From Haemophilus massiliensis (GTDB taxonomy: Bacteria; Pseudomonadota; Gammaproteobacteria; Enterobacterales; Pasteurellaceae): 57,230 nucleotides of DNA. The stretch is taken from positions 416,255 to 473,484 of the forward strand of contig LM994635.1 in the NCBI GenBank assembly GCA_000752995.2, read 5' to 3'. A program made the translations under genes and the position numbers. This document shows, piece after piece, positions 1 through 57,230 of this stretch (positions are counted from its first letter, which is position 1; every line of letters begins with the position of its first letter). The notes beneath the pieces were generated by a model. It was not told the origin of the DNA, did no database searches, and saw only the letters and a list, made by a program, of their open reading frames with translations.

Positions 1-220
1 CTCCAGCGCAGAGAACATTTACGGAACCTACTATAAATAAAGTCCAAAAGATCACCCAGCACTCATATGTGTAAGTTTTTAAGCATCATTGCTGCAATTT
101 AGTCAAGTCAGCTAGGAAACACCCGACCACTTAACGTCCATACTCTTTAACCCAATTGGTTACAAGAGCGGTTAAAATTCCCGATATTTCGGCAGCGCCT
201 TTTACACCACCGAATAACCC
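1..220. other. Left edge, no gene recognised
   Basis: I see no supportable gene here. All three forward frames stop within the first 85 bases, so at most a few C-terminal codons of a gene lying to the left could be present. The stretch follows the anti-sigma gene and probably holds its 3' untranslated end. A degenerate uptake-sequence core (AGAGCGGTTAAA) lies near 166. Confidence 0.3.
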
Positions 221-391
221 TTAGTTATCTGCAAACTGTTTCATCAGCTTATTGATTTGTTTGCAATGTTGTTGGAAATTGCGACAGTGGGGGCAGAAGA
301 GCAAATGTGTCTTCATACCGACTTTTTCATGCAAATTTAGTGTTCGTTCCCTTGAATCAGAAATTAATTTAGTGACTTGTCGGCAATTCAT
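221..391 (-). CDS. Small zinc-binding anti-sigma factor (ZAS type)
   Basis: This 56-residue protein begins MNCRQVTKLISDSRER and holds the motif H29-x3-C33-x2-C36 with an early Cys3, which matches the HxxxCxxC zinc-binding anti-sigma (zf-HC2/ZAS) pattern. Such proteins bind their sigma factor in the cytoplasm and release it when zinc-bound thiols are oxidised. It has no membrane segment, so it should be soluble. The ATG lies one base after the TAA of the upstream sigma gene (TAATATG), so the two are probably translationally coupled. The small size makes it easy to miss in automatic annotation. The zinc motif and position are seen; the redox-sensing role is inferred from the family and from the oxidation-repair genes next door. 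Confidence 0.8.
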   Translation of the reverse strand: MNCRQVTKLISDSRERTLNLHEKVGMKTHLLFCPHCRNFQQHCKQINKLMKQFADN

Positions 392-392
392 A

Positions 393-962
393 TTATTCTC
401 CCTGACGAAATGTTCCGGATAAACAATGTTGTAGCTGTAGTCGCGCCCGATAGAGCAATGTGTGCAGATTTTCCCGAGTAATATCGACGGTATGACAAAT
501 TTCGTCTGAGGAAAATTCCAAATATTCCCGCATCATAAAAACTCGTCCTTGGCGCGCTGGCAGGTGAGTAAGGCAAGCTTCAAATAATTGCCAAAATTCT
601 TGTGAGTAAATCTCGCGCTCTTGCCAGTCTGTCGGGTAACATTCGGCCTTCCAGTGCCCGTTGTGGTCAAAGAAGTGATTATCTTCTTCTGTGGATTGAA
701 GATCGCTTTCGACGATAAACCGATCTTTCTGGCGCAGATAATCAATAATTTTATTTTTCAGAATGGCAAAAACCCAAGTTTTTAATGCCGCCTGACGTTT
801 AAATTTATCGATATTTTTGACCGCACTTAATAAGGCTTCTTGCACAATATCTTCCGCGAGCGTACCGTCTCTAAGTTGGAGATGGGCAAATTTTAGCATT
901 TGTTCTCGAATTTCTGTGAGTTGCTGCGTTGAAAAAGCGGAATTAATTTCATTTATTATCAT
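393..962 (-). CDS. rpoE2: ECF-type RNA polymerase sigma factor (RpoE2-like)
   Basis: A 189-residue group 4 sigma factor. Region 2 is visible at about residues 25-80 (LAEDIVQEALLSAVKNIDKF, then ALKTWVFAILKNKIIDYLRQ) and region 4 at about 130-180 (LPARQGRVFMMREYLEFSSD, then a recognition helix before LLYRARLQLQHCL). It should direct RNA polymerase to stress promoters once freed from the anti-sigma factor encoded just downstream. It is divergent from the methionine-rich peptide and msrAB genes, with 132 bp between. A related sigma factor in H. influenzae, RpoE2, is reported to control msrAB and hypochlorite resistance; I recall this from the literature and did not check it. An uptake core lies inside the gene near 821. 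Confidence 0.9.
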   Translation of the reverse strand: MIINEINSAFSTQQLTEIREQMLKFAHLQLRDGTLAEDIVQEALLSAVKNIDKFKRQAALKTWVFAILKNKIIDYLRQKDRFIVESDLQSTEEDNHFFDHNGHWKAECYPTDWQEREIYSQEFWQLFEACLTHLPARQGRVFMMREYLEFSSDEICHTVDITRENLHTLLYRARLQLQHCLSGTFRQGE

Positions 963-1094
963 ATAGTTATAATTTTTTATAAAAAGTTGTCATTTTTTTG
1001 TCAGAATTTTGGGATTTGTCCGACTAACTTTAATGTGAAGGGGATTCTTTCATAACATATTAATTCATAATCAACTATTAACTAGAAGGAAAAC
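963..1094. promoter_or_regulatory. Divergent control region between sigma gene and Met-rich peptide gene
   Basis: These 132 AT-rich bases must hold the promoters for both directions. A good ribosome binding site (AGAAGGA, 1084-1090) precedes the ATG at 1095. I see TTGTCAGA near 998 and TTTGTCCGA near 1015, which could belong to an ECF promoter, but I cannot assign the -35 and -10 elements with confidence. Confidence 0.45.
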
Positions 1095-1394
1095 ATGATG
1101 AAACTATTAACTAACACATTGAAAGCATTAAGCCTTACAGCTTTCTTTTCCATTGCAGCAGTCAATGCCAATGCTGAGGAGATGAAATCCCAACATATGC
1201 CGGAAGAGACAATGATGCAGTCGAAACATGCGGGAAAGGATAGCATGATGTCAATGGAAATGAAATCTGATTCTATGATGAAAGAAGACTCTATGATGAA
1301 AGAAGACTCTATGATGAAAGAGAAAATGAAAAAAGAAGATATGAAGAAAGAGCAAAAAATGAAGAAAGAAAAAATGACTAAACATAATATGTAA
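1095..1394 (+). CDS. Secreted methionine-rich peptide, putative oxidant sink
   Basis: A 99-residue protein with a clear signal peptide (residues 1-27, cleavage after VNANA). The mature part of about 72 residues contains 19 methionines plus many Lys, Glu and Ser, and no Cys. The core is a tandem SMMKED repeat (residues about 60-77) followed by a KKE/M-rich tail. The known precedent is MrpX of Azospira suillum, a periplasmic methionine-rich protein that soaks up hypochlorite and is then repaired by a methionine sulfoxide reductase. Here the next gene is a periplasmic MsrA-MsrB, which supports the same idea. Binding of copper or another soft metal by Met and His clusters is an alternative. The composition is seen; the function is inferred. 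Related low-complexity proteins may be annotated only as hypothetical. Confidence 0.85.
   Translation: MMKLLTNTLKALSLTAFFSIAAVNANAEEMKSQHMPEETMMQSKHAGKDSMMSMEMKSDSMMKEDSMMKEDSMMKEKMKKEDMKKEQKMKKEKMTKHNM
1272..1325 (+). repeat. Three tandem 18-bp units encoding SMMKED
   Basis: The unit TCTATGATGAAAGAAGAC occurs at 1272-1289 and 1290-1307, and a third unit at 1308-1325 diverges at its last bases (TCTATGATGAAAGAGAAA). Because the unit is a multiple of three, gain or loss of copies keeps the reading frame and only changes how many methionine pairs the peptide carries. Confidence 0.95.
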
Positions 1395-1405
1395 TTTAAC
1401 GTGTT

Positions 1406-1432
1406 GGCGGCGGTCAGGCTCAAAACCGCCGC
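1406..1432 (+). promoter_or_regulatory. GC-rich hairpin without U-tract between Met-rich peptide gene and msrAB
   Basis: GCGGCGGT (1407-1414) pairs perfectly with ACCGCCGC (1425-1432) around a 10-base loop, but no run of T follows. This is more like an mRNA-stabilising or partial-attenuation element than a full terminator. It would let the upstream peptide be made in excess over the reductase from a shared transcript. Confidence 0.55.
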
Positions 1433-1465
1433 TAATATGGATAAGTTGTTACAAGGAGGAACTAT

Positions 1466-2533
1466 ATGAAATACAATAAACTTTTTTTATTACTGATGTC
1501 GGCGGCAGTATTCGCTTCACCGGCAGTAGCACATGAAATGAATTCGGATAAGGCTAAAATGATGGAAAACACAAAGACATTGCAAGAAGATCTCCGAGAA
1601 ATTTATTTAGCTGGCGGCTGTTTCTGGGGAATTGAAGCTTATATGGAAAAAATATACGGCGTAAAAGATGCCACTTCCGGTTACGCCAACGGAAAAACGG
1701 CGCAGACTGCCTATCCGATTATTGGCAAAACGGATCATGCGGAAACGGTACATGTAACCTATGATGCCAATAAAGTTTCGCTGGATAAATTACTGAAATA
1801 TTATTTTCAGGTTATTGATCCGACCAGTGTCAATAAACAAGGCAATGATCGCGGCAGACAATACCGTACCGGTATTTATTATCAAAATGAAGAGGATAAA
1901 GCGATAATTTTAACCGCACTTAATGCATTGCAGGAAAAATATAAAGATAAAATTCAGATCGAAGTTGAACCGTTAAAACATTATATTTTAGCGGAAGAAT
2001 ATCATCAGGATTATTTAAAGAAAAATCCGAACGGTTATTGTCATATCGATTTGGAGCAGGCAGATAAGGTGATTATCGATCCGCAGGATTACCCGAAACC
2101 GAGTGATGCCGAGTTGAAAGCCAAACTTACCCCGTTGCAATATAGTGTTACCCAGAATAAAAATACCGAGCACTCATTTAGTAATGATTACTGGGATAAC
2201 TTTGAGCCCGGCATTTATGTGGATATTACCACCGGCGAACCGCTGTTTTCTTCCGCCGACAAATACGAGTCGGGTTGCGGTTGGCCGAGTTTTACTAAGC
2301 CGATTGTAGAAGATGTCGTGACCTATGCGGAAGATACCAGTTTCAACATGGTGAGAACCGAGGTGTTAAGCCGTAGTGGAAAAGCGCATTTGGGACATGT
2401 GTTCAACGACGGTCCGAAAGAGAAAGGCGGCCTGCGTTATTGTATCAACAGCGCCTCGATTAAATTTATTCCACTGGATCAAATGGAAGCGCAGAATTAC
2501 GGTTATTTAATCAACCTTGTTAAAGGAAAATAA
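1466..2533 (+). CDS. msrAB: Periplasmic bifunctional methionine sulfoxide reductase MsrA-MsrB
   Basis: A 355-residue fusion that reduces both stereoisomers of methionine sulfoxide in exported proteins. A signal peptide covers about residues 1-22 (FASPAVA). The MsrA domain follows with GCFWG at 51-55 (nucleophile Cys52) and Cys192 as a likely resolving residue. The MsrB domain has GCGWPSF at 270-276 (Cys271) and [11 protein letters not shown] with the nucleophile Cys326. It lacks the paired CxxC zinc motifs of many MsrB proteins and the N-terminal thioredoxin domain of Neisseria PilB. The start has a strong AGGAGGA site. The next two genes, a CcdA-like carrier and a TlpA-like thioredoxin, would supply electrons from the cytoplasm. 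An uptake core lies inside the gene near 1913. Confidence 0.95.
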
Positions 2534-2534
2534 A

Positions 2535-3185
2535 ATGTTTGAGCAGAATTTATTAATCAGCAGCGTTTTTTTAGCCGGATTGGCGTCTTTTTTATCGCCT
2601 TGCATTTTTCCGATTGTGCCGATTTATTTCGGTATTCTAAGCAAAGGCGGCAGAAAAATATTAAATACCTTATTGTTTATATTGGGCTTATCGCTGACAT
2701 TTATCGGACTGGGCTTCAGCTTTGGTTTTTTAAGCGATATTTTATTTAACGACACCGCCAGAATTGTCGCGGGTATTATTGTTATTATTCTCGGTGTGCA
2801 TCAGTTGGGTATTTTAAAAATCGGGCTGTTGGAACAAACTAAATTAGTTGAAATAAAGACTGATAATAAAAGTGCGGCGCTACAGGCTTTTGTTTTGGGG
2901 CTCACTTTCAGTCTGGGCTGGACGCCTTGTATCGGGCCGATTTTAGCCGCCGTGCTGGCATTGTCCGGCGATGAAGGCTCGGCTTTATACGGCGCGGGTA
3001 TGATGCTGGTTTATGTATTTGGGCTGGCGACACCGTTTATCCTCTTTTCATTTTTCTCCGACAGTTTATTGAAAAGAACCAAAGCGCTGAATAAACATTT
3101 AACGAAATTTAAAATTATCGGCGGAATTCTGATTATTCTGATGGGCGTTTTATTAATCACCAACAATCTGCATATTGTGATGTAA
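2535..3185 (+). CDS. CcdA/DsbD-beta-like transmembrane thiol electron carrier
   Basis: A 216-residue membrane protein with about six membrane segments. Each half carries the conserved cysteine-proline motif of the DsbD beta/CcdA family: SPCIFP at 21-26 (Cys23) and TPCIGP at 130-135 (Cys132). The family passes electrons from cytoplasmic thioredoxin across the membrane to periplasmic thiol proteins. I chose the ATG at 2535, one base after the msrAB stop and 7-8 bases after AAAGGA, over a TTG at 2517 that would overlap msrAB. The tight packing with msrAB and the thioredoxin gene shows one operon and points to MsrAB as the final acceptor. Confidence 0.9.
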   Translation: MFEQNLLISSVFLAGLASFLSPCIFPIVPIYFGILSKGGRKILNTLLFILGLSLTFIGLGFSFGFLSDILFNDTARIVAGIIVIILGVHQLGILKIGLLEQTKLVEIKTDNKSAALQAFVLGLTFSLGWTPCIGPILAAVLALSGDEGSALYGAGMMLVYVFGLATPFILFSFFSDSLLKRTKALNKHLTKFKIIGGILIILMGVLLITNNLHIVM

Positions 3186-3201
3186 TTAAGGAGAAATAAG
3201 C

Positions 3202-3678
3202 ATGAAAAAAATTATTGGATTAATGATGTTATTGTTTAGTTTTAATCTTTTTGCGGCAGGAGAAGTCAATTTGAAAGACGTTAAATTTAAAGATCTTGAG
3301 CAGAATACCGTTACGCTCGAACAATATCAGGGAAAGAAACTGTATATCAAAATGTGGGCGTCTTGGTGTCCGATTTGTCTGGCGGGATTGGCGGAAGTCA
3401 ATGAATTAAGTGGCGAACCGAATGATGATTTCGCTATTGTGACTATTGTCTCTCCTGATCATAAAGGCGAAAAATCGACCGCCGATTTTATCGAATGGTA
3501 TAAGGGATTGGATTACAAAAATATCGTAGTGCTGCTGGACGAAGAGGGCGAGGTTATTAAAAAAGCCAAAGTCCGCGGCTATCCGACCAATTTGATTTTG
3601 GACGCCTCGCTGAATGTCACAAAAACCATTCCAGGGCATCTGGGTGCTGAACAGATTAAGCGCTATTTATCCGAATAA
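3202..3678 (+). CDS. TlpA-like periplasmic thioredoxin
   Basis: A 158-residue thioredoxin-fold protein with a signal peptide (about residues 1-19, NLFAAG) and an active site WASWCPIC with Cys56 and Cys59. The cis-proline region is visible as RGYPTN. It should be held reduced by the CcdA-like protein encoded 16 bp upstream and in turn reduce the periplasmic MsrAB. Start and spacing are good: AAGGAG lies 9 bases before the ATG. It is the last gene of the module; a hairpin at 3691-3715 follows. Confidence 0.9.
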   Translation: MKKIIGLMMLLFSFNLFAAGEVNLKDVKFKDLEQNTVTLEQYQGKKLYIKMWASWCPICLAGLAEVNELSGEPNDDFAIVTIVSPDHKGEKSTADFIEWYKGLDYKNIVVLLDEEGEVIKKAKVRGYPTNLILDASLNVTKTIPGHLGAEQIKRYLSE

Positions 3679-3690
3679 TTTCTTCCGTAA

Positions 3691-3715
3691 AATCCCTGTA
3701 TTCCATGCAGGGATT
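3691..3715. terminator. Hairpin between convergent thioredoxin and DeoR genes
   Basis: AATCCCTG (3691-3698) pairs with CAGGGATT (3708-3715) around a 9-base loop. It sits between convergent genes and may end transcription from both sides, though T-runs are short. Confidence 0.6.
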
Positions 3716-3719
3716 GCCA

Positions 3720-4475
3720 TTACACCATGATATTTAACTGCGATGAAACGGAAAAATCATCCGGCAGAGATTGATTACAGATTATTGTGTCAAACTCTTC
3801 CAGCTTACCGAAATAAGCCTGCTGTACCTGATTAAATTTGGAATGATCAAAAATAAGGATCTTTTGTGCAGTTTTTGCCATTGCCTTGTGTTTAATCTGC
3901 GCTTCATCTAAACGGAAACACGTTAACCCAAGATGTTTGTCCACACCGGAAGCCGAGATAAAAGCCTTAGTCGTACAAATGAGATCCAACAAATTCGGAT
4001 TTTGCACGGGATTAATAAATAAATCGTCTTGTGAATAAGAACCGCCACACAGATAAATTTTACAGTTCGGTTTTTCTCGCAAAATCAGAAAAGTATTGAT
4101 AGAACAACAAATTGCGGTAAATCGTACGCTATTGGGAATTTGAGAGGCAATAAAAGGAATGGTCGAACCGCCGTCAAAGAAAATAGTATCGCCTTCTTGC
4201 ACCAAATTTGCCGCGATTTTACCGATATGAATCTTTTCTAATACATTTTTAGTTTGGCGTTGGGATAGCAAATGGTTCAGCTGAGGCTGCTCTTGGTTGT
4301 TCTTTAAAATATAGCCGCCGATAAGACTCATGTTACTATGTTCGGTGTTCACGTCACGGCGAATAGTCATTTCCGATACATTAAGTAATTCCGCGGCATT
4401 ACGTAAATGAATTTTATCTGTTTGGGTAAGTAGAAATTCCAATTTCTGTACCCGTAATTGCGTTTTTTTGTCCAT
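3720..4475 (-). CDS. DeoR-family sugar-phosphate-responsive repressor
   Basis: A 251-residue regulator. The N-terminal winged helix-turn-helix is clear (LRNAAELLNVSEMTIRRDV, about residues 23-41), with the TIRRD signature of DeoR proteins. The rest matches the DeoR effector domain (IFFDGGSTIPFIASQIP, and later KTAQKILIFDHSKFNQ). Such repressors usually sense a phosphorylated sugar, often the product of a kinase in the same operon. The gene starts only 6 bp after the lyxK stop, as last gene of the transporter-kinase operon. A perfect palindrome at 8641-8660 is a candidate operator. The effector is unknown; L-xylulose 5-phosphate is a guess based on the kinase. Confidence 0.9.
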   Translation of the reverse strand: MDKKTQLRVQKLEFLLTQTDKIHLRNAAELLNVSEMTIRRDVNTEHSNMSLIGGYILKNNQEQPQLNHLLSQRQTKNVLEKIHIGKIAANLVQEGDTIFFDGGSTIPFIASQIPNSVRFTAICCSINTFLILREKPNCKIYLCGGSYSQDDLFINPVQNPNLLDLICTTKAFISASGVDKHLGLTCFRLDEAQIKHKAMAKTAQKILIFDHSKFNQVQQAYFGKLEEFDTIICNQSLPDDFSVSSQLNIMV

Positions 4476-4481
4476 CTGATA

Positions 4482-5933
4482 TTAGGCCATCACCGATAAA
4501 GCATCGACAAGTTTTTGGTAACGTTGATATTTTTCTTGGTACAACGAAAAATTTTGTTTACTCGGTTGAATGGTCTGCATTGCAACCTGCGCTATCATAG
4601 CATTTTTTTCATCTTTCCGAGCCCCTTGTATTGCCATTAATGCGGCACCAAAGCATCCGGTTTCCTCAATCTGAGGAATTTCAAGGATTAAGCCGGTTAA
4701 ATCCGCCAGCATTTGCAGCCAGACTTGCGATTTAGTCACACCGCCGGTAATGCGTAAAATCTGTATATTTGGAAACCGCACTTTCATGCGTTCCAAATGG
4801 TACATTAGGCTGAATAAGATTCCCTCATAAACCGCCTGCAATAAATGGGCCTGAGTGTGATAAGACTGCAATCCGTAGAACCCGGCCTGCATACCCAGTT
4901 TAATGTTGGAACCGTATAAAAAAGGGACAAACAATATTGAACTGGATACTGGCGGTAAATCGGCAACAATTTTATTGACTTCAGAGTAGGTAATATTTTC
5001 CCATTTGTTGATAAACCAATCGAGGTTGCCGGCAGAAGTTGGACTATCATCATGAATAATAAATTTACCGTCCTGAATATAGCGCCCACAAATCAACCCT
5101 GAGGTTTGATCAAATTGTGCACTGACGCCGCTGACAATTGTCCAGGTACCGAGTACGACATTTAATGTGTGTTCGTCTTGCAGATTGGCGCAAAGTGCGG
5201 TGGAAACGACATCAAATAATCCTCCGACCACTTTGGTGCCGGTTTTTAAACCGGTTTTTTTCGCCGCCTGTGAACTAATTGTTCCGGCAATTTGATTGCC
5301 TTTTATAATCGGCGGTAATTTATCAAATATTTCTTCAATACCAAATAGTTTGGTCAGTGCGGGATCATATTGTCCGGTATTCATATTATATAAGTTAGAT
5401 TCGGAAATATTCGTTTCTTCGCAATGCAGCTTTCCGGTTAAACAGAAACGCAAATAATCGTGCGACATCAATACATGATTAATTTTTGTATAGCGTTCCG
5501 GTTCGTTTTCTTTCAACCAACGTAAAATGGATACTGGGTGCCCGCTCCATAAGGCTTGAGAGGTTATCGGATAAATAATCTCGGGAATGGCTAATTGTTG
5601 CCAGCGCTTTACTATGGCTGTCGCGCGCTGATCGGAAGATAAAATTGCGCGTCCCAGCGGTCGCTTGTTTTTGTCCAGCAAAAACGCACCTTTACCCTGC
5701 GCTGAAATACCGACAGCTTCAATTAGCGCCGGTGCTATTTTGCTTTTTTGCACGGTCAGTCGGATAACATCTGCACAGACCTGCCACAGTCGGTTCATAT
5801 CCCGCTCGGCATATCCTTCCCGGTCACTGATAATTTCTACGTTTTTTCTTTCACAGGCGTACATTTTACCTTGCTGATCAAAGAGTGCCGCTTTGATAAA
5901 GGTTCCGCCGCAATCAATACCTAAATAAAACAT
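4482..5933 (-). CDS. lyxK: L-xylulose kinase (FGGY family)
   Basis: A 483-residue sugar kinase that closely follows what I recall of E. coli LyxK along its length: LGIDCGGTFIKA near the N-terminus, then GISAQGKGAFLLDKNKRPLG, TGHP-like SGHPVSILRWLKENEPERY, SESNLYNMNTGQYDP, VVGGLFDVVSTALCA and a C-terminal EETGCFGAAL. LyxK phosphorylates L-xylulose, and also 3-keto-L-gulonate, with ATP in the cytoplasm. It lies 13 bp after the ABC permease gene. The epimerases that convert L-xylulose 5-phosphate to D-xylulose 5-phosphate (UlaE/UlaF type) are not in this window. Uptake cores lie inside the gene near 5191 and just upstream near 5934. Confidence 0.88.
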   Translation of the reverse strand: MFYLGIDCGGTFIKAALFDQQGKMYACERKNVEIISDREGYAERDMNRLWQVCADVIRLTVQKSKIAPALIEAVGISAQGKGAFLLDKNKRPLGRAILSSDQRATAIVKRWQQLAIPEIIYPITSQALWSGHPVSILRWLKENEPERYTKINHVLMSHDYLRFCLTGKLHCEETNISESNLYNMNTGQYDPALTKLFGIEEIFDKLPPIIKGNQIAGTISSQAAKKTGLKTGTKVVGGLFDVVSTALCANLQDEHTLNVVLGTWTIVSGVSAQFDQTSGLICGRYIQDGKFIIHDDSPTSAGNLDWFINKWENITYSEVNKIVADLPPVSSSILFVPFLYGSNIKLGMQAGFYGLQSYHTQAHLLQAVYEGILFSLMYHLERMKVRFPNIQILRITGGVTKSQVWLQMLADLTGLILEIPQIEETGCFGAALMAIQGARKDEKNAMIAQVAMQTIQPSKQNFSLYQEKYQRYQKLVDALSVMA

Positions 5934-5946
5934 ACCGCACTTTTCC

Positions 5947-6975
5947 TTAGGATTTTCTGAAAATCAGACTTTTAAAACTTTGCTTGGATATTTCGCCACG
6001 TCTGATTTGATCCATAAAGACCGCCAAAATAATCACAAGACCGATGATTAAGCGTTGCAGATAAGAGGTTACGTTCAGCAAGGTCAGCCCGTTTTGCAAC
6101 ACGCCCATAATTAACGCCCCGATCGCGGTGCTTAACACTGAACCGACGCCGCCAATTAAACTCGTACCGCCGATAACGGTGGCTGCAATCGCATCCAGTT
6201 CATAACCGGTGCCGGCAATAGGTTGTGCCGCGTTTAACCGCCCCACTAAAATCACCGCGCCCAAGGCGGCGAGTAATCCGTTGATTGCATAGGTTCTTAC
6301 CTCCAGCTTGTTCACATTAATACCAGATAGTTTGACGGCTTCACGATTGCCACCGAGTGCATAGACTTGCCGTCCGAAAATAGTTTGAGTCAAAATATAA
6401 TAGCTAAGCGCAACGACGATCAACGCCACAATGACTGGTACGGGAATGCTGAAATTTTCCGCTAGCGGAATCTTACCATTGCCGAAAAAACGCAAGGCGT
6501 CAGGAAAATTATAAATGGTCTTGCCATCCGAAAGCGTGAGGGCTAAGCCGCGGGCGATTCCCATCATGCCAAGGGTAGTAATAAAGGAAGTCACCTTACA
6601 ATACACAATAATAAAACCGTTTAGATAACCGCATAACGCACCAACCAGTAACGCGCCGAATACCGATAAAATCACGACAAAAATGACCGCACTTTCGGAG
6701 GGATTTTCACCTAACCAATCCATTCCTTTGTGCACAAAAAGCCCCAGACAAACGGCGCTCAGTGCCACGATAGAACCGACTGACAAATCAATGCCGCCGG
6801 TTAAAATAACATACGTCATGCCCACTGCAATAATGCAAATCACCGAGACTTGCAGCAAAATGTTTAAAATATTGTGTGTGGATAAAAAGCTATTAGAGGC
6901 AAAAGACATAGTGACAATCATCAAGACCAGTACCAGACCTATACCTAATTTTGAAATCATTTTATTAACATTCAT
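5947..6975 (-). CDS. Ribose-type ABC transporter permease
   Basis: A 342-residue RbsC-family permease with eight to ten hydrophobic segments. Typical stretches are visible: VGMTYVILTGGIDLSVGSIV near residues 52-71 and YELDAIAATVIGGTSLIGGVG near the C-terminal third. It forms the membrane channel with the ATPase encoded upstream, whose 3' end it overlaps by 11 bp (6965-6975), a sign of coupled translation. Its neighbour lyxK suggests the substrate is L-xylulose or a sugar or polyol converted to it, but the permease itself does not show specificity. Confidence 0.92.
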   Translation of the reverse strand: MNVNKMISKLGIGLVLVLMIVTMSFASNSFLSTHNILNILLQVSVICIIAVGMTYVILTGGIDLSVGSIVALSAVCLGLFVHKGMDWLGENPSESAVIFVVILSVFGALLVGALCGYLNGFIIVYCKVTSFITTLGMMGIARGLALTLSDGKTIYNFPDALRFFGNGKIPLAENFSIPVPVIVALIVVALSYYILTQTIFGRQVYALGGNREAVKLSGINVNKLEVRTYAINGLLAALGAVILVGRLNAAQPIAGTGYELDAIAATVIGGTSLIGGVGSVLSTAIGALIMGVLQNGLTLLNVTSYLQRLIIGLVIILAVFMDQIRRGEISKQSFKSLIFRKS

Positions 6976-8479
6976 TGTTACGCTCCTGAATTTTACCGAG
7001 CCCCATCATTGCATGCATGATATTTTCTTCATTCATTGCACTGCGTTGTGTGATTTCCGCGACTAATGCTCCGGCCTTCATCACTATAATCCGATCCGAC
7101 ATCGTAAGCAGTTCGGGCAAATCCGAAGAAACCATAATGATACTGCCGCCAGTATCGGTAAAATGACGCATCAAATCGTAAATTTCGGATTTTGCACCTA
7201 CATCGATACCACGTGTCGGTTCGTCAAAAAACAGAATTTTCACACCGCTTTCTAACCAGCGGGCAATGATCACTTTTTGCTGATTACCGCCGGATAGCGT
7301 TTTGGTTATTTGATCCTGACTGTTGCAGGCAATGCGCAATTTATCTTTATTTTTCTCCGCCACTTCGCGTTCTTGTTTTTTATCCAGTCGCCAATGCCGC
7401 CAAAAACGCGATAGGATAGGCAACGTAATATTTTCACGAACATTCATTCCCAGAATTAGACCTTGTGATTTACGGTCTTCGGTAATCAAGCCGATATGCT
7501 GTTTTACGGCCTGTTCAGGGCTGGAGATCGTTACTTTTTCGCCGTTTAGATAAATTTCTCCCTGCGCCTCATCTGCGCCGTAAATGGCGCGTAACAATTC
7601 CGTTCGTCCCGCTCCGACCAGACCGGCGAACCCTAAAATCTCACCTTGGTTCAAATGAAAGGAGATTGGACAAAGTTTACTGTTATGCAAATTTTCTACG
7701 CGTAAAACTTCATGTTCAAATTGCATATTACGCTGATAACGGCTGAAATCCACATCACGACCGACCATTAAACGTACGATCTCATCGGCTGAGGTTTCGG
7801 CAAAAGGCAGCGTACCTGTGACGACACCGTCTTTTAATACGGTTACCGTATCGGCAATATAATTGAATTCTTCTAAACGATGAGAAATATAAATCATCGC
7901 GACATTTTCTGTTTTAAGCTGATGAATGATTTTGAACAGGGTTTCCGTATTTTTACGCGAAATGGATGCGGTCGGTTCATCAAAAATAATCACTTTGTAA
8001 CGACTAAACACTGCCTTTGCAATTTCAACCATTTGTTGCTGAGCAATGGATAAATCCGCGACTAAATCATCTGGCCGAATATCTAATTCCAGTCGATTAA
8101 TAATTTCCTGTGTGCGTATGCGCATATTTTCCCAATCCATTTTGCCGAAAAAATGTGATTGTTCATTGCCTAAAAAAATATTTTCCAGCACGGTTAATTG
8201 AGGAACCAGCATTAATTCCTGGTGAATAAAGCCAATACCGGCTTGTTGTGCCTGCTTGACGGATTGGGGTAAATAGGGGCGTTGATAAAATTTCATCGCG
8301 CCTTGATCGGCATGATAAATACCGGCAATAATCTTACATAACGTGGATTTTCCTGCACCGTTTTCACCAATCAAACAATGTACTTTACCCGGATAAATAT
8401 CCAAATTGATATTTTTCAGAATTTCCACTCCAAAAAATTGTTTACATATATTTTGTAATTGCAAAATAGGTTCAGCCAT
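6965..8479 (-). CDS. Ribose-type ABC transporter ATPase (two nucleotide-binding domains)
   Basis: A 504-residue duplicated ATPase of the RbsA/MglA/AraG family. The first domain has Walker A GENGAGKST at residues 38-46, and Walker B IIFDEPTAS. The second domain has the usual degenerate loop GLVGAGRTE, an intact signature LSGGNQQKV and Walker B ILFFDEPTRGIDVG. It powers uptake through the permease encoded next. It is the first gene of the leftward operon ATPase-permease-lyxK-deoR, and starts 217 bp from the divergent binding-protein gene. Confidence 0.95.
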   Translation of the reverse strand: MAEPILQLQNICKQFFGVEILKNINLDIYPGKVHCLIGENGAGKSTLCKIIAGIYHADQGAMKFYQRPYLPQSVKQAQQAGIGFIHQELMLVPQLTVLENIFLGNEQSHFFGKMDWENMRIRTQEIINRLELDIRPDDLVADLSIAQQQMVEIAKAVFSRYKVIIFDEPTASISRKNTETLFKIIHQLKTENVAMIYISHRLEEFNYIADTVTVLKDGVVTGTLPFAETSADEIVRLMVGRDVDFSRYQRNMQFEHEVLRVENLHNSKLCPISFHLNQGEILGFAGLVGAGRTELLRAIYGADEAQGEIYLNGEKVTISSPEQAVKQHIGLITEDRKSQGLILGMNVRENITLPILSRFWRHWRLDKKQEREVAEKNKDKLRIACNSQDQITKTLSGGNQQKVIIARWLESGVKILFFDEPTRGIDVGAKSEIYDLMRHFTDTGGSIIMVSSDLPELLTMSDRIIVMKAGALVAEITQRSAMNEENIMHAMMGLGKIQERNNEC

Positions 8480-8589
8480 TTTCTGTTCCGATTAGTTTAG
8501 ATAAACATGTTTAGGTTACTCTATAATTTCGCAATAAAATGAGATCTCTCTCGCAAAATGAAAAATAGATTACAATCCAAGATTTATTT

Positions 8590-8605
8590 TGTGATATTAA
8601 TCACA
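8590..8605. promoter_or_regulatory. Predicted CRP-cAMP binding site
   Basis: TGTGATATTAATCACA matches both halves of the CRP consensus TGTGA-N6-TCACA exactly, with flanking T-rich and A-rich bases as expected. It implies control by the carbon-source signal. Confidence 0.85.
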
Positions 8606-8640
8606 ATAAAGCCGTTGATTTGAGAATAAACTAACATTAA

Positions 8641-8660
8641 TTACAACAAAACTGTTGTAA
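8641..8660. promoter_or_regulatory. 20-bp palindrome, candidate DeoR-family operator
   Basis: TTACAACAAAACTGTTGTAA has perfect 8-base arms around AAAC and ends 36 bp before the binding-protein ATG, where a bound repressor would block transcription. The operon encodes one DeoR-type repressor, the obvious candidate to bind here. Palindrome and position are seen; the link to the repressor is inferred. Confidence 0.55.
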
Positions 8661-8696
8661 GTTAATCACATCGACTTAACCATAGGGGAAATCAAT

Positions 8697-9638
8697 ATGA
8701 AACGTAATTTATTGCATAAAACCTTATTATCCGGATTATTCGCCTTGTCTGTTACCGGTTTTGCCAATGCGGCGGAAAAACCACAAATCGCCTTATTAAT
8801 GAAAACGCTGAGTAATGAATATTTTATTTCAATGCAACAAGGTGCCGAGGAAACGGCGAAACAAAAAAATGTGGATTTAATTGTACAGGTGGCGGAAAAA
8901 GAGGATTCTACCGAACAATTAGTCGGCTTAGTAGAAAACATGATTGCCAAGAAAGTCGATGCGATTATTGTGACGCCGAATGATTCGATTGCTTTTATTC
9001 CGGCATTCCAGAAAGCGGAAAAAGCCGGAATTCCGATCATCGATTTAGATGTACGGCTTGATGCTGACGCAGCTAAAAAAGCCGGTTTGGTATTTAATTA
9101 TGTCGGCGTCGATAATTTCTACGGCGGCTATTTAGCAGCAAAAAATCTTTCAGAGGCGCTAGGTGGCAAAGGCAAAGTCGCAATGTTGGAAGGGATTGCC
9201 GGTGTGGATAACGGAGAACAGCGCAAAGCCGGCGCGTTGAAAGCATTCGGTGAATATCCTGACATTCATATCGTTGCATCACAATCCGCTAACTGGGAAA
9301 CAGAACAGGCATTGAATGTAGCAAGCAATATCTTAACCGCAAATCCGGATATTCAAGGTATTTTCGCAGCTAACGATAATATGGCGATTGGTGCGGTTAC
9401 AGCAGTAGAAAACGCCGGATTGGCCGGTAAGGTGCTCGTAACGGGTTACGACGGTATTCCGCTTGCCATTGAATACGTGAAACAAGGAAAAATGCAGAAT
9501 ACCATTGATCAACTACCGAAAAAACAAGTAGCTATCGCGATTGAATCTGCGCTAAAACAGATTAATAAGCAGCCGATTGAACCGGTTGTTTACGTAGAAC
9601 CGGTTGTGGTGGATAAAAAAGAATCGGAGAAATATTAA
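8697..9638 (+). CDS. Periplasmic sugar-binding protein of the ribose type
   Basis: A 313-residue solute-binding protein (RbsB-like, periplasmic binding protein fold 4). A signal peptide ends near residue 25 (GFANAAEK). The mature protein starts QIALLMKTLSNEYFISMQQG and has the typical IIVTPNDS and GIFAANDNMAIGAV segments. It should capture the sugar and deliver it to the ABC permease encoded on the opposite strand. A gene order with the binding protein divergent from the rest is less common than the single-operon rbs order, and allows it to be made at a higher level. The ligand cannot be read from sequence; five-carbon sugars or polyols are likely given lyxK. Confidence 0.92.
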   Translation: MKRNLLHKTLLSGLFALSVTGFANAAEKPQIALLMKTLSNEYFISMQQGAEETAKQKNVDLIVQVAEKEDSTEQLVGLVENMIAKKVDAIIVTPNDSIAFIPAFQKAEKAGIPIIDLDVRLDADAAKKAGLVFNYVGVDNFYGGYLAAKNLSEALGGKGKVAMLEGIAGVDNGEQRKAGALKAFGEYPDIHIVASQSANWETEQALNVASNILTANPDIQGIFAANDNMAIGAVTAVENAGLAGKVLVTGYDGIPLAIEYVKQGKMQNTIDQLPKKQVAIAIESALKQINKQPIEPVVYVEPVVVDKKESEKY

Positions 9639-9676
9639 CCTTGCTTTTGTAAATGACTATCCGTCTTTACACGAAC

Positions 9677-9742
9677 AAAAGTGCGGTCAGTATTTGGTCT
9701 GTTTTTCCGCTGAAAAACTGTGCGAAAAAAGACCGCACTTTA
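9677..9742. terminator. Inverted uptake-sequence pair acting as terminator
   Basis: AAAAGTGCGGTC (9677-9688) and GACCGCACTTTA (9731-9742) are inverted uptake cores. A second nested stem, GTTTTTC with GAAAAAC, lies in the loop. It sits between the convergent binding-protein and aminopeptidase genes. Confidence 0.6.
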
Positions 9743-9776
9743 TTCTGTTTTCTGTTCTAACTATCGGCTGGGATAT

Positions 9777-11567
9777 TTAAATCGCTGCCGTATTGTCCAA
9801 TAACCATTCTTTTGCCCGACCTTCGCAATGAGGGGCGAGTTTGTCGCGCACGGTGCGGTGATAATTATTCAACCAGTCGATTTCATTTTGATTCAGCAAC
9901 GATTTATCAATAAGTCTGGTGTCAATCGGGCAGAGGGTAACGGTTTCAAAGCACAGGAACGTGCCGAATTCGTGTTCCTGCGGTTGTTCGACCGGTTGAT
10001 TAATAACCAGATTTTCAATGCGGATTCCCCAGCGGTTCGGGCGGTATAATCCCGGTTCGTTGGAGGTAAGCATACCTATCCGCATTGCATGTTGCGGCTG
10101 TGGTGTCGCATGGTAGGAAATCACCTGCGGACCTTCGTGAACATTCAGTACATAGCCGACGCCGTGACCGGTGCCGTGTCCGTATTCGCGTTGTGCCTGC
10201 CATAAAGGCTGGCGGCAGATTGCATCCAACATCGGTGACAGAATCCCTTCAGGGAAAACCGCCTGTGCCAGCGCGATATGCGCTTTCAATACGTAAGTAA
10301 AATCCCGTTTTTGTGCATCGCTCGCTTTGCGTATGGCAATCACGCGGGTGATATCCGTGGTGCCGGTATGATACTGCGCACCGGAGTCGATCAACAAGAC
10401 GCCGTTACCTTCGATACGGCTGAAATGCTCGGCGGTGGCGGAATAGTGGGGCAATGCGGCATTGGCATTAAAACCGGCAATGGTGTTGAAACTCGGTGAA
10501 ATATAGTGCGGCCGACGCGAACGGTGTTTAATCAGCATCTCGCTGATATCCAGTTCGGTAAGCGGTTTATTTTCTGCGATGAGTTGTTCCAATTCGGCAA
10601 AAAAACCGGCCAGCGCCACGCCGTCCTCCACCATTGCCTGACGAATAAAAGCGATTTCCTGTGCGGATTTAGTCGCTTTTAAATAGGTGCTGGGGTTGAT
10701 CGCTTCGAGCAATTTCACTTGAGCAGGCAGTTTCGCCAGCGTACTGATTGCAACTTTGTTTGGGTCGAGTAAGAGACTGCCTTGCAGTCCCGCCATACGG
10801 TCTGCCACGGCGTGATAATCTGCAACGCGAATGTCGGCCTCGTCCAGCAGTGCCGAACATTGGGCGTTGAGCTTACTTGGCTCGACAAAAAGTGTTGCGC
10901 TGTTGTCTTCAATCAGCAAGTGAGCAAGAAAGACCGGATTATAAGGTACATCGCTGCCACGCAGATTGGTGAGCCAAGCGATGTCATCCAAACTGGAAAT
11001 TAAATGTGCATTCGCGCCTTTTTCTTGCATCGCGCGGCGGATTCTCGCCAGCTTCTGGGCGACGGATTGCACCACGAATTCAGCGACGTGCGGATAAATT
11101 AGCGCCGCGGGCAAAGGTGGGCGCTCCGGCCAAATATCGGCAACAATGTCTGATGCGGTACACAATCGAATTGATTTAGCGGCAAATGCCTGCTCAAGCT
11201 GACGTTGGGCTGACAGTGAAAGCCCGTCGGCGGCGGCACCGACAGTGGCGCCTGTGGGTAAATTATTTATCAGCCAGTCGATGTGAGTTTGTCCTGCCCC
11301 CAATTTGCCAAGGCTAATGCCGCTGCCATTCAGCTGCTGCGTCGCTTGTTCCCAATAGCGGCTATCCACCCATAAACTTGCTTGTGTCGCCGTCACTGCT
11401 AATGTTCCGACCGAGCCGGTGAAACCTGATAACCAACGACGGGTTTGCCAATGTTCGGGCAAATATTCCGAAAGATGCGGATCGGCAGAAGGGGCGATCC
11501 AGCCGTCGAGTCGATGTTGCTGCATTGCCTGCCGTAAGCGGGCAAGCGGTGAATGTTGAGCTGTCAT
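9777..11567 (-). CDS. Xaa-Pro aminopeptidase, long M24B form
   Basis: A 596-residue metallopeptidase that removes an N-terminal residue from peptides with proline in second position. It has two N-terminal creatinase-like domains followed by the pita-bread catalytic domain. The metal ligands are visible in order: LIDSGAQYHTGTTDITR (two Asp), GHGTGHGVG (His), TSNEPGLY (Glu) and GIRIENL (Glu). The length resembles the eukaryotic APP1 type and not the 440-residue E. coli PepP. It has no signal peptide, so it is cytoplasmic. The gene lies 12 bp behind a POT peptide transporter, which suggests uptake of proline-containing peptides followed by their cleavage. Confidence 0.9.
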   Translation of the reverse strand: MTAQHSPLARLRQAMQQHRLDGWIAPSADPHLSEYLPEHWQTRRWLSGFTGSVGTLAVTATQASLWVDSRYWEQATQQLNGSGISLGKLGAGQTHIDWLINNLPTGATVGAAADGLSLSAQRQLEQAFAAKSIRLCTASDIVADIWPERPPLPAALIYPHVAEFVVQSVAQKLARIRRAMQEKGANAHLISSLDDIAWLTNLRGSDVPYNPVFLAHLLIEDNSATLFVEPSKLNAQCSALLDEADIRVADYHAVADRMAGLQGSLLLDPNKVAISTLAKLPAQVKLLEAINPSTYLKATKSAQEIAFIRQAMVEDGVALAGFFAELEQLIAENKPLTELDISEMLIKHRSRRPHYISPSFNTIAGFNANAALPHYSATAEHFSRIEGNGVLLIDSGAQYHTGTTDITRVIAIRKASDAQKRDFTYVLKAHIALAQAVFPEGILSPMLDAICRQPLWQAQREYGHGTGHGVGYVLNVHEGPQVISYHATPQPQHAMRIGMLTSNEPGLYRPNRWGIRIENLVINQPVEQPQEHEFGTFLCFETVTLCPIDTRLIDKSLLNQNEIDWLNNYHRTVRDKLAPHCEGRAKEWLLDNTAAI

Positions 11568-11579
11568 AATACCTCCGAA

Positions 11580-13031
11580 TCAGTCGATACCGCTGAGCAT
11601 GCGGTTTAAGTTATTGGTGAAAACCAGCAGTAGCACACCACAACCGATGCCAATACCGCCAAGCAGACCGTAAAAATGTAACAGTGTATCGGCATGATAA
11701 AACCATTCGAATATCAAGCCGCCTAAGGTGAAACCGATAGAGAGTGAAAGAAAATTCAGCGCTACCATTTGAGTTTTGAAATGAAGCGGTGCGATCTTGG
11801 TTGCAAAGGACAGTGAAATCGGTGAAATCAGCAGCTCGGCAAGGGTGAGCACAATAATTGACAGTGCAATAAAAATCAGCGGCATAACGGTATCGCCGAG
11901 AAACGGCATATATAGCAGATAAAACACACCGACCGTGATTAAGCCGTAAGCGAATTTATCCGGCGTTTTCGGTTGACCTTTCCCCATTTTCATCCATAAA
12001 CCTGCTAACAGACCTGAAAATAGGATCACCCATAATCCCTGAATCGAACTGAACCAAGCAACCGGAATCTCAAAGCTGCCGAGCATCCGCTGTGCTTTTG
12101 CGGTTTCGTCAATATAAATCGTGATCACGGTATAAAACTGAAACCATAATGCCCAGAAAATACAAGAGATTAAAAACAGCGGTAAATAGGCCAGAATATA
12201 TTTTTTCTGAGTTGCTGTGCAGTGCTTGCCTTTCAACAGACGGGTAAAGTAATACACCGAAAGCAGGATGACAACGGTCAATAGCACCGATTTAAAATTG
12301 CCGAAATGCAGCCAACCAAGCGCAATCGACAAGGCAAAAAGCACTAAACCCAGTAAAGTAAGGCGCAAAAGCGCCGGTTTTTCATGGGATTGTAACGGAA
12401 AAGGTGCGGGCGTTTTAGGGAGAAATTTCCGTCCGCGACTATATTGCCACAAACCGAATGCCATGCCGATGGCGGCTGCACCGAAACCGTAATGAAAACC
12501 GATATTGCTTTGTAGCAGCCCGGTCAATAGCGGCCCGAGTAGGGCGCCGATATTAATGGCAATATAAAAAATGGAAAAGCCGGCATCGCGCAGATGGCGG
12601 GTTTCTTTGCTTTCATAGAGCTGTCCAACCATGGAACTTGCCGAAGCTTTTACGCCGCCGCTGCCGAATGCAATCAACACTAAGCCGGCTATCAGCCCGA
12701 CAAAATCAGGTAGGATTGCCAGCGCAATATGTCCCGCCATGACCACCACGCCCGACCAGAATAGGGTGCGTTCGGCACCGATTAAACGATCCGACAACCA
12801 GCCGCCCAAAATTGTGGCTAAATAAATGCTACCGCCATAGGCACCGACAATGCCACCGGCCACAGTTTTATCAATATTCAGACCGCCGTTTGTGGTGTGA
12901 TAGTATAGGTACATCATTAAAATGGCTTGCATACCGTAAAAAGAAAAGCGTTCCCATAATTCGATCTGGAACAGTTTGCTCAGCTGAAACGGATGCCCGA
13001 AAAATGTCCGTGTGGTTGGGGTCGGTGACAT
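11580..13031 (-). CDS. POT-family proton-dependent di/tripeptide transporter
   Basis: A 483-residue membrane protein with about twelve to fourteen segments, of the POT/PTR family (DtpA/DtpB/YjdL type). The family signature near the N-terminus is present: FQIELWERFSFYGMQAILMM carries the ExxERFxYY-like proton-coupling motif in the form ELWERFSFYG, and GGWLSDRLIGAERTLF follows. It imports small peptides into the cytoplasm with protons. It is first in an operon with the Xaa-Pro aminopeptidase. Substrate range beyond di- and tripeptides cannot be judged. Confidence 0.92.
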   Translation of the reverse strand: MSPTPTTRTFFGHPFQLSKLFQIELWERFSFYGMQAILMMYLYYHTTNGGLNIDKTVAGGIVGAYGGSIYLATILGGWLSDRLIGAERTLFWSGVVVMAGHIALAILPDFVGLIAGLVLIAFGSGGVKASASSMVGQLYESKETRHLRDAGFSIFYIAINIGALLGPLLTGLLQSNIGFHYGFGAAAIGMAFGLWQYSRGRKFLPKTPAPFPLQSHEKPALLRLTLLGLVLFALSIALGWLHFGNFKSVLLTVVILLSVYYFTRLLKGKHCTATQKKYILAYLPLFLISCIFWALWFQFYTVITIYIDETAKAQRMLGSFEIPVAWFSSIQGLWVILFSGLLAGLWMKMGKGQPKTPDKFAYGLITVGVFYLLYMPFLGDTVMPLIFIALSIIVLTLAELLISPISLSFATKIAPLHFKTQMVALNFLSLSIGFTLGGLIFEWFYHADTLLHFYGLLGGIGIGCGVLLLVFTNNLNRMLSGID

Positions 13032-13210
13032 ATCGTCCTCCTCGTGATTAAGTCAATAAGCGTGCAACATCTTGTGAAATGAAATCATTGGGTTTGAACT
13101 TAACAAAAATTTAACACAAAATCTGAGAAAGAAGAATATTTTTTTAGGAGTAATCCTGACGCTAAATCATGCGTTATTATCCGACGCGCTATGCTACCAA
13201 AATAACATAC

Positions 13211-13273
13211 CAAGTGCGGTGAATATTAAGATATTTTCTAAGGCTGAAAACCCTTTAAAAATCGACCGCACTT
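13211..13273. repeat. Inverted uptake-sequence pair in the peptide transporter upstream region
   Basis: CAAGTGCGGT (13211-13220) and ACCGCACTT (13265-13273) face each other across about 44 bases. The pair follows the patatin-like gene in the other direction of reading and precedes the POT gene promoter. It could be a weak terminator, or only two uptake sites. The rest of 13032-13310 shows no gene. Confidence 0.6.
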
Positions 13274-13310
13274 TATAGGTGTTCTGCCGGTGTATTTGCC
13301 TGAATATGCG

Positions 13311-14159
13311 TTAAGCCGAATGATTTAAATAGCGTGTTAAATTATCCAGCTCCCGTATGCCATCATTGACGCCCAACTCATACATCGCCTGAATTTTATT
13401 TAAATCCTTTTCAATACGACCGATGGGCAAAGACATCGACGGGCGGATAACGAAAATCCGGTTCTGCTGGTGTAGACGGATAATTTCCTCCACACGGCGA
13501 TTATAATCTAGATGACGGCGGGACAAGGTATCAACTAAATTCGGATACTTACGATAAAACGCGTTAATTAAATAACGATTGGCGGCTGTTTTGCGGTAAT
13601 CAAAAGGACGAGTTAGGATCACTATAATTTTGTCATACCCCAACGATTGACAATAGGTTAACGGAATACTGTCGGCGATGCCGCCGTCTAAATATTTATT
13701 GCCGTTAAACTCAATCATTTTTGAGACGAAAGGCATGGCAGAGGTGGCGCGCAGCAGCTCCATTTGAGCAAATACGTCCGATACTTTGAGATATTCCGCC
13801 AGACCGGTTTCTACATTAGTCAACGTTACATAGAAATCTATTGCGGATGCTTTGAATGCGGCGTTATCAAAGGGATCCAGCGTAACGGGAACTTCATAAA
13901 AAGCAAATTCCTTATTGATAATATTGCCGGTAGTCAGCAAACTGCGCAATCCGATATAGCGTTTATCATTGATATATTTCAGGTTATAACGAATAACCCG
14001 TCCGCGCTGACGAGAAGGGTAATTGGCACCGAACAATGCGCCGGCGGACACACTGACGATGCCATCGACCCAGATATTTTCATCCATCAACACATCCAGC
14101 ACGCCGGCGGTAAACATACCGCGCATTCCGCCGCCTTCCAGAACTAAGCCGATTTTCAT
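13311..14159 (-). CDS. Patatin-like phospholipase
   Basis: A 282-residue patatin-domain protein. The oxyanion loop EGGGMRGMFTAGVLDVL lies at residues 8-24 and the catalytic Asp motif LDGGIADSIP near 157-166. The nucleophile elbow reads VSVSAGALFG, so the usual GxSxG is SxSxG here, with the catalytic Ser kept. The family hydrolyses acyl ester bonds of lipids; the natural substrate is unknown. The sequence (NYPSRQRGRVIRYNLKYIND) resembles the bacterial patatin group related to YjjU. It has no signal peptide and stands alone, divergent from truA. Confidence 0.88.
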   Translation of the reverse strand: MKIGLVLEGGGMRGMFTAGVLDVLMDENIWVDGIVSVSAGALFGANYPSRQRGRVIRYNLKYINDKRYIGLRSLLTTGNIINKEFAFYEVPVTLDPFDNAAFKASAIDFYVTLTNVETGLAEYLKVSDVFAQMELLRATSAMPFVSKMIEFNGNKYLDGGIADSIPLTYCQSLGYDKIIVILTRPFDYRKTAANRYLINAFYRKYPNLVDTLSRRHLDYNRRVEEIIRLHQQNRIFVIRPSMSLPIGRIEKDLNKIQAMYELGVNDGIRELDNLTRYLNHSA

Positions 14160-14277
14160 CCGTTCACCTTTTATTCAATCATATTCAGACTTGCCATCAT
14201 ATCACCCCAACTTCATTCTATAAACCGGAAATTTCTCCTATAATAGCGCGATAAGATCAACAGTTAAGGAAAATAGC

Positions 14278-15072
14278 ATGAAAATCGCACTCGGTATCAC
14301 CTATAACGGCAAAAATTATTTCGGCTGGCAGCGTCAAGAAAAGGTGACCAGTGTACAGGCAGAACTGGAAAGGGCCATTGCCTTTGTTGCTGATGAAGAA
14401 TGCGCGGTTTTTTGTGCCGGACGAACCGATTCCGGCGTTCATGCCACCGGACAGGTCGTCCATTTTGAAACCGATGCGTTGCGGGCGGAAAAAGCTTGGT
14501 GTTTCGGGGTGAACGCCAATTTGCCCGATGATATTGCGGTTACGTGGGCAAGGCAAGTGGATGATGATTTTCATGCGCGTTTCAGTGCGACGGCGCGCCG
14601 CTATCGTTATGTGATTTATAACCATAAATTGCGCAGTGCGATTTTACCTGACGGCATCACTCATTGCCATTTGCCGCTGGATCATCAGTTAATGAACCAA
14701 GCCGGGCAGGCGTTAGTAGGCGAGCATGATTTTTCCGCGTTTCGTGCCGCGCAATGCCAGTCAAATACGCCGTGGCGCAATGTGCATCATCTGCATGTAA
14801 TTCGGCGCGGCGATTACCTTGTAATTGATATTCAAGCGAATGCGTTTGTTCATCACATGGTGCGCAATATTGTCGGCAGCCTGATTGAAGTCGGTTGTCG
14901 GCAGCAACCGGTAGAGTGGATCGCCGAATTATTAGCCAAAAAAGACCGCACTTTGGCGGCGCCGACAGCCAAAGCAGAAGGCTTATATCTGGTGAATGTC
15001 AGCTATCCGCCGCGTTTTGCATTGCCGCGGCATAACTTGGGGCCGCTGTATTTAGAAGATGAACTTTGGTAG
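14278..15072 (+). CDS. truA: tRNA pseudouridine(38-40) synthase TruA
   Basis: A 264-residue enzyme that converts uridines 38-40 of the tRNA anticodon arm to pseudouridine. The catalytic motif [15 protein letters not shown] contains the essential Asp51. The conserved [14 protein letters not shown] and [19 protein letters not shown] segments are present and the length is normal. An uptake core is embedded near 14945 and encodes part of KKDRTLAAP. It lies 84 bp before accD in the same direction. Confidence 0.96.
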
Positions 15073-15156
15073 CCACATCAGACCTTTAGCGCTGGCATAT
15101 TAGGCTGAATTATGGTGTAATAGCCGGAATTTTCTTGTTGATAAAAAAGGTTAACT

Positions 15157-16074
15157 ATGAGCTGGATTGATAGAATTTTTAGTAAAAACACCGCCTCATC
15201 ATCGCGTAGAGCCAATGTACCCGAGGGCGTGTGGACGAAATGTACCGCTTGCGAACAGGTGTTATATCGTGACGAATTAAAACGCAATCTGGAAGTTTGT
15301 CCGAAATGCGGGCACCACATGCGGATCGATGCGCGCGAGCGTCTTTTGGCGCTGCTGGATAAAGACAGTGTGCAGGAAATTGCGGCGGATCTGGAACCGA
15401 AGGATGTGCTGAAATTCAAAGATTTGAAAAAATATAAAGATCGTCTTTCTGCGGCGCAAAAAGACACCGGTGAAAAAGATGCGTTGATTTCCGTGTTTGG
15501 TACCTTATACGGTATGCCGGTTGTGGCGGCGGCGTCGAATTTCAGCTTTATGGGCGGTTCCATGGGCTCGGTAGTCGGCGCAAAATTCGTTAAAGCGGCG
15601 GAAAAAGCTATGGCGGAGCATTGTCCGTTTATTTGTTTTTCCGCAAGCGGTGGTGCGCGGATGCAAGAAGCGCTGATTTCATTAATGCAAATGGCGAAAA
15701 CCAGCGCGGTGCTGGCAAAAATGCGGGAGCAGGGCGTGCCTTTCATTTCGGTGTTAACCGATCCGACTTTGGGCGGTGTTTCCGCCAGTTTCGCCATGCT
15801 GGGCGATATTAATATCGCAGAACCCAAGGCATTAATCGGTTTTGCCGGCCCACGTGTGATTGAACAAACCGTTCGCGAGAAATTGCCGGAAGGCTTTCAG
15901 CGTTCGGAATTTCTGCTGGAAAAAGGCGCGATTGATATGATTGTAAAACGGGCCGATATGCGTGAAACGCTGGCAAGTTTATTAGGCAAGCTAAGTAATA
16001 AACCGTCGCCTTTTATTGAGCCTGAATCTGAATTAGTAGCAGAAACGGAAACTCTCGTTGCAACCCATGAATAA
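15157..16074 (+). CDS. accD: Acetyl-CoA carboxylase carboxyltransferase beta subunit
   Basis: A 305-residue subunit that with AccA moves the carboxyl group from biotin to acetyl-CoA, giving malonyl-CoA for fatty acid synthesis. An N-terminal zinc ribbon is visible: CTACEQ near 28-33 and CPKCGHH near 48-54. The crotonase-like core has [17 protein letters not shown] and [11 protein letters not shown]. The last 8 bases overlap the folC start (ATGAATAA). Confidence 0.97.
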
Positions 16075-17395
16075 TTCAAGCAAACCGTTAAAAGCCACTT
16101 CGTCCCTTCAGGAGTGGCTTTCTTATTTAGAACATAGCCATATTAAGGCGATTGATTTGGGACTGGAGCGGGTTGCCGCGGTGGCACAGGCATTGGATTT
16201 ATTGACTCCGGCGCCTTTTGTGATCACCGTCGGCGGCACCAATGGCAAAGGCACGACCTGCCGTTTGCTGGAAACGCTGTTGCTGAACGCAGGGTATCGT
16301 GTTGGGGTGTATTCGTCGCCACATTTGCTGCGTTATAACGAACGGGTGCGAATTCAAAACAGCGAGCTGGACGACGAAGCCCATTGCCGAGCGTTTGCTT
16401 TTATTGAACGGCATAAAACCCAATCGTTAACGTATTTTGAATTCAGTACATTGGCCGCGTTGTATTTATTCAAACAGGCAAAATTGGATGTAGTTATTCT
16501 GGAAGTCGGGTTGGGCGGTCGTTTGGATGCGACGAATATTGTTGACAGCGATATTGCGCTGATTACTAGCGTTGATATTGATCACACGGATTTCCTCGGT
16601 TCGACGCGCGAACAAATCGGGTTTGAAAAAGCCGGCATTTTTCGTGCCGGCAAACCGGTGGTAATCGGCGAACCGGATATTCCGGCATCCATGCTGGAAC
16701 AGGCGCATAAGCTGGGCTGTCCGTTAGCTTGCCGCGATCAGGATTGGCGGTTTACGCTGCAAGGTGAAACTTGGGACTGGCAGAATGAAAAAGTGCGGTG
16801 GAAAAATCTGCCGTTTGCGCAAATTCCGCTCGCTAACGCCGCGACTGCACTGGCTGCAATTCAATATTTACCTTTTGTTATTACGCCGCAGCATATTCGC
16901 CAAGCATTGCAGCAAGTGGCGTTAACCGGACGCTTTCAAACCTTGTCGGCGGAAAAACGCACGGCGCTGGGACGATGCCTTGGAAAACCGGTTGAGAGGT
17001 TGCCGCGCGTGATCATTGACGTCGGACATAATCCTCATGCTGCGCGCTATTTAGCCGAAAAACTGACCGCACTTAAAGGGCGGAGCGACGGTAAAATAAT
17101 CGCAGTGTGCGGCATTCTGAAAGATAAAGATGCCGTCGGAGTGTTGATGCCGTTGCTACCGTTGGTTGATTATTGGTATTGTGTAGGATTGAACGGCGAG
17201 CGTGGGCAATCCGGCGAAGCATTATTTGTGACACTGCAACAAACGGCAGGGGCGGCGCATCAATCCGTGGCAGGAGAAAGCGCAAACAATGTGGCGCAAG
17301 GCGTGCAAAGTGCGGTAGGAAATGCACAGAAAAACGATACGGTACTGATATTCGGTTCTTTCCATACCGTTGGTGATTTTCTGGCAATGCTGTGA
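16067..17395 (+). CDS. folC: Bifunctional folylpolyglutamate/dihydrofolate synthase
   Basis: A 442-residue ATP-dependent ligase that makes dihydrofolate from dihydropteroate and adds glutamates to folates. The Mur-ligase P-loop is [11 protein letters not shown] near residues 54-64, followed by [15 protein letters not shown] and [15 protein letters not shown] chose the ATG at 16067, which overlaps the accD stop, over a TTG at 16058. The accD-folC order is common in gamma-proteobacteria. It holds three uptake cores (near 16791, 17064, 17308), an unusual number for one gene. Confidence 0.96.
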
Positions 17396-17403
17396 GGAAA
17401 ATA

Positions 17404-17433
17404 ACGGGCGGTCGATATACCGCCCGCTGTTTT
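17404..17433. terminator. Strong hairpin between convergent folC and cls
   Basis: CGGGCGGT (17405-17412) pairs with ACCGCCCG (17419-17426) around a 6-base loop and is followed by CTGTTTTA. It should end folC transcription, and possibly cls transcription from the other side. Confidence 0.8.
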
Positions 17434-17444
17434 ATGATATTCTT

Positions 17445-18908
17445 TTACAGCAGCGGGCTGAACAGGAAAAACAGACGCTCGATAATGCGGTGATGAACCG
17501 GGCGTGTCTTCCATTTTGCATAATCCAATTGAGTGGAATTATTCAGATAATTTTCCTGTAATAATGTGATTTCATTGGCAAAAGCCAAATCTTCCACCAC
17601 CATAGTGACTTCAAAATTGAGCAGAAAACTGCGCATATCCATGTTTACCGTCCCAACCAGCGCCAGCCGATTGTCGATCAATATGCTTTTTGTGTGCAGC
17701 AATCCTTTGTTGAATTTATAGATTTTGACCCCGGCCGCCATCAGATCGTCAAAAAAGGTGCGGCTCGCCCAGCCGACCATAACCGAATCGTTTTTCTCCG
17801 GTAAAATCAATGTCACCTCAACGCCACGCAGTGCCGCGATCTGTAACGCTTCGGCGATACTGTGGCTGGGTACGAAGTAAGGCGATGTGATAGTGATGCT
17901 TTTGCGTGCGGAGAAAATCGCAAGGGACAGTGATTGTGCCATCAGATCATCAGGAAAGCCCGGACCGGTCGCCAAAATTTGCACTGCATGGGAATTGTCG
18001 TTGTCTATCGGCAGCAGCGGACAGTCGGGCAACGCCAATGGTAATTCGCGTTCGGTTTCAATTTCCCAGTCCCACGCATGCAGGCTGTTGAGCACCGGCG
18101 ACACCGGACCGTTGATACGTACCATAATATCAATCCATTCGCCCACATGACTGTCTTGTTTGAAATATTTGGGGTCAACCATATTCATACTGCCGGTATA
18201 GGACAATTGATTATCGATCACAATAATTTTGCGGTGCTGGCGTAAATCAATCCGGCTGAGAAACATACGCAATAAATTCACATGCAGCGCTTCGGTGATT
18301 TCAATGCCGTTATCCCGCATGATTTTACAGCTATGGCTTTTCAGAAAACTGCGGCTGCCTACGCTGTCGAGCAGAATTCGGATTGCCACGCCGCGGCGGC
18401 GGGCGTTAATCAGTGCGGTTTGCACCTGATTGATCAGTCCTCCGTCAGACCAGATATAAAACACCATATTGATAGTCTGCGTGGCGGCATCAATATCACG
18501 GATAATGCTGTTGATAATGCTTGCTGGCGTATCCAGAATATGCAATTCATTACCCAGCACACAGGGAATATGCAGCCGTTTTTTCGCCAGATCGAACAGC
18601 GGGCGATAAAGCAGGGTATTGCGAGTATTGATAAGATTGTGGCACTGAGCGAGATTATCAAACCAGCAATTGAATTTCGGCAATTGGCTGCGAAACGCCT
18701 TTGCCCGCCGAGTGCCGAGATTAATTTCACCGAAAATCAAATAAGCGAGAATACCAACCACCGGCACCAGATAAATCACCATCAGCCAAGACAAGGTGGC
18801 GGAGACCGATTGTTTTTTAATGATCAACCGCAGTGTAATGGAAATGGTCAGCACCCAAATTATAGCGGGGATAATGTATGGTATAATTTGCTCAATGGAA
18901 AAACGCAT
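17445..18908 (-). CDS. cls: Cardiolipin synthase
   Basis: A 487-residue phospholipase D-family enzyme that joins two phosphatidylglycerols into cardiolipin at the inner membrane. Two N-terminal membrane segments are visible (IIPYIIPAIIWVLTISITLR and LSWLMVIYLVPVVGILAYLI). Both HKD motifs are intact: HRKIIVIDNQLSYTGSMN in the first half and HTKSILIDNRLALVGTVNMD in the second. It has the length of ClsA. It is divergent from the pseudouridine synthase gene, with about 30 bp between the starts. Confidence 0.95.
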   Translation of the reverse strand: MRFSIEQIIPYIIPAIIWVLTISITLRLIIKKQSVSATLSWLMVIYLVPVVGILAYLIFGEINLGTRRAKAFRSQLPKFNCWFDNLAQCHNLINTRNTLLYRPLFDLAKKRLHIPCVLGNELHILDTPASIINSIIRDIDAATQTINMVFYIWSDGGLINQVQTALINARRRGVAIRILLDSVGSRSFLKSHSCKIMRDNGIEITEALHVNLLRMFLSRIDLRQHRKIIVIDNQLSYTGSMNMVDPKYFKQDSHVGEWIDIMVRINGPVSPVLNSLHAWDWEIETERELPLALPDCPLLPIDNDNSHAVQILATGPGFPDDLMAQSLSLAIFSARKSITITSPYFVPSHSIAEALQIAALRGVEVTLILPEKNDSVMVGWASRTFFDDLMAAGVKIYKFNKGLLHTKSILIDNRLALVGTVNMDMRSFLLNFEVTMVVEDLAFANEITLLQENYLNNSTQLDYAKWKTRPVHHRIIERLFFLFSPLL

Positions 18909-18938
18909 TATTTTTTAACCGCACTTTATTTAATCACT

Positions 18939-19601
18939 ATGCAACCTATTGAAATAGTTTACACCCATCCGGATTTCATCATTATTAATAAGCCTTGTGG
19001 TGTCAGCGTACACAAAGATAACAATGCTATCGGTCTGACTGCAATTGTTGCGCGTCAGCTCCGGCGGCCGAAGGTCTGGCTGGTACACCGGTTGGATAAA
19101 GTCACCTCAGGCTTATTGATATTGGCTTTAAATGAACAGTCCGCCGCGCAATTATCCCACCTATTTGCGCAACATGCCATTCAAAAAACGTATCTTGCAT
19201 TATCTGTGCATAAACCGAAGAAAAAACAAGGCGTTATTGCCGGCGATATGGCAAAGGCGAGAGGCGGCGCGTGGAAACTCACCCGGCAACGTGAAAATCC
19301 CGCGATCACCCGCTTTGTTTCAATCAGCTGCGAGGCGAATTTGCGACTGTTTGTGTTATCGCCGCAAACCGGCAGAACCCATCAGCTGCGGGTAGCGATG
19401 AAAAGCCTCGGCAGCCCGATTCTAGGCGATGAGCTGTATGGCGGAAAGGCAGAAAAATCCGACCGCACTTATTTGCATGCCTATGCCTTGAATTTCATTT
19501 ATCAAGGCGAAGAGATTGCGTTGCGTCTTATGCCAAAGTGCGGTGCATTTTTTAATAAAAATTCAGTGCGGGAGGCGATCTGCGCGCAAAAAACCAAATA
19601 A
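18939..19601 (+). CDS. RluA-family RNA pseudouridine synthase (TIGR01621-like)
   Basis: A 220-residue protein with the RluA catalytic motif VHRLDKVTSGLLIL (catalytic Asp) and the conserved SPQTGRTHQLRVAMKSLGSP. It starts MQPIEIVYTHPDFIIINKP without an S4 domain. This resembles a small family seen in H. influenzae whose RNA target is not known to me. The reading frame stays open far upstream over cls, but the ATG at 18939 is the first codon that gives the family sequence. Two uptake cores lie inside (near 19462 and 19535). Confidence 0.9.
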   Translation: MQPIEIVYTHPDFIIINKPCGVSVHKDNNAIGLTAIVARQLRRPKVWLVHRLDKVTSGLLILALNEQSAAQLSHLFAQHAIQKTYLALSVHKPKKKQGVIAGDMAKARGGAWKLTRQRENPAITRFVSISCEANLRLFVLSPQTGRTHQLRVAMKSLGSPILGDELYGGKAEKSDRTYLHAYALNFIYQGEEIALRLMPKCGAFFNKNSVREAICAQKTK

Positions 19602-19635
19602 TCGCCGAAACCACGAATAAAGGCGTGATTTTTTA
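19601..19635 (+). terminator. Weak terminator after the pseudouridine synthase gene
   Basis: CGCC near 19603 can pair with GGCG near 19622, followed by GTGA and a run of six T. I see no attenuator or leader peptide for pheST in the remaining bases before 19696. Confidence 0.4.
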
Positions 19636-19656
19636 ACATGTTAGTATTATCATTGA

Positions 19657-20685
<1,029 letters not shown>

Positions 20686-20747
20686 TGAGATGACAGGCAA
20701 CAATAAGATATGCCTTGGTAATGTAACGAATCGGACAGAGAAATATT

Positions 20748-23135
20748 ATGAAATTTAGCGAATTATGGGTGCGTGAATGGGTAAATCCGGCAATTGACAC
20801 GGAACAGTTATGCGAACAAATCACCATGTTGGGGCTGGAAGTCGACGGCGTGGATAATGTTGCCGGTACATTTACCGGGGTTGTGGTTGGCGAAGTGGTG
20901 GAATGCGCAGCGCATCCGGACGCGGACAAATTGCGCGTCACCAAAGTGGATGTCGGCGGTGCGACGTTATTGGATATTGTGTGCGGCGCACCGAACTGCC
21001 GTCAGGGATTAAAAGTCGCTTGTGCCATCGAAGGTGCGCTGTTGCCCGGTAATTTTAAAATTAAAAAGACAACACTGCGCGGTCAGCCTTCCGAAGGCAT
21101 GCTGTGCTCCTATAACGAATTGGGTATTTCCGATGATCACAGCGGTATTATAGAATTACCTGCCGATGCGCCGATTGGGGCGAATTTGCGGGACTATTTG
21201 AAACTGGACGACAACACCATTGAAATCAGCCTTACGCCCAATCGTGCCGATTGCTTGAGTATTGCCGGCATTGCGCGTGAAATCGGGGTGTTGAACCGTA
21301 TGTCGGTTAATACGCCGCACATTGAACCGGTTGAAGCCAGCATCACGGATAAAGTCGCCATTGATGTGTCTGCGCCAAACGCCTGCCCGCGTTATTTACT
21401 GCGTGTTATTAAAAATGTCAATGTGAAGGCGCAAACACCGGTTTGGATGAAAGAAAAACTGCGTCGCTGCGATATTCGTTCGATCGATCCGATTGTAGAT
21501 ATTACCAATTATATTCTGCTTGAACTCGGACAGCCGATGCATGCTTTTGATGCCGCGCGGGTCAGTCAGCCTGTGCAGGTGCGTATGGCACGAGAAGGGG
21601 AAGAATTGGTTTTATTGGACGGTACTACCGCCAAGTTACAAACCAATACTTTAGTCATCGCCGATCAAAAAGGCGCGCTGGCAATGGCCGGCATTTTCGG
21701 CGGTGAAGCCAGCGGTGTTAACGGCGAAACCACAGACATTATTCTTGAATCGGCATTTTTTGCACCGCTTGCTATCACCGGTCGAGCCAGACAATATGGT
21801 TTGCATACTGATGCATCACACCGTTTTGAACGCGGCGTGGATTTTGCTTTGCAGCGTCATGCTATGGAACGAGCTACGGCACTGGTATTGCAAATCTGTG
21901 GCGGTGAAGCCGGTGAAATTTGCGAGGCGGTGAGCGATGAGCATTTACCGAAAGTAAAACAGGTTCAGTTACGTCGTCACAAATTGGATGCATTATTAGG
22001 TCATCATATTGAAACGGATACCGTAACCGACATTTTCCGTCGTTTAGGGTTTGAGGTCAGTTATGCGGCAGGCGTTTGGCGCGTGACATCCGCCAGCTGG
22101 CGTTTTGATATTGAGATTGAAGAAGATTTGATTGAAGAGGTGGCGCGGATTTACGGTTACAACAGTATTCCGAATCATGCGCCGCTGGCACATCTGCAAA
22201 TGAAAATGATTCCGGAACATTTGCTGGAGCTTATTCGTGTGCGTACCGCATTTGTAGATAGCGATTATCAGGAAATCGTTTCGTACAGCTTTGTTGATCC
22301 TGATGTTCAGCAATTATTGTATCCGCAGCAGGAGGCGTTGATACTGCCGAATCCGATTTCGCGTGAAATGTCCGCGATGCGGGTATCACTGTTGCCGGGT
22401 TTATTGACAACAGTTGCTTATAATCAAAATCGCCAGCAAAGCCGGATTCGTATTTTTGAAGGTGGCTTGCGCTTTATTCCCGATACAGATGCGCCGTGTG
22501 GCGTTCGTCAGGAATTTATGCTTAGCGCGGCGATTGTCGGTGATAAACGTCCGCTTCATTGGGAACATAAAGGCGAAAATGCAGATTTCTTTGATCTGAA
22601 AGGGGATTTAGAGCGTATTTTATCCTTAACAAAGGCTGGAAATCGCCTGCGTTTTGTTGCAAAATCATATTCGGCGCTTCATCCGGGGCAATCGGCAGCC
22701 ATTATGCTGGACGATAAGGAAATCGGCTTTATCGGAACGGTGCATCCGAAAATCGTGCAGCAACTGGGATTATCCGGTAAACCGATTGTGTTTGAAATCG
22801 AATGGGCGGCAATTGCAGAACGGAATGTGCCGAATGCAAAAGAAATTTCCCGTTTTCCTGCTAATAAACGCGATATTGCCGTTGTGTTGGATAGCGATAT
22901 TCCGGCCGGCGAAGTATTGGATGCATGCCGTAATGCGGGCGGAAAACAATTGATGAATGTCGGTTTATTTGATGTCTATCAGGGTTCGAATTTACCGGAA
23001 GGGAAGAAAAGTCTGGCCATCAGTCTGACAATCCAAGACACGGAAAAAACGCTGGAAGAAAAAGATATCAATGCGGTGATTTCTGTTATATTATCCGAGC
23101 TGAAACAACGCTTTAACGCTTATTTGAGAGATTAG
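20748..23135 (+). CDS. pheT: Phenylalanyl-tRNA synthetase beta subunit
   Basis: A 795-residue partner of PheS of normal length. An OB-fold tRNA-binding domain (about 40-150, [20 protein letters not shown]) is followed by the B3/B4 editing domain, B5 (about 400-475) and a C-terminal anticodon-binding FDX-ACB domain ([20 protein letters not shown], then [20 protein letters not shown]). It follows pheS by 62 bp and precedes ihfA by 3 bp. Confidence 0.97.
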
Positions 23136-23138
23136 ATT

Positions 23139-23435
23139 ATGACACTGACCAAAGTAGAACTCGCAGACAGCTTAATTGAGAAACACAATTTAAACAAACG
23201 TGACGCCAAAGAATTGGTTGAACGTTTTTTTGAAGAAATTCGTCTGGCATTAGAAAGCGGGCGGGATGTTAAATTATCCGGTTTCGGTAATTTTGAGCTG
23301 AGAGATAAATCCTCGCGTCCCGGACGTAATCCGAAAACCGGCGAAAGTGTTCCCGTTTCCGCGCGCCGGGTTGTGGTGTTCAAACCCGGTCAGAAACTGC
23401 GCAGCAGAGTGGAAAAAACCAAACCGAAAAACTAA
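23139..23435 (+). CDS. ihfA: Integration host factor alpha subunit
   Basis: A 98-residue DNA-bending protein of the HU/IHF family. The DNA-binding arm signature [20 protein letters not shown] with the conserved NPKTGE and the intercalating proline context are present. It pairs with IhfB to bend DNA sharply at sites used in transcription and recombination. It lies 3 bp behind pheT, the same order as in E. coli and, as I recall, H. influenzae. Confidence 0.97.
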
Positions 23436-23446
23436 TCTTCTTGCAT

Positions 23447-23475
23447 AAGCTATCCGGCATTTGCGGATAGCTTTT
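23447..23475 (+). terminator. Terminator after ihfA
   Basis: AAGCTATCCG (23447-23456) pairs with CGGATAGCTT (23464-23473), followed by TT, giving a classic hairpin plus T-run in the ihfA-nlpC gap. Confidence 0.85.
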
Positions 23476-23501
23476 CATTATGTTGTATAGAGGGAAAACC
23501 A

Positions 23502-23987
23502 ATGCGTTTAGTTAAAACAGGGTTAATAACAAGCTGCATTGTCTTTTTAGCTGCTTGTTCAAGTTCGACGCCCCGTTATTCTTCCATTGATTACAAAGGT
23601 CAGTTAGACGATCCGATTATGGTAATCGCCTTGTTAAGCGAACAGCAGTACGAATGGGCGGGAACACCTTACATACTGGGTGGACAAAGTCGCAATGGCG
23701 TTGACTGCTCAGGCTTTGTGCAAACCACGTTTCTCGATCGCTTCGGTATCCGCTTACCGCGTTCGACCAGAGAACAGGCAAATTACGGTACCAAAATCAG
23801 CAAGAGCGAGATTCAGACTGGTGATTTGGTGTTTTTCAAAACCGGTCGAGGTCCGAACGGTTACCATGTCGGTATTTACGTAAAAGAGGATAAATTCCTG
23901 CACGCCTCGACCAAAGGCGGCGTGATTTACTCTTCCATGAACAGCCCGTACTGGCAAAAAGCCTATTGGCAAACCCGACGCATTTAA
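23502..23987 (+). CDS. nlpC: NlpC/P60-family lipoprotein peptidase
   Basis: A 161-residue outer-envelope lipoprotein. The lipobox LAAC gives the lipidated Cys19. The NlpC/P60 papain-like domain has catalytic Cys69 in GVDCSGF, His122 in YHVGIYV and His134 in KFLHAS. The family cleaves peptide bonds in peptidoglycan stems. It is similar to NlpC and MepS of E. coli; the neighbourhood after ihfA favours NlpC. Its exact cell wall bond cannot be told from sequence. Confidence 0.9.
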   Translation: MRLVKTGLITSCIVFLAACSSSTPRYSSIDYKGQLDDPIMVIALLSEQQYEWAGTPYILGGQSRNGVDCSGFVQTTFLDRFGIRLPRSTREQANYGTKISKSEIQTGDLVFFKTGRGPNGYHVGIYVKEDKFLHASTKGGVIYSSMNSPYWQKAYWQTRRI

Positions 23988-24013
23988 GCGACAGCCGTTA
24001 AATACTCTTATGC

Positions 24014-24122
24014 AAAGTGCGGTGAAAAAACGAGTTGAATTTTCACCGCACTTTTATTATCAATGAACTTATTGCACCGTAAAAGTGCGGTGAAATAACC
24101 GCCCGATTAAGGTGCAATTTTT
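24014..24122. terminator. Two stacked hairpins with three uptake sequences between nlpC and putP
   Basis: AAAGTGCGGTGAAAA (24014-24028) pairs with TTTTCACCGCACTTTT (24040-24055). A second stem, ATTGCACC (24071-24078) with GGTGCAAT (24111-24118), encloses a third uptake core and ends in a T-run. The genes converge here, so both directions need termination. Confidence 0.75.
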
Positions 24123-24133
24123 ATTTATTGCGA

Positions 24134-25639
24134 TTACGCCTGACTTCTGCGGTTAAATTCCGCCAGCGCTTGATCAAATTTCTCCGCCACTTGTGTATTT
24201 ACCGGCGCAAACACAGAAGAGGTAATTGTGATAAATGAACAGACTAAAAAGCCCGGAATGATTTCATATAATTTAGCCAGATCTTCCCAGCCCCAATATT
24301 GCATTAACGGGCTCCAGATCACAACGGTCAGCGCACCGGAAAGCATGCCCCAAAGTGCGGCTTTAGAGCTGATATTGCGGTTAAATAACGATAAAATAAC
24401 CACCGGACCAAACGCCGCACCAAAGCCTGCCCAGGCGTAGGAAACCAAACTCATTACTTTAGAATTCGGATCTTGTGCGATGAGCATTGCGATAGCCGCA
24501 ATGGCTAACACCATCAGCCGTCCGACCCAGACCAATTCCTGACTGGAGGCGGTTTTACGGAAAAAGCCTTTGTAGAAGTCTTCCGTAATTGCAGCGGAAC
24601 ACATCAATAATTGAGCAGAAAGGGTACTCATAATCGCAGCCAGAATAGCGGATAACACAATGCCGACAATCCAAGGATTAAACATTTGTTTCGACAATTC
24701 GATAAAGACGGATTCCGCATTTTCCAGTTCGATATTGCCAGCGGTGAAGTAGGCGAGCCCGAAATAGCCGACGGCAACCGCACCGCCCAGACATAAAAAC
24801 ATCCAGCCGATACCGATTCGCCGCGCCTTAACCAAAGATTGTACGGAGTCGGCTGCCATAAAACGCGCTAGAATATGGGGCTGACCGAAATAGCCTAATC
24901 CCCAGGCTAAGGCGGAAACGACACCGATACCCGAAACATTGTGCAGCCAGTTGGAATAGGGAATTTGCGTCAGCGTCGATTTGTTTTCCAACGCTATGCT
25001 GATTTCTTCCCAGCTCAGGTTTATCAGCACCATGACCGGTGCGAGCAGCAAAGCGAAGATCATTAAGGTTGCCTGAATGGTATCACTCCAAGAGACCGCC
25101 AGATAACCGCCGATAAAGGTATAAATGATCGTCGCCAGCGCGCCGAACCAAAGTGCGGTGGCATATTCCAGCCCTAACAGGCTTTGGAATAGTTTCGCCC
25201 CCGCCACTACGCCGGATGCGCAGTAAATGGTAAAGAAAAACAGGATAATCGCAGAAGAAATAATTTTTAGCGCTTTCTTCTGGCGCGGAAAGCGCTGCGC
25301 GAAAAATTCGGGCAAGGTCAACGCATTGGCATAATTTTCGGTGAAAATACGCAACCGCCCGGCAACAACACGATAATTCATATATGCACCGATAGTTAAA
25401 CCGATGGCGATCCAAGCCTCCGATAACCCGGAAAGAAAAATGGCGCCCGGTAATCCCATCAGCAGCCAGCCCGACATGTCCGACGCGCCGGCAGACATCG
25501 CTGTAACAAAACTGCCCATTTTTCGTCCGCCAAGGATATAATCGTCAAAGTTGGTGGTTGAGCGATACGCATAAATGCCGATGCCCAGAATAATAATCAG
25601 ATAAAGCCCAAAGGTAATATAAATTTGATTATTCTGCAT
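24134..25639 (-). CDS. putP: Sodium/proline symporter
   Basis: A 501-residue sodium:solute symporter with about thirteen membrane segments. The SSS-family signatures are visible: GGRKMGSFVTAMSAGASDMSG near residues 37-57, and WGLGYFGQPHILARFMA near the middle. It imports L-proline with sodium for use by PutA, whose gene ends 17 bp upstream, so putA-putP form one operon. An uptake core lies inside near 25151. Confidence 0.95.
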   Translation of the reverse strand: MQNNQIYITFGLYLIIILGIGIYAYRSTTNFDDYILGGRKMGSFVTAMSAGASDMSGWLLMGLPGAIFLSGLSEAWIAIGLTIGAYMNYRVVAGRLRIFTENYANALTLPEFFAQRFPRQKKALKIISSAIILFFFTIYCASGVVAGAKLFQSLLGLEYATALWFGALATIIYTFIGGYLAVSWSDTIQATLMIFALLLAPVMVLINLSWEEISIALENKSTLTQIPYSNWLHNVSGIGVVSALAWGLGYFGQPHILARFMAADSVQSLVKARRIGIGWMFLCLGGAVAVGYFGLAYFTAGNIELENAESVFIELSKQMFNPWIVGIVLSAILAAIMSTLSAQLLMCSAAITEDFYKGFFRKTASSQELVWVGRLMVLAIAAIAMLIAQDPNSKVMSLVSYAWAGFGAAFGPVVILSLFNRNISSKAALWGMLSGALTVVIWSPLMQYWGWEDLAKLYEIIPGFLVCSFITITSSVFAPVNTQVAEKFDQALAEFNRRSQA

Positions 25640-25656
25640 AATATGCTCCTTAACTG

Positions 25657-28600
25657 TTATTGTTCCTGCGCCGCCATTAAGGAAGCATTTCCGCCTGCCG
25701 CTGTGGTATTTTCACTGCGTGAGAACTCATCATACAGCGGCATAATATCCTGAGTGTCACGCCAATCATAACATTTAAAAATCGCACGATGATGTTGCGC
25801 ATGCCATAATCTCTGTTCTTTGCTTAGTGCGGTCAAAAATACGCCTTTTTGACAATGTTCGAAATCAGTCGATATGCGCACACCGTCTAAGGCGCCTTGT
25901 TTTGCCAACGGATGCTCAGGTTGCAGCAAAACGGAAAAACCGTGTTTGAGCAATTTTTGTGCCGCTTGTTCGGCTTGCACGGCATCTCCGTTTAAAATAG
26001 CAACCTCACAAGGTAAGTATGCTAGCGTATTTTCTTCCCCGGTAATGCTGTCCAGTACCGGTTTTGCCGTCAATAAGGCATCGGCATCGCCGAACTGACT
26101 GTGATATTGGGCGGTGCTGGTTAGCCGCTGTAAGTAAAACTCGCCGCCGGCTTTTGGCCCGGTGCCGGACAGTCCGTGACCGCCAAAAGGTTGCACGCCG
26201 ACCACTGCGCCGACAATATTACGGTTAACATAAAAATTACCACAGTTTAGATGATTTTCTACAAAATTGATCTGCTTGCGGATACGACTGTGGCAACCGC
26301 CGGTCAGCGCATAACCTTTGGCATTAACGGCAGCTAATAGCTTGCCTAATTCATCTTTACGATAAGTAATGATATGCAAAATCGGACCGAACACTTCACG
26401 CGTCAATTGATCCAGATTATCTAGCCAATAAGCGGCAGGCGCCACATAATGCCCTTGAGTCGGTGTTTCCAATTCCACATAACGGCGGGCAATTTGACGC
26501 ATTAAGGCTTTATGATTTTCCAGATTTTGTTTCGCTTCATTATCTATCACCGGACCGATATCCGTTGCCAATAATGCCGGATTGCCCACGCTCAGCTCCT
26601 GCATCGCCTCGCTAATCATCGTATAGAGTTTATCCGCAACATCCTCCTGCAATAACAAAATCCGCAGTGCGGAACAGCGCTGACCGGCGGAATCAAACGC
26701 CGAACTCAGCACATCGGCGGTAACTTGTTCTGATAAAGCGGAGGAATCGACCACCAACACATTTTGCCCGCCGGTTTCGGCAATCAATACCGGGTCGTGC
26801 TCGGCTTGCGCCAGTTGTGCGTTAATGGATTTTGCCACTTCTGTCGAACCGGTAAAGACTACCGCATCAAAAGGATATTTAACCAATTCCGCACCAATGT
26901 CTCCGGCGCCCAGAATGAGTTGTAGGGCAGAGCGGGGCAGCCCGGCTTGATAAAACAGATTGGCGGCGGCACAGGCAATCAGTGAGGTTTGTTCTGCGGG
27001 TTTGGCCACAACGGCGTTGCCGGCCGCCAATGACGCGGCAATTTGTCCGGTAAAGATTGCCAACGGGAAATTCCAAGGTGAAATACACAGTGCGGTTCCG
27101 CGTGGCGGCGCAAGTTTGTTTTCCTTTTCCAGCTGCTCGATTTGCACGCTGTAATAACGTAAAAAATCTACCGCTTCACGCAATTCCGCAATCGCATTCG
27201 GCAGGGTTTTACCGGCTTCCAGTACCGCTAATTTCATCAATAAGCCATAGTTTTGTTCATATAAATCAGCGGTTTTGCGTAAAATTGTGGCTTTTTCCAC
27301 CGCACTTTTTAGTCGCCAGTCGCTGCTTTTTGCGCTTGAAAATACCTTGTCTAAATAGGCTTTATTGAAAAATGCAACATCGCCCACTGATTGTTGCAAA
27401 TCCGCTGGGTTGAGGACCTGATGCGCTGCATCGTGACAATTCTCCTCAGCAAATGCGACCAAGGATTTCGCCGGCGGAATATCGGCTTGGTTAAATGCCT
27501 GTTCCAGCTGTTCCAAGGTCAGCTCGTTGGTTAAATCAAACCCGGCAGAATTTTGCCGATCGCTAAACAATGCCAGCGGGTGCCGCACCGCTTTGTTACT
27601 GTGCCCTTGTGATTCGGCATAGCGTTTCCACGGCGGCGTGACTAACTGTTCGGCCGGAATGGTTTCGTTCACTAACTGATGTACGAAAGATGAATTGGCA
27701 CCGTTTTCCAACAAACGGCGGACTAAGTAAGCGAGCAGGGTTTCATGTGTTCCCACCGGCGCATAAACACGAACTAAGCGATCGAAATTTTCTTTGCCGA
27801 TGATATTGTCATACAGCGTTTCGCCCATTCCGTGCAAACATTGAAATTCGTATTTTTTATCCTGACCGAGTTCATAAACAGTACAAAGAGTTTGCACGTT
27901 ATGCGTCGCAAATTGCGGATAAATCACATCTTGCGCATCCAGCAGTTTTTTGGCACAGGCGATATAAGAAATATCGGAATGATTTTTTCTGGTATATAGC
28001 GGAAAACCGTCTAAACCGTCGGTTTGTGCCCATTTGATTTCGCTGTCCCAATAAGCGCCTTTCACCAGTCTTATCATCAAATAGGCTTGTTTTTCTCTTG
28101 CCAGCGAAATGAGGTAATCAATCACCTTAGGGCAGCGTTTGGAATAGGCCTGTACCACAAATCCGATTCCGCGATAACCTTTTAACTCCGGCTCGTCCAA
28201 TAATTTTTCGATTAAATCCAATGACAGTTCAAGGCGATTGGCTTCTTCAGCATCAATGTTAACGCTGATGTCATATTCTTTGGCGGTAACAAACAGTTGT
28301 TTTAACTTAGGATACAGTTCGTCCATAACGCGATCATATTGCGCCCGACTGTAACGCGGATGAATGGCGGAGAGTTTTACCGATACGCTGTTTGAACGAT
28401 AAATATCACGTTGTTTCGACTCATTGCCGACAACGGTAATCGCCTGTAGATAATCCTGAAAATAACGCTGAGCGTCGGCTTTTGTCATTGCCGCTTCGCC
28501 AAGCATATCGAAGGAATAAGCGTAACCCTTGGCAATGCGTTTTTGTACCCGTTTTAGCGCGCTGGCAATGTCGGTGCCGGTAACGAACTGTTCGCCCAGA

Positions 28601-29115
28601 ATTTTCATGGCTCTTATCATCGCAAGCCGCATAACGGGCGCCGACAAACGCGCAAAACTGCGGGTCAACGCATTGGACAAATCATTTTCGTCAAAGGTTT
28701 GACTGACTTTTTTACCGAGCAAAAGTCCGTATCCTGCGGCGTTAATAAAGAGGGAAGAGGACTTACCGATGTGCGATTTCCAATCACCTTCTTTCAGCTT
28801 ATCATGAATTAATTCGTCACGGGTTTGATTGTCCGGAATGCGTAATAAGGCTTCCGCCAGACACATTAACGCAATGCCTTCATCATCGCCCAGTGAGAAT
28901 TCCTGCATCAGGGCATCCACACCATATTGATTTTTTTTGATATTACGAACCTTGTTAATCAGTGCGACTGCATTGTTGTGTATGCGCGCTTCTTGTTCCG
29001 GCGTGAAATTAATCGTTTGCTGCAAGGCGTCAATGGCGGTTTTTTCATCAATACGATAGTAAGAGGTGATATCTCTACGAAGTTTGCTATATGGCTTTGA
29101 CAGTTTAAATTTCAT
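25657..29115 (-). CDS. putA: Proline dehydrogenase / P5C dehydrogenase without the DNA-binding domain
   Basis: A 1152-residue bifunctional enzyme that oxidises proline to glutamate at the inner face of the membrane. The FAD proline dehydrogenase barrel has [45 protein letters not shown] and [17 protein letters not shown]. The aldehyde dehydrogenase half has [35 protein letters not shown] and the catalytic Cys in [14 protein letters not shown]. The C-terminal domain and the conserved tail [12 protein letters not shown] are kept. The N-terminal ribbon-helix-helix repressor domain of E. coli PutA (1320 residues) is absent: the protein starts [16 protein letters not shown] at an ATG with GAGGA upstream, and no coding frame lies further upstream. 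Another regulator must therefore control it. Confidence 0.95.
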
Positions 29116-29192
29116 GGTATAGTCCTCAATGTAAAAGGGTTGTTAAGATTTAGCAATCAATATGTTGCAAGTCAACAACCGGCTTTTGCTTT

Positions 29193-29208
29193 TGTGATAA
29201 TACTCACA
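29193..29208. promoter_or_regulatory. Predicted CRP-cAMP binding site upstream of putA
   Basis: TGTGATAATACTCACA matches TGTGA-N6-TCACA exactly. It lies about 78 bp before the putA start codon, a distance suited to CRP activation of the putAP operon. Confidence 0.85.
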
Positions 29209-29228
29209 ATTTTCAAATGGGCTTGCAA

Positions 29229-29244
29229 AGAACGGTAACGTTCT
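29229..29244. promoter_or_regulatory. Palindrome upstream of putA, candidate operator
   Basis: AGAACGGTAACGTTCT has perfect 6-base arms around GTAA. It lies 3 bp from the next palindrome and 20 bp beyond the CRP site. No regulator can be assigned. Confidence 0.4.
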
Positions 29245-29247
29245 GGA

Positions 29248-29260
29248 GTGACAATGTCAC
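29248..29260. promoter_or_regulatory. Palindrome GTGACAATGTCAC, copy 1
   Basis: GTGACA and TGTCAC flank a single A. The same 13 bases recur at 29994-30006 inside a longer palindrome, so this looks like a repeated protein-binding site. Confidence 0.5.
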
Positions 29261-29989
29261 ATGGCGGATAGATTAAGTAATTGAAAAAATACGGTCAAAA
29301 AATAAAATATTTTAACCGCACTTTACCTTAATATTTAATACATCATTTAATTCATCATTACATAATGATTTCAGTAGTCCGAAAATATTCCAAGACGACA
29401 AAAATCAATCTAGAGAAAAATGAGACCAGAGATACTGGAACAAATGTCAGATTTTACATAGCAGCTTTTACATAGCAGCGTAAAAATTCTATTAATTCAA
29501 CATTCAGTATTTTTATTTACATAACCTTGACATTACGATTTATTATTGAATAAACCTTTCAAAAAGCATGTGACACCGTATGCTATTGCATTATTTTGTC
29601 TAGCTTAACCAGTAAAAGTGACCTGTGTATAACTCTGTGATTTTCTTATTCCGTAGTTTTTACTTACCGCATAACTAATTTCGCATAATGTATATTATGT
29701 TAAATAATAAATATATTAAAGTCACATTTATAGAAGTTTTTTGAACCTACTCTAGAGTCTGCATAATTTTTATGTTGAAATTTAGATTCAGATTTATTTT
29801 GTAATCCGTAATTTTTAGATAAGCTGTTTATACTCAAAGTATAGGAATGATAGTAAAGATGTCTCGGATGTCAGTTGTTTTGATAATGGTGCTACGTAAA
29901 ATCTGAGACTAAATTAAGGATTAATATCTAGATTTTAAATTTGAAATACAAATCGTAATTCATTTGATATCCTGTGTGAATGGCTTTAA

Positions 29990-30010
29990 CTTAGTGACAA
30001 TGTCACTAAG
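29990..30010. promoter_or_regulatory. Palindrome with GTGACAATGTCAC core, copy 2
   Basis: CTTAGTGACA and TGTCACTAAG form perfect 10-base arms around a single A. The centre is identical to the copy at 29248-29260. It lies about 345 bp before the BCCT start codon. A dimeric repressor or activator shared by putA and the BCCT gene would explain the pair. Confidence 0.55.
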
Positions 30011-30176
30011 CAATAGCAATAACTCCAACAATCTTAAACTTTAAACTGCTCTAACTTTTCAATAGTTAAAAATGAGTAGTGTCGAACGCTTATAGTTTAA
30101 AAGAATAAAAATTCTAATAACTTTATGTTATAATTCCATGCTTTTTTAGAAAAAATATAAGCAATTTCGTTCAATT

Positions 30177-30191
30177 CGTACATGGTGTACG
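30177..30191. promoter_or_regulatory. Palindrome CGTACA-TGG-TGTACG
   Basis: Perfect 6-base arms around TGG, about 165 bp before the BCCT start codon. Possible operator; no regulator can be assigned. Confidence 0.4.
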
Positions 30192-30354
30192 TTCGATCAT
30201 TCTGAGCTACGACATTAGCATTAGTGTCATATCTTATTGATTATTAAGTTTTTATTTTAAGATAAATTATTATGTCTACTCCGTTTTGACCGTTCGGCGG
30301 TGCGTAATGATTTTGGCATAAATAATTATCGGTAAACATAGGAGTATAACTGTT

Positions 30355-32382
30355 TTGTTTTTTTCAAAACTTATTCAGCAAAAATCGTCATTTAATCCAT
30401 TTGTCATCAGTACAACGGTAATGCTCGTCGTTTTATTGGTATTGGCGACATTAATTTTACCGGAACAAACGACATCAGTGTTAGACTGGGCAAAATCGGG
30501 AATCTTTACCAATTTCAGTTGGTTTTATATTCTGGCTTTTTCCGTTTTTCTGTGTTTTCTGTTGATTCTATCTATCAGTAGCCTCGGTAATATCAAACTA
30601 GGTGCCGATGAAGAAGAACCCGAATTTTCATTTCCATCTTGGGTAGCGATGTTGTTTGCCGCAGGTATGGGGGTCGGATTAATGTTCTTTGGCGTTGCTG
30701 AGCCGCTAATTCATTCTTTTTCTTCAATTACAACCGGTGATATAGAACATAAACAGCAAGAAGCCCTCTTGCACACCTTTTTTCACTGGGGCATGCACGC
30801 ATGGGCAGTTTATGCAGTTATCGCCTTATCACTCGCCTATTTCGGTTTTCGCTATAAGCTGCCATTAGCCCTGCGTTCATGTTTTTATCCTTTATTAAAA
30901 GAACGCATTAACGGTAGAGCTGGCGATATTATCGATATTATGGCGCTTATCGCCACCCTATTCGGTATTATCACCACACTGGGATTCGGCGCCACACAAT
31001 TAGGTGCTGGTTTGGAACAGCTCGGCTGGTTAAGCCACAGTAATTTTTCAATTCAGGTGGGAATTATAATCGTGGTGATGGCGCTGGCAATTATGTCTGC
31101 GATTTCAGGCGTAGGCAAAGGGGTTAAAATTTTAAGCGAAATTAATCTCACCTTAGCGATTTGTTTGATGCTTTTCGTTTTATTCACCGGGCCTACTCTG
31201 TATTTATTCGCTACCTTCAGCGACAATTTAGGTACGTATTTAAGCAATTTGATTGAACTCAGTTTTAAAACCTATGCCTATGAACCTGAAAACACCGGTT
31301 GGTTTACCGGCTGGACGATTTTATACTGGGCATGGTGGTGTTCATGGGCGCCATTTGTCGGTTTGTTTATTGCCCGTATTTCTCGCGGTCGCACAATCCG
31401 CGAATTTATTTTCGGCGTGTTGGCGGTACCGAGTTTATTCTGCGTATTGTGGTTTACGATTTTTGGCAACAGCGCACTATGGCTGGATTTTCATGTCGCA
31501 GGTGGCATTTTACATGAGATGACTGCGACGCCGGAAAAATTATTATTCAAATTTCTAGAATTTTTACCGTTACCGACATTGACCGGCGTTGTTGCGTTGT
31601 TGGTGATTTCGCTATTCTTTATTACTTCGGCTGATTCGGGTATTTATGTTTTAAATAATATGGCTTCGCGCGACAAAAGTTTAGCGGCTCCACGTTGGCA
31701 AGCAGCAAGCTGGGGCATCTTAATCTCAATTGTGGCTATCGTTTTGTTGAAAGCTGGCGGTTTGGCTACATTACAAACGATGACGCTGATTGTGGCACTG
31801 CCCTTCGCCGTATTGATGCTGATTATGTGCTTCAGTTTGTGGAAAGGACTTTCAATTGATAAGAAATATTTTGAAACGCAGATTACACCAACCAGCATAT
31901 TCTGGAACAGCGATACCTGGAAAGCCCGCTTAGGACAAATGCTGAATCAGACACAAGAAAAAGATATTTTGAAATTCCTGAAACAGACGGCATTACCGGC
32001 CATGCGCGAGTTGCGTCAAGAATTGATCGGCGTACATAACCTGAATGTCGATGTGGTGCAAGATCTTGACGCGGAAGAACCTTGCGTTGAAATTATTATT
32101 AAAAAAGAATCGATGCGTGATTTTATGTACGGCATCAAATCGGTCGGGCATGAAGTTTCCGAACAGCTAATTGATGATGAGCATCTGCCGCATATTCAGC
32201 ACACAATGACCTACCAGCCGATCACCTATTTTTTTGACGGCAGAACCGGCTATGATGTGCAATATATGACTCGTAATGAATTGATTGCCGATATTTTGAC
32301 CCAATATGAACGCTATCTCAGCCTGCTGGATGATGTGGGACAGGAATTAATGGCGCACGAACAAACCGAATTAGCGGAATAA
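30355..32382 (+). CDS. BCCT-family betaine/choline transporter, BetT-like
   Basis: A 675-residue secondary transporter with twelve membrane segments and a cytoplasmic C-terminal tail of roughly 140 residues, close to the length of BetT. The BCCT signature is clear: MGVGLMFFGVAEPLIHS and GWTILYWAWWCSWAPFVGLF followed by IARISRGRTIREF. The family moves betaine, choline, carnitine or proline-type quaternary or secondary amines with sodium or protons. The start is TTG, 10 bases after AGGAG; the next ATG would remove the cytoplasmic N-terminus and part of segment 1. The substrate is open: choline or betaine by family, with proline-related compounds worth considering because of putAP next door. Confidence 0.88.
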   Translation: MFFSKLIQQKSSFNPFVISTTVMLVVLLVLATLILPEQTTSVLDWAKSGIFTNFSWFYILAFSVFLCFLLILSISSLGNIKLGADEEEPEFSFPSWVAMLFAAGMGVGLMFFGVAEPLIHSFSSITTGDIEHKQQEALLHTFFHWGMHAWAVYAVIALSLAYFGFRYKLPLALRSCFYPLLKERINGRAGDIIDIMALIATLFGIITTLGFGATQLGAGLEQLGWLSHSNFSIQVGIIIVVMALAIMSAISGVGKGVKILSEINLTLAICLMLFVLFTGPTLYLFATFSDNLGTYLSNLIELSFKTYAYEPENTGWFTGWTILYWAWWCSWAPFVGLFIARISRGRTIREFIFGVLAVPSLFCVLWFTIFGNSALWLDFHVAGGILHEMTATPEKLLFKFLEFLPLPTLTGVVALLVISLFFITSADSGIYVLNNMASRDKSLAAPRWQAASWGILISIVAIVLLKAGGLATLQTMTLIVALPFAVLMLIMCFSLWKGLSIDKKYFETQITPTSIFWNSDTWKARLGQMLNQTQEKDILKFLKQTALPAMRELRQELIGVHNLNVDVVQDLDAEEPCVEIIIKKESMRDFMYGIKSVGHEVSEQLIDDEHLPHIQHTMTYQPITYFFDGRTGYDVQYMTRNELIADILTQYERYLSLLDDVGQELMAHEQTELAE

Positions 32383-32388
32383 GTAAAA

Positions 32389-32421
32389 ATGAAACTGTGA
32401 ATGTTATGTTCACAGTTTCAT
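32389..32421 (+). terminator. Terminator after the BCCT gene
   Basis: ATGAAACTGTGAA (32389-32401) pairs perfectly with TTCACAGTTTCAT (32409-32421) around a 7-base loop. The T-run after it is short. Confidence 0.75.
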
Positions 32422-32502
32422 TATCAGCGTTCCGTTCTTTAGGTTAGAAAGTATAAACGAGAAAAACTATTGGTTTTTGCACCGCACTTTTTATTGCGGC
32501 AT

Positions 32503-33924
32503 TTATCCCAACAATCGCATACCATATTCATACACTTGCTGCAATAATGCCAACTTTTCAGGCTGCTCGGCATATTCTTCCGCCGAATGCTGTAAACTTT
32601 GCTGAAATTCCACCGCACTTTTTTCCAGTTGCTGCCGGCGATATTTATCCCATTTTACTTGCTCAGCACGGGTTAAGGTTTTGTAAAAATGTCTGGCACG
32701 GTAATGGAATAACAGTTCGGGAATACGTTGATCCTGAAAGGTTAAACCGCTGTCGGCTAATTTTTCCGGCGGCAGCTCGCGCAGAATTGCCATATTGTTT
32801 TTATCATTGTTATTAAAAAAGCCGCTATAAAGCTCGGTTTCCACGTTATCACTCGGTTCAAATGACCGATCATCAGTAAAAATTTCTATTACTTTTTCAC
32901 GAATTGTTGTCGAGACACGCAGTTTTTTCAGATTTTCCAGACAATGTTCACGATCGATACCTAGGCGCGCAGCGGTTTGCGGCAACAATGTTTTCGCCGG
33001 CGCAACAATCGGGCATTTATTGATATGCACCAATTTTAACGGCACCGGCAGCACGCCGCGTTCTTCCAGTTCATTTTTTTTCGTGTATAAATTTTGTTGT
33101 AATTCGACCGCACTTTTGTGCAGTAAATCCTCGATATTACTGTCTAGATCACAGGCAATCAGCGCGTTCTGATTGGTCGGGTGCCATGCCAACGGCGCGA
33201 TCCAAGTGGTGTTACCGCGATAATTGCCCAACATGCCGGAAACATGTACCAATGGCGTCATTTCTGCAGTATTAATCAGCTTTTCGATCTCTTTTTTACC
33301 GCGATTTTCAAAGAAATAGTGATACAGTTTAGGTTGTTTCTGTTTGATTAATTTCGCCATTTCAATAGTAGCGTACACATCCGCCATTGCATCGTGAGCG
33401 TTACTGTGTTCAATGTCGTTGGCGCGCGTTAAATTTTCCAAACGAAAAGACGGCATCCCCGCCTCGTCCAAAGGCCAGTGAATGCCGTCGGGGCGTAGCG
33501 CATAGCAGGCGCGCACCACATCCAACAAATCCCAGCGCGAATTACCGTTTTTCCAGCTGTATTCGTAAGGATCAATAAAATTACGATAAAACGTGTAGCG
33601 GGTCATTTCATCATCATAACGAATATTATTAAAGCCCATTACGCAGGTATTCGGTTGGCTAAATTCCTGCAAAATTCGTGCCGCGAATTCCGGTTCGGGC
33701 AGCCCGTGCACATTGCAATGCTGCGGCGTAATACCGGTCAGCAGCACCGCTTCCGGTGCCGGCAGATAATCATTGGTTTGTTTACAATACAGTATCACCG
33801 GCTCACCGATAATATTGAAATCACTATCGGTGCGAATGCCGGCAAATTGCGCCGGGCGATCTGTCGCCGGATTGACGCCGAAACTTTCGTAGTCGTAAAT
33901 AAAAAATGAAAAATCGTTATACAT
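32503..33924 (-). CDS. sbcB: Exodeoxyribonuclease I
   Basis: A 473-residue 3'-5' single-strand DNA exonuclease of DEDD type that acts in recombination and mismatch repair. The first acidic motif is YDYESFGVNPATDRPAQFAG near the N-terminus; GFNNIRYDDEMTRYTFYRNF and HDAMADVYATIEMAK carry the others. I chose the ATG at 33924, which matches the 475-residue E. coli protein; a longer frame would overlap the permease gene. It lies 11 bp behind that gene on the same strand. Two uptake cores lie inside (near 32610 and 33107). Confidence 0.95.
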   Translation of the reverse strand: MYNDFSFFIYDYESFGVNPATDRPAQFAGIRTDSDFNIIGEPVILYCKQTNDYLPAPEAVLLTGITPQHCNVHGLPEPEFAARILQEFSQPNTCVMGFNNIRYDDEMTRYTFYRNFIDPYEYSWKNGNSRWDLLDVVRACYALRPDGIHWPLDEAGMPSFRLENLTRANDIEHSNAHDAMADVYATIEMAKLIKQKQPKLYHYFFENRGKKEIEKLINTAEMTPLVHVSGMLGNYRGNTTWIAPLAWHPTNQNALIACDLDSNIEDLLHKSAVELQQNLYTKKNELEERGVLPVPLKLVHINKCPIVAPAKTLLPQTAARLGIDREHCLENLKKLRVSTTIREKVIEIFTDDRSFEPSDNVETELYSGFFNNNDKNNMAILRELPPEKLADSGLTFQDQRIPELLFHYRARHFYKTLTRAEQVKWDKYRRQQLEKSAVEFQQSLQHSAEEYAEQPEKLALLQQVYEYGMRLLG

Positions 33925-33935
33925 CACAATGCGCT

Positions 33936-34811
33936 CTAAGCCAGAATAGTCTCTAAATAGAATAAACAAATAATTGACGCAATACCGAGCAGAATCCCTA
34001 CTCCATTGATTTTACTGATTTTCTCTTTAAATACTACGGCACCGACCAAGGTGCCCAGACAGATCACACCAACATTCATACCGGCAAAAACCAGCGTCGG
34101 ATTTTCATTAAAACTCTGATGTGCCTTGATATAAAACAGAATATTCATGAAATTCAATCCCCCCAGAATGATCCCGCCGAGCAAACTTGGGGTTGTCCAT
34201 TGTGTACGTTTCAGCAATAAGTAGATAAACATCACACAGGCGGCCAGTACGAAAGCAATAAATAAGGTGGTCGGAAATGCCCCGCCCATTTTGGCAATCT
34301 GCTTGAACAGAATGTCAATCACCCCATAACCCAGCCACACCAGAATCAGGCTGACAACGCCTTTTGCTGTGCTGCTGTGCATAATCTGAGTCGGTTTGGA
34401 AAGCAAACAGAACAGCGCGGAAAACGCCAGAATAATCCCGATTAAGCGCGATTGACTGAGCTGTTCACCGAAAATCAGAAATGCCGCCAAAATCGGCAAA
34501 AACAGTGATAAACGCTGCGCCGCATCGGAACGCACAATCCCGGCGAATTCCACCGCCTTGGACATAATAATAAACACCGAGGGCAACAAAATCCCCAATG
34601 CGAGAAAAATCGGCGCATGTTCGCTTTGTAGGATAAAATCGGTAAACCCTAGCCCCTTGAAATCAGGCTTCAGCAGAAAATACGCCAAAGAAAGTGCCAC
34701 AATATAATTAAACGCAATCGCTTGTTCAATCACAATATTTTTCTTACGCGCCACTTTTAACAACACGGAAACCGCAACACTGCAAAGAATGGCAAAAATG
34801 AGGTAGTGCAT
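33936..34811 (-). CDS. EamA/DMT-family membrane transporter
   Basis: A 291-residue protein with about ten hydrophobic segments in two similar halves, as in drug/metabolite transporters. The C-terminal half ends with VFKEKISKINGVGILLGIAS, typical of EamA domains. Its substrate is unknown. It sits between mukB and sbcB on the same strand and is probably cotranscribed with sbcB. I find nothing that ties it to DNA metabolism. Confidence 0.8.
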   Translation of the reverse strand: MHYLIFAILCSVAVSVLLKVARKKNIVIEQAIAFNYIVALSLAYFLLKPDFKGLGFTDFILQSEHAPIFLALGILLPSVFIIMSKAVEFAGIVRSDAAQRLSLFLPILAAFLIFGEQLSQSRLIGIILAFSALFCLLSKPTQIMHSSTAKGVVSLILVWLGYGVIDILFKQIAKMGGAFPTTLFIAFVLAACVMFIYLLLKRTQWTTPSLLGGIILGGLNFMNILFYIKAHQSFNENPTLVFAGMNVGVICLGTLVGAVVFKEKISKINGVGILLGIASIICLFYLETILA

Positions 34812-34873
34812 GAATGCTCCTTTATTGATAAGAGGTTATCTATTGAATAATTTATAGTTTTTGGACAAACAAT

Positions 34874-34915
34874 AAATTTCGGGTTTTATGCAATTATTGC
34901 ATAACCCCGAAATTT
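34874..34915. terminator. Long AT-rich hairpin after mukB
   Basis: AAATTTCGGG plus TTATGCAAT on one side and ATTGCATAA plus CCCGAAATTT on the other give about 19 base pairs with a small bulge. It lies 23 bp after the mukB stop. It probably ends mukFEB transcription or protects the mRNA end, and separates mukB from the permease gene. Confidence 0.7.
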
Positions 34916-34937
34916 CCAACCGCACTTTTATGCGAAA

Positions 34938-37900
34938 CTACTCCATCGCGCCGAATCCGCGTAATCCGACGACGTGGACGTGTTCCTGATTGCCGGAAAT
35001 TTTACGCACCAGTTTATACGTGGTGCCTTTTTCCGGGCTGATATTTTCCGGTGCGGCGATGAGAAGCTGCATATCCAGACGTTCGCATAGTTCAAACAGA
35101 GTTGAAATGGATTTTGCGTCCAGACGAGCGGCTTCGTCGAGGAATAACAAGCGGCACGGCACGATATCCTTGCCACGAATACGGCGACTTTCCTCTTCCC
35201 AGCTTTGTACCACCATTAACAGGATAGACATCCCCGTACCAATCGCTTCACCGGTGGACAATGCACCGCTTTCCGCACGTAACCAGCCGTCGGCACCGCG
35301 ATAGACTTCCACTTCGAGATCCAAATAATTGCGGTAATCCAACAATTCTTCGCCGATAGTTTGCGCAGTGCGTTGTCCCATATCAATGTGCGGATTTAGG
35401 CGTTGATATAATTTTGCGATAGCTTCCGAGAAGGTAATGCGGTTGTCGCTGAACAGATCCTGATAATCGTCCTGATTGCCGGAAAGCGCATCCAGCAGCA
35501 TGGCGTGAGTATCACGGATATTGACCACCAAACGCACGGATTTTACCTGACCGAACGCAATATTCTGCAATCCCTGATTCAACATGCGGATACGGTTTTG
35601 TTCGCGCTGAATGGTTTTACGCATAATATTCGCCACGCTTTCGGCGCTGATCGCCAATTTTTTCTCACGCCCGGTTAATTCGTCGGTTAAGCGGGAAAGC
35701 TCGATTTCCATTTGTTCAATCGCATCAATCGGATCATCGGTTTTGATGATGTCTTGGCGGATACGTTCGCGCAAATGCTGATATACCGCGATAAAGAACC
35801 GCACTTTGTTTTCCGGTTTACGGCTGTCTTCGGAAATGCGCAATGCGTCGCGCAAATATTCGTTGTCGGCGACCGCCGTACGTAATGCTCCCAAGGCTTT
35901 ATCCGACATGGAACGCAGCTCGTCCGCCGATAAATACGCCAGTTCGCGTCGGTTCAGACGTTTTTCCACATCACTGTTGCGCGATAAACGCAATACCGCA
36001 CACCAGCTGGCTTTGGCGGCAACCACCAGTTCGCGCTGAGTTTTGTAATCGCGTTCCGCTTTGCGGATCCGACGGCTGAGATTTTCGCTTTCGCTTTCAA
36101 TTAAGGTTAATTGTTTTTCAATATAAGTGCGCCGCTGGCGGCTGGTGGACAGTTGCTGCGATAATTCATCGCGGCGCGCTCTGGCTCGTTCTTCCGCACC
36201 GTCGTCAGCACGCACGCCGAGTTGACTGATTTCATCAATCAGTTCATTCAGCATTTTATTTTTTTCTTCATAGGCGCTGCGCAATTCAATATAAACCTGA
36301 TTGTACTGGGTGAAACGAACTTGTTTCTGACGCACCTGTTCGCGTTGCTGTTCGCGCTGCTGTTGCACCTGTTCCAGTCTGGTGCGCAGTTGTTCGTTCA
36401 GTTCGGAGGTTTCCGATTTTACGGTTTCTTCGTAACTGAAGTGATTTTTACGCTGCGCCACGTCAGCTAAGGCAAAAACACGCTGTTGCAGTTGTTTTTG
36501 CAGGTCGAGTGCCCGTTCGTAATCGGCTTTCAAACGTTCATAATTTTCAGGATCGCTTTGCAGCGTATTGGCAATCGGTTCTAGTTGTGACAACGTCGCG
36601 CCATGTCGACGGATAAAAATTTCATCCTGTTCCGCCGCATCCAGCTGTTCGCGACATTCATCAATACGATCCGGCAAATCGTCATCGGCAAGTAAGCCCA
36701 GTTGCGGAACAAGTTTGTTCAATAACTGGATTTTTTCTTTGGTGTTATCAAGGCGAAGGCGAATTTGCTGTTCATCACCAACAAGTTGATTGAGTTCACG
36801 CTCGATATCTGTACGTTCACGGTTAATTTCCGCCATTCGCGTTTCCGGGTTCGGCTGGAAAGCCAAAGCTAAATGCAGACCAACGAACTGACCGAAATGC
36901 TCGTGCAAGCGCTGACATTTCTGTACCTCAAAAGCGCGTTGGGCATACTGCTCTGCCACTTCTTCGCGCTGTAGCTGTAACGCGTCCAAATGCTTTTCTC
37001 GCGCAGCGCGGCCGAACAGCGGGATTTCCGGGAATTTTGAATAGCGTAGTTCGCGCTCGGACACTTGAACGACAACACCCAGTTCCAATTCCTGTGCCGC
37101 TAATACACTGTCGTCAAAAGCCGCCGGATCACCTTCAATCAAATATAAATCGTCCGGGCAGTCTTCCAATTGTGCCAACTGTGCTTTCACCGCATTCAGA
37201 TCGCGCACCACAATGGCATGACGCGCCGGTCCGTACAAGGCGGAAAAATACGGTGCATCTTCAAACGGCACATCGTCGTAAAGCTCGGACAGCAATACGC
37301 CGCCGAAACGTTCCGCCAGCATATTTAAACGGGCATCTTCCGAACCGTCCGGCTGACTTAAGCGAGAAATTTGTTCGTCCAGTTGTTGCCGTTTTTGTTC
37401 CAACTGATCACGCTGAATCGTTAATTCGCGTTCTTTTACCAACAGGTTCTGCATGAAATTCATCACATCCTGACTGTCGACAAATTGCTCGCCGCTTTGC
37501 TCCCGCAATCGTTCCAACGCTGCCTGTGCGGTCAGCCATGCCGGCGCTTTATTGGCATTGTCATGATAAAGTGCGGTCAGTTGTTCGCGTTTTTGTCGCA
37601 GCGTCGAGCGGCTTTCCACTTGTTCGGACAACTCGGCATTCAGCTCTTCCAGCAGGTTTTCCTGCTCGGCATGGTAGTCTTCCAGTTCCTCTGCCGTTGC
37701 CAGCGCTAAATCGGCGCGTTGATTAAAATCTTGTAATAAACGCACCGCACTTTGTTGCTGTGCAAGACGCTGTTCCAACTCGTGCAGTTTGGCTCGCAGC
37801 TGCGGTGTTTGTTGCGCCTGAATACGTTGCGTCGGATAATCGCGCAACAAGGCTTTCGCACTTTCCCAAGCTTCGTCACGCGGCAGTTCGCCGACAACGC

Positions 37901-39437
37901 GGCACACTAATTGATAGGCTTTGTCAAACTGTGATTTTGCCGCGGCCGAAATAGACATTTTCTGCTCAAAATCCAACACGTTGTGGGTGACCTCTTCCGC
38001 TTGCATGGTGAATTCGGCATAATAATCATCCACGTTTTTCACTGTCAGATCCGGCAGTCCGCATAGTTGCTTGGCTTTTTCCAGCGCCTGTATCGCTTGC
38101 TGATATTGCAGCGCACGGGTTTGTTGTGCATCCAATGCCTGTTGGTAGTCCGCCAGCTGACCGCGCAATTGATCCACTTCTTGCTCGGTTTGCTCAAAAC
38201 GCGCCTGACTTTCGGCTTGTTGCTCGCCGGCTTCTTCCAGCGCGGCTTTCTGCTCTTCTAATTTTTCCCGCAATGCGGCGATATCTTCGTGATAACGGGT
38301 GATTTTTTCCTGATGACGCAGCGCATTCAGCACTAAATTCAGGTGATCCGCCGCACTTTGGTGATCCACCTCTAGCGTGCGTTCATTTTCGGCCAGTTCC
38401 GCTGCCTCGCGGCTGAGATCCACCAGACGATGCTGCGAGACATCCTGCTCCCCTTTGGCGCGATACCAATCTTTGCGGAATGTTAACGCACTTTCAATAT
38501 TACCGCGGCGTTCATTGGCATTGCGCATATAATCGGACGCGACGTAGTTGGTGGTTTCGGTGATCAAATGTTTGAATAAATCGCGGTCTGACTGAGTAAC
38601 TTTAATTGCCTCAAGGGTCATGCGGTTTTCACGCAATGCGCTTTCCATATCCTGAAAGGCTTTGCGCACACCGAGATTTTCCGGCAGCAGGTAATCGCGC
38701 AGAGAGCGTGTAATTGCACTGGAAATCCCACCGTACAGAGAAGCTTCAATCAGTTTATAAAATTTGCTGCGATCAGAGGAAGAACGCAGGCGCTTCGGAA
38801 TAATGCCCAGATCAAACATCATCGAATGGTAATCACCGATAGAATGATATTGTTTGAACTGCGCACCGAGCGCTTCGATTTTATCTTTTAATTCGTTTAG
38901 ATTGAGCACCCGCGCCTGACGCTCACCGATGGTCTCGGTAAACACCGCTGTCGGATTTAAGGACAATTCTAAGCCCTGAATGGAAAAGGTTTTGATATCC
39001 ACTTTTTTATCGCGCCCGGCAACCTGCTGCAACCGCACCCCGACCAACACGCGCTGATGCCGGGAATTGACGGTGTCCAACGCGGCGTAACAGACACCCG
39101 GGCGCAATTTGCCGTGCAGACCTTTATCACGCGAACCGCCGGTGGAACCGGCTTCGGTGGTATTGCGAAAATGCAGTAACGTTAAATCGGGAATCAGCGC
39201 AGTCACAAATCCCGCCATGGTGGTGGACTTACCTGCCCCGTTGCCGCCGGAAAGCGTAGTAACCAGTTCATCCAGATCAAAGGTGCGGGCAAAAAAACCG
39301 TTCCAATTGATTAGCGTTAGCGAGCGGAATTTTCCTCGTTGCGGAGAATGGCCTAACGACGCTTCAGCGCCGGATAGTGGCGTTTGTCGACTTTCAGACG
39401 GTTGCATATTAGTTTCCAGTTCCAGCATATCAGACAT
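34938..39437 (-). CDS. mukB: Chromosome partition protein MukB
   Basis: A 1499-residue SMC-like ATPase that organises and separates the chromosome as MukBEF. The N-terminal head has Walker [10 protein letters not shown] at 64-72; long coiled coils surround a hinge near the middle; the C-terminal head has the signature [14 protein letters not shown] and Walker [13 protein letters not shown]. About 33 residues precede the conserved [19 protein letters not shown] that starts near residue 2 in E. coli; H. influenzae MukB is also longer than 1486, as I recall. The start overlaps the mukE stop by one base. Uptake cores lie near 34920 (just after), 35797, 37569 and 37744. Confidence 0.97.
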
Positions 39438-40168
39438 TATTCTTCTTCCCCATCATCTTGCAATTGTTCATCGACATCATCAGATTCTTCGGTTTTTTCC
39501 ACCGCACTTTTTTCCAGTTGCAGCGACACCGGCGTCGCCGCTTCCCCGTCACGAATCAGACGTAACTGAGCTTCGCGCGGATCATCACCGGCACGTACTT
39601 CCGCGCCAAAACGAAACACCGCTTCCGAAATGGTAAATTTGCCGCTGTGCTGTTCGCCGACGGTATAAATCATGCCCAGCCGGCGCAAGCGGTTTAGCGC
39701 GGCCCGCACTTTTTCCGCCAACTTCTGTTTATCCAGATCCGAACCTGAAGAGCGCTGATTCATCGCTTTCAGCAATTTTGTTTCATCGGTTAAATTCAGC
39801 AGTTCGTCATACACTTCCTGCGTGGTAAAAATACCCTGCTGCGCCAAACGTTCCGGGCTTAAATACAAATAACACAACACTTTACCGACCAGCATCTCCA
39901 GCTCGCTTAACACGGAACGGGCGATAAGTGTGGTCGCTTTCGGACGTAAATAGAAAAACCCTTCCGGCGCGCGAATAAGTTCCACATTATAACGGCGGTA
40001 AAACTGATCCAGTTCGGATTGAAAATCCATTAAAAACGCATGATTATCCAAATGTTCCGTACCGATATGTCTGCCGGCGCGCAATTGACTATCCACTTCC
40101 GGAAATAACGGATTGGCCAGCGCCTGGGCCTGTTTAACTGAAATAATATCTTGAAGATTGTCTGTCAT
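39437..40168 (-). CDS. mukE: Chromosome partition protein MukE
   Basis: A 243-residue winged-helix subunit that binds MukF and regulates MukB in the MukBEF condensin. It matches the family over [39 protein letters not shown] and [20 protein letters not shown]. The C-terminus is a very acidic tail ([15 protein letters not shown]), as in E. coli. It lies 12 bp behind mukF. An uptake core near 39501 falls in the stretch that codes for the tail. Confidence 0.96.
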
Positions 40169-40180
40169 TGGTTCATCTCT

Positions 40181-41506
40181 TTATTTGTATTCATCGATCG
40201 TATGCGCCTGCACTTGCGCACCGTAACGATTGATTTCTTCCCATTGCGGGTAAACGGCGGCCAAATCCGCACTCGCCATTCCCAAGCGCACTGCCTGATC
40301 CACAATAATCCGTGCCACATCGAAATGGCGCGACAACGGATAATGTTCCAGCTGGGTTTTTAACAGCATACTCAAATTAATTGGGCGTCCGTGTTCACGG
40401 TAATCAATCAGTAATCCCTGCATCTGTTCAACGATTTGCTCGTGCAGATCCGCCAGACTTTCGTATTGCAGCGCTTCCGGCAACTCGCCCAGCGCGTCTT
40501 CCTCCCGCAGTGCCAGTTCTTCATCACGCAAATCGACCAAACGCTCCGCTTGCGCGATCCATAAATACCACGGATCATCAAAATAATGATGAATGGAATG
40601 GCGTAAACGCTGTGAAAAGACACGGTTTTTATCCATATCAATCGCGGTTCGAATAAATTTATGTACGTGGCGGTCATAGCCGATCCATAAATCGATGGTC
40701 TGCTGCCCCCAGCTGATGATTCGGTCAAGCTTTGCCTGCAAATCGGTAATCAGCTGGTCAATAAAATACAGTTCGCTGCGCCCGATCACACAGTTTTGAA
40801 TACGCAGTAATTGCGCCTGCAATTTATCACCGGCGGCATTTAGCGTATCTTGCAATTCGCGCAGATTGCCGGAAGTTTCGTCCAATAATTTCTCGCAGCT
40901 GGCAATGGCCGCTTGCCAGTCTTTCGTTAATAATTCGGCAATTTCATCTTTAATGGTCTGTTGATTTTCGTCCATTACGCGTTGGGAAAAATCAATGCTG
41001 TCAAAAATTTCCGCCACCGAATATTTCAGCGGCGCGAATACATTGCGTCGCCAATGGTGTTCGTCGCCGTCTTCCTCCGCTGCCTCCGAGGCGCGCTGAA
41101 TTTCGTCCGCTACGATAGACAGCTGCACCGACAAACGCAATGCGGAAAATTCGCGCTGACGGATATAATAATCGGATACGCCGACACCGAGCGGGGTTAA
41201 ACGATAAATTGCCAGCCCTTCGGTAAACTCGCTGCTGAACCGGTTTAACAAACGTTGTTTAACCAATTCATTGATAGCATTGTTGGCACGGGTAGAAATC
41301 GTTTCCGGTGATTGATCGAAGGCGGCGGAGATATGACGAAAAAGATCAATAAGATCGGCTTCCAGCAGCTCGCCGTCCAGACGTTCATTATTGTAAACGG
41401 CGATAGCAAGCAAAAAAGACAGGCGTTCTGTCGATAAATTCAACGAGAACTCGCGCTCCCTCGCCCAAGACACTAATTCCGGGATGGTTTGTGAAGTTTC
41501 GAGCAT
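40181..41506 (-). CDS. mukF: Chromosome partition protein MukF (kleisin)
   Basis: A 441-residue kleisin that bridges MukB heads. It matches the family from [20 protein letters not shown] through [20 protein letters not shown] and [20 protein letters not shown] to [14 protein letters not shown] chose the start MLETSQT at 41506, which gives the E. coli length; a longer frame begins twelve codons upstream. The gene is first in mukF-mukE-mukB. In E. coli a methyltransferase gene (cmoM) precedes mukF; here ttcA lies divergently instead. Confidence 0.96.
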
Positions 41507-41712
41507 TTCGTTTCTCTCACAACTAGATAAAAATACACACAAAATTGCGCTTGATTATACAGGATTTTTAAGGGATCTAATAGCGCGAATTTTAACGCGA
41601 AACATGCGCAAAACGCACCGCACTTTCTGCCGATAAAATATTTTTATTGGAAAAAACCGCATTACCCCTTACTATACGCAGGCTTTTTATTTTTAACCCC
41701 GATAGCATTATC

Positions 41713-42672
41713 ATGATGACTGAGAATTTAAGCGCGCAAAGCGAAAAAGACAAGAAATACACCTATAATTTGAACAAATTACAAAAACGGTTACGCCGTA
41801 ATGTGGGCAATGCCATTGCCGATTTTAATATGATCGAAGACGGCGATAAAGTGATGGTTTGCCTGTCCGGCGGTAAAGACAGTTATACGCTGCTGGATAT
41901 TTTGCTCAATCTGCGCCTGAGTGCGCCGATTCACTTTGATATTGTGGCGGTGAATTTAGATCAGAAACAGCCGGGTTTTCCGGAACATGTTCTGCCGCAG
42001 TATCTGGAAAACATCGGCGTGGAATATCACATCGTGCAGGAAAACACCTACGGCATCGTCAAACAAAAAATTCCGGCGGGAAAAACTACCTGTTCGCTGT
42101 GTTCCCGCTTACGCCGCGGTATTTTATATCGTACGGCAAGTGAACTCGGCGCGACCAAAATCGCCCTCGGTCATCACCGCGACGACATGCTGGAAACCTT
42201 GTTTTTAAATATGTTTTACGGCGGAAAACTGAAATCCATGCCGCCGAAACTGATCAGCGATGACGGAAAACAGATTGTTATTCGCCCGCTGGCGTATTGC
42301 AAAGAAAAAGATATTGAGAAATATGCCGCGGCGAAACAGTTCCCGATAATTCCTTGTAATCTGTGTGGTTCGCAACCGAATTTGCAGCGTCAGGTAGTAA
42401 AAGACATGCTGCAAAAATGGGATCGCCAATACCCGGGACGGATTGAAACCATGTTCAGCGCTATGCAGCATATTGTCCCTTCCCATCTTTGCGACGCTAC
42501 TTTATTTGATTTCAAACATATCCAACGCGGGCAAATCATTGAGGGATTGGAAGGTGATATTGCCTTTGATAAACCGGAAATTCCCGCTGCACCGTTGGTT
42601 GATGCCGATGACGAAGACGCCCAGACAGATTTTCGCGCCGACGATCCGATCCAATTCAAAGCAATCGACTGA
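41713..42672 (+). CDS. ttcA: tRNA 2-thiocytidine biosynthesis protein TtcA
   Basis: An iron-sulfur enzyme of 319 residues that puts sulfur on cytidine 32 of tRNA. The PP-loop is [12 protein letters not shown]. The conserved cysteines are CSLCSRLRR and a third Cys in [12 protein letters not shown], which hold a 4Fe-4S cluster. I chose the first of two adjacent ATG codons (41713, 41716); an upstream TTG would add 22 unlikely residues. The C-terminus is extended and acidic. Confidence 0.95.
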
Positions 42673-42688
42673 TTTCTTGCCGAGCAAC

Positions 42689-42731
42689 AAAAAGTGCGGT
42701 TGAAATTTTTCTTATTTTTGAACCGCACCTG
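42689..42731 (+). terminator. Uptake-sequence hairpin after ttcA
   Basis: AAGTGCGGTT (42692-42701) pairs with AACCGCACC (42721-42729). The second arm is not a perfect uptake core but keeps the pairing. T-rich bases fill the loop. Confidence 0.65.
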
Positions 42732-42735
42732 ATTT

Positions 42736-42772
42736 AAGGACTGACTTTGATGCCCTATCGCGTTCAGTCCTT
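42736..42772. promoter_or_regulatory. Second hairpin in the ttcA-nitroreductase gap
   Basis: AAGGACTGA (42736-42744) pairs perfectly with TCAGTCCTT (42764-42772) around a 19-base loop. It starts 5 bp after the uptake-sequence hairpin and lies about 105 bp before the nitroreductase gene. It may be a backup terminator or a leader element of the next transcript. Confidence 0.5.
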
Positions 42773-42877
42773 GTAATTTTGCATTTCAACAGAAATAAAT
42801 CATTGATGTGCCGATACAACGGACATCGTTTCCTTTATAATAAGCCGAATTTTCATCACTCAAACAGGAGAAAAACG

Positions 42878-43540
42878 ATGAATCCAATCACAAAACAACA
42901 AGTATTGGACGGCTTTCATTTCCGCGCCGCCACCCGTCACTATGATCCGCAAAAGAAAGTCAGCAAAGCGGATTTTCAGTATATTTTGGAACTGGCCCGT
43001 TTATCGCCGAGTTCCGTAGGGTCTGAACCTTGGCAATTTCTTGTAATTCAAAACCCAGCAATTCGCGCCAAAATCAAAGCCGTGGGCTGGGGAATCGCAA
43101 CACAAATTGACGATGCCAGCTATGTTGTGGCGATTTTAGCGAAGAAAAATGCCCGCTACGATTCTGACTATTTCCGTCGTGCTTTGGAAAAACGCGGCCT
43201 GAATGAGGAGCAAATAGATAAAGCCATTTCGCGTTATCAATCATTCCAAATGGAGGATATGAAACTATTGGAAAGCGAGCGCGCACTCTTTGACTGGGCT
43301 TCCAAACAAACCTATATCGCACTGGCGAATATGATGACCGGTGCTGCGTTTATCGGAATAGACAGCTGTCCGGTGGAGGGATTCAATTATGCCGAAGTCA
43401 ACCGAATTCTGGCTGAAACCGGTGCTTTTGACCCGAATGAATGGGGTGTTTCCGTTATGGTGACGTTCGGCTATCGCGCCAAGGAAATCAAAGCCAAATA
43501 CCGCAAACCGATAGAAGATATCGTGACTTGGCTGGAATAA
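42878..43540 (+). CDS. FMN-dependent NAD(P)H nitroreductase-like oxidoreductase
   Basis: A 220-residue protein of the nitroreductase family (NfsB type), which uses FMN and NAD(P)H to reduce nitro compounds or quinones in the cytoplasm. The N-terminal FMN-binding pattern FRAATRHYDPQKKVSKADFQ and LSPSSVGSEPWQFLVIQN are visible, as is the dimer-core QTYIALANMMTGAAFIGIDS. The ATG at 42878 follows AGGAG by 8 bases and gives the usual length. The natural substrate is unknown. An SMR efflux gene starts 9 bp downstream, so they may be cotranscribed. Confidence 0.88.
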   Translation: MNPITKQQVLDGFHFRAATRHYDPQKKVSKADFQYILELARLSPSSVGSEPWQFLVIQNPAIRAKIKAVGWGIATQIDDASYVVAILAKKNARYDSDYFRRALEKRGLNEEQIDKAISRYQSFQMEDMKLLESERALFDWASKQTYIALANMMTGAAFIGIDSCPVEGFNYAEVNRILAETGAFDPNEWGVSVMVTFGYRAKEIKAKYRKPIEDIVTWLE

Positions 43541-43549
43541 GCGCGGATT

Positions 43550-43879
43550 ATGAATCATTGGATTTTACTCAGCGGCGCCATCGGTTTGGAAATTATCGCA
43601 ACCAGCCTATTAAAAGCCAGCGATGGCTTTACCAAAACCACACCGACTGTCGGCGCATTGCTGCTGTACGGTCTGTCATTTTATTTGCTGGCAATAGTAC
43701 TGCGCACCCTGCCGGTAGGCATTGCCTATGCGGTGTGGTCCGGCGTGGGCATTATACTCACTGCGATTGTGGCTTATTTCGTGTTCGGTCAAAAAATCGA
43801 TCTGGCGGGCGGCATCGGTATCGGATTGATTATCGCCGGCGTTTTGGTAATCAACCTGTTTTCTGCTAATTCTCACTAA
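43550..43879 (+). CDS. emrE: Small multidrug resistance efflux protein, EmrE-like
   Basis: A 109-residue protein with four membrane segments. The essential Glu14 is present (LSGAIGLEIIATSLLKASDG), and the segment GIAYAVWSGVGIILT matches EmrE closely. EmrE-type dimers exchange protons for quaternary ammonium dyes and antiseptics. The signature favours the EmrE/QacE branch over the guanidinium exporters (Gdx/SugE), but sequence alone does not fix the substrate. Confidence 0.9.
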   Translation: MNHWILLSGAIGLEIIATSLLKASDGFTKTTPTVGALLLYGLSFYLLAIVLRTLPVGIAYAVWSGVGIILTAIVAYFVFGQKIDLAGGIGIGLIIAGVLVINLFSANSH

Positions 43880-43882
43880 AGC

Positions 43883-43922
43883 AAAAGTGCGGTGATTTTT
43901 TTCAAAGTTTCACCGCACTTTT
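43883..43922 (+). terminator. Inverted uptake-sequence terminator after emrE
   Basis: AAAAGTGCGGTGA (43883-43895) pairs perfectly with TCACCGCACTTTT (43910-43922), ending in TTTT. Both arms are exact uptake cores. Confidence 0.85.
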
Positions 43923-43970
43923 CACTATGCTGCGTTATCACCATAACAATATGATTTTCAATTATGATAA

Positions 43971-44011
43971 GAAAAAACCGGAACCACTTCTTTTTTCCAA
44001 TGATTCCGGCT
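43971..44011 (-). terminator. Terminator of the tmRNA gene
   Basis: On the minus strand CCGGAAT near 44009 pairs with TTCCGG ending at 43978, followed by six T. It starts about 25 bp after the tmRNA CCA end. Confidence 0.8.
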
Positions 44012-44035
44012 TGTTAGTCTATTATGATATTAATT

Positions 44036-44402
44036 TGGTGGAGCTGGGGGGAGTTGAACCCCCGTCCGAAATTACTCTACCTTCAGTCCTACACGTTTAG
44101 TCTGGTCTTTGATTTCATTTATCCCCTGCGGACAGACACGCGAAGAATAAACTAGCTATCTTCAATTTAACGTTTCGATCCTATAGCTGCGGCGTCCACG
44201 CGATCTCGTTTGGATTTGACTCCTCTTGATCCCCGTCTTACGAGCGGAAGCTAGGGAGAGAAGGCTATGAGCAGGTTATTAAGCTGCTAAAGCGTATTGT
44301 TCGTCGTTTGCGACTATTTTTTTGCGGTTTGTTTACGAGGCCTACCGCACCTCGACGTGCACCTTGGGCTTCGCTAATCCCGTCGAATCCAGAATCAGCC
44401 CC
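44036..44402 (-). ncRNA. ssrA: Transfer-messenger RNA (tmRNA)
   Basis: A 367-nt tmRNA that frees stalled ribosomes and tags the unfinished protein for degradation. The 5' end reads GGGGCTGATTCTGGATTCGA and the 3' end has a T-arm like GGGGGTTCAACTCCCCCC and an encoded CCA. Together these ends form the tRNA-Ala-like domain. The tag frame (44279-44311) encodes ANDEQYALAA. The ends were set by matching known tmRNA ends. Two proteins that act with tagged proteins or stress, SspB and SspA, are encoded 5-6 kb away in this window. Confidence 0.98.
44279..44311 (-). other. tmRNA tag-peptide frame (ANDEQYALAA)
   Basis: The resume codon GCA is followed by codons for NDEQYALAA and a double stop TAATAA. 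The ending YALAA is recognised by ClpX, and the AND part by SspB. As I recall, this tag is the H. influenzae tag; E. coli has ANDENYALAA. Confidence 0.95.
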
Positions 44403-44463
44403 AAAATCGACCTAATTTTAACAAAAATCGGATGAAATACAAAATGAATAATGCTTTTATTTA

Positions 44464-44497
44464 ATAAAAAAGCCGGGAACATATTCTCCGGCCTTTG
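44464..44497 (-). terminator. Terminator after the repeat-rich lipoprotein gene
   Basis: On the minus strand GCCGG near 44492 pairs with CCGGC near 44476, with further pairs toward the loop, followed by a run of six T. Confidence 0.85.
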
Positions 44498-44519
44498 CTT
44501 TCACAACCAAGTGTAAAAA

Positions 44520-44975
44520 TTATTCGGATTTTACCGCATCTTTCACTTCTGCTGCTTTTTCGTCAGCTGCATCTTTAACTTCTTCCGCTTTCTCTGCTGC
44601 AGAATCTTTTAGCTCTTGAGCATCCTGTTTGATCTCTTCAGCTTTTTCTGCGGCAGCATCTTTCATTTCCTGAGCACTGTCTTTTGCTGCTTCAGTTTTA
44701 TCTGACATTGCGTCTTTAGCTTCAGCGGCTTTATCCGACATGGCATCTTTCATTTCGGCAGCTTTGTCCATCACTGCATCTTTAGCTTCTTTCGCTTTCG
44801 CGACAGTCGCGTCTTTAACATCCGCCGCAGCCTGAGAAACGGCTTCTTTAGCTTCGGATACGCTATCTTTCGCATGTTCAACCTGCTGTGAAGCGTCATC
44901 TTTTTTATCGAAACAACCGGTTACTGTTAATGTCGCACCTAATACTAAGGCTGCTAATAGTGATTTTTTCATCAT
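44520..44975 (-). CDS. Lipoprotein with LEA-like coiled repeats
   Basis: A 151-residue protein. The lipobox LTVTGC gives a lipidated Cys near residue 21, so it is anchored in the envelope. The rest is almost only Ala, Lys, Glu, Asp, Met and Ser, in repeats of about 11 residues such as AKDAMSDKAAE, AKDSAQEMKDA and AEEVKDAADEK. Such patterns form amphipathic helices, as in LEA group 3 proteins and apolipoproteins, and may shield membranes or proteins under stress. Middle units are nearly identical at DNA level, which could allow copy change. I do not recognise a named family. It starts with two adjacent ATG codons. A terminator follows and the tmRNA gene lies beyond, transcribed the same way. 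Confidence 0.85.
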   Translation of the reverse strand: MMKKSLLAALVLGATLTVTGCFDKKDDASQQVEHAKDSVSEAKEAVSQAAADVKDATVAKAKEAKDAVMDKAAEMKDAMSDKAAEAKDAMSDKTEAAKDSAQEMKDAAAEKAEEIKQDAQELKDSAAEKAEEVKDAADEKAAEVKDAVKSE

Positions 44976-45302
44976 TACTCCTATAATTGATTAAATCATT
45001 ATAATGCACAAACTCGGTCTGCGCTGGGTGCTATTGTGTAACAATTTTTTTTGAAAGGGAACTCTTATTTGCATTTTTTCGCTGAAAATATTCGATACAA
45101 CCGCTGAAAAAACTAAAAATAAGAAATTAACCCATTGAATATATAGAAAATAAAACTTTCTTTAAATGAAGTGTTAGATCATGTAAATCCCTATCGGTAG
45201 CGAAGTGCGGTTAATTTTTATCCGAAAAACGAGGTGTTTAGGGAGAAATCATGATAAAAACCCGCTAAATCTATTGAATTAACGGGTACTTTACTATCAA
45301 GG
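44976..45302. other. Gap between lipoprotein gene and bioD2
   Basis: These 327 AT-rich bases hold the lipoprotein promoter near its start, an uptake core near 45204, and the bioD2 terminator at 45255-45287. I see no reading frame or RNA gene. Confidence 0.7.
45255..45287 (-). terminator. Terminator after bioD2
   Basis: On the minus strand ACCCG (45287-45283) pairs with CGGGT (45264-45260), followed directly by TTTT. Confidence 0.75.
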
Positions 45303-46031
45303 CTATTTTACCAACTCAGTTTGCAAATACGTCAAGCGTTCAATATCGGTAATATATTGCCCCAACGCCTGTATTTCCGGTTTATGCACATAAGGAATCT
45401 TTCCTAATAACGGCGCCTCAATTTTTGCGCTCAGCATATCAATAATTTCGGCATAATGCCCTAACCCCGGATTTATCCGATTGGCAATCCATCCGATTAG
45501 CGGCAGCCCCGACTGTTGTATTGACTGCACAGTTAATAGTGAATGATTTATGCAGCCTTCTTTAATACCGACCACCAGCACAACCGGCATATTCCGACTT
45601 TTTGCCCAGTCGGCGAAGGTGTAGTATTTATTTATCGGCGTCAACCAACCAAAGGCGCCTTCAACCAGAACCGATTGGTAAGTGCCGACCAGACGATCCA
45701 AATCCGTATTGATTTTATTAATATCAATACGTTTGCTTTCTGCCGTTAACATCGGCAAGGTGTGCTCAAAACTGTAGCTGTTGATATCCTGATAACTGAC
45801 ATTCTCGTTGGTAGAATTCATTAATGTCAGCACATCCGGGTTATTTTCTGAACCATAATCGCTGTCAGAAAGGTTTTGTGTTTCCGTATAAACCGGTTCA
45901 TCCTGACCACAGGCAACAGGTTTGTAACCGACAATTTGAATCCCTGCATGCTGTAACGCCTGAATAATCGCACGGCTGGAAATGGTTTTACCGACATTGG
46001 TATCCGTACCGGTGACAAAAAAGCTGCTCAT
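45303..46031 (-). CDS. bioD2: Dethiobiotin synthetase-like protein (BioD2/YnfK type)
   Basis: A 242-residue ATPase-fold protein. The P-loop is [10 protein letters not shown] near the N-terminus; VGYKPVACG and [10 protein letters not shown] follow, and the C-terminal half has [20 protein letters not shown] and [20 protein letters not shown], close to E. coli YnfK. BioD forms the ureido ring of dethiobiotin from diaminopelargonate and CO2. No other biotin genes are near, and the physiological role of the YnfK paralog is less certain. The ynfK-mlc neighbourhood of E. coli is kept here, with mlc-like gene just upstream. Confidence 0.85.
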
Positions 46032-46117
46032 TATCCTTCCTCTTGTTATGTTGTTCGGAGGGATTCTAAAGGAATTTTTAGTTACGGATATTGAGCTAAC
46101 ACAAAATTTAATGGATT

Positions 46118-47338
46118 TTATCGTTTATCTTGAATTAAATGTGCCAGCAGAGTGCCATCATAGATACCTTGTTTGACCGCGGCGGTAATCACAATCGGGC
46201 TTTTCCAGTCATATTGACTGACAATTACTTCAGATTTGTGTTTATAAGGTTTGAGCAGATCGCTCAAACGGGCATTCAAACGCGGTAAAAAAATATCTTT
46301 AGCCGCCAATAAACTGGTGCTGAGCATAATCTTTTGCGAGGCAAAGAGATTAACCAGATTCATCAGCAAATAAGCCAGTACGTCGGCGATATGGTATAAA
46401 ATATCTATTGCCGGGCGCTCCCCTTGCTGCGCTTTTTGACATAAAAACTGAATTTTTTCGGCATTATTGGGCAAGGCGTTGTTCGGATAAAACTGATCCG
46501 TCAGTTGATAAATTGCATCGTGGGTAATTTGGCGACTTGCCTGATAGCGGGCGGCTTCCGGTAAATTCGGATGTAATCCGTCCTGTAGTGCGCTCAGTTT
46601 CGGCACTATCATTTGATCAATATTCATGCGCGATTTGTCATACAGAATTTTACCTTGTGACAGTACATTCAGATTGATGACGTCATCTAGTTGGAGAAAG
46701 AGCACGTTATCGCAGCCGATTACGCTGCCTAACGTTCCCTCCGCCAATAACCAATCTTGAAAATATTCCGTCACAAGAATCGGGATATTAAAGTGCGGTT
46801 CAAATAATGTTTTTAAATCCAGCTCCAGTCTGGTTTGCCCCAGACGGCACAATTTATTGGTGCGGCGATCCAGTTCACCGACAACCGCGATAGAAAAGGT
46901 GATCGGATGATTTAATTGCGGTTTGATTTGCAGCATAAATTGTTTCAGGCACTGAATCAAAACCTGATCTAGCCGGGTTAAATCCTCCTCGGTTAAAGGA
47001 TAATCGATTTGTTGCAGTAATGAACCGTCCAGCCCGTATAACAAAATATTAAAACGATCTTCAAATAAAATTGCGCATAAGGATTGCCAATAAAACGGCG
47101 AGACGCATAACCCTACTGCCGGGCGCCCGCGGGATTCCGTATTTCGTACCGCTCTTTCAATGATAAGGTTCTCTTCTATCAGCTTACGGGTTAATGCGGT
47201 AATTGTGGCGGGTGCTAAGCGGGATAATTTGGATAAATCAATGCGTGAAATTTCTTCAAACTGTTCAATTAAACGGTAAATTTTACCTAACTGCTTTAAT
47301 TTTAACGGTAATTTATCTTCTCTTCTTACCTTGGTCAT
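46118..47338 (-). CDS. Mlc-like ROK-family regulator lacking the zinc motif
   Basis: A 406-residue repressor-type ROK protein. The N-terminal helix-turn-helix ([20 protein letters not shown], then [18 protein letters not shown]) and the following RGRPAVGL match Mlc/NagC. In E. coli Mlc a zinc site GHTQ plus CYCGNHGCLE follows; the corresponding stretch here (around [20 protein letters not shown]) has no cysteine, so the zinc site is gone. ROK kinase residues are also not evident. Mlc represses sugar uptake genes and is released by the glucose transporter EIICB. Position next to bioD2 supports orthology with mlc; the changed core means inducer and control may differ. An uptake core lies inside near 46791. 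Confidence 0.82.
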
Positions 47339-47421
47339 ACAATGCTCTATTTAATTTATACAATAAAATTATTTCATTTATACCAGTTAGGTGCTTAAAG
47401 ACAAGATTTTTACTCCAATTA

Positions 47422-47437
47422 TGTGTGCCAAGTCACA
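47422..47437. promoter_or_regulatory. CRP-like site between the Mlc-like gene and asnS
   Basis: TGTGTGCCAAGTCACA matches TGTGA-N6-TCACA with one mismatch. It lies 84 bp upstream of the Mlc-like gene; mlc is CRP-controlled in E. coli. Confidence 0.5.
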
Positions 47438-47527
47438 AAAACAAAAAATGAATTCATTTTGGTAATTTAACTGACTTGCGGTAAACTAAGCGGGTTTTTA
47501 TTCAAAATTATTTAATCTGAGGTGGAT

Positions 47528-48931
47528 ATGACAAAAATAGCATCAATTGTTGATGTATTGCAGGGTAAAATCGCTATCGGCGACAGCGTCACGGTACGCG
47601 GCTGGATTCGCACCCGTCGCGATTCCAAAGCCGGACTTTCTTTTTTGGCCGTTTATGACGGCTCGTGTTTTGATCCGATTCAGGTGATCGCTAATAATGA
47701 TATAGCCAATTATGAAAATGAAATCCTGCGTTTAACCACCGGGTGCTCCGTGATTGTAACCGGTACCGTGGTAGAATCGCCGGCGCAGGGACAGGCGGTT
47801 GAACTGCAAGCAAGCAGTGTGGAAGTCGTCGGCTGGGTGGAAGACCCCGATACTTACCCGATGGCGGCCAAACGCCACAGCATTGAATATTTGCGTGAAG
47901 TGGCGCATTTGCGCCCGCGTACCAATATTATCGGTGCGGTTGCCCGTGTGCGTCACTGCTTGGCGCAAGCTATTCACCGTTTCTTTCACGAGCAAGGCTT
48001 TTATTGGGTTGCCACACCGTTAATCACCGCCTCCGATACCGAAGGCGCTGGCGAAATGTTTCGTGTTTCCACGTTAGATCTAGAAAACTTACCGCGTAAT
48101 GCGCAAGGTGCGGTGGATTTTTCGCAAGATTTTTTCGGTAAAGAATCATTTTTAACCGTATCCGGACAGCTTAACGGAGAAACCTATGCTTGCGCATTAA
48201 GCAAAATCTATACCTTCGGTCCGACGTTCCGCGCCGAGAACTCAAATACGACCCGCCATTTAGCCGAATTTTGGATGATTGAACCGGAAGTCGCTTTCGC
48301 TAATCTGAATGATAATGCGAAACTTGCGGAAGATATGCTGAAATATGTCTTTCGCGCGGTCTTAAACGAGCGTCAGGATGATTTGGCATTTTTTGCTAAA
48401 CATGTCGATAAAAATGTAATTTCCCGTTTGGAACATTTTGTTCATTCTGATTTTGCCCAAATCGATTACACCGATGCCATTGAGGTTCTATTAAAATCAG
48501 GTAAGAAATTCGAGTTCCCGGTGGCTTGGGGTATTGATCTGTCTTCCGAACACGAACGCTATCTTGCAGAAGAATATTTTAAATCACCGGTCGTGGTAAA
48601 AAATTACCCGAAAGAAATCAAAGCGTTCTATATGCGTTTAAATGACGACGGTAAAACCGTTGCCGCAATGGATGTCTTAGCGCCGGGCATCGGTGAAATT
48701 ATCGGTGGTTCACAGCGTGAAGAACGTTTAGACGTGCTGGATAAACGTATGGCTGAAATGGGCTTAAATCCGCAAGATTATTGGTGGTATCGTGACTTGC
48801 GTAAATATGGCACCGTGCCGCATTCAGGCTTCGGTTTAGGCTTTGAGCGTTTGATTGTGTATGTAACCGGTTTACAAAACATTCGTGAAGTGATCCCGTT
48901 CCCGCGTTCACCGCGCAACGCAAACTTTTAA
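47528..48931 (+). CDS. asnS: Asparaginyl-tRNA synthetase
   Basis: A 467-residue class IIb synthetase. An N-terminal OB anticodon-binding domain ([20 protein letters not shown]) is followed by the catalytic core with motif 2 [20 protein letters not shown] and motif 3 [20 protein letters not shown]. It charges tRNA-Asn. I chose the ATG at 47528, 7 bases after GAGG, which gives the E. coli length; a GTG two codons earlier is possible. Confidence 0.97.
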
Positions 48932-48946
48932 TAACACCAACATAAC

Positions 48947-48978
48947 GGGCGGATATAATATCCGCCCCACTTTTTTTG
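48947..48978 (+). terminator. Strong terminator after asnS
   Basis: GGGCGGATAT (48947-48956) and ATATCCGCCC (48958-48967) form a long stem, and CACTTTTTTT follows. Confidence 0.9.
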
Positions 48979-49041
48979 TACAATCTGATCGTTACTCTTA
49001 TCAATACCGCTGAAGTGCGGTTCAAATCAGAGAAGAATTTT

Positions 49042-49509
49042 CTATTTGACGATTCTCAGATGAGAAGTGGATTTGTTTTTAACCTTAGGCTTTGCAGAAG
49101 CGTTTTCAACGCTTGACTTATCTACCGCGTCGGCAAAATCCAACGGCTGTTCGTCCGTCATTTCATCAATATCCGACTCATCATAAGCGGCTTCGGGTTC
49201 AAACATTACGCCATCACCGTTTTCACGGGCATAAATAGCCAGTGCCGCCCCCATCGGAATATAAATATCCTGCGCAATACCGCGAAAGCGGGCGTTAAAC
49301 TGAATAAAATCATTGGTAAGCTGTAAATTTCCGGTCGCATTGGCAGATAAATTTAACACAATTTGTCCGTCTTTTACGTATTCAACCGGCACTTTCACCC
49401 CGAAATATGTTGCATCCACAACCAAATACGGTGTGAAATCATTATCTACCAACCAGTCGTAATAGGCTCTCAATAAATAAGGACGTTTAGGTGAGGATCT
49501 GTGTTGCAT
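49042..49509 (-). CDS. sspB: ClpXP protease specificity-enhancing factor SspB
   Basis: A 155-residue adaptor that binds tmRNA-tagged proteins and hands them to ClpXP. The fold starts with SPKRPYLLRAYYDWLVDNDF and DATYFGVKVPVEYVKDGQIV, and the barrel includes ARFRGIAQDIYIPMGAALAI. A flexible acidic linker leads to a short C-terminal ClpX-binding tail (STSHLRIVK). It lies 11 bp behind sspA. Its target tag is encoded by the tmRNA in this window. Confidence 0.95.
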   Translation of the reverse strand: MQHRSSPKRPYLLRAYYDWLVDNDFTPYLVVDATYFGVKVPVEYVKDGQIVLNLSANATGNLQLTNDFIQFNARFRGIAQDIYIPMGAALAIYARENGDGVMFEPEAAYDESDIDEMTDEQPLDFADAVDKSSVENASAKPKVKNKSTSHLRIVK

Positions 49510-49520
49510 CAGCGTTATCC

Positions 49521-50159
49521 TTATTTCTCATCCATCAGGTTTTTGGGGGCAGACTCTCCTACCGACTGTAAAAACGAATCACGCTGAGCAACTCGCTCAA
49601 TATAGGCTTTCACTGCTTTACTGCCGGCGCCGGTAAACTCTACACCTAATTGCTGCATTCGCCATAATAACGGCGCAATGTAGCAATCTACCAAGCTGAA
49701 TTCTTCACTCATAAAATATGCGGTTTGATTAAAAATCGGCGCAATAGCTAGAATTTCTTCTTTTAACTGCTTCAATGCCTTTGCGCGTTCGGCGCTCGAA
49801 CCGGTTTCCGCTTTCACCAATACCGGATACCAATCCTGTTCTATACGCATCATTAACAGACGGCTTTTACCACGTGCTACGGGATAAACCGGCATTAACG
49901 GCGGATGAGGAAAACGCTCATCAAGATATTCCATAATGATTCGGGAGTTAAACAGAACAAGATCACGGTCAACCAACGTCGGCAGCGTGCCATAAGGATT
50001 TAATTCCATTAAGTCTTCCGATAATGCTTGCGGATCTACAATTTCCGTCTCATAAGCAACCCCTTTTTCCGCCAGTACGATGCGTACTTGGTGGCAGTAA
50101 ATATCTGTTTTATCAGAAAAAAGAGTCATTATTGAACGTTTATTTGCAGCGCTTGTCAT
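49521..50159 (-). CDS. sspA: Stringent starvation protein A
   Basis: A 212-residue GST-fold protein that binds RNA polymerase and helps stationary-phase and acid-stress gene expression. It matches E. coli SspA through SAANKRSIMTLFSDKTDIYC, RIIMEYLDERFPHPPLMPVY and FSLVDCYIAPLLWRMQQLG. The start at 50159 keeps the conserved AANKRS segment and is preferred over an ATG ten codons later. It is first in sspA-sspB. The 201-bp gap upstream separates it from rnm and should hold its promoter. Confidence 0.95.
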   Translation of the reverse strand: MTSAANKRSIMTLFSDKTDIYCHQVRIVLAEKGVAYETEIVDPQALSEDLMELNPYGTLPTLVDRDLVLFNSRIIMEYLDERFPHPPLMPVYPVARGKSRLLMMRIEQDWYPVLVKAETGSSAERAKALKQLKEEILAIAPIFNQTAYFMSEEFSLVDCYIAPLLWRMQQLGVEFTGAGSKAVKAYIERVAQRDSFLQSVGESAPKNLMDEK

Positions 50160-50360
50160 CTATTCCTCCGACGACCTTGGGTAATTTCATAAAAAGGGTG
50201 TTTATTTTACCACAAACCCTATAGGGATTTCCAAGAAATAGCCTAAAATTTTTGTCTATGACAAGCGTAACTATATCATTGCAGGATAACTTAAGGTGAA
50301 TGTAAAAATAGACAATCCGGTTTTGAGACGATGACGAGTTAATACCAGGTTTATACTTTC

Positions 50361-51188
50361 TTATTCCCAAACCTGCCAAACCGGCGTGCAATTATCGGGC
50401 AGTTGCAACGCGCGACCCAATTCCACCCAGCCGCAAGGATAATGAAAATCCGAGCCGACAGAACCGAATAAACCGAATTCTGCCGCCCAACGGGCTAACA
50501 GCTGACGCTGATCGTGAGTTTGTCCGCAACCAGCCACTTCCAGCCCATCACCACCCCATTGCTTAAACGCGGCAATGAGTTTTTTCACCCATTTCGCGGT
50601 TAACGTATAACGCAGCGGATGAGCCAATACCGCCACCCCGCCCGCCTGATGAATCACTTCAATGGCGGTAGGAATATCCGCCCATTGCGCTTTTACATAC
50701 GCGGATTTACCCTGCGCAAGATATCGCTTAAACGCCTGCCCTTCGTTAGATACTTTGCCAATCTGCACCAGATAGCGGGCATAATGAGCGCGAGTGACTT
50801 CTCCGGCGGTGAGCTTGGCTGCCTGAGCAAAGGCATCGGAAATTCCCGCTTTTGCCAGCTTATTGCCGATCTCGATAGCGCGTTGGTGACGTTTTTGTGC
50901 TTGCTCCGCTAAAAGTGCGGTCATTTTTTCATACTTTTCATCAATGTTAAGCCCGACAATATGAATTGCCCGATTTTCCCATGCAGTCGAAATTTCCACC
51001 CCGTTAATCAGCCTAATACCCGCTAATGCCGCCTGCGTTCGCGCTTCCGCCAATCCCGCCGTAGTATCGTGATCGGTTAATGCCAGCACATTCACCCCTT
51101 GCTCAACCGCACGCAGTATTACCTGTGTCGGTGTCAACACGCCGTCCGACACACTACTGTGGCAATGTAAATCATAAATTTTTGTCAT
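50361..51188 (-). CDS. rnm: PHP-domain 5'-3' ribonuclease, RNase AM (YciV/TrpH type)
   Basis: A 275-residue PHP phosphoesterase. Metal ligands are visible: YDLHCHSSVSDG with His8 and His10, LALTDHDTT, and the C-terminal VLAHPLRY and SVGSDFHYPCGW. In E. coli RNase AM trims the 5' ends of ribosomal RNAs and degrades short RNAs. Length and motif order fit that group. It lies 55 bp behind pyrD and may be cotranscribed. An uptake core lies near 50913. Confidence 0.9.
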   Translation of the reverse strand: MTKIYDLHCHSSVSDGVLTPTQVILRAVEQGVNVLALTDHDTTAGLAEARTQAALAGIRLINGVEISTAWENRAIHIVGLNIDEKYEKMTALLAEQAQKRHQRAIEIGNKLAKAGISDAFAQAAKLTAGEVTRAHYARYLVQIGKVSNEGQAFKRYLAQGKSAYVKAQWADIPTAIEVIHQAGGVAVLAHPLRYTLTAKWVKKLIAAFKQWGGDGLEVAGCGQTHDQRQLLARWAAEFGLFGSVGSDFHYPCGWVELGRALQLPDNCTPVWQVWE

Positions 51189-51243
51189 CGATACTCCTAA
51201 AGTGCGATGGGGTTATGGGGCGTTATTCTTATAAACAGCTCTG

Positions 51244-52263
51244 CTATTTAATCGCCCTCACCAAGGTTTTAACCAGTGCCGGACCGTGATAAATCAAACC
51301 TGAATAAATCTGTAGCAAGGCGGCGCCGGCATTCATTTTTTCCTGTGCGTTTGCTACACCGTCAATGCCACCGCTGCCGATAATCGGAATATCACCTTGT
51401 AATTCTTGATGGAGGCGCGCGATGATTTCAGTGCTTTTATGTTGTAGCGGTTTTCCGCTCAGACCGCCAGTTTCCTGGGCGTGTTTTAATCCGGTGACCG
51501 CATCACGCGAAATGGTGGTATTGGTTGCAATGACGCCGTCTATGGCATAACGACGCAAGGTATCGGCAATCTGCACGACTTCCGCTTCATTTAAATCCGG
51601 CGCAATTTTAACCGCGATCGGTACATATTTATTATATTGCTCAGCCAGCACTTTCTGGCGCGCTTTAATGCCCTGTAATAAATCTTCCAGCGCCTCGCCA
51701 TATTGCAATCGGCGCAAATCCGGTGTGTTTGGCGAGGAAATGTTTACCGTAATATAGCCGGCGTAATTGTAGGCTTTGTTCAGGCAGTAAATATAATCCT
51801 CTTTTCCCCTTTCAATCGGAGTGGTTTTATTTTTCCCGATATTGATACCGATAACACCGCGATATTTCGCTTTTTTGACATTTTCCACCACATAATCGAT
51901 TCCTTTATTATTGAAACCGTTGCGGTTGATAATGCCCTCGGCTTCAATCAGACGAAACTGACGCGGTTTCTGATTTCCGTCTTGTGCCAGCGGTGTGACG
52001 GTGCCGACCTCAATAAAACCGAATCCCATTGCACCGAAACCATCAATGGCTTCCGCGTTTTTATCGGCGCCCGCCGCCAGTCCAATCGGATTTTTAAAAG
52101 TAATCCCCATCACGGTTTTTTCATTGCCTTTCGGGCAAGCCAGCGCTGCTTTCATTAAGGGTTGTAGCGGTGAATTGCCGGCGATTTTCAGTAATTGGAT
52201 GGTTAAATCATGGGCATTTTCCGCATCAAGGGAAAAAATCGCTTTTCTGATCAATGAATACAT
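51244..52263 (-). CDS. pyrD: Dihydroorotate dehydrogenase, quinone-linked (class 2)
   Basis: A 339-residue FMN enzyme of pyrimidine synthesis, bound to the inner membrane by its N-terminal helices (residues 1-40). The core shows [20 protein letters not shown], the catalytic Ser region [17 protein letters not shown], and the FMN phosphate site [16 protein letters not shown]. It passes electrons to quinones. It lies ahead of rnm on the same strand. Confidence 0.96.
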
Positions 52264-52328
52264 AGTCGTTTATCTCTCGGAGATGATGATTATAAAGGCG
52301 GACACTGGGCCCGCCGCAAAATTAATCG

Positions 52329-52355
52329 AAAGTGCGGTTAATTTTACCGCACTTT
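52329..52355. terminator. Inverted uptake-sequence terminator between pepN and pyrD
   Basis: AAAGTGCGGT and ACCGCACTTT flank TAATTTT, giving a perfect 10-bp stem. It lies between the pepN stop and the pyrD start and should stop pepN transcription. Confidence 0.85.
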
Positions 52356-52396
52356 TCAGAGGTTAGACAATCCGCCGTGTTGAAATTATCAGGCGG

Positions 52397-55006
52397 TTAG
52401 CGCAGTGCTTTTTCTATCTTTTCATACAAATCTTTAGACAGATTATCCACTTCACTTAAACGTTCCAACGCCCGTTTCATCAAGGTTTGTCTTTGGGCGT
52501 CATAACGCGCAAAACGGATCAGCGGTTCAATCAAACGTGAAGCCACCTGCGGATTTTTTTCATTCAGGCGGATTAAAATATCCGTTAAAAAACGATAGCC
52601 CGAACCGTCAGCGGCATGGAACGCTTTCAGATTTTGTGCCGTAAAAGTACCGATTAAAGCACGTACTCGGTTAGGATTATTAAAATTAAAACTCGGATGA
52701 TCCATTAACTGCACCACTTCATGCAGGATATGTTCATCCGGACGGCTCGCCTGTAAGGCAAACCATTTGTCCATCACCAGTCCGTCTTGCCGCCATTTTT
52801 GCTCAAAATCGCGCAACAGATTTTCACGGCAGGCAAGCTGTGCCTTGGTCGCGGCATTTAGCGCGGCAAGGCTGTCGGTCATATTATCGGCATAGAGATA
52901 ATGTTTGTTGACCAAATTATTACCCAATGTGGTATAAGCCAGATAATTCAAACACAGATTACGCAAACCGCGCAATGCCATATCATGCTGCTCAACACGG
53001 TATTCTTCCAAGCGAATTCGGTTATAGGTTTTCAGCAGTAATTCTTTCAGATTATCGGTAATAGTGCGCTGCATAAAATCACGAACCGCGGTAATGCCGT
53101 CCGGATCAATAATTTTAAATAACTCGGCAAATTCCGTTTCTTTCGGCAGCGTTAAAATCAGACAGGTTAACGCCGGGTCTTGTTGATAGTGCTCCAACAC
53201 CTGATAAAGTGCGGTCAGAATTTCCGCAGAAAAATCAAGGGTCAATGCTTGTTGATAATTGGATAAGTTACGACGTAACTCCGCATTGAACAACATTTGC
53301 ACCGCATCCCAACGGACGAAATCATTTTTAGCGAATTTCAGCAGTGTAATCAATTGGTTAGTGGTGTAATCATAATCCAGTTTGACCGGCGCAGAGAAAT
53401 CACATAACAATGCTGGCACCGGACGACTGTAAATGTTATGGAACTCAAAAGTCTGATCTTTATGCACAACATCCAGCACATCACTCACCGCCTGACCGTC
53501 GTGCTGCAATGCTTGAGCAATGCCGTTTTCATCATACAGCGCGATTTTCAACGGAATATGCAAATTGACTTTATCCATTTGATCCGCGGTCGGCGGCGTG
53601 ATCTGCGAGACATGCAAACGATAAATATGCTGTTTTTCATCATAACTGTCACTAACCGTCAGCTCCGGCGTACCGGATTGACTGTACCAACGGCGAAACT
53701 GGTTTAAGTCCGCCCCCGTTGCCCGCTCCATGGCGGAAACAAAATCCTCACAGGTTGCCGCTTTGCCGTCGTTTTCCGCGATATACCGCTTCATCCCAGC
53801 CTGAAAACCTTGTTCCCCCAACAAGGTATGCAGCATGCGAATCACTTCCGCGCCTTTTTCATACACTGTCATGGTATAAAAGTTATTCATTTCGATCACT
53901 TTTTCCGGGCGAATCGGATGCGACATCGGGCTTGCGTCTTCGGCAAACTGTACAGTGCGTAGAAACTTCACATTATTAATGCGATTAACTGCCCGCGATC
54001 CGGTATCGGACGAAAATTCCTGATCACGAAAAACCGTCAACCCTTCTTTCAGACTTAGCTGAAACCAGTCGCGGCAGGTGACGCGGTTCCCCGTCCAGTT
54101 GTGAAAATATTCGTGCGCAATCACACTTTCAATTGCCAAATAATCGTCGTCCGTTGCGGTCTGCGGGTTTGCCAACACATATTTAGAATTAAAAATATTC
54201 AGCCCTTTATTTTCCATGGCGCCCATATTGAAGAAATCCACCGCCACGATCATATAAATATCCAAATCGTATTCCAGATCAAAACGCTGTTCATCCCATT
54301 TCATCGCTTTTTTCAGGCTTTGCATTGCCCAATCGGCACGGTTCAGATTGCCACGATCCACATACAGTTCCAGCGCCACTTCTCTGCCGCTTTTAGTCGT
54401 AAACTTATCGCGTAGCAAATCGAAATCGCCAGCGACTAAAGCAAATAAGTAGCTCGGTTTTGGAAAAGGATCCTGCCATTCCACCCAATGACGCCCGTCT
54501 TGAGTTTCACCGCTGGCAATGCGATTGCCGTTAGACAGCAAATAAGGATATTTGCTTTTATCGGCGGTAATTTTGGTGGTATAACGGGCCAACACATCCG
54601 GTCTGTCCAGCATATAGGTAATTTGACGGAAACCTTCCGCTTCACATTGCGTGCACAGTGCATCACCCGATTGATACAGCCCCTGTAGCGAGGTATTGTC
54701 CGCCGGTGTCAAATTGGTCACGATCTCCAGCTCAAACTGTTCCGCCTCCTGTGCGGTTAAATTCAAGGTCAGACTTTCGTTATTTTGTTGATAATCCTTA
54801 AACACTTTACCGTTTAAGCGAATTGAGGCAAACTGAAATCCCTGCCCGTCCAAACGCAATGTTTCGGCATTGGAATTTAAACGCTGAAATCGGCTTGTTG
54901 CCGTAACGACGGTTTTTTGTGGGTCAAGTTGAAAATCAAGGTAGATATCGGTAACGGTAAAATCGGGGGTTTTATAATCTTTTCTATATTTAGCTTTAGC
55001 AAGCAT
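52397..55006 (-). CDS. pepN: Aminopeptidase N
   Basis: An 869-residue M1 zinc aminopeptidase of the cytoplasm with broad specificity. The exopeptidase motif GAMENKGLN is followed by the zinc site HEYFHNWTGN with the third ligand in SLKEGLTVFRDQEF. Domains run as in E. coli PepN (870 residues): beta-rich N-terminus, thermolysin-like catalytic part, beta linker, and helical C-terminus. An uptake core lies near 53205. Confidence 0.97.
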   Translation of the reverse strand: MLAKAKYRKDYKTPDFTVTDIYLDFQLDPQKTVVTATSRFQRLNSNAETLRLDGQGFQFASIRLNGKVFKDYQQNNESLTLNLTAQEAEQFELEIVTNLTPADNTSLQGLYQSGDALCTQCEAEGFRQITYMLDRPDVLARYTTKITADKSKYPYLLSNGNRIASGETQDGRHWVEWQDPFPKPSYLFALVAGDFDLLRDKFTTKSGREVALELYVDRGNLNRADWAMQSLKKAMKWDEQRFDLEYDLDIYMIVAVDFFNMGAMENKGLNIFNSKYVLANPQTATDDDYLAIESVIAHEYFHNWTGNRVTCRDWFQLSLKEGLTVFRDQEFSSDTGSRAVNRINNVKFLRTVQFAEDASPMSHPIRPEKVIEMNNFYTMTVYEKGAEVIRMLHTLLGEQGFQAGMKRYIAENDGKAATCEDFVSAMERATGADLNQFRRWYSQSGTPELTVSDSYDEKQHIYRLHVSQITPPTADQMDKVNLHIPLKIALYDENGIAQALQHDGQAVSDVLDVVHKDQTFEFHNIYSRPVPALLCDFSAPVKLDYDYTTNQLITLLKFAKNDFVRWDAVQMLFNAELRRNLSNYQQALTLDFSAEILTALYQVLEHYQQDPALTCLILTLPKETEFAELFKIIDPDGITAVRDFMQRTITDNLKELLLKTYNRIRLEEYRVEQHDMALRGLRNLCLNYLAYTTLGNNLVNKHYLYADNMTDSLAALNAATKAQLACRENLLRDFEQKWRQDGLVMDKWFALQASRPDEHILHEVVQLMDHPSFNFNNPNRVRALIGTFTAQNLKAFHAADGSGYRFLTDILIRLNEKNPQVASRLIEPLIRFARYDAQRQTLMKRALERLSEVDNLSKDLYEKIEKALR

Positions 55007-55140
55007 AGCAACGACCTAAAATACAACCAGAAATGGAATGGAAAAATTGCCGTTAGGATATGATTTTTAAGCTCAAGTTGCAAGTGGGATTTCGTTTGCG
55101 CACAGTGCGTTTTTCCACGTTGTTTTTTAGACGGGCAATA

Positions 55141-55180
55141 AAAGTGCGGTGAAAAAATTCATAAAATTTCACTGCACTTT
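55141..55180 (-). terminator. Uptake-sequence hairpin after ansB, one arm changed
   Basis: AAAGTGCGGTGAAA (55141-55154) pairs with TTTCACTGCACTTT (55167-55180) with one mismatch, because the second arm has lost the exact uptake core. Confidence 0.7.
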
Positions 55181-55186
55181 CAACCG

Positions 55187-56236
55187 TTAAAACTGCTCAA
55201 AATACTGCTGAATCACTTTTGGATCCTGCGTTTGGGTGAGAGCTAGTTGCAGCAATACGCGTGCTTTTTGCGGGTTGAGGGTGCCGGATGCGCTGAAACC
55301 GTATTGGCTGTCATCCACTTCCGCATCACGGGTGGTATAACCTGTCGGTACCCGAGAAGAACGCACCACCGCAACCCCGTTTTTAACCGCCTGCGCCAAC
55401 AGCGTCAGATTTGCAGCGTTGACATTGCCGTTGCCAACACCGGCCGCCACAATGCCCTGATAACCCGCATCCAATAAGGCTTGCAGCGGTTCGGTCGGCA
55501 TATTGGAATAGGCATAAATAATACCGACTTTCGGCAATTTATCCAAATTATCGACATGAAACGGCGTATTGACGGTATGCTGACTTTCCGGCGAACGTTC
55601 GTAATCCACTTTACTGTTATGGATATAACCTAACGCGCCAAAATTCGGCGAGGAAAAGGTCTGTACCGCCGTGGTGCTGGTTTTGGTCACATCTCTGGCA
55701 CCTAAAACCGCGCCGTTCATCGCCACCAGCACGCCGCGTCCAGCAGATTTTTTATCCGCCGCAACCACCACCGCATTATACAAATTCAACGGTCCGTCGG
55801 CACTTTTTTCCGTTGCCGGGCGCATTGCGCCGACTAATACCACCGGTTTTTCGCATTTGACCGTCATATCCAGAAAATACGCGGTTTCTTCCATGGTATC
55901 GGTGCCATGGGTGATAACAAAACCGTCCGTATTCCGGCACTGGTTGTTAATGGTTTTGACCAGCTTTAACCACACCTCATCACTCATATCTTGAGAACCG
56001 ATTTTAACCACTTGTTCTCCACTGATATTCGCAATTTCCTTCATTTCCGGCACCGCCTCAATCAGCGTGTCAATAGTCAGCTGCCCCGCCTGATATTCAG
56101 AACCGACCGCACTTTTTCCGCTGCCGGCAATGGTGCCGCCGGTAGCCAGAATGGTAATGTTCGGCAGCTGCGCCGCAAATCCTGTTGAAACGCCGCATGC
56201 CAAAAGCGTGCATAGCGCCAGTTTTTTCAATTTCAT
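55187..56236 (-). CDS. ansB: Periplasmic L-asparaginase II
   Basis: A 349-residue enzyme that splits L-asparagine to aspartate and ammonia in the periplasm. A signal peptide covers about residues 1-21 (MKLKKLALCTLLACGVSTGF), then LPNITILATGGTIAGSG with the first catalytic Thr and VITHGTDTMEETAYF with the second. It stays very close to E. coli AnsB up to ARVLLQLALTQTQDPKVIQQ. I chose the ATG at 56236 because a longer frame starts inside the GAGGAGA ribosome site. Aspartate made here can feed fumarate respiration in related bacteria. Confidence 0.95.
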   Translation of the reverse strand: MKLKKLALCTLLACGVSTGFAAQLPNITILATGGTIAGSGKSAVGSEYQAGQLTIDTLIEAVPEMKEIANISGEQVVKIGSQDMSDEVWLKLVKTINNQCRNTDGFVITHGTDTMEETAYFLDMTVKCEKPVVLVGAMRPATEKSADGPLNLYNAVVVAADKKSAGRGVLVAMNGAVLGARDVTKTSTTAVQTFSSPNFGALGYIHNSKVDYERSPESQHTVNTPFHVDNLDKLPKVGIIYAYSNMPTEPLQALLDAGYQGIVAAGVGNGNVNAANLTLLAQAVKNGVAVVRSSRVPTGYTTRDAEVDDSQYGFSASGTLNPQKARVLLQLALTQTQDPKVIQQYFEQF

Positions 56237-56322
56237 ACAAGCTCTCCTCATTATTGTCCTGTTCGTAACCGCCGTATTATCCCCTTAATATATAAGGAAA
56301 TAAACACGGCAAATTTTATTTT

Positions 56323-56338
56323 TGTGATCCGATTCATA
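56323..56338. promoter_or_regulatory. Possible CRP site upstream of ansB
   Basis: TGTGATCCGATTCATA matches the first half of the CRP consensus exactly and four of five bases in the second. It lies 87 bp from the ansB start, much like the putA site. E. coli ansB is activated by CRP and FNR; I see no clear FNR site. Confidence 0.4.
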
Positions 56339-56401
56339 GAAATCGGCGCCAAAAGAATAGATTTGCGGCAAATCCAATCGTTTAATTCAGCGCACTGCAA
56401 A

Positions 56402-56417
56402 ACGCAACCGTTTGCTT
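56402..56417. promoter_or_regulatory. Predicted PurR box in the purE promoter
   Basis: ACGCAACCGTTTGCTT agrees with the PurR consensus ACGCAAACGTTTGCGT at 14 of 16 bases. Its end is also the likely -35 element TTGCTT (56412-56417), with -10 TATGCT at 56434-56439 and a 16-bp spacer, so binding would block the promoter. Confidence 0.75.
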
Positions 56418-56471
56418 ACATTGCGCTTTATGCTATGCTAGCGCGGTTTTTTAATAACAGGAATATAACTT

Positions 56472-56963
56472 ATGACAGCTCCACAAATTGCCATTGTAAT
56501 GGGTTCAAAAAGCGACTGGGCGACGATGCAAGAAGCCGCCGAGATACTTGACCGGCTAAACTTGCCTTATCAGGTTGACATCGTCTCAGCGCACCGCACG
56601 CCGGATAAACTTTTCCGCTTTGCCGAAAGTGCGGCACAAAACGGCTATAAAGTGATTATTGCCGGCGCCGGAGGCGCAGCGCATTTACCGGGCATGATCG
56701 CGGCGAAAACCATTGTGCCGGTATTGGGTGTGCCGGTAAAAAGTGCAATGTTAAGCGGTATAGACAGTTTATATTCGATTGTGCAAATGCCGAAAGGCAT
56801 TCCGGTCGGCACGCTGGCAATCGGTTCTGCCGGTGCAGCAAATGCTGGCTTGCTGGCGGCACAAATTCTAGCGGCGTTTGATCCTGCCATTGCGGCGCGT
56901 TTAACCGAATTCAGAGCCGCGCAAACGGCGGAGGTTTTAGCCCATTCCGATCCGAGAGTATAG
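56472..56963 (+). CDS. purE: N5-carboxyaminoimidazole ribonucleotide mutase
   Basis: A 163-residue class I PurE that moves the carboxyl group of N5-CAIR to give CAIR in purine synthesis. The signatures are [22 protein letters not shown] with the catalytic His, and [17 protein letters not shown]. No purK lies within 20 bases after it; the next gene is of another pathway, so purK must be elsewhere. Confidence 0.96.
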
Positions 56964-57120
56964 CACTGCTTATCCCGTCCGGCATGCCGGTATCGGCGAC
57001 GCGTTTTGGCGTGTGATTTTCGTGATCGGGTATTTTTGCGGATAACCACACCGATACTTTAAGTGCGGTTAATATTTTAGGCTTTTTTATTGATACTGTT
57101 TGTGACCAAAAGGAGATTCT
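56964..57120. other. Gap between purE and the sulfhydrylase gene
   Basis: It holds a 12-bp palindrome CCGGCATGCCGG at 56979-56990 without a T-run, an uptake core near 57060, and a good ribosome site AAGGAGA before the ATG at 57121. I see no MetJ box of the AGACGTCT type. Confidence 0.5.
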
Positions 57121-57230
57121 ATGCAATTTGAAACCGCTTGTTTACATGCCGGATATTCGCCGCAAAACGGCGAATCCCGCGTGCCGCCGATTGTACAAAG
57201 TACCACGTTTACCTACGATACGGCAGAAGA
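57121..57230 (+). CDS. O-acetylhomoserine sulfhydrylase, N-terminal part
   Basis: Only 36 codons fall in the window: MQFETACLHAGYSP, then RVPPIVQSTTFTYDTAEE. This matches the start of PLP-dependent O-acetylhomoserine (thiol)-lyases (MetY/Cys/Met metabolism family), which make homocysteine from O-acetylhomoserine and sulfide. The family also includes cystathionine gamma-synthase; the LHAGY and VPPIVQSTTFTYD pattern favours MetY. The gene is cut by the right edge. Confidence 0.85.
   Translation, partial: MQFETACLHAGYSPQNGESRVPPIVQSTTFTYDTAE

What the first reader, a model, noticed from the sequence alone, without database searches (positions are those of the whole stretch)
221..3678. Periplasmic methionine-oxidation defence module: ECF sigma, ZAS anti-sigma, Met-rich peptide, MsrAB and its electron supply
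Six adjacent genes form a closed circuit. A zinc-thiol anti-sigma factor could sense oxidants and free the sigma factor. The genes on the other side encode an exported peptide with 19 methionines in about 72 residues, a reductase for both methionine sulfoxide isomers, and a membrane carrier plus thioredoxin to re-reduce it. The parts are known separately: sigma-controlled msrAB in Haemophilus and Neisseria, and the MrpX peptide of Azospira with a different, molybdenum reductase. A small methionine sink recycled by MsrAB with its own CcdA/TlpA electron line seems to be little described.
Basis: partly seen in the sequence, partly recalled or inferred. Interest (0 to 1): 0.75.

Follow-up and report, generated by a model that had tools for sequence, protein, structure and literature searches.

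The report
Recyclable methionine sponge beside MsrAB
Many Pasteurellaceae bacteria carry a small gene, next to a stress-type sigma-factor gene and often next to genes for methionine-repair enzymes, for a predicted exported protein that is about one-quarter methionine; the protein likely soaks up bleach-like oxidants and would be recharged by those enzymes, and a Haemophilus group that includes H. haemolyticus appears to have lost it.

Summary
In detail: 221-3678 encodes a zinc-motif anti-sigma, an ECF sigma, a 99-aa peptide (21 Met, predicted exported), MsrAB, CcdA and a TlpA-type thioredoxin. The sigma/msrAB/ccdA/thioredoxin set is published in H. influenzae; sigma plus Met-rich peptide plus MsrPQ in Azospira and Brucella. 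New here is the comparison. A Met-rich ORF lies at the RpoE2-like sigma gene in 46 of 104 sigma-bearing Pasteurellaceae genomes (14 of 33 genera); all 45 ORFs of >=17% Met lie there, none elsewhere among 3,423. In 42 of 112 sigma places it comes with a shared promoter, TGTVAG-N15-17-CGWCTAA, which also precedes msrAB in 58 of 68 msrAB regions. The neighbouring reductase is exchangeable: MsrAB in 8 genomes, MsrP in 5. Five Haemophilus genomes keep a relic. Peptide leaders fold a 5' structure (38 of 38, z negative), and 6 of 7 peptide-msrAB gaps examined fold a hairpin, as expected if peptide is made in excess. Met-rich/MsrAB pairs recur in three Streptococcus species and an unnamed family of another class. 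Oxidation and recycling of the peptide are untested.

The parts
221..391 (-). 56-aa anti-sigma factor with ZAS zinc motif (C3-X25-H29-X3-C33-X2-C36), no membrane stretch seen
   Evidence: ORF; zf-HC2 2.1e-6, NF052368 68.7 bits over cut-off 50
393..962 (-). RpoE2-like ECF sigma factor, 189 aa
   Evidence: NF009182 286.5 bits (cut-off 264), TIGR02943; relatives in 104 of 140 family genomes at E<=1e-25
999..1027 (+). predicted sigma promoter TGTCAG-N16-CGACTAA reading into the peptide operon; only exact match in the 2.6 Mb genome
   Evidence: found at the same place in relatives
1034..1054 (+). predicted 5'-end stem-loop of the peptide message
   Evidence: folded leader z negative in 38 of 38 distinct peptide leaders, mean -2.52; 35 msrAB-only leaders mean -0.36
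1095..1394 (+). Met-rich peptide, 99 aa, 21 Met, predicted signal peptide residues 1-27
   Evidence: no Pfam family; TIGR02953 MXKDX 16.3 bits, under cut-off 41
1400..1439 (+). hairpin between the peptide and msrAB cistrons
   Evidence: z -4.06; a hairpin of other sequence at this place in 6 of 7 peptide-msrAB operons examined
1466..2533 (+). MsrAB, 355 aa, predicted exported; likely catalytic Cys C52 (MsrA) and C326 (MsrB)
   Evidence: one search aligns C52 and C326 with Ser in chain 7e43, read here as catalytic Cys-to-Ser changes (inferred)
2535..3185 (+). CcdA/DsbD-type membrane electron carrier, 216 aa
   Evidence: DsbD_TM 6.7e-18; SPCIFP and TPCIGP stretches seen in the translation
3202..3678 (+). 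TlpA/Etrx-type thioredoxin, WCPIC motif, 158 aa, predicted exported
   Evidence: Redoxin 7.6e-14; nearest solved chains 4evm and 4hqs (thioredoxin family protein), then 2yp6, 4hqz and the MsrA/MsrB chain 2fy6; matches PRK14018 positions 37-167 (4.7e-34)

Best explanation
The peptide encoded at 1095-1394 is predicted to be a periplasmic sacrificial methionine sink that the co-encoded MsrAB likely regenerates with electrons that would pass from CcdA through the TlpA-like thioredoxin, the whole operon likely being switched on by the neighbouring ECF sigma factor once oxidants are predicted to disable its zinc anti-sigma. Shown here: gene order, motifs, the single exact promoter match reading into the peptide operon, the same promoter on msrAB genes that lie apart from sigma, exchange of MsrAB for MsrP behind the same peptide, preferential conservation of Met, and predicted hairpins on both sides of the peptide cistron. 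Taken from published work on relatives: the ZAS anti-sigma blocks RpoE2 and RpoE2 drives msrAB (H. influenzae), Met-rich peptides act with MsrPQ against hypochlorite (Azospira, Brucella), CcdA proteins and thioredoxin lipoproteins maintain MsrAB (S. gordonii). Inferred: the peptide's Met are oxidised in the envelope, MsrAB reduces them, and the hairpins raise peptide over enzyme so that the sink is stoichiometric and the reductase catalytic.
For: (1) Linkage: 46 of 104 sigma-bearing genomes (14 of 33 genera) have a Met-rich ORF (>=14%) at the sigma gene; 45 of 45 ORFs of >=60 aa and >=17% Met lie there. (2) Promoter: in 42 of 112 sigma places motif and peptide occur together; of 13 with motif but no scored peptide, 6 lead to msrAB, 3 to msrP, 1 to an MNIO/hvf-type operon, 2 to a truncated peptide, 1 to nothing recognised; 4 have peptide without the motif, 53 neither. 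Of 114 matches in 1.457 Mb, 45 precede msrAB, 34 diverge from sigma, 13 do both. Over the 140 genomes the fixed-spacer motif has 191 sites, the reversed control 56 (summed). In Haemophilus genome G110 the two exact sites precede msrAB and an HvfX-HvfA-HvfB-type operon; both msrAB and the doxX operon were RpoE2-dependent by experiment in Hi2019 (PMC7907618). (3) Reductase swap at the same slot: peptide then msrAB in 8 genomes (g1, g28, g30, g34, g61; in G070 the msrAB match is in pieces), peptide then msrP in 5 (g18, g20, g61, g66) (MsrP by similarity to the L266 protein, which assigns to NF003767); on the sigma tree the two states need 4 and 3 changes, at least 2 each by well-supported branches. 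MsrAB and MsrP co-occur in 5 of 140 genomes, 25.5 expected. Of 46 peptide genomes 38 have MsrAB, 5 MsrP only, 3 neither. (4) In within-genus alignments Met is kept in 0.91 of comparisons, Lys 0.82, Asp 0.69, Glu 0.50. (5) Predicted hairpins. (6) Recurrence: ccdA - Met-rich lipoprotein - thioredoxin - msrAB in S. sanguinis, S. cristatus and S. ovuberis, a Met-rich ORF 2.3 kb upstream of msrAB in Marinobacter lipolyticus, and one beside MsrAB in 5 of 22 loci of an unnamed family of another class.
Against: No expression, oxidation or reduction data. Three peptide genomes (G027, G070, G123) show neither MsrAB nor MsrP at the thresholds used (G070 has msrAB matches in pieces). 19 of 33 sigma-bearing genera show no peptide at the sigma gene, so it is dispensable. 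In H. influenzae the operon thioredoxin was mostly oxidised as isolated and weak in assays (PMC9404787), so the CcdA-TlpA line is not proven as donor. Several groups keep msrAB and tlpA with no ccdA match between them (L145, L146, L148, L159, L181, L183-L187, L189-L193). The published RpoE2-activated dmt promoter has no exact motif of its own in G110, and 10 of 68 msrAB regions lack the motif upstream. The exact motif alone is not rare: control hits occur in 39 of 140 genomes. Counts, conservation values and the Fisher test ignore relatedness; the alignments may favour Met matches; hairpin z-scores used single-base shuffles.
Confidence: 0.62

Rival explanations
1. The peptide is a periplasmic Cu(I) chelator: clustered thioethers hold copper that would otherwise make oxidants, and MsrAB keeps those Met in the metal-binding, reduced state.
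For: The same promoter precedes HvfA-type copper-binding RiPP operons in relatives, and in g32, g2, g16 and g9 hvf genes lie upstream of a relative of the sigma on its own strand (7 of 108 places). Bufferins and an H. influenzae oxazolin bind Cu(I) (PMC12452194, passages). MM pairs abound in the peptide.
Against: Peptides are only 2.7% His and 1.0% Cys after residue 26; no copper gene is among the ORFs beside it; the adjacent enzymes, where there are any, are MetSO reductases.
Confidence: 0.15
2. The peptide is a decoy or gauge: its oxidation state loads MsrAB or the thioredoxin and so tunes the response, rather than absorbing oxidant in bulk.
For: It sits beside the regulator whether or not msrAB is near.
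Against: Met number differs widely, from 10 (L139) to 52 (L242) among those printed, truncated ones aside, and the sequence is repetitive, which suits bulk capacity; the predicted hairpins suggest high output.
Confidence: 0.1
3. The Met-rich ORF is a repeat-driven passenger with no function of its own.
For: 18-bp repeats, variable length, a relic in five Haemophilus genomes and truncation in four g29 genomes.
Against: Promoter, leader fold, signal and Met recur across 14 genera.
Confidence: 0.05

Closest known systems
Azospira suillum SigF/NrsF - MrpX - YedYZ (MsrPQ)
   Same: [quoted passage not shown] the primary paper PMC4436054 is not held)
   Different: Reductase there is molybdenum MsrP fed by MsrQ; in the window it is thiol MsrAB with CcdA and TlpA, and G000 has no MsrP match at E<=1e-60. 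The anti-sigma here is a 56-aa zinc-motif protein.
Brucella melitensis BcrS/AbcS - BcrXQP
   Same: ECF sigma activates an adjacent operon of an MXKDX Met-rich peptide plus an MsrPQ homologue; HOCl-induced (PMC8315932, abstract and passages)
   Different: ECF16 sigma with a transmembrane anti-sigma; MsrPQ in place of MsrAB; the recognition sequences listed there share TGTAA with the motif found here but then differ
Haemophilus influenzae RpoE2/HrsE - msrAB-ccdA-trxe
   Same: same kind of sigma and anti-sigma, same reductase, carrier and thioredoxin (PMC7907618: abstract, passages, sections 23 and 29; PMC9404787: passages)
   Different: no Met-rich peptide in the passages found (0 hits for 'methionine-rich' in PMC7907618); five Haemophilus genomes of that kind hold only a relic
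Neisseria PilB (Trx-MsrA-MsrB) under SigE
   Same: the window thioredoxin matches PRK14018 and chain 2fy6; SigE controls trx-msrAB in N. meningitidis (PMC7907618 section 29)
   Different: thioredoxin is a separate protein here; that no Met-rich peptide is known there is recalled, not searched
Streptococcus ccdA1 - thioredoxin lipoprotein - msrAB surface pathway
   Same: same three electron-line components (PMC7034828, passages); by recall the chains 4evm/4hqs nearest the window thioredoxin are pneumococcal Etrx1
   Different: two-component regulators; a Met-rich lipoprotein was found here in 3 of 6 such loci looked at; 'methionine-rich' has 0 hits in PMC7034828

Membership tests
MrpX/BcrX-type sigma - Met-rich peptide - MetSO reductase module | exported Met-rich peptide gene beside an ECF sigma pair | tested here: met
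   export predicted by eye only
MrpX/BcrX-type sigma - Met-rich peptide - MetSO reductase module | peptide fits NCBIfam TIGR02953 (MXKDX) | tested here: not met
   16.3 bits against cut-off 41
MrpX/BcrX-type sigma - Met-rich peptide - MetSO reductase module | reductase partner is MsrPQ | tested here: not met
   window has MsrAB; no MsrP match in G000; MsrP follows the peptide in 5 relatives
MrpX/BcrX-type sigma - Met-rich peptide - MetSO reductase module | peptide Met oxidised by HOCl and reduced by the partner enzyme | not testable with these tools
   needs protein chemistry
RpoE2/HrsE - msrAB regulon of Haemophilus | small anti-sigma with C/H-X23-26-H-X3-C-X2-C | tested here: met
   window residues C3, H29, C33, C36; formula
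RpoE2/HrsE - msrAB regulon of Haemophilus | msrAB-ccdA-thioredoxin operon | tested here: met
RpoE2/HrsE - msrAB regulon of Haemophilus | promoter shared with known RpoE2 targets | tested here: met
   motif precedes msrAB and the doxX/hvf operon in G110; not found for the third published target, dmt
RpoE2/HrsE - msrAB regulon of Haemophilus | sigma dependence and HOCl induction | not testable with these tools
   no expression data for this organism
HvfA/bufferin copper RiPPs | KCG repeats with MNIO maturase | tested here: not met
   peptide has no Cys; no HvfA match at E<=0.1 in NCBIfam and no hvf gene among the adjacent ORFs

The most novel reading that the evidence does not exclude
The Met-rich peptide, not the reductase, is the heart of an oxidant-absorbing module: bacteria of unrelated lineages have built it with whichever envelope MetSO reductase they own (MsrAB with CcdA/thioredoxin, or MsrPQ), overproduce it through hairpins that protect its part of the message, and the Haemophilus lineage around the species in which the RpoE2 regulon was worked out has lost it, so the regulon's most abundant product was missed.
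Probability: 0.42. Interest if true: 0.75.

Novelty: new variant of a known kind. Interest (0 to 1): 0.62.

Why it matters
It would show that a renewable methionine buffer is a general way to shield a cell envelope from phagocyte-type oxidants, that two chemically unrelated reductases can recharge it, and that the electron cost differs (a thiol line from the cytoplasm against quinol through MsrQ). It also offers a natural comparison: related Haemophilus genomes with and without the peptide share the rest of the locus. The promoter motif, present in 97 of 140 family genomes, gives a starting prediction of the RpoE2 regulon, to be filtered by position because control hits are not rare.

Tried and rejected
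Sigma autoregulation: rejected for the window; the one exact motif reads towards the peptide. In genus g31 peptide, sigma and anti-sigma lie in one direction, with the motif upstream in 7 of 8 peptide places, so autoregulation is possible there.

Motif rarity as evidence by itself: rejected. In G000 the reversed control has 4 hits or 2 against 1; with one mismatch 6 against 21. Over the family 191 sites against 56. Position and conservation carry the weight.

'CcdA always present': rejected (loci listed under evidence against).

That G110 (1,890,645 bp) is H. influenzae NCTC 8143 is recalled, not verified; its HI1450 homologue is identical to PDB 1nnv, but so are those of L162, L165 (H. haemolyticus) and L167.

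Streptococcus-wide survey: not possible. No protein-database search (search for homologous proteins) and no structure prediction was run: the peptide is low-complexity.

Rows dropped: the slot tally leaves out 4 of 112 sigma places (L169 and L170, two sigma genes each); the tree has 110 rows because 2 repeated sequences were skipped; one search examined 7 of the 8 peptide-msrAB genomes (not G070/L233, whose msrAB match is in pieces). The 46 peptides include the truncated ORFs of L248 and L252.
Full report
What is there. Leftwards run a 189-aa ECF sigma and a 56-aa anti-sigma with the ZAS spacing C-X25-H-X3-C-X2-C; rightwards run a 99-aa peptide (21 Met; predicted signal, then 72 residues with 19 Met), MsrAB, CcdA and a TlpA-like thioredoxin. 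The peptide hits no Pfam family, and the MXKDX model TIGR02953 only at 16.3 bits, under its cut-off of 41. The thioredoxin matches the PilB-type model PRK14018 at positions 37-167 and, among solved chains, 4evm/4hqs first, then 2yp6/4hqz and 2fy6; by recall 4evm/4hqs are pneumococcal Etrx1 and 2fy6 the PilB N-terminal domain.

What is already in print. In H. influenzae RpoE2 drives msrAB, the 67-aa HrsE blocks it, and a doxX operon is RpoE2-dependent (PMC7907618; abstract, passages and sections 23 and 29). The H. influenzae msrAB operon encodes CcdA and a thioredoxin for a periplasmic relay (PMC9404787, passages). In Brucella an ECF sigma activates bcrXQP, an MXKDX Met-rich peptide with an MsrPQ homologue (PMC8315932, abstract and passages); Azospira SigF/MrpX/YedYZ is summarised in PMC4623255, which also notes msrA and msrB homologues predicted to be exported in two perchlorate islands (passages). 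Met in exported proteins recycled by MsrAB as an antioxidant was proposed for B. cereus (PMC5526929, title and passages). I found no paper that pairs a dedicated Met-rich peptide with MsrAB, CcdA and thioredoxin: searches in the open-licence PMC library. Ten papers hold both 'methionine-rich' and 'MsrAB'; of these I saw passages of PMC9404787, PMC5526929 and PMC10151825 and only the listing of the other seven. 'MXKDX' occurs in five papers, of which by listing only the Brucella one concerns such a regulon. Subscription papers are not covered.

The peptide belongs to the sigma gene. A relative of the sigma at E<=1e-25 occurs in 104 of 140 Pasteurellaceae genomes, 112 places; MsrAB at E<=1e-120 in 65 of 140, 68 places. 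I fetched the 68 msrAB regions and the 78 sigma places not inside them (1.457 Mb). A Met-rich ORF (>=14% Met after residue 20) sits at the sigma gene in 46 genomes of 14 genera; two of these (L248, L252) are short, truncated ORFs. At the stricter >=60 aa and >=17% Met, 45 ORFs qualify, all within 800 bp of a sigma start, none elsewhere among 3,423 ORFs. The place beside sigma holds, in 108 of 112 places scored: msrP divergent 27, nothing recognised 23, peptide divergent alone 23, peptide + msrAB 8, peptide co-directional 8, hvf co-directional 7, msrAB directly 6, peptide + msrP 5, hvf divergent 1.

One promoter ties it together. Intergenic DNA shows TGTVAG-N15-17-CGWCTAA reading away from sigma, usually with a spacer of 16. 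In the window it lies at 999-1027 and is the only exact match in the genome; reversed-pattern controls have 2 to 4 hits there, so place and conservation matter, not rarity. Of 114 matches in the fetched DNA (fourth base of the first box free, spacer 14-18), 45 precede msrAB, 34 diverge from sigma, 13 do both, 13 lie within 600 bp of a sigma start in another way (the g31 type among them) and 9 elsewhere. So 58 of 68 msrAB regions have it within 700 bp upstream; the ten without are L140, L177, L179-L181 and L195-L199. In the 45 where it is not shared with sigma it lies 36-58 bp before the msrAB match. Over 140 genomes the spacer-16 form has 191 sites in 97 genomes, the reversed control 56 in 39. 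In Haemophilus genome G110 the two exact sites are msrAB and an HvfX-HvfA-HvfB-type operon, both kinds shown RpoE2-dependent in Hi2019 by others; a third published target, dmt, has none. Of the 14 sites chosen for a look (including that G110 one), 4 precede hvf operons (L344, L345, L351, L352), 1 msrPQ (L353), 1 a DsbD-type protein (L350), 1 thioredoxin-CcdA (L356), 2 DUF417 genes (L354, L357), 2 an acyltransferase-like gene (L346, L347), 1 an unidentified exported ORF (L348), and 2 lie inside antisense ORFs (L349, L355) and may be chance. DUF417, DsbD and thioredoxin/CcdA are by Pfam on 80-residue pieces; hvf and msrPQ by likeness to proteins scanned; the rest by eye.

The reductase is exchangeable. 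Eight genomes have sigma <> peptide - msrAB and five have sigma <> peptide - msrP (G019, G021, G094, G095, G144), with an MsrQ-like ORF next (MsrQ by eye). Over the family MsrAB (65) and MsrP (55, E<=1e-60) co-occur in 5 of 140 genomes where 25.5 are expected (Fisher 1.4e-13, relatedness ignored). Of 46 peptide genomes 38 have MsrAB, 5 MsrP only, 3 neither. On a sigma tree of 110 rows the peptide+MsrAB state needs 4 changes and the peptide+MsrP state 3, at least 2 each by well-supported branches, so the pairings arose or broke more than once. Since MsrPQ is the partner of such peptides in Azospira and Brucella, the swap is the strongest sign that the peptide's job concerns MetSO.

Selection and output. 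The 46 peptides are 25% Met, 23% Lys, 11% Asp, 2.7% His, 1% Cys after residue 26; in within-genus alignments Met is kept in 0.91 of comparisons, Lys 0.82, Asp 0.69, Glu 0.50 (not corrected for relatedness). The first 45 nt of all 38 distinct peptide leaders (14 genera) fold more stably than single-base shuffles (z negative in all, mean -2.52); in 36 the best fold is a compact hairpin within about 8 nt of the -10 box, in L143 and L258 a longer fold. Thirty-five msrAB-only leaders average -0.36. In 6 of 7 peptide-msrAB operons examined a second hairpin, different in sequence, lies before msrAB (z -2.1 to -6.1; L144 has none). Such bracketing is expected, from general knowledge of mRNA stability, to give more peptide than enzyme; this is inference.

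Loss in one lineage. This would explain why RpoE2 work in H. influenzae did not meet the peptide, if that species is among these genomes, which I could not prove.

Beyond the family. In the three streptococci the order is ccdA - Met-rich lipoprotein - thioredoxin - msrAB; three other streptococcal loci with that cassette lack it. In an unnamed family of another class 5 of 22 MsrAB loci (flanks of at most 1.5 kb) have a Met-rich ORF of 57-97 aa on the opposite strand, one of them without an evident signal (L382). A class-wide sample gave 12 of 369 genomes with MsrAB, G000 and G147 among them, and no such ORF in the loci of the others that were read.

Verdict. The feature is real, the sink reading is the best one (0.62, unchanged by the recount), and the system is a variant of a known kind rather than a new kind. 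The chemistry is untested.

Noticed in passing
L246, L248, L252, L255 (unnamed genus g29): The peptide ORF is truncated and an hvf (copper RiPP) operon plus a transposase-like ORF lies right beside it.
   Followed up: partly
L236, L257 and other g17 loci: An HvfX-HvfA-HvfB operon lies beyond the anti-sigma gene, convergent with sigma, with two tandem copies of the promoter motif in L236 and L257; no Met-rich ORF at sigma.
   Followed up: partly
L169, L170 (Haemophilus G108, G113): Two sigma/anti-sigma copies about 4 kb apart; one has the peptide and promoter, the other neither.
   Followed up: no
L144 8540-8953: A 137-aa peptide with 41 Met, lipoprotein-like signal and MKMHDN repeats before msrAB.
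   Followed up: no
L137, L139, L174, L235, L239, L247: In several genera the peptide has two Cys soon after the signal, spaced CX6-7C; role unknown.
   Followed up: no
L357, 106-315 after the motif: A second small ORF with a signal-like start and about 10% Met precedes a DUF417 gene behind the motif in G074.
   Followed up: no
L266, L262, L272, L289 and others: A second clade of the sigma (47-58% identical to the window's) is divergent from msrP; 27 of 108 places scored have msrP there, 26 of them in that clade.
   Followed up: partly
L346, L347 (G029, G092): The motif lies about 42 bp before an ORF pair that looks, by eye, like an RTX activator acyltransferase and RTX toxin gene; not scanned.
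   Followed up: no
G000:C9:744425-744904: A second MsrB-like ORF (180 aa, 69% identical to the MsrB half) elsewhere in the genome; export not checked.
   Followed up: no
window 3679-3725: Inverted repeat between the converging tlpA and DeoR-type genes, without a clear T run.
   Followed up: no
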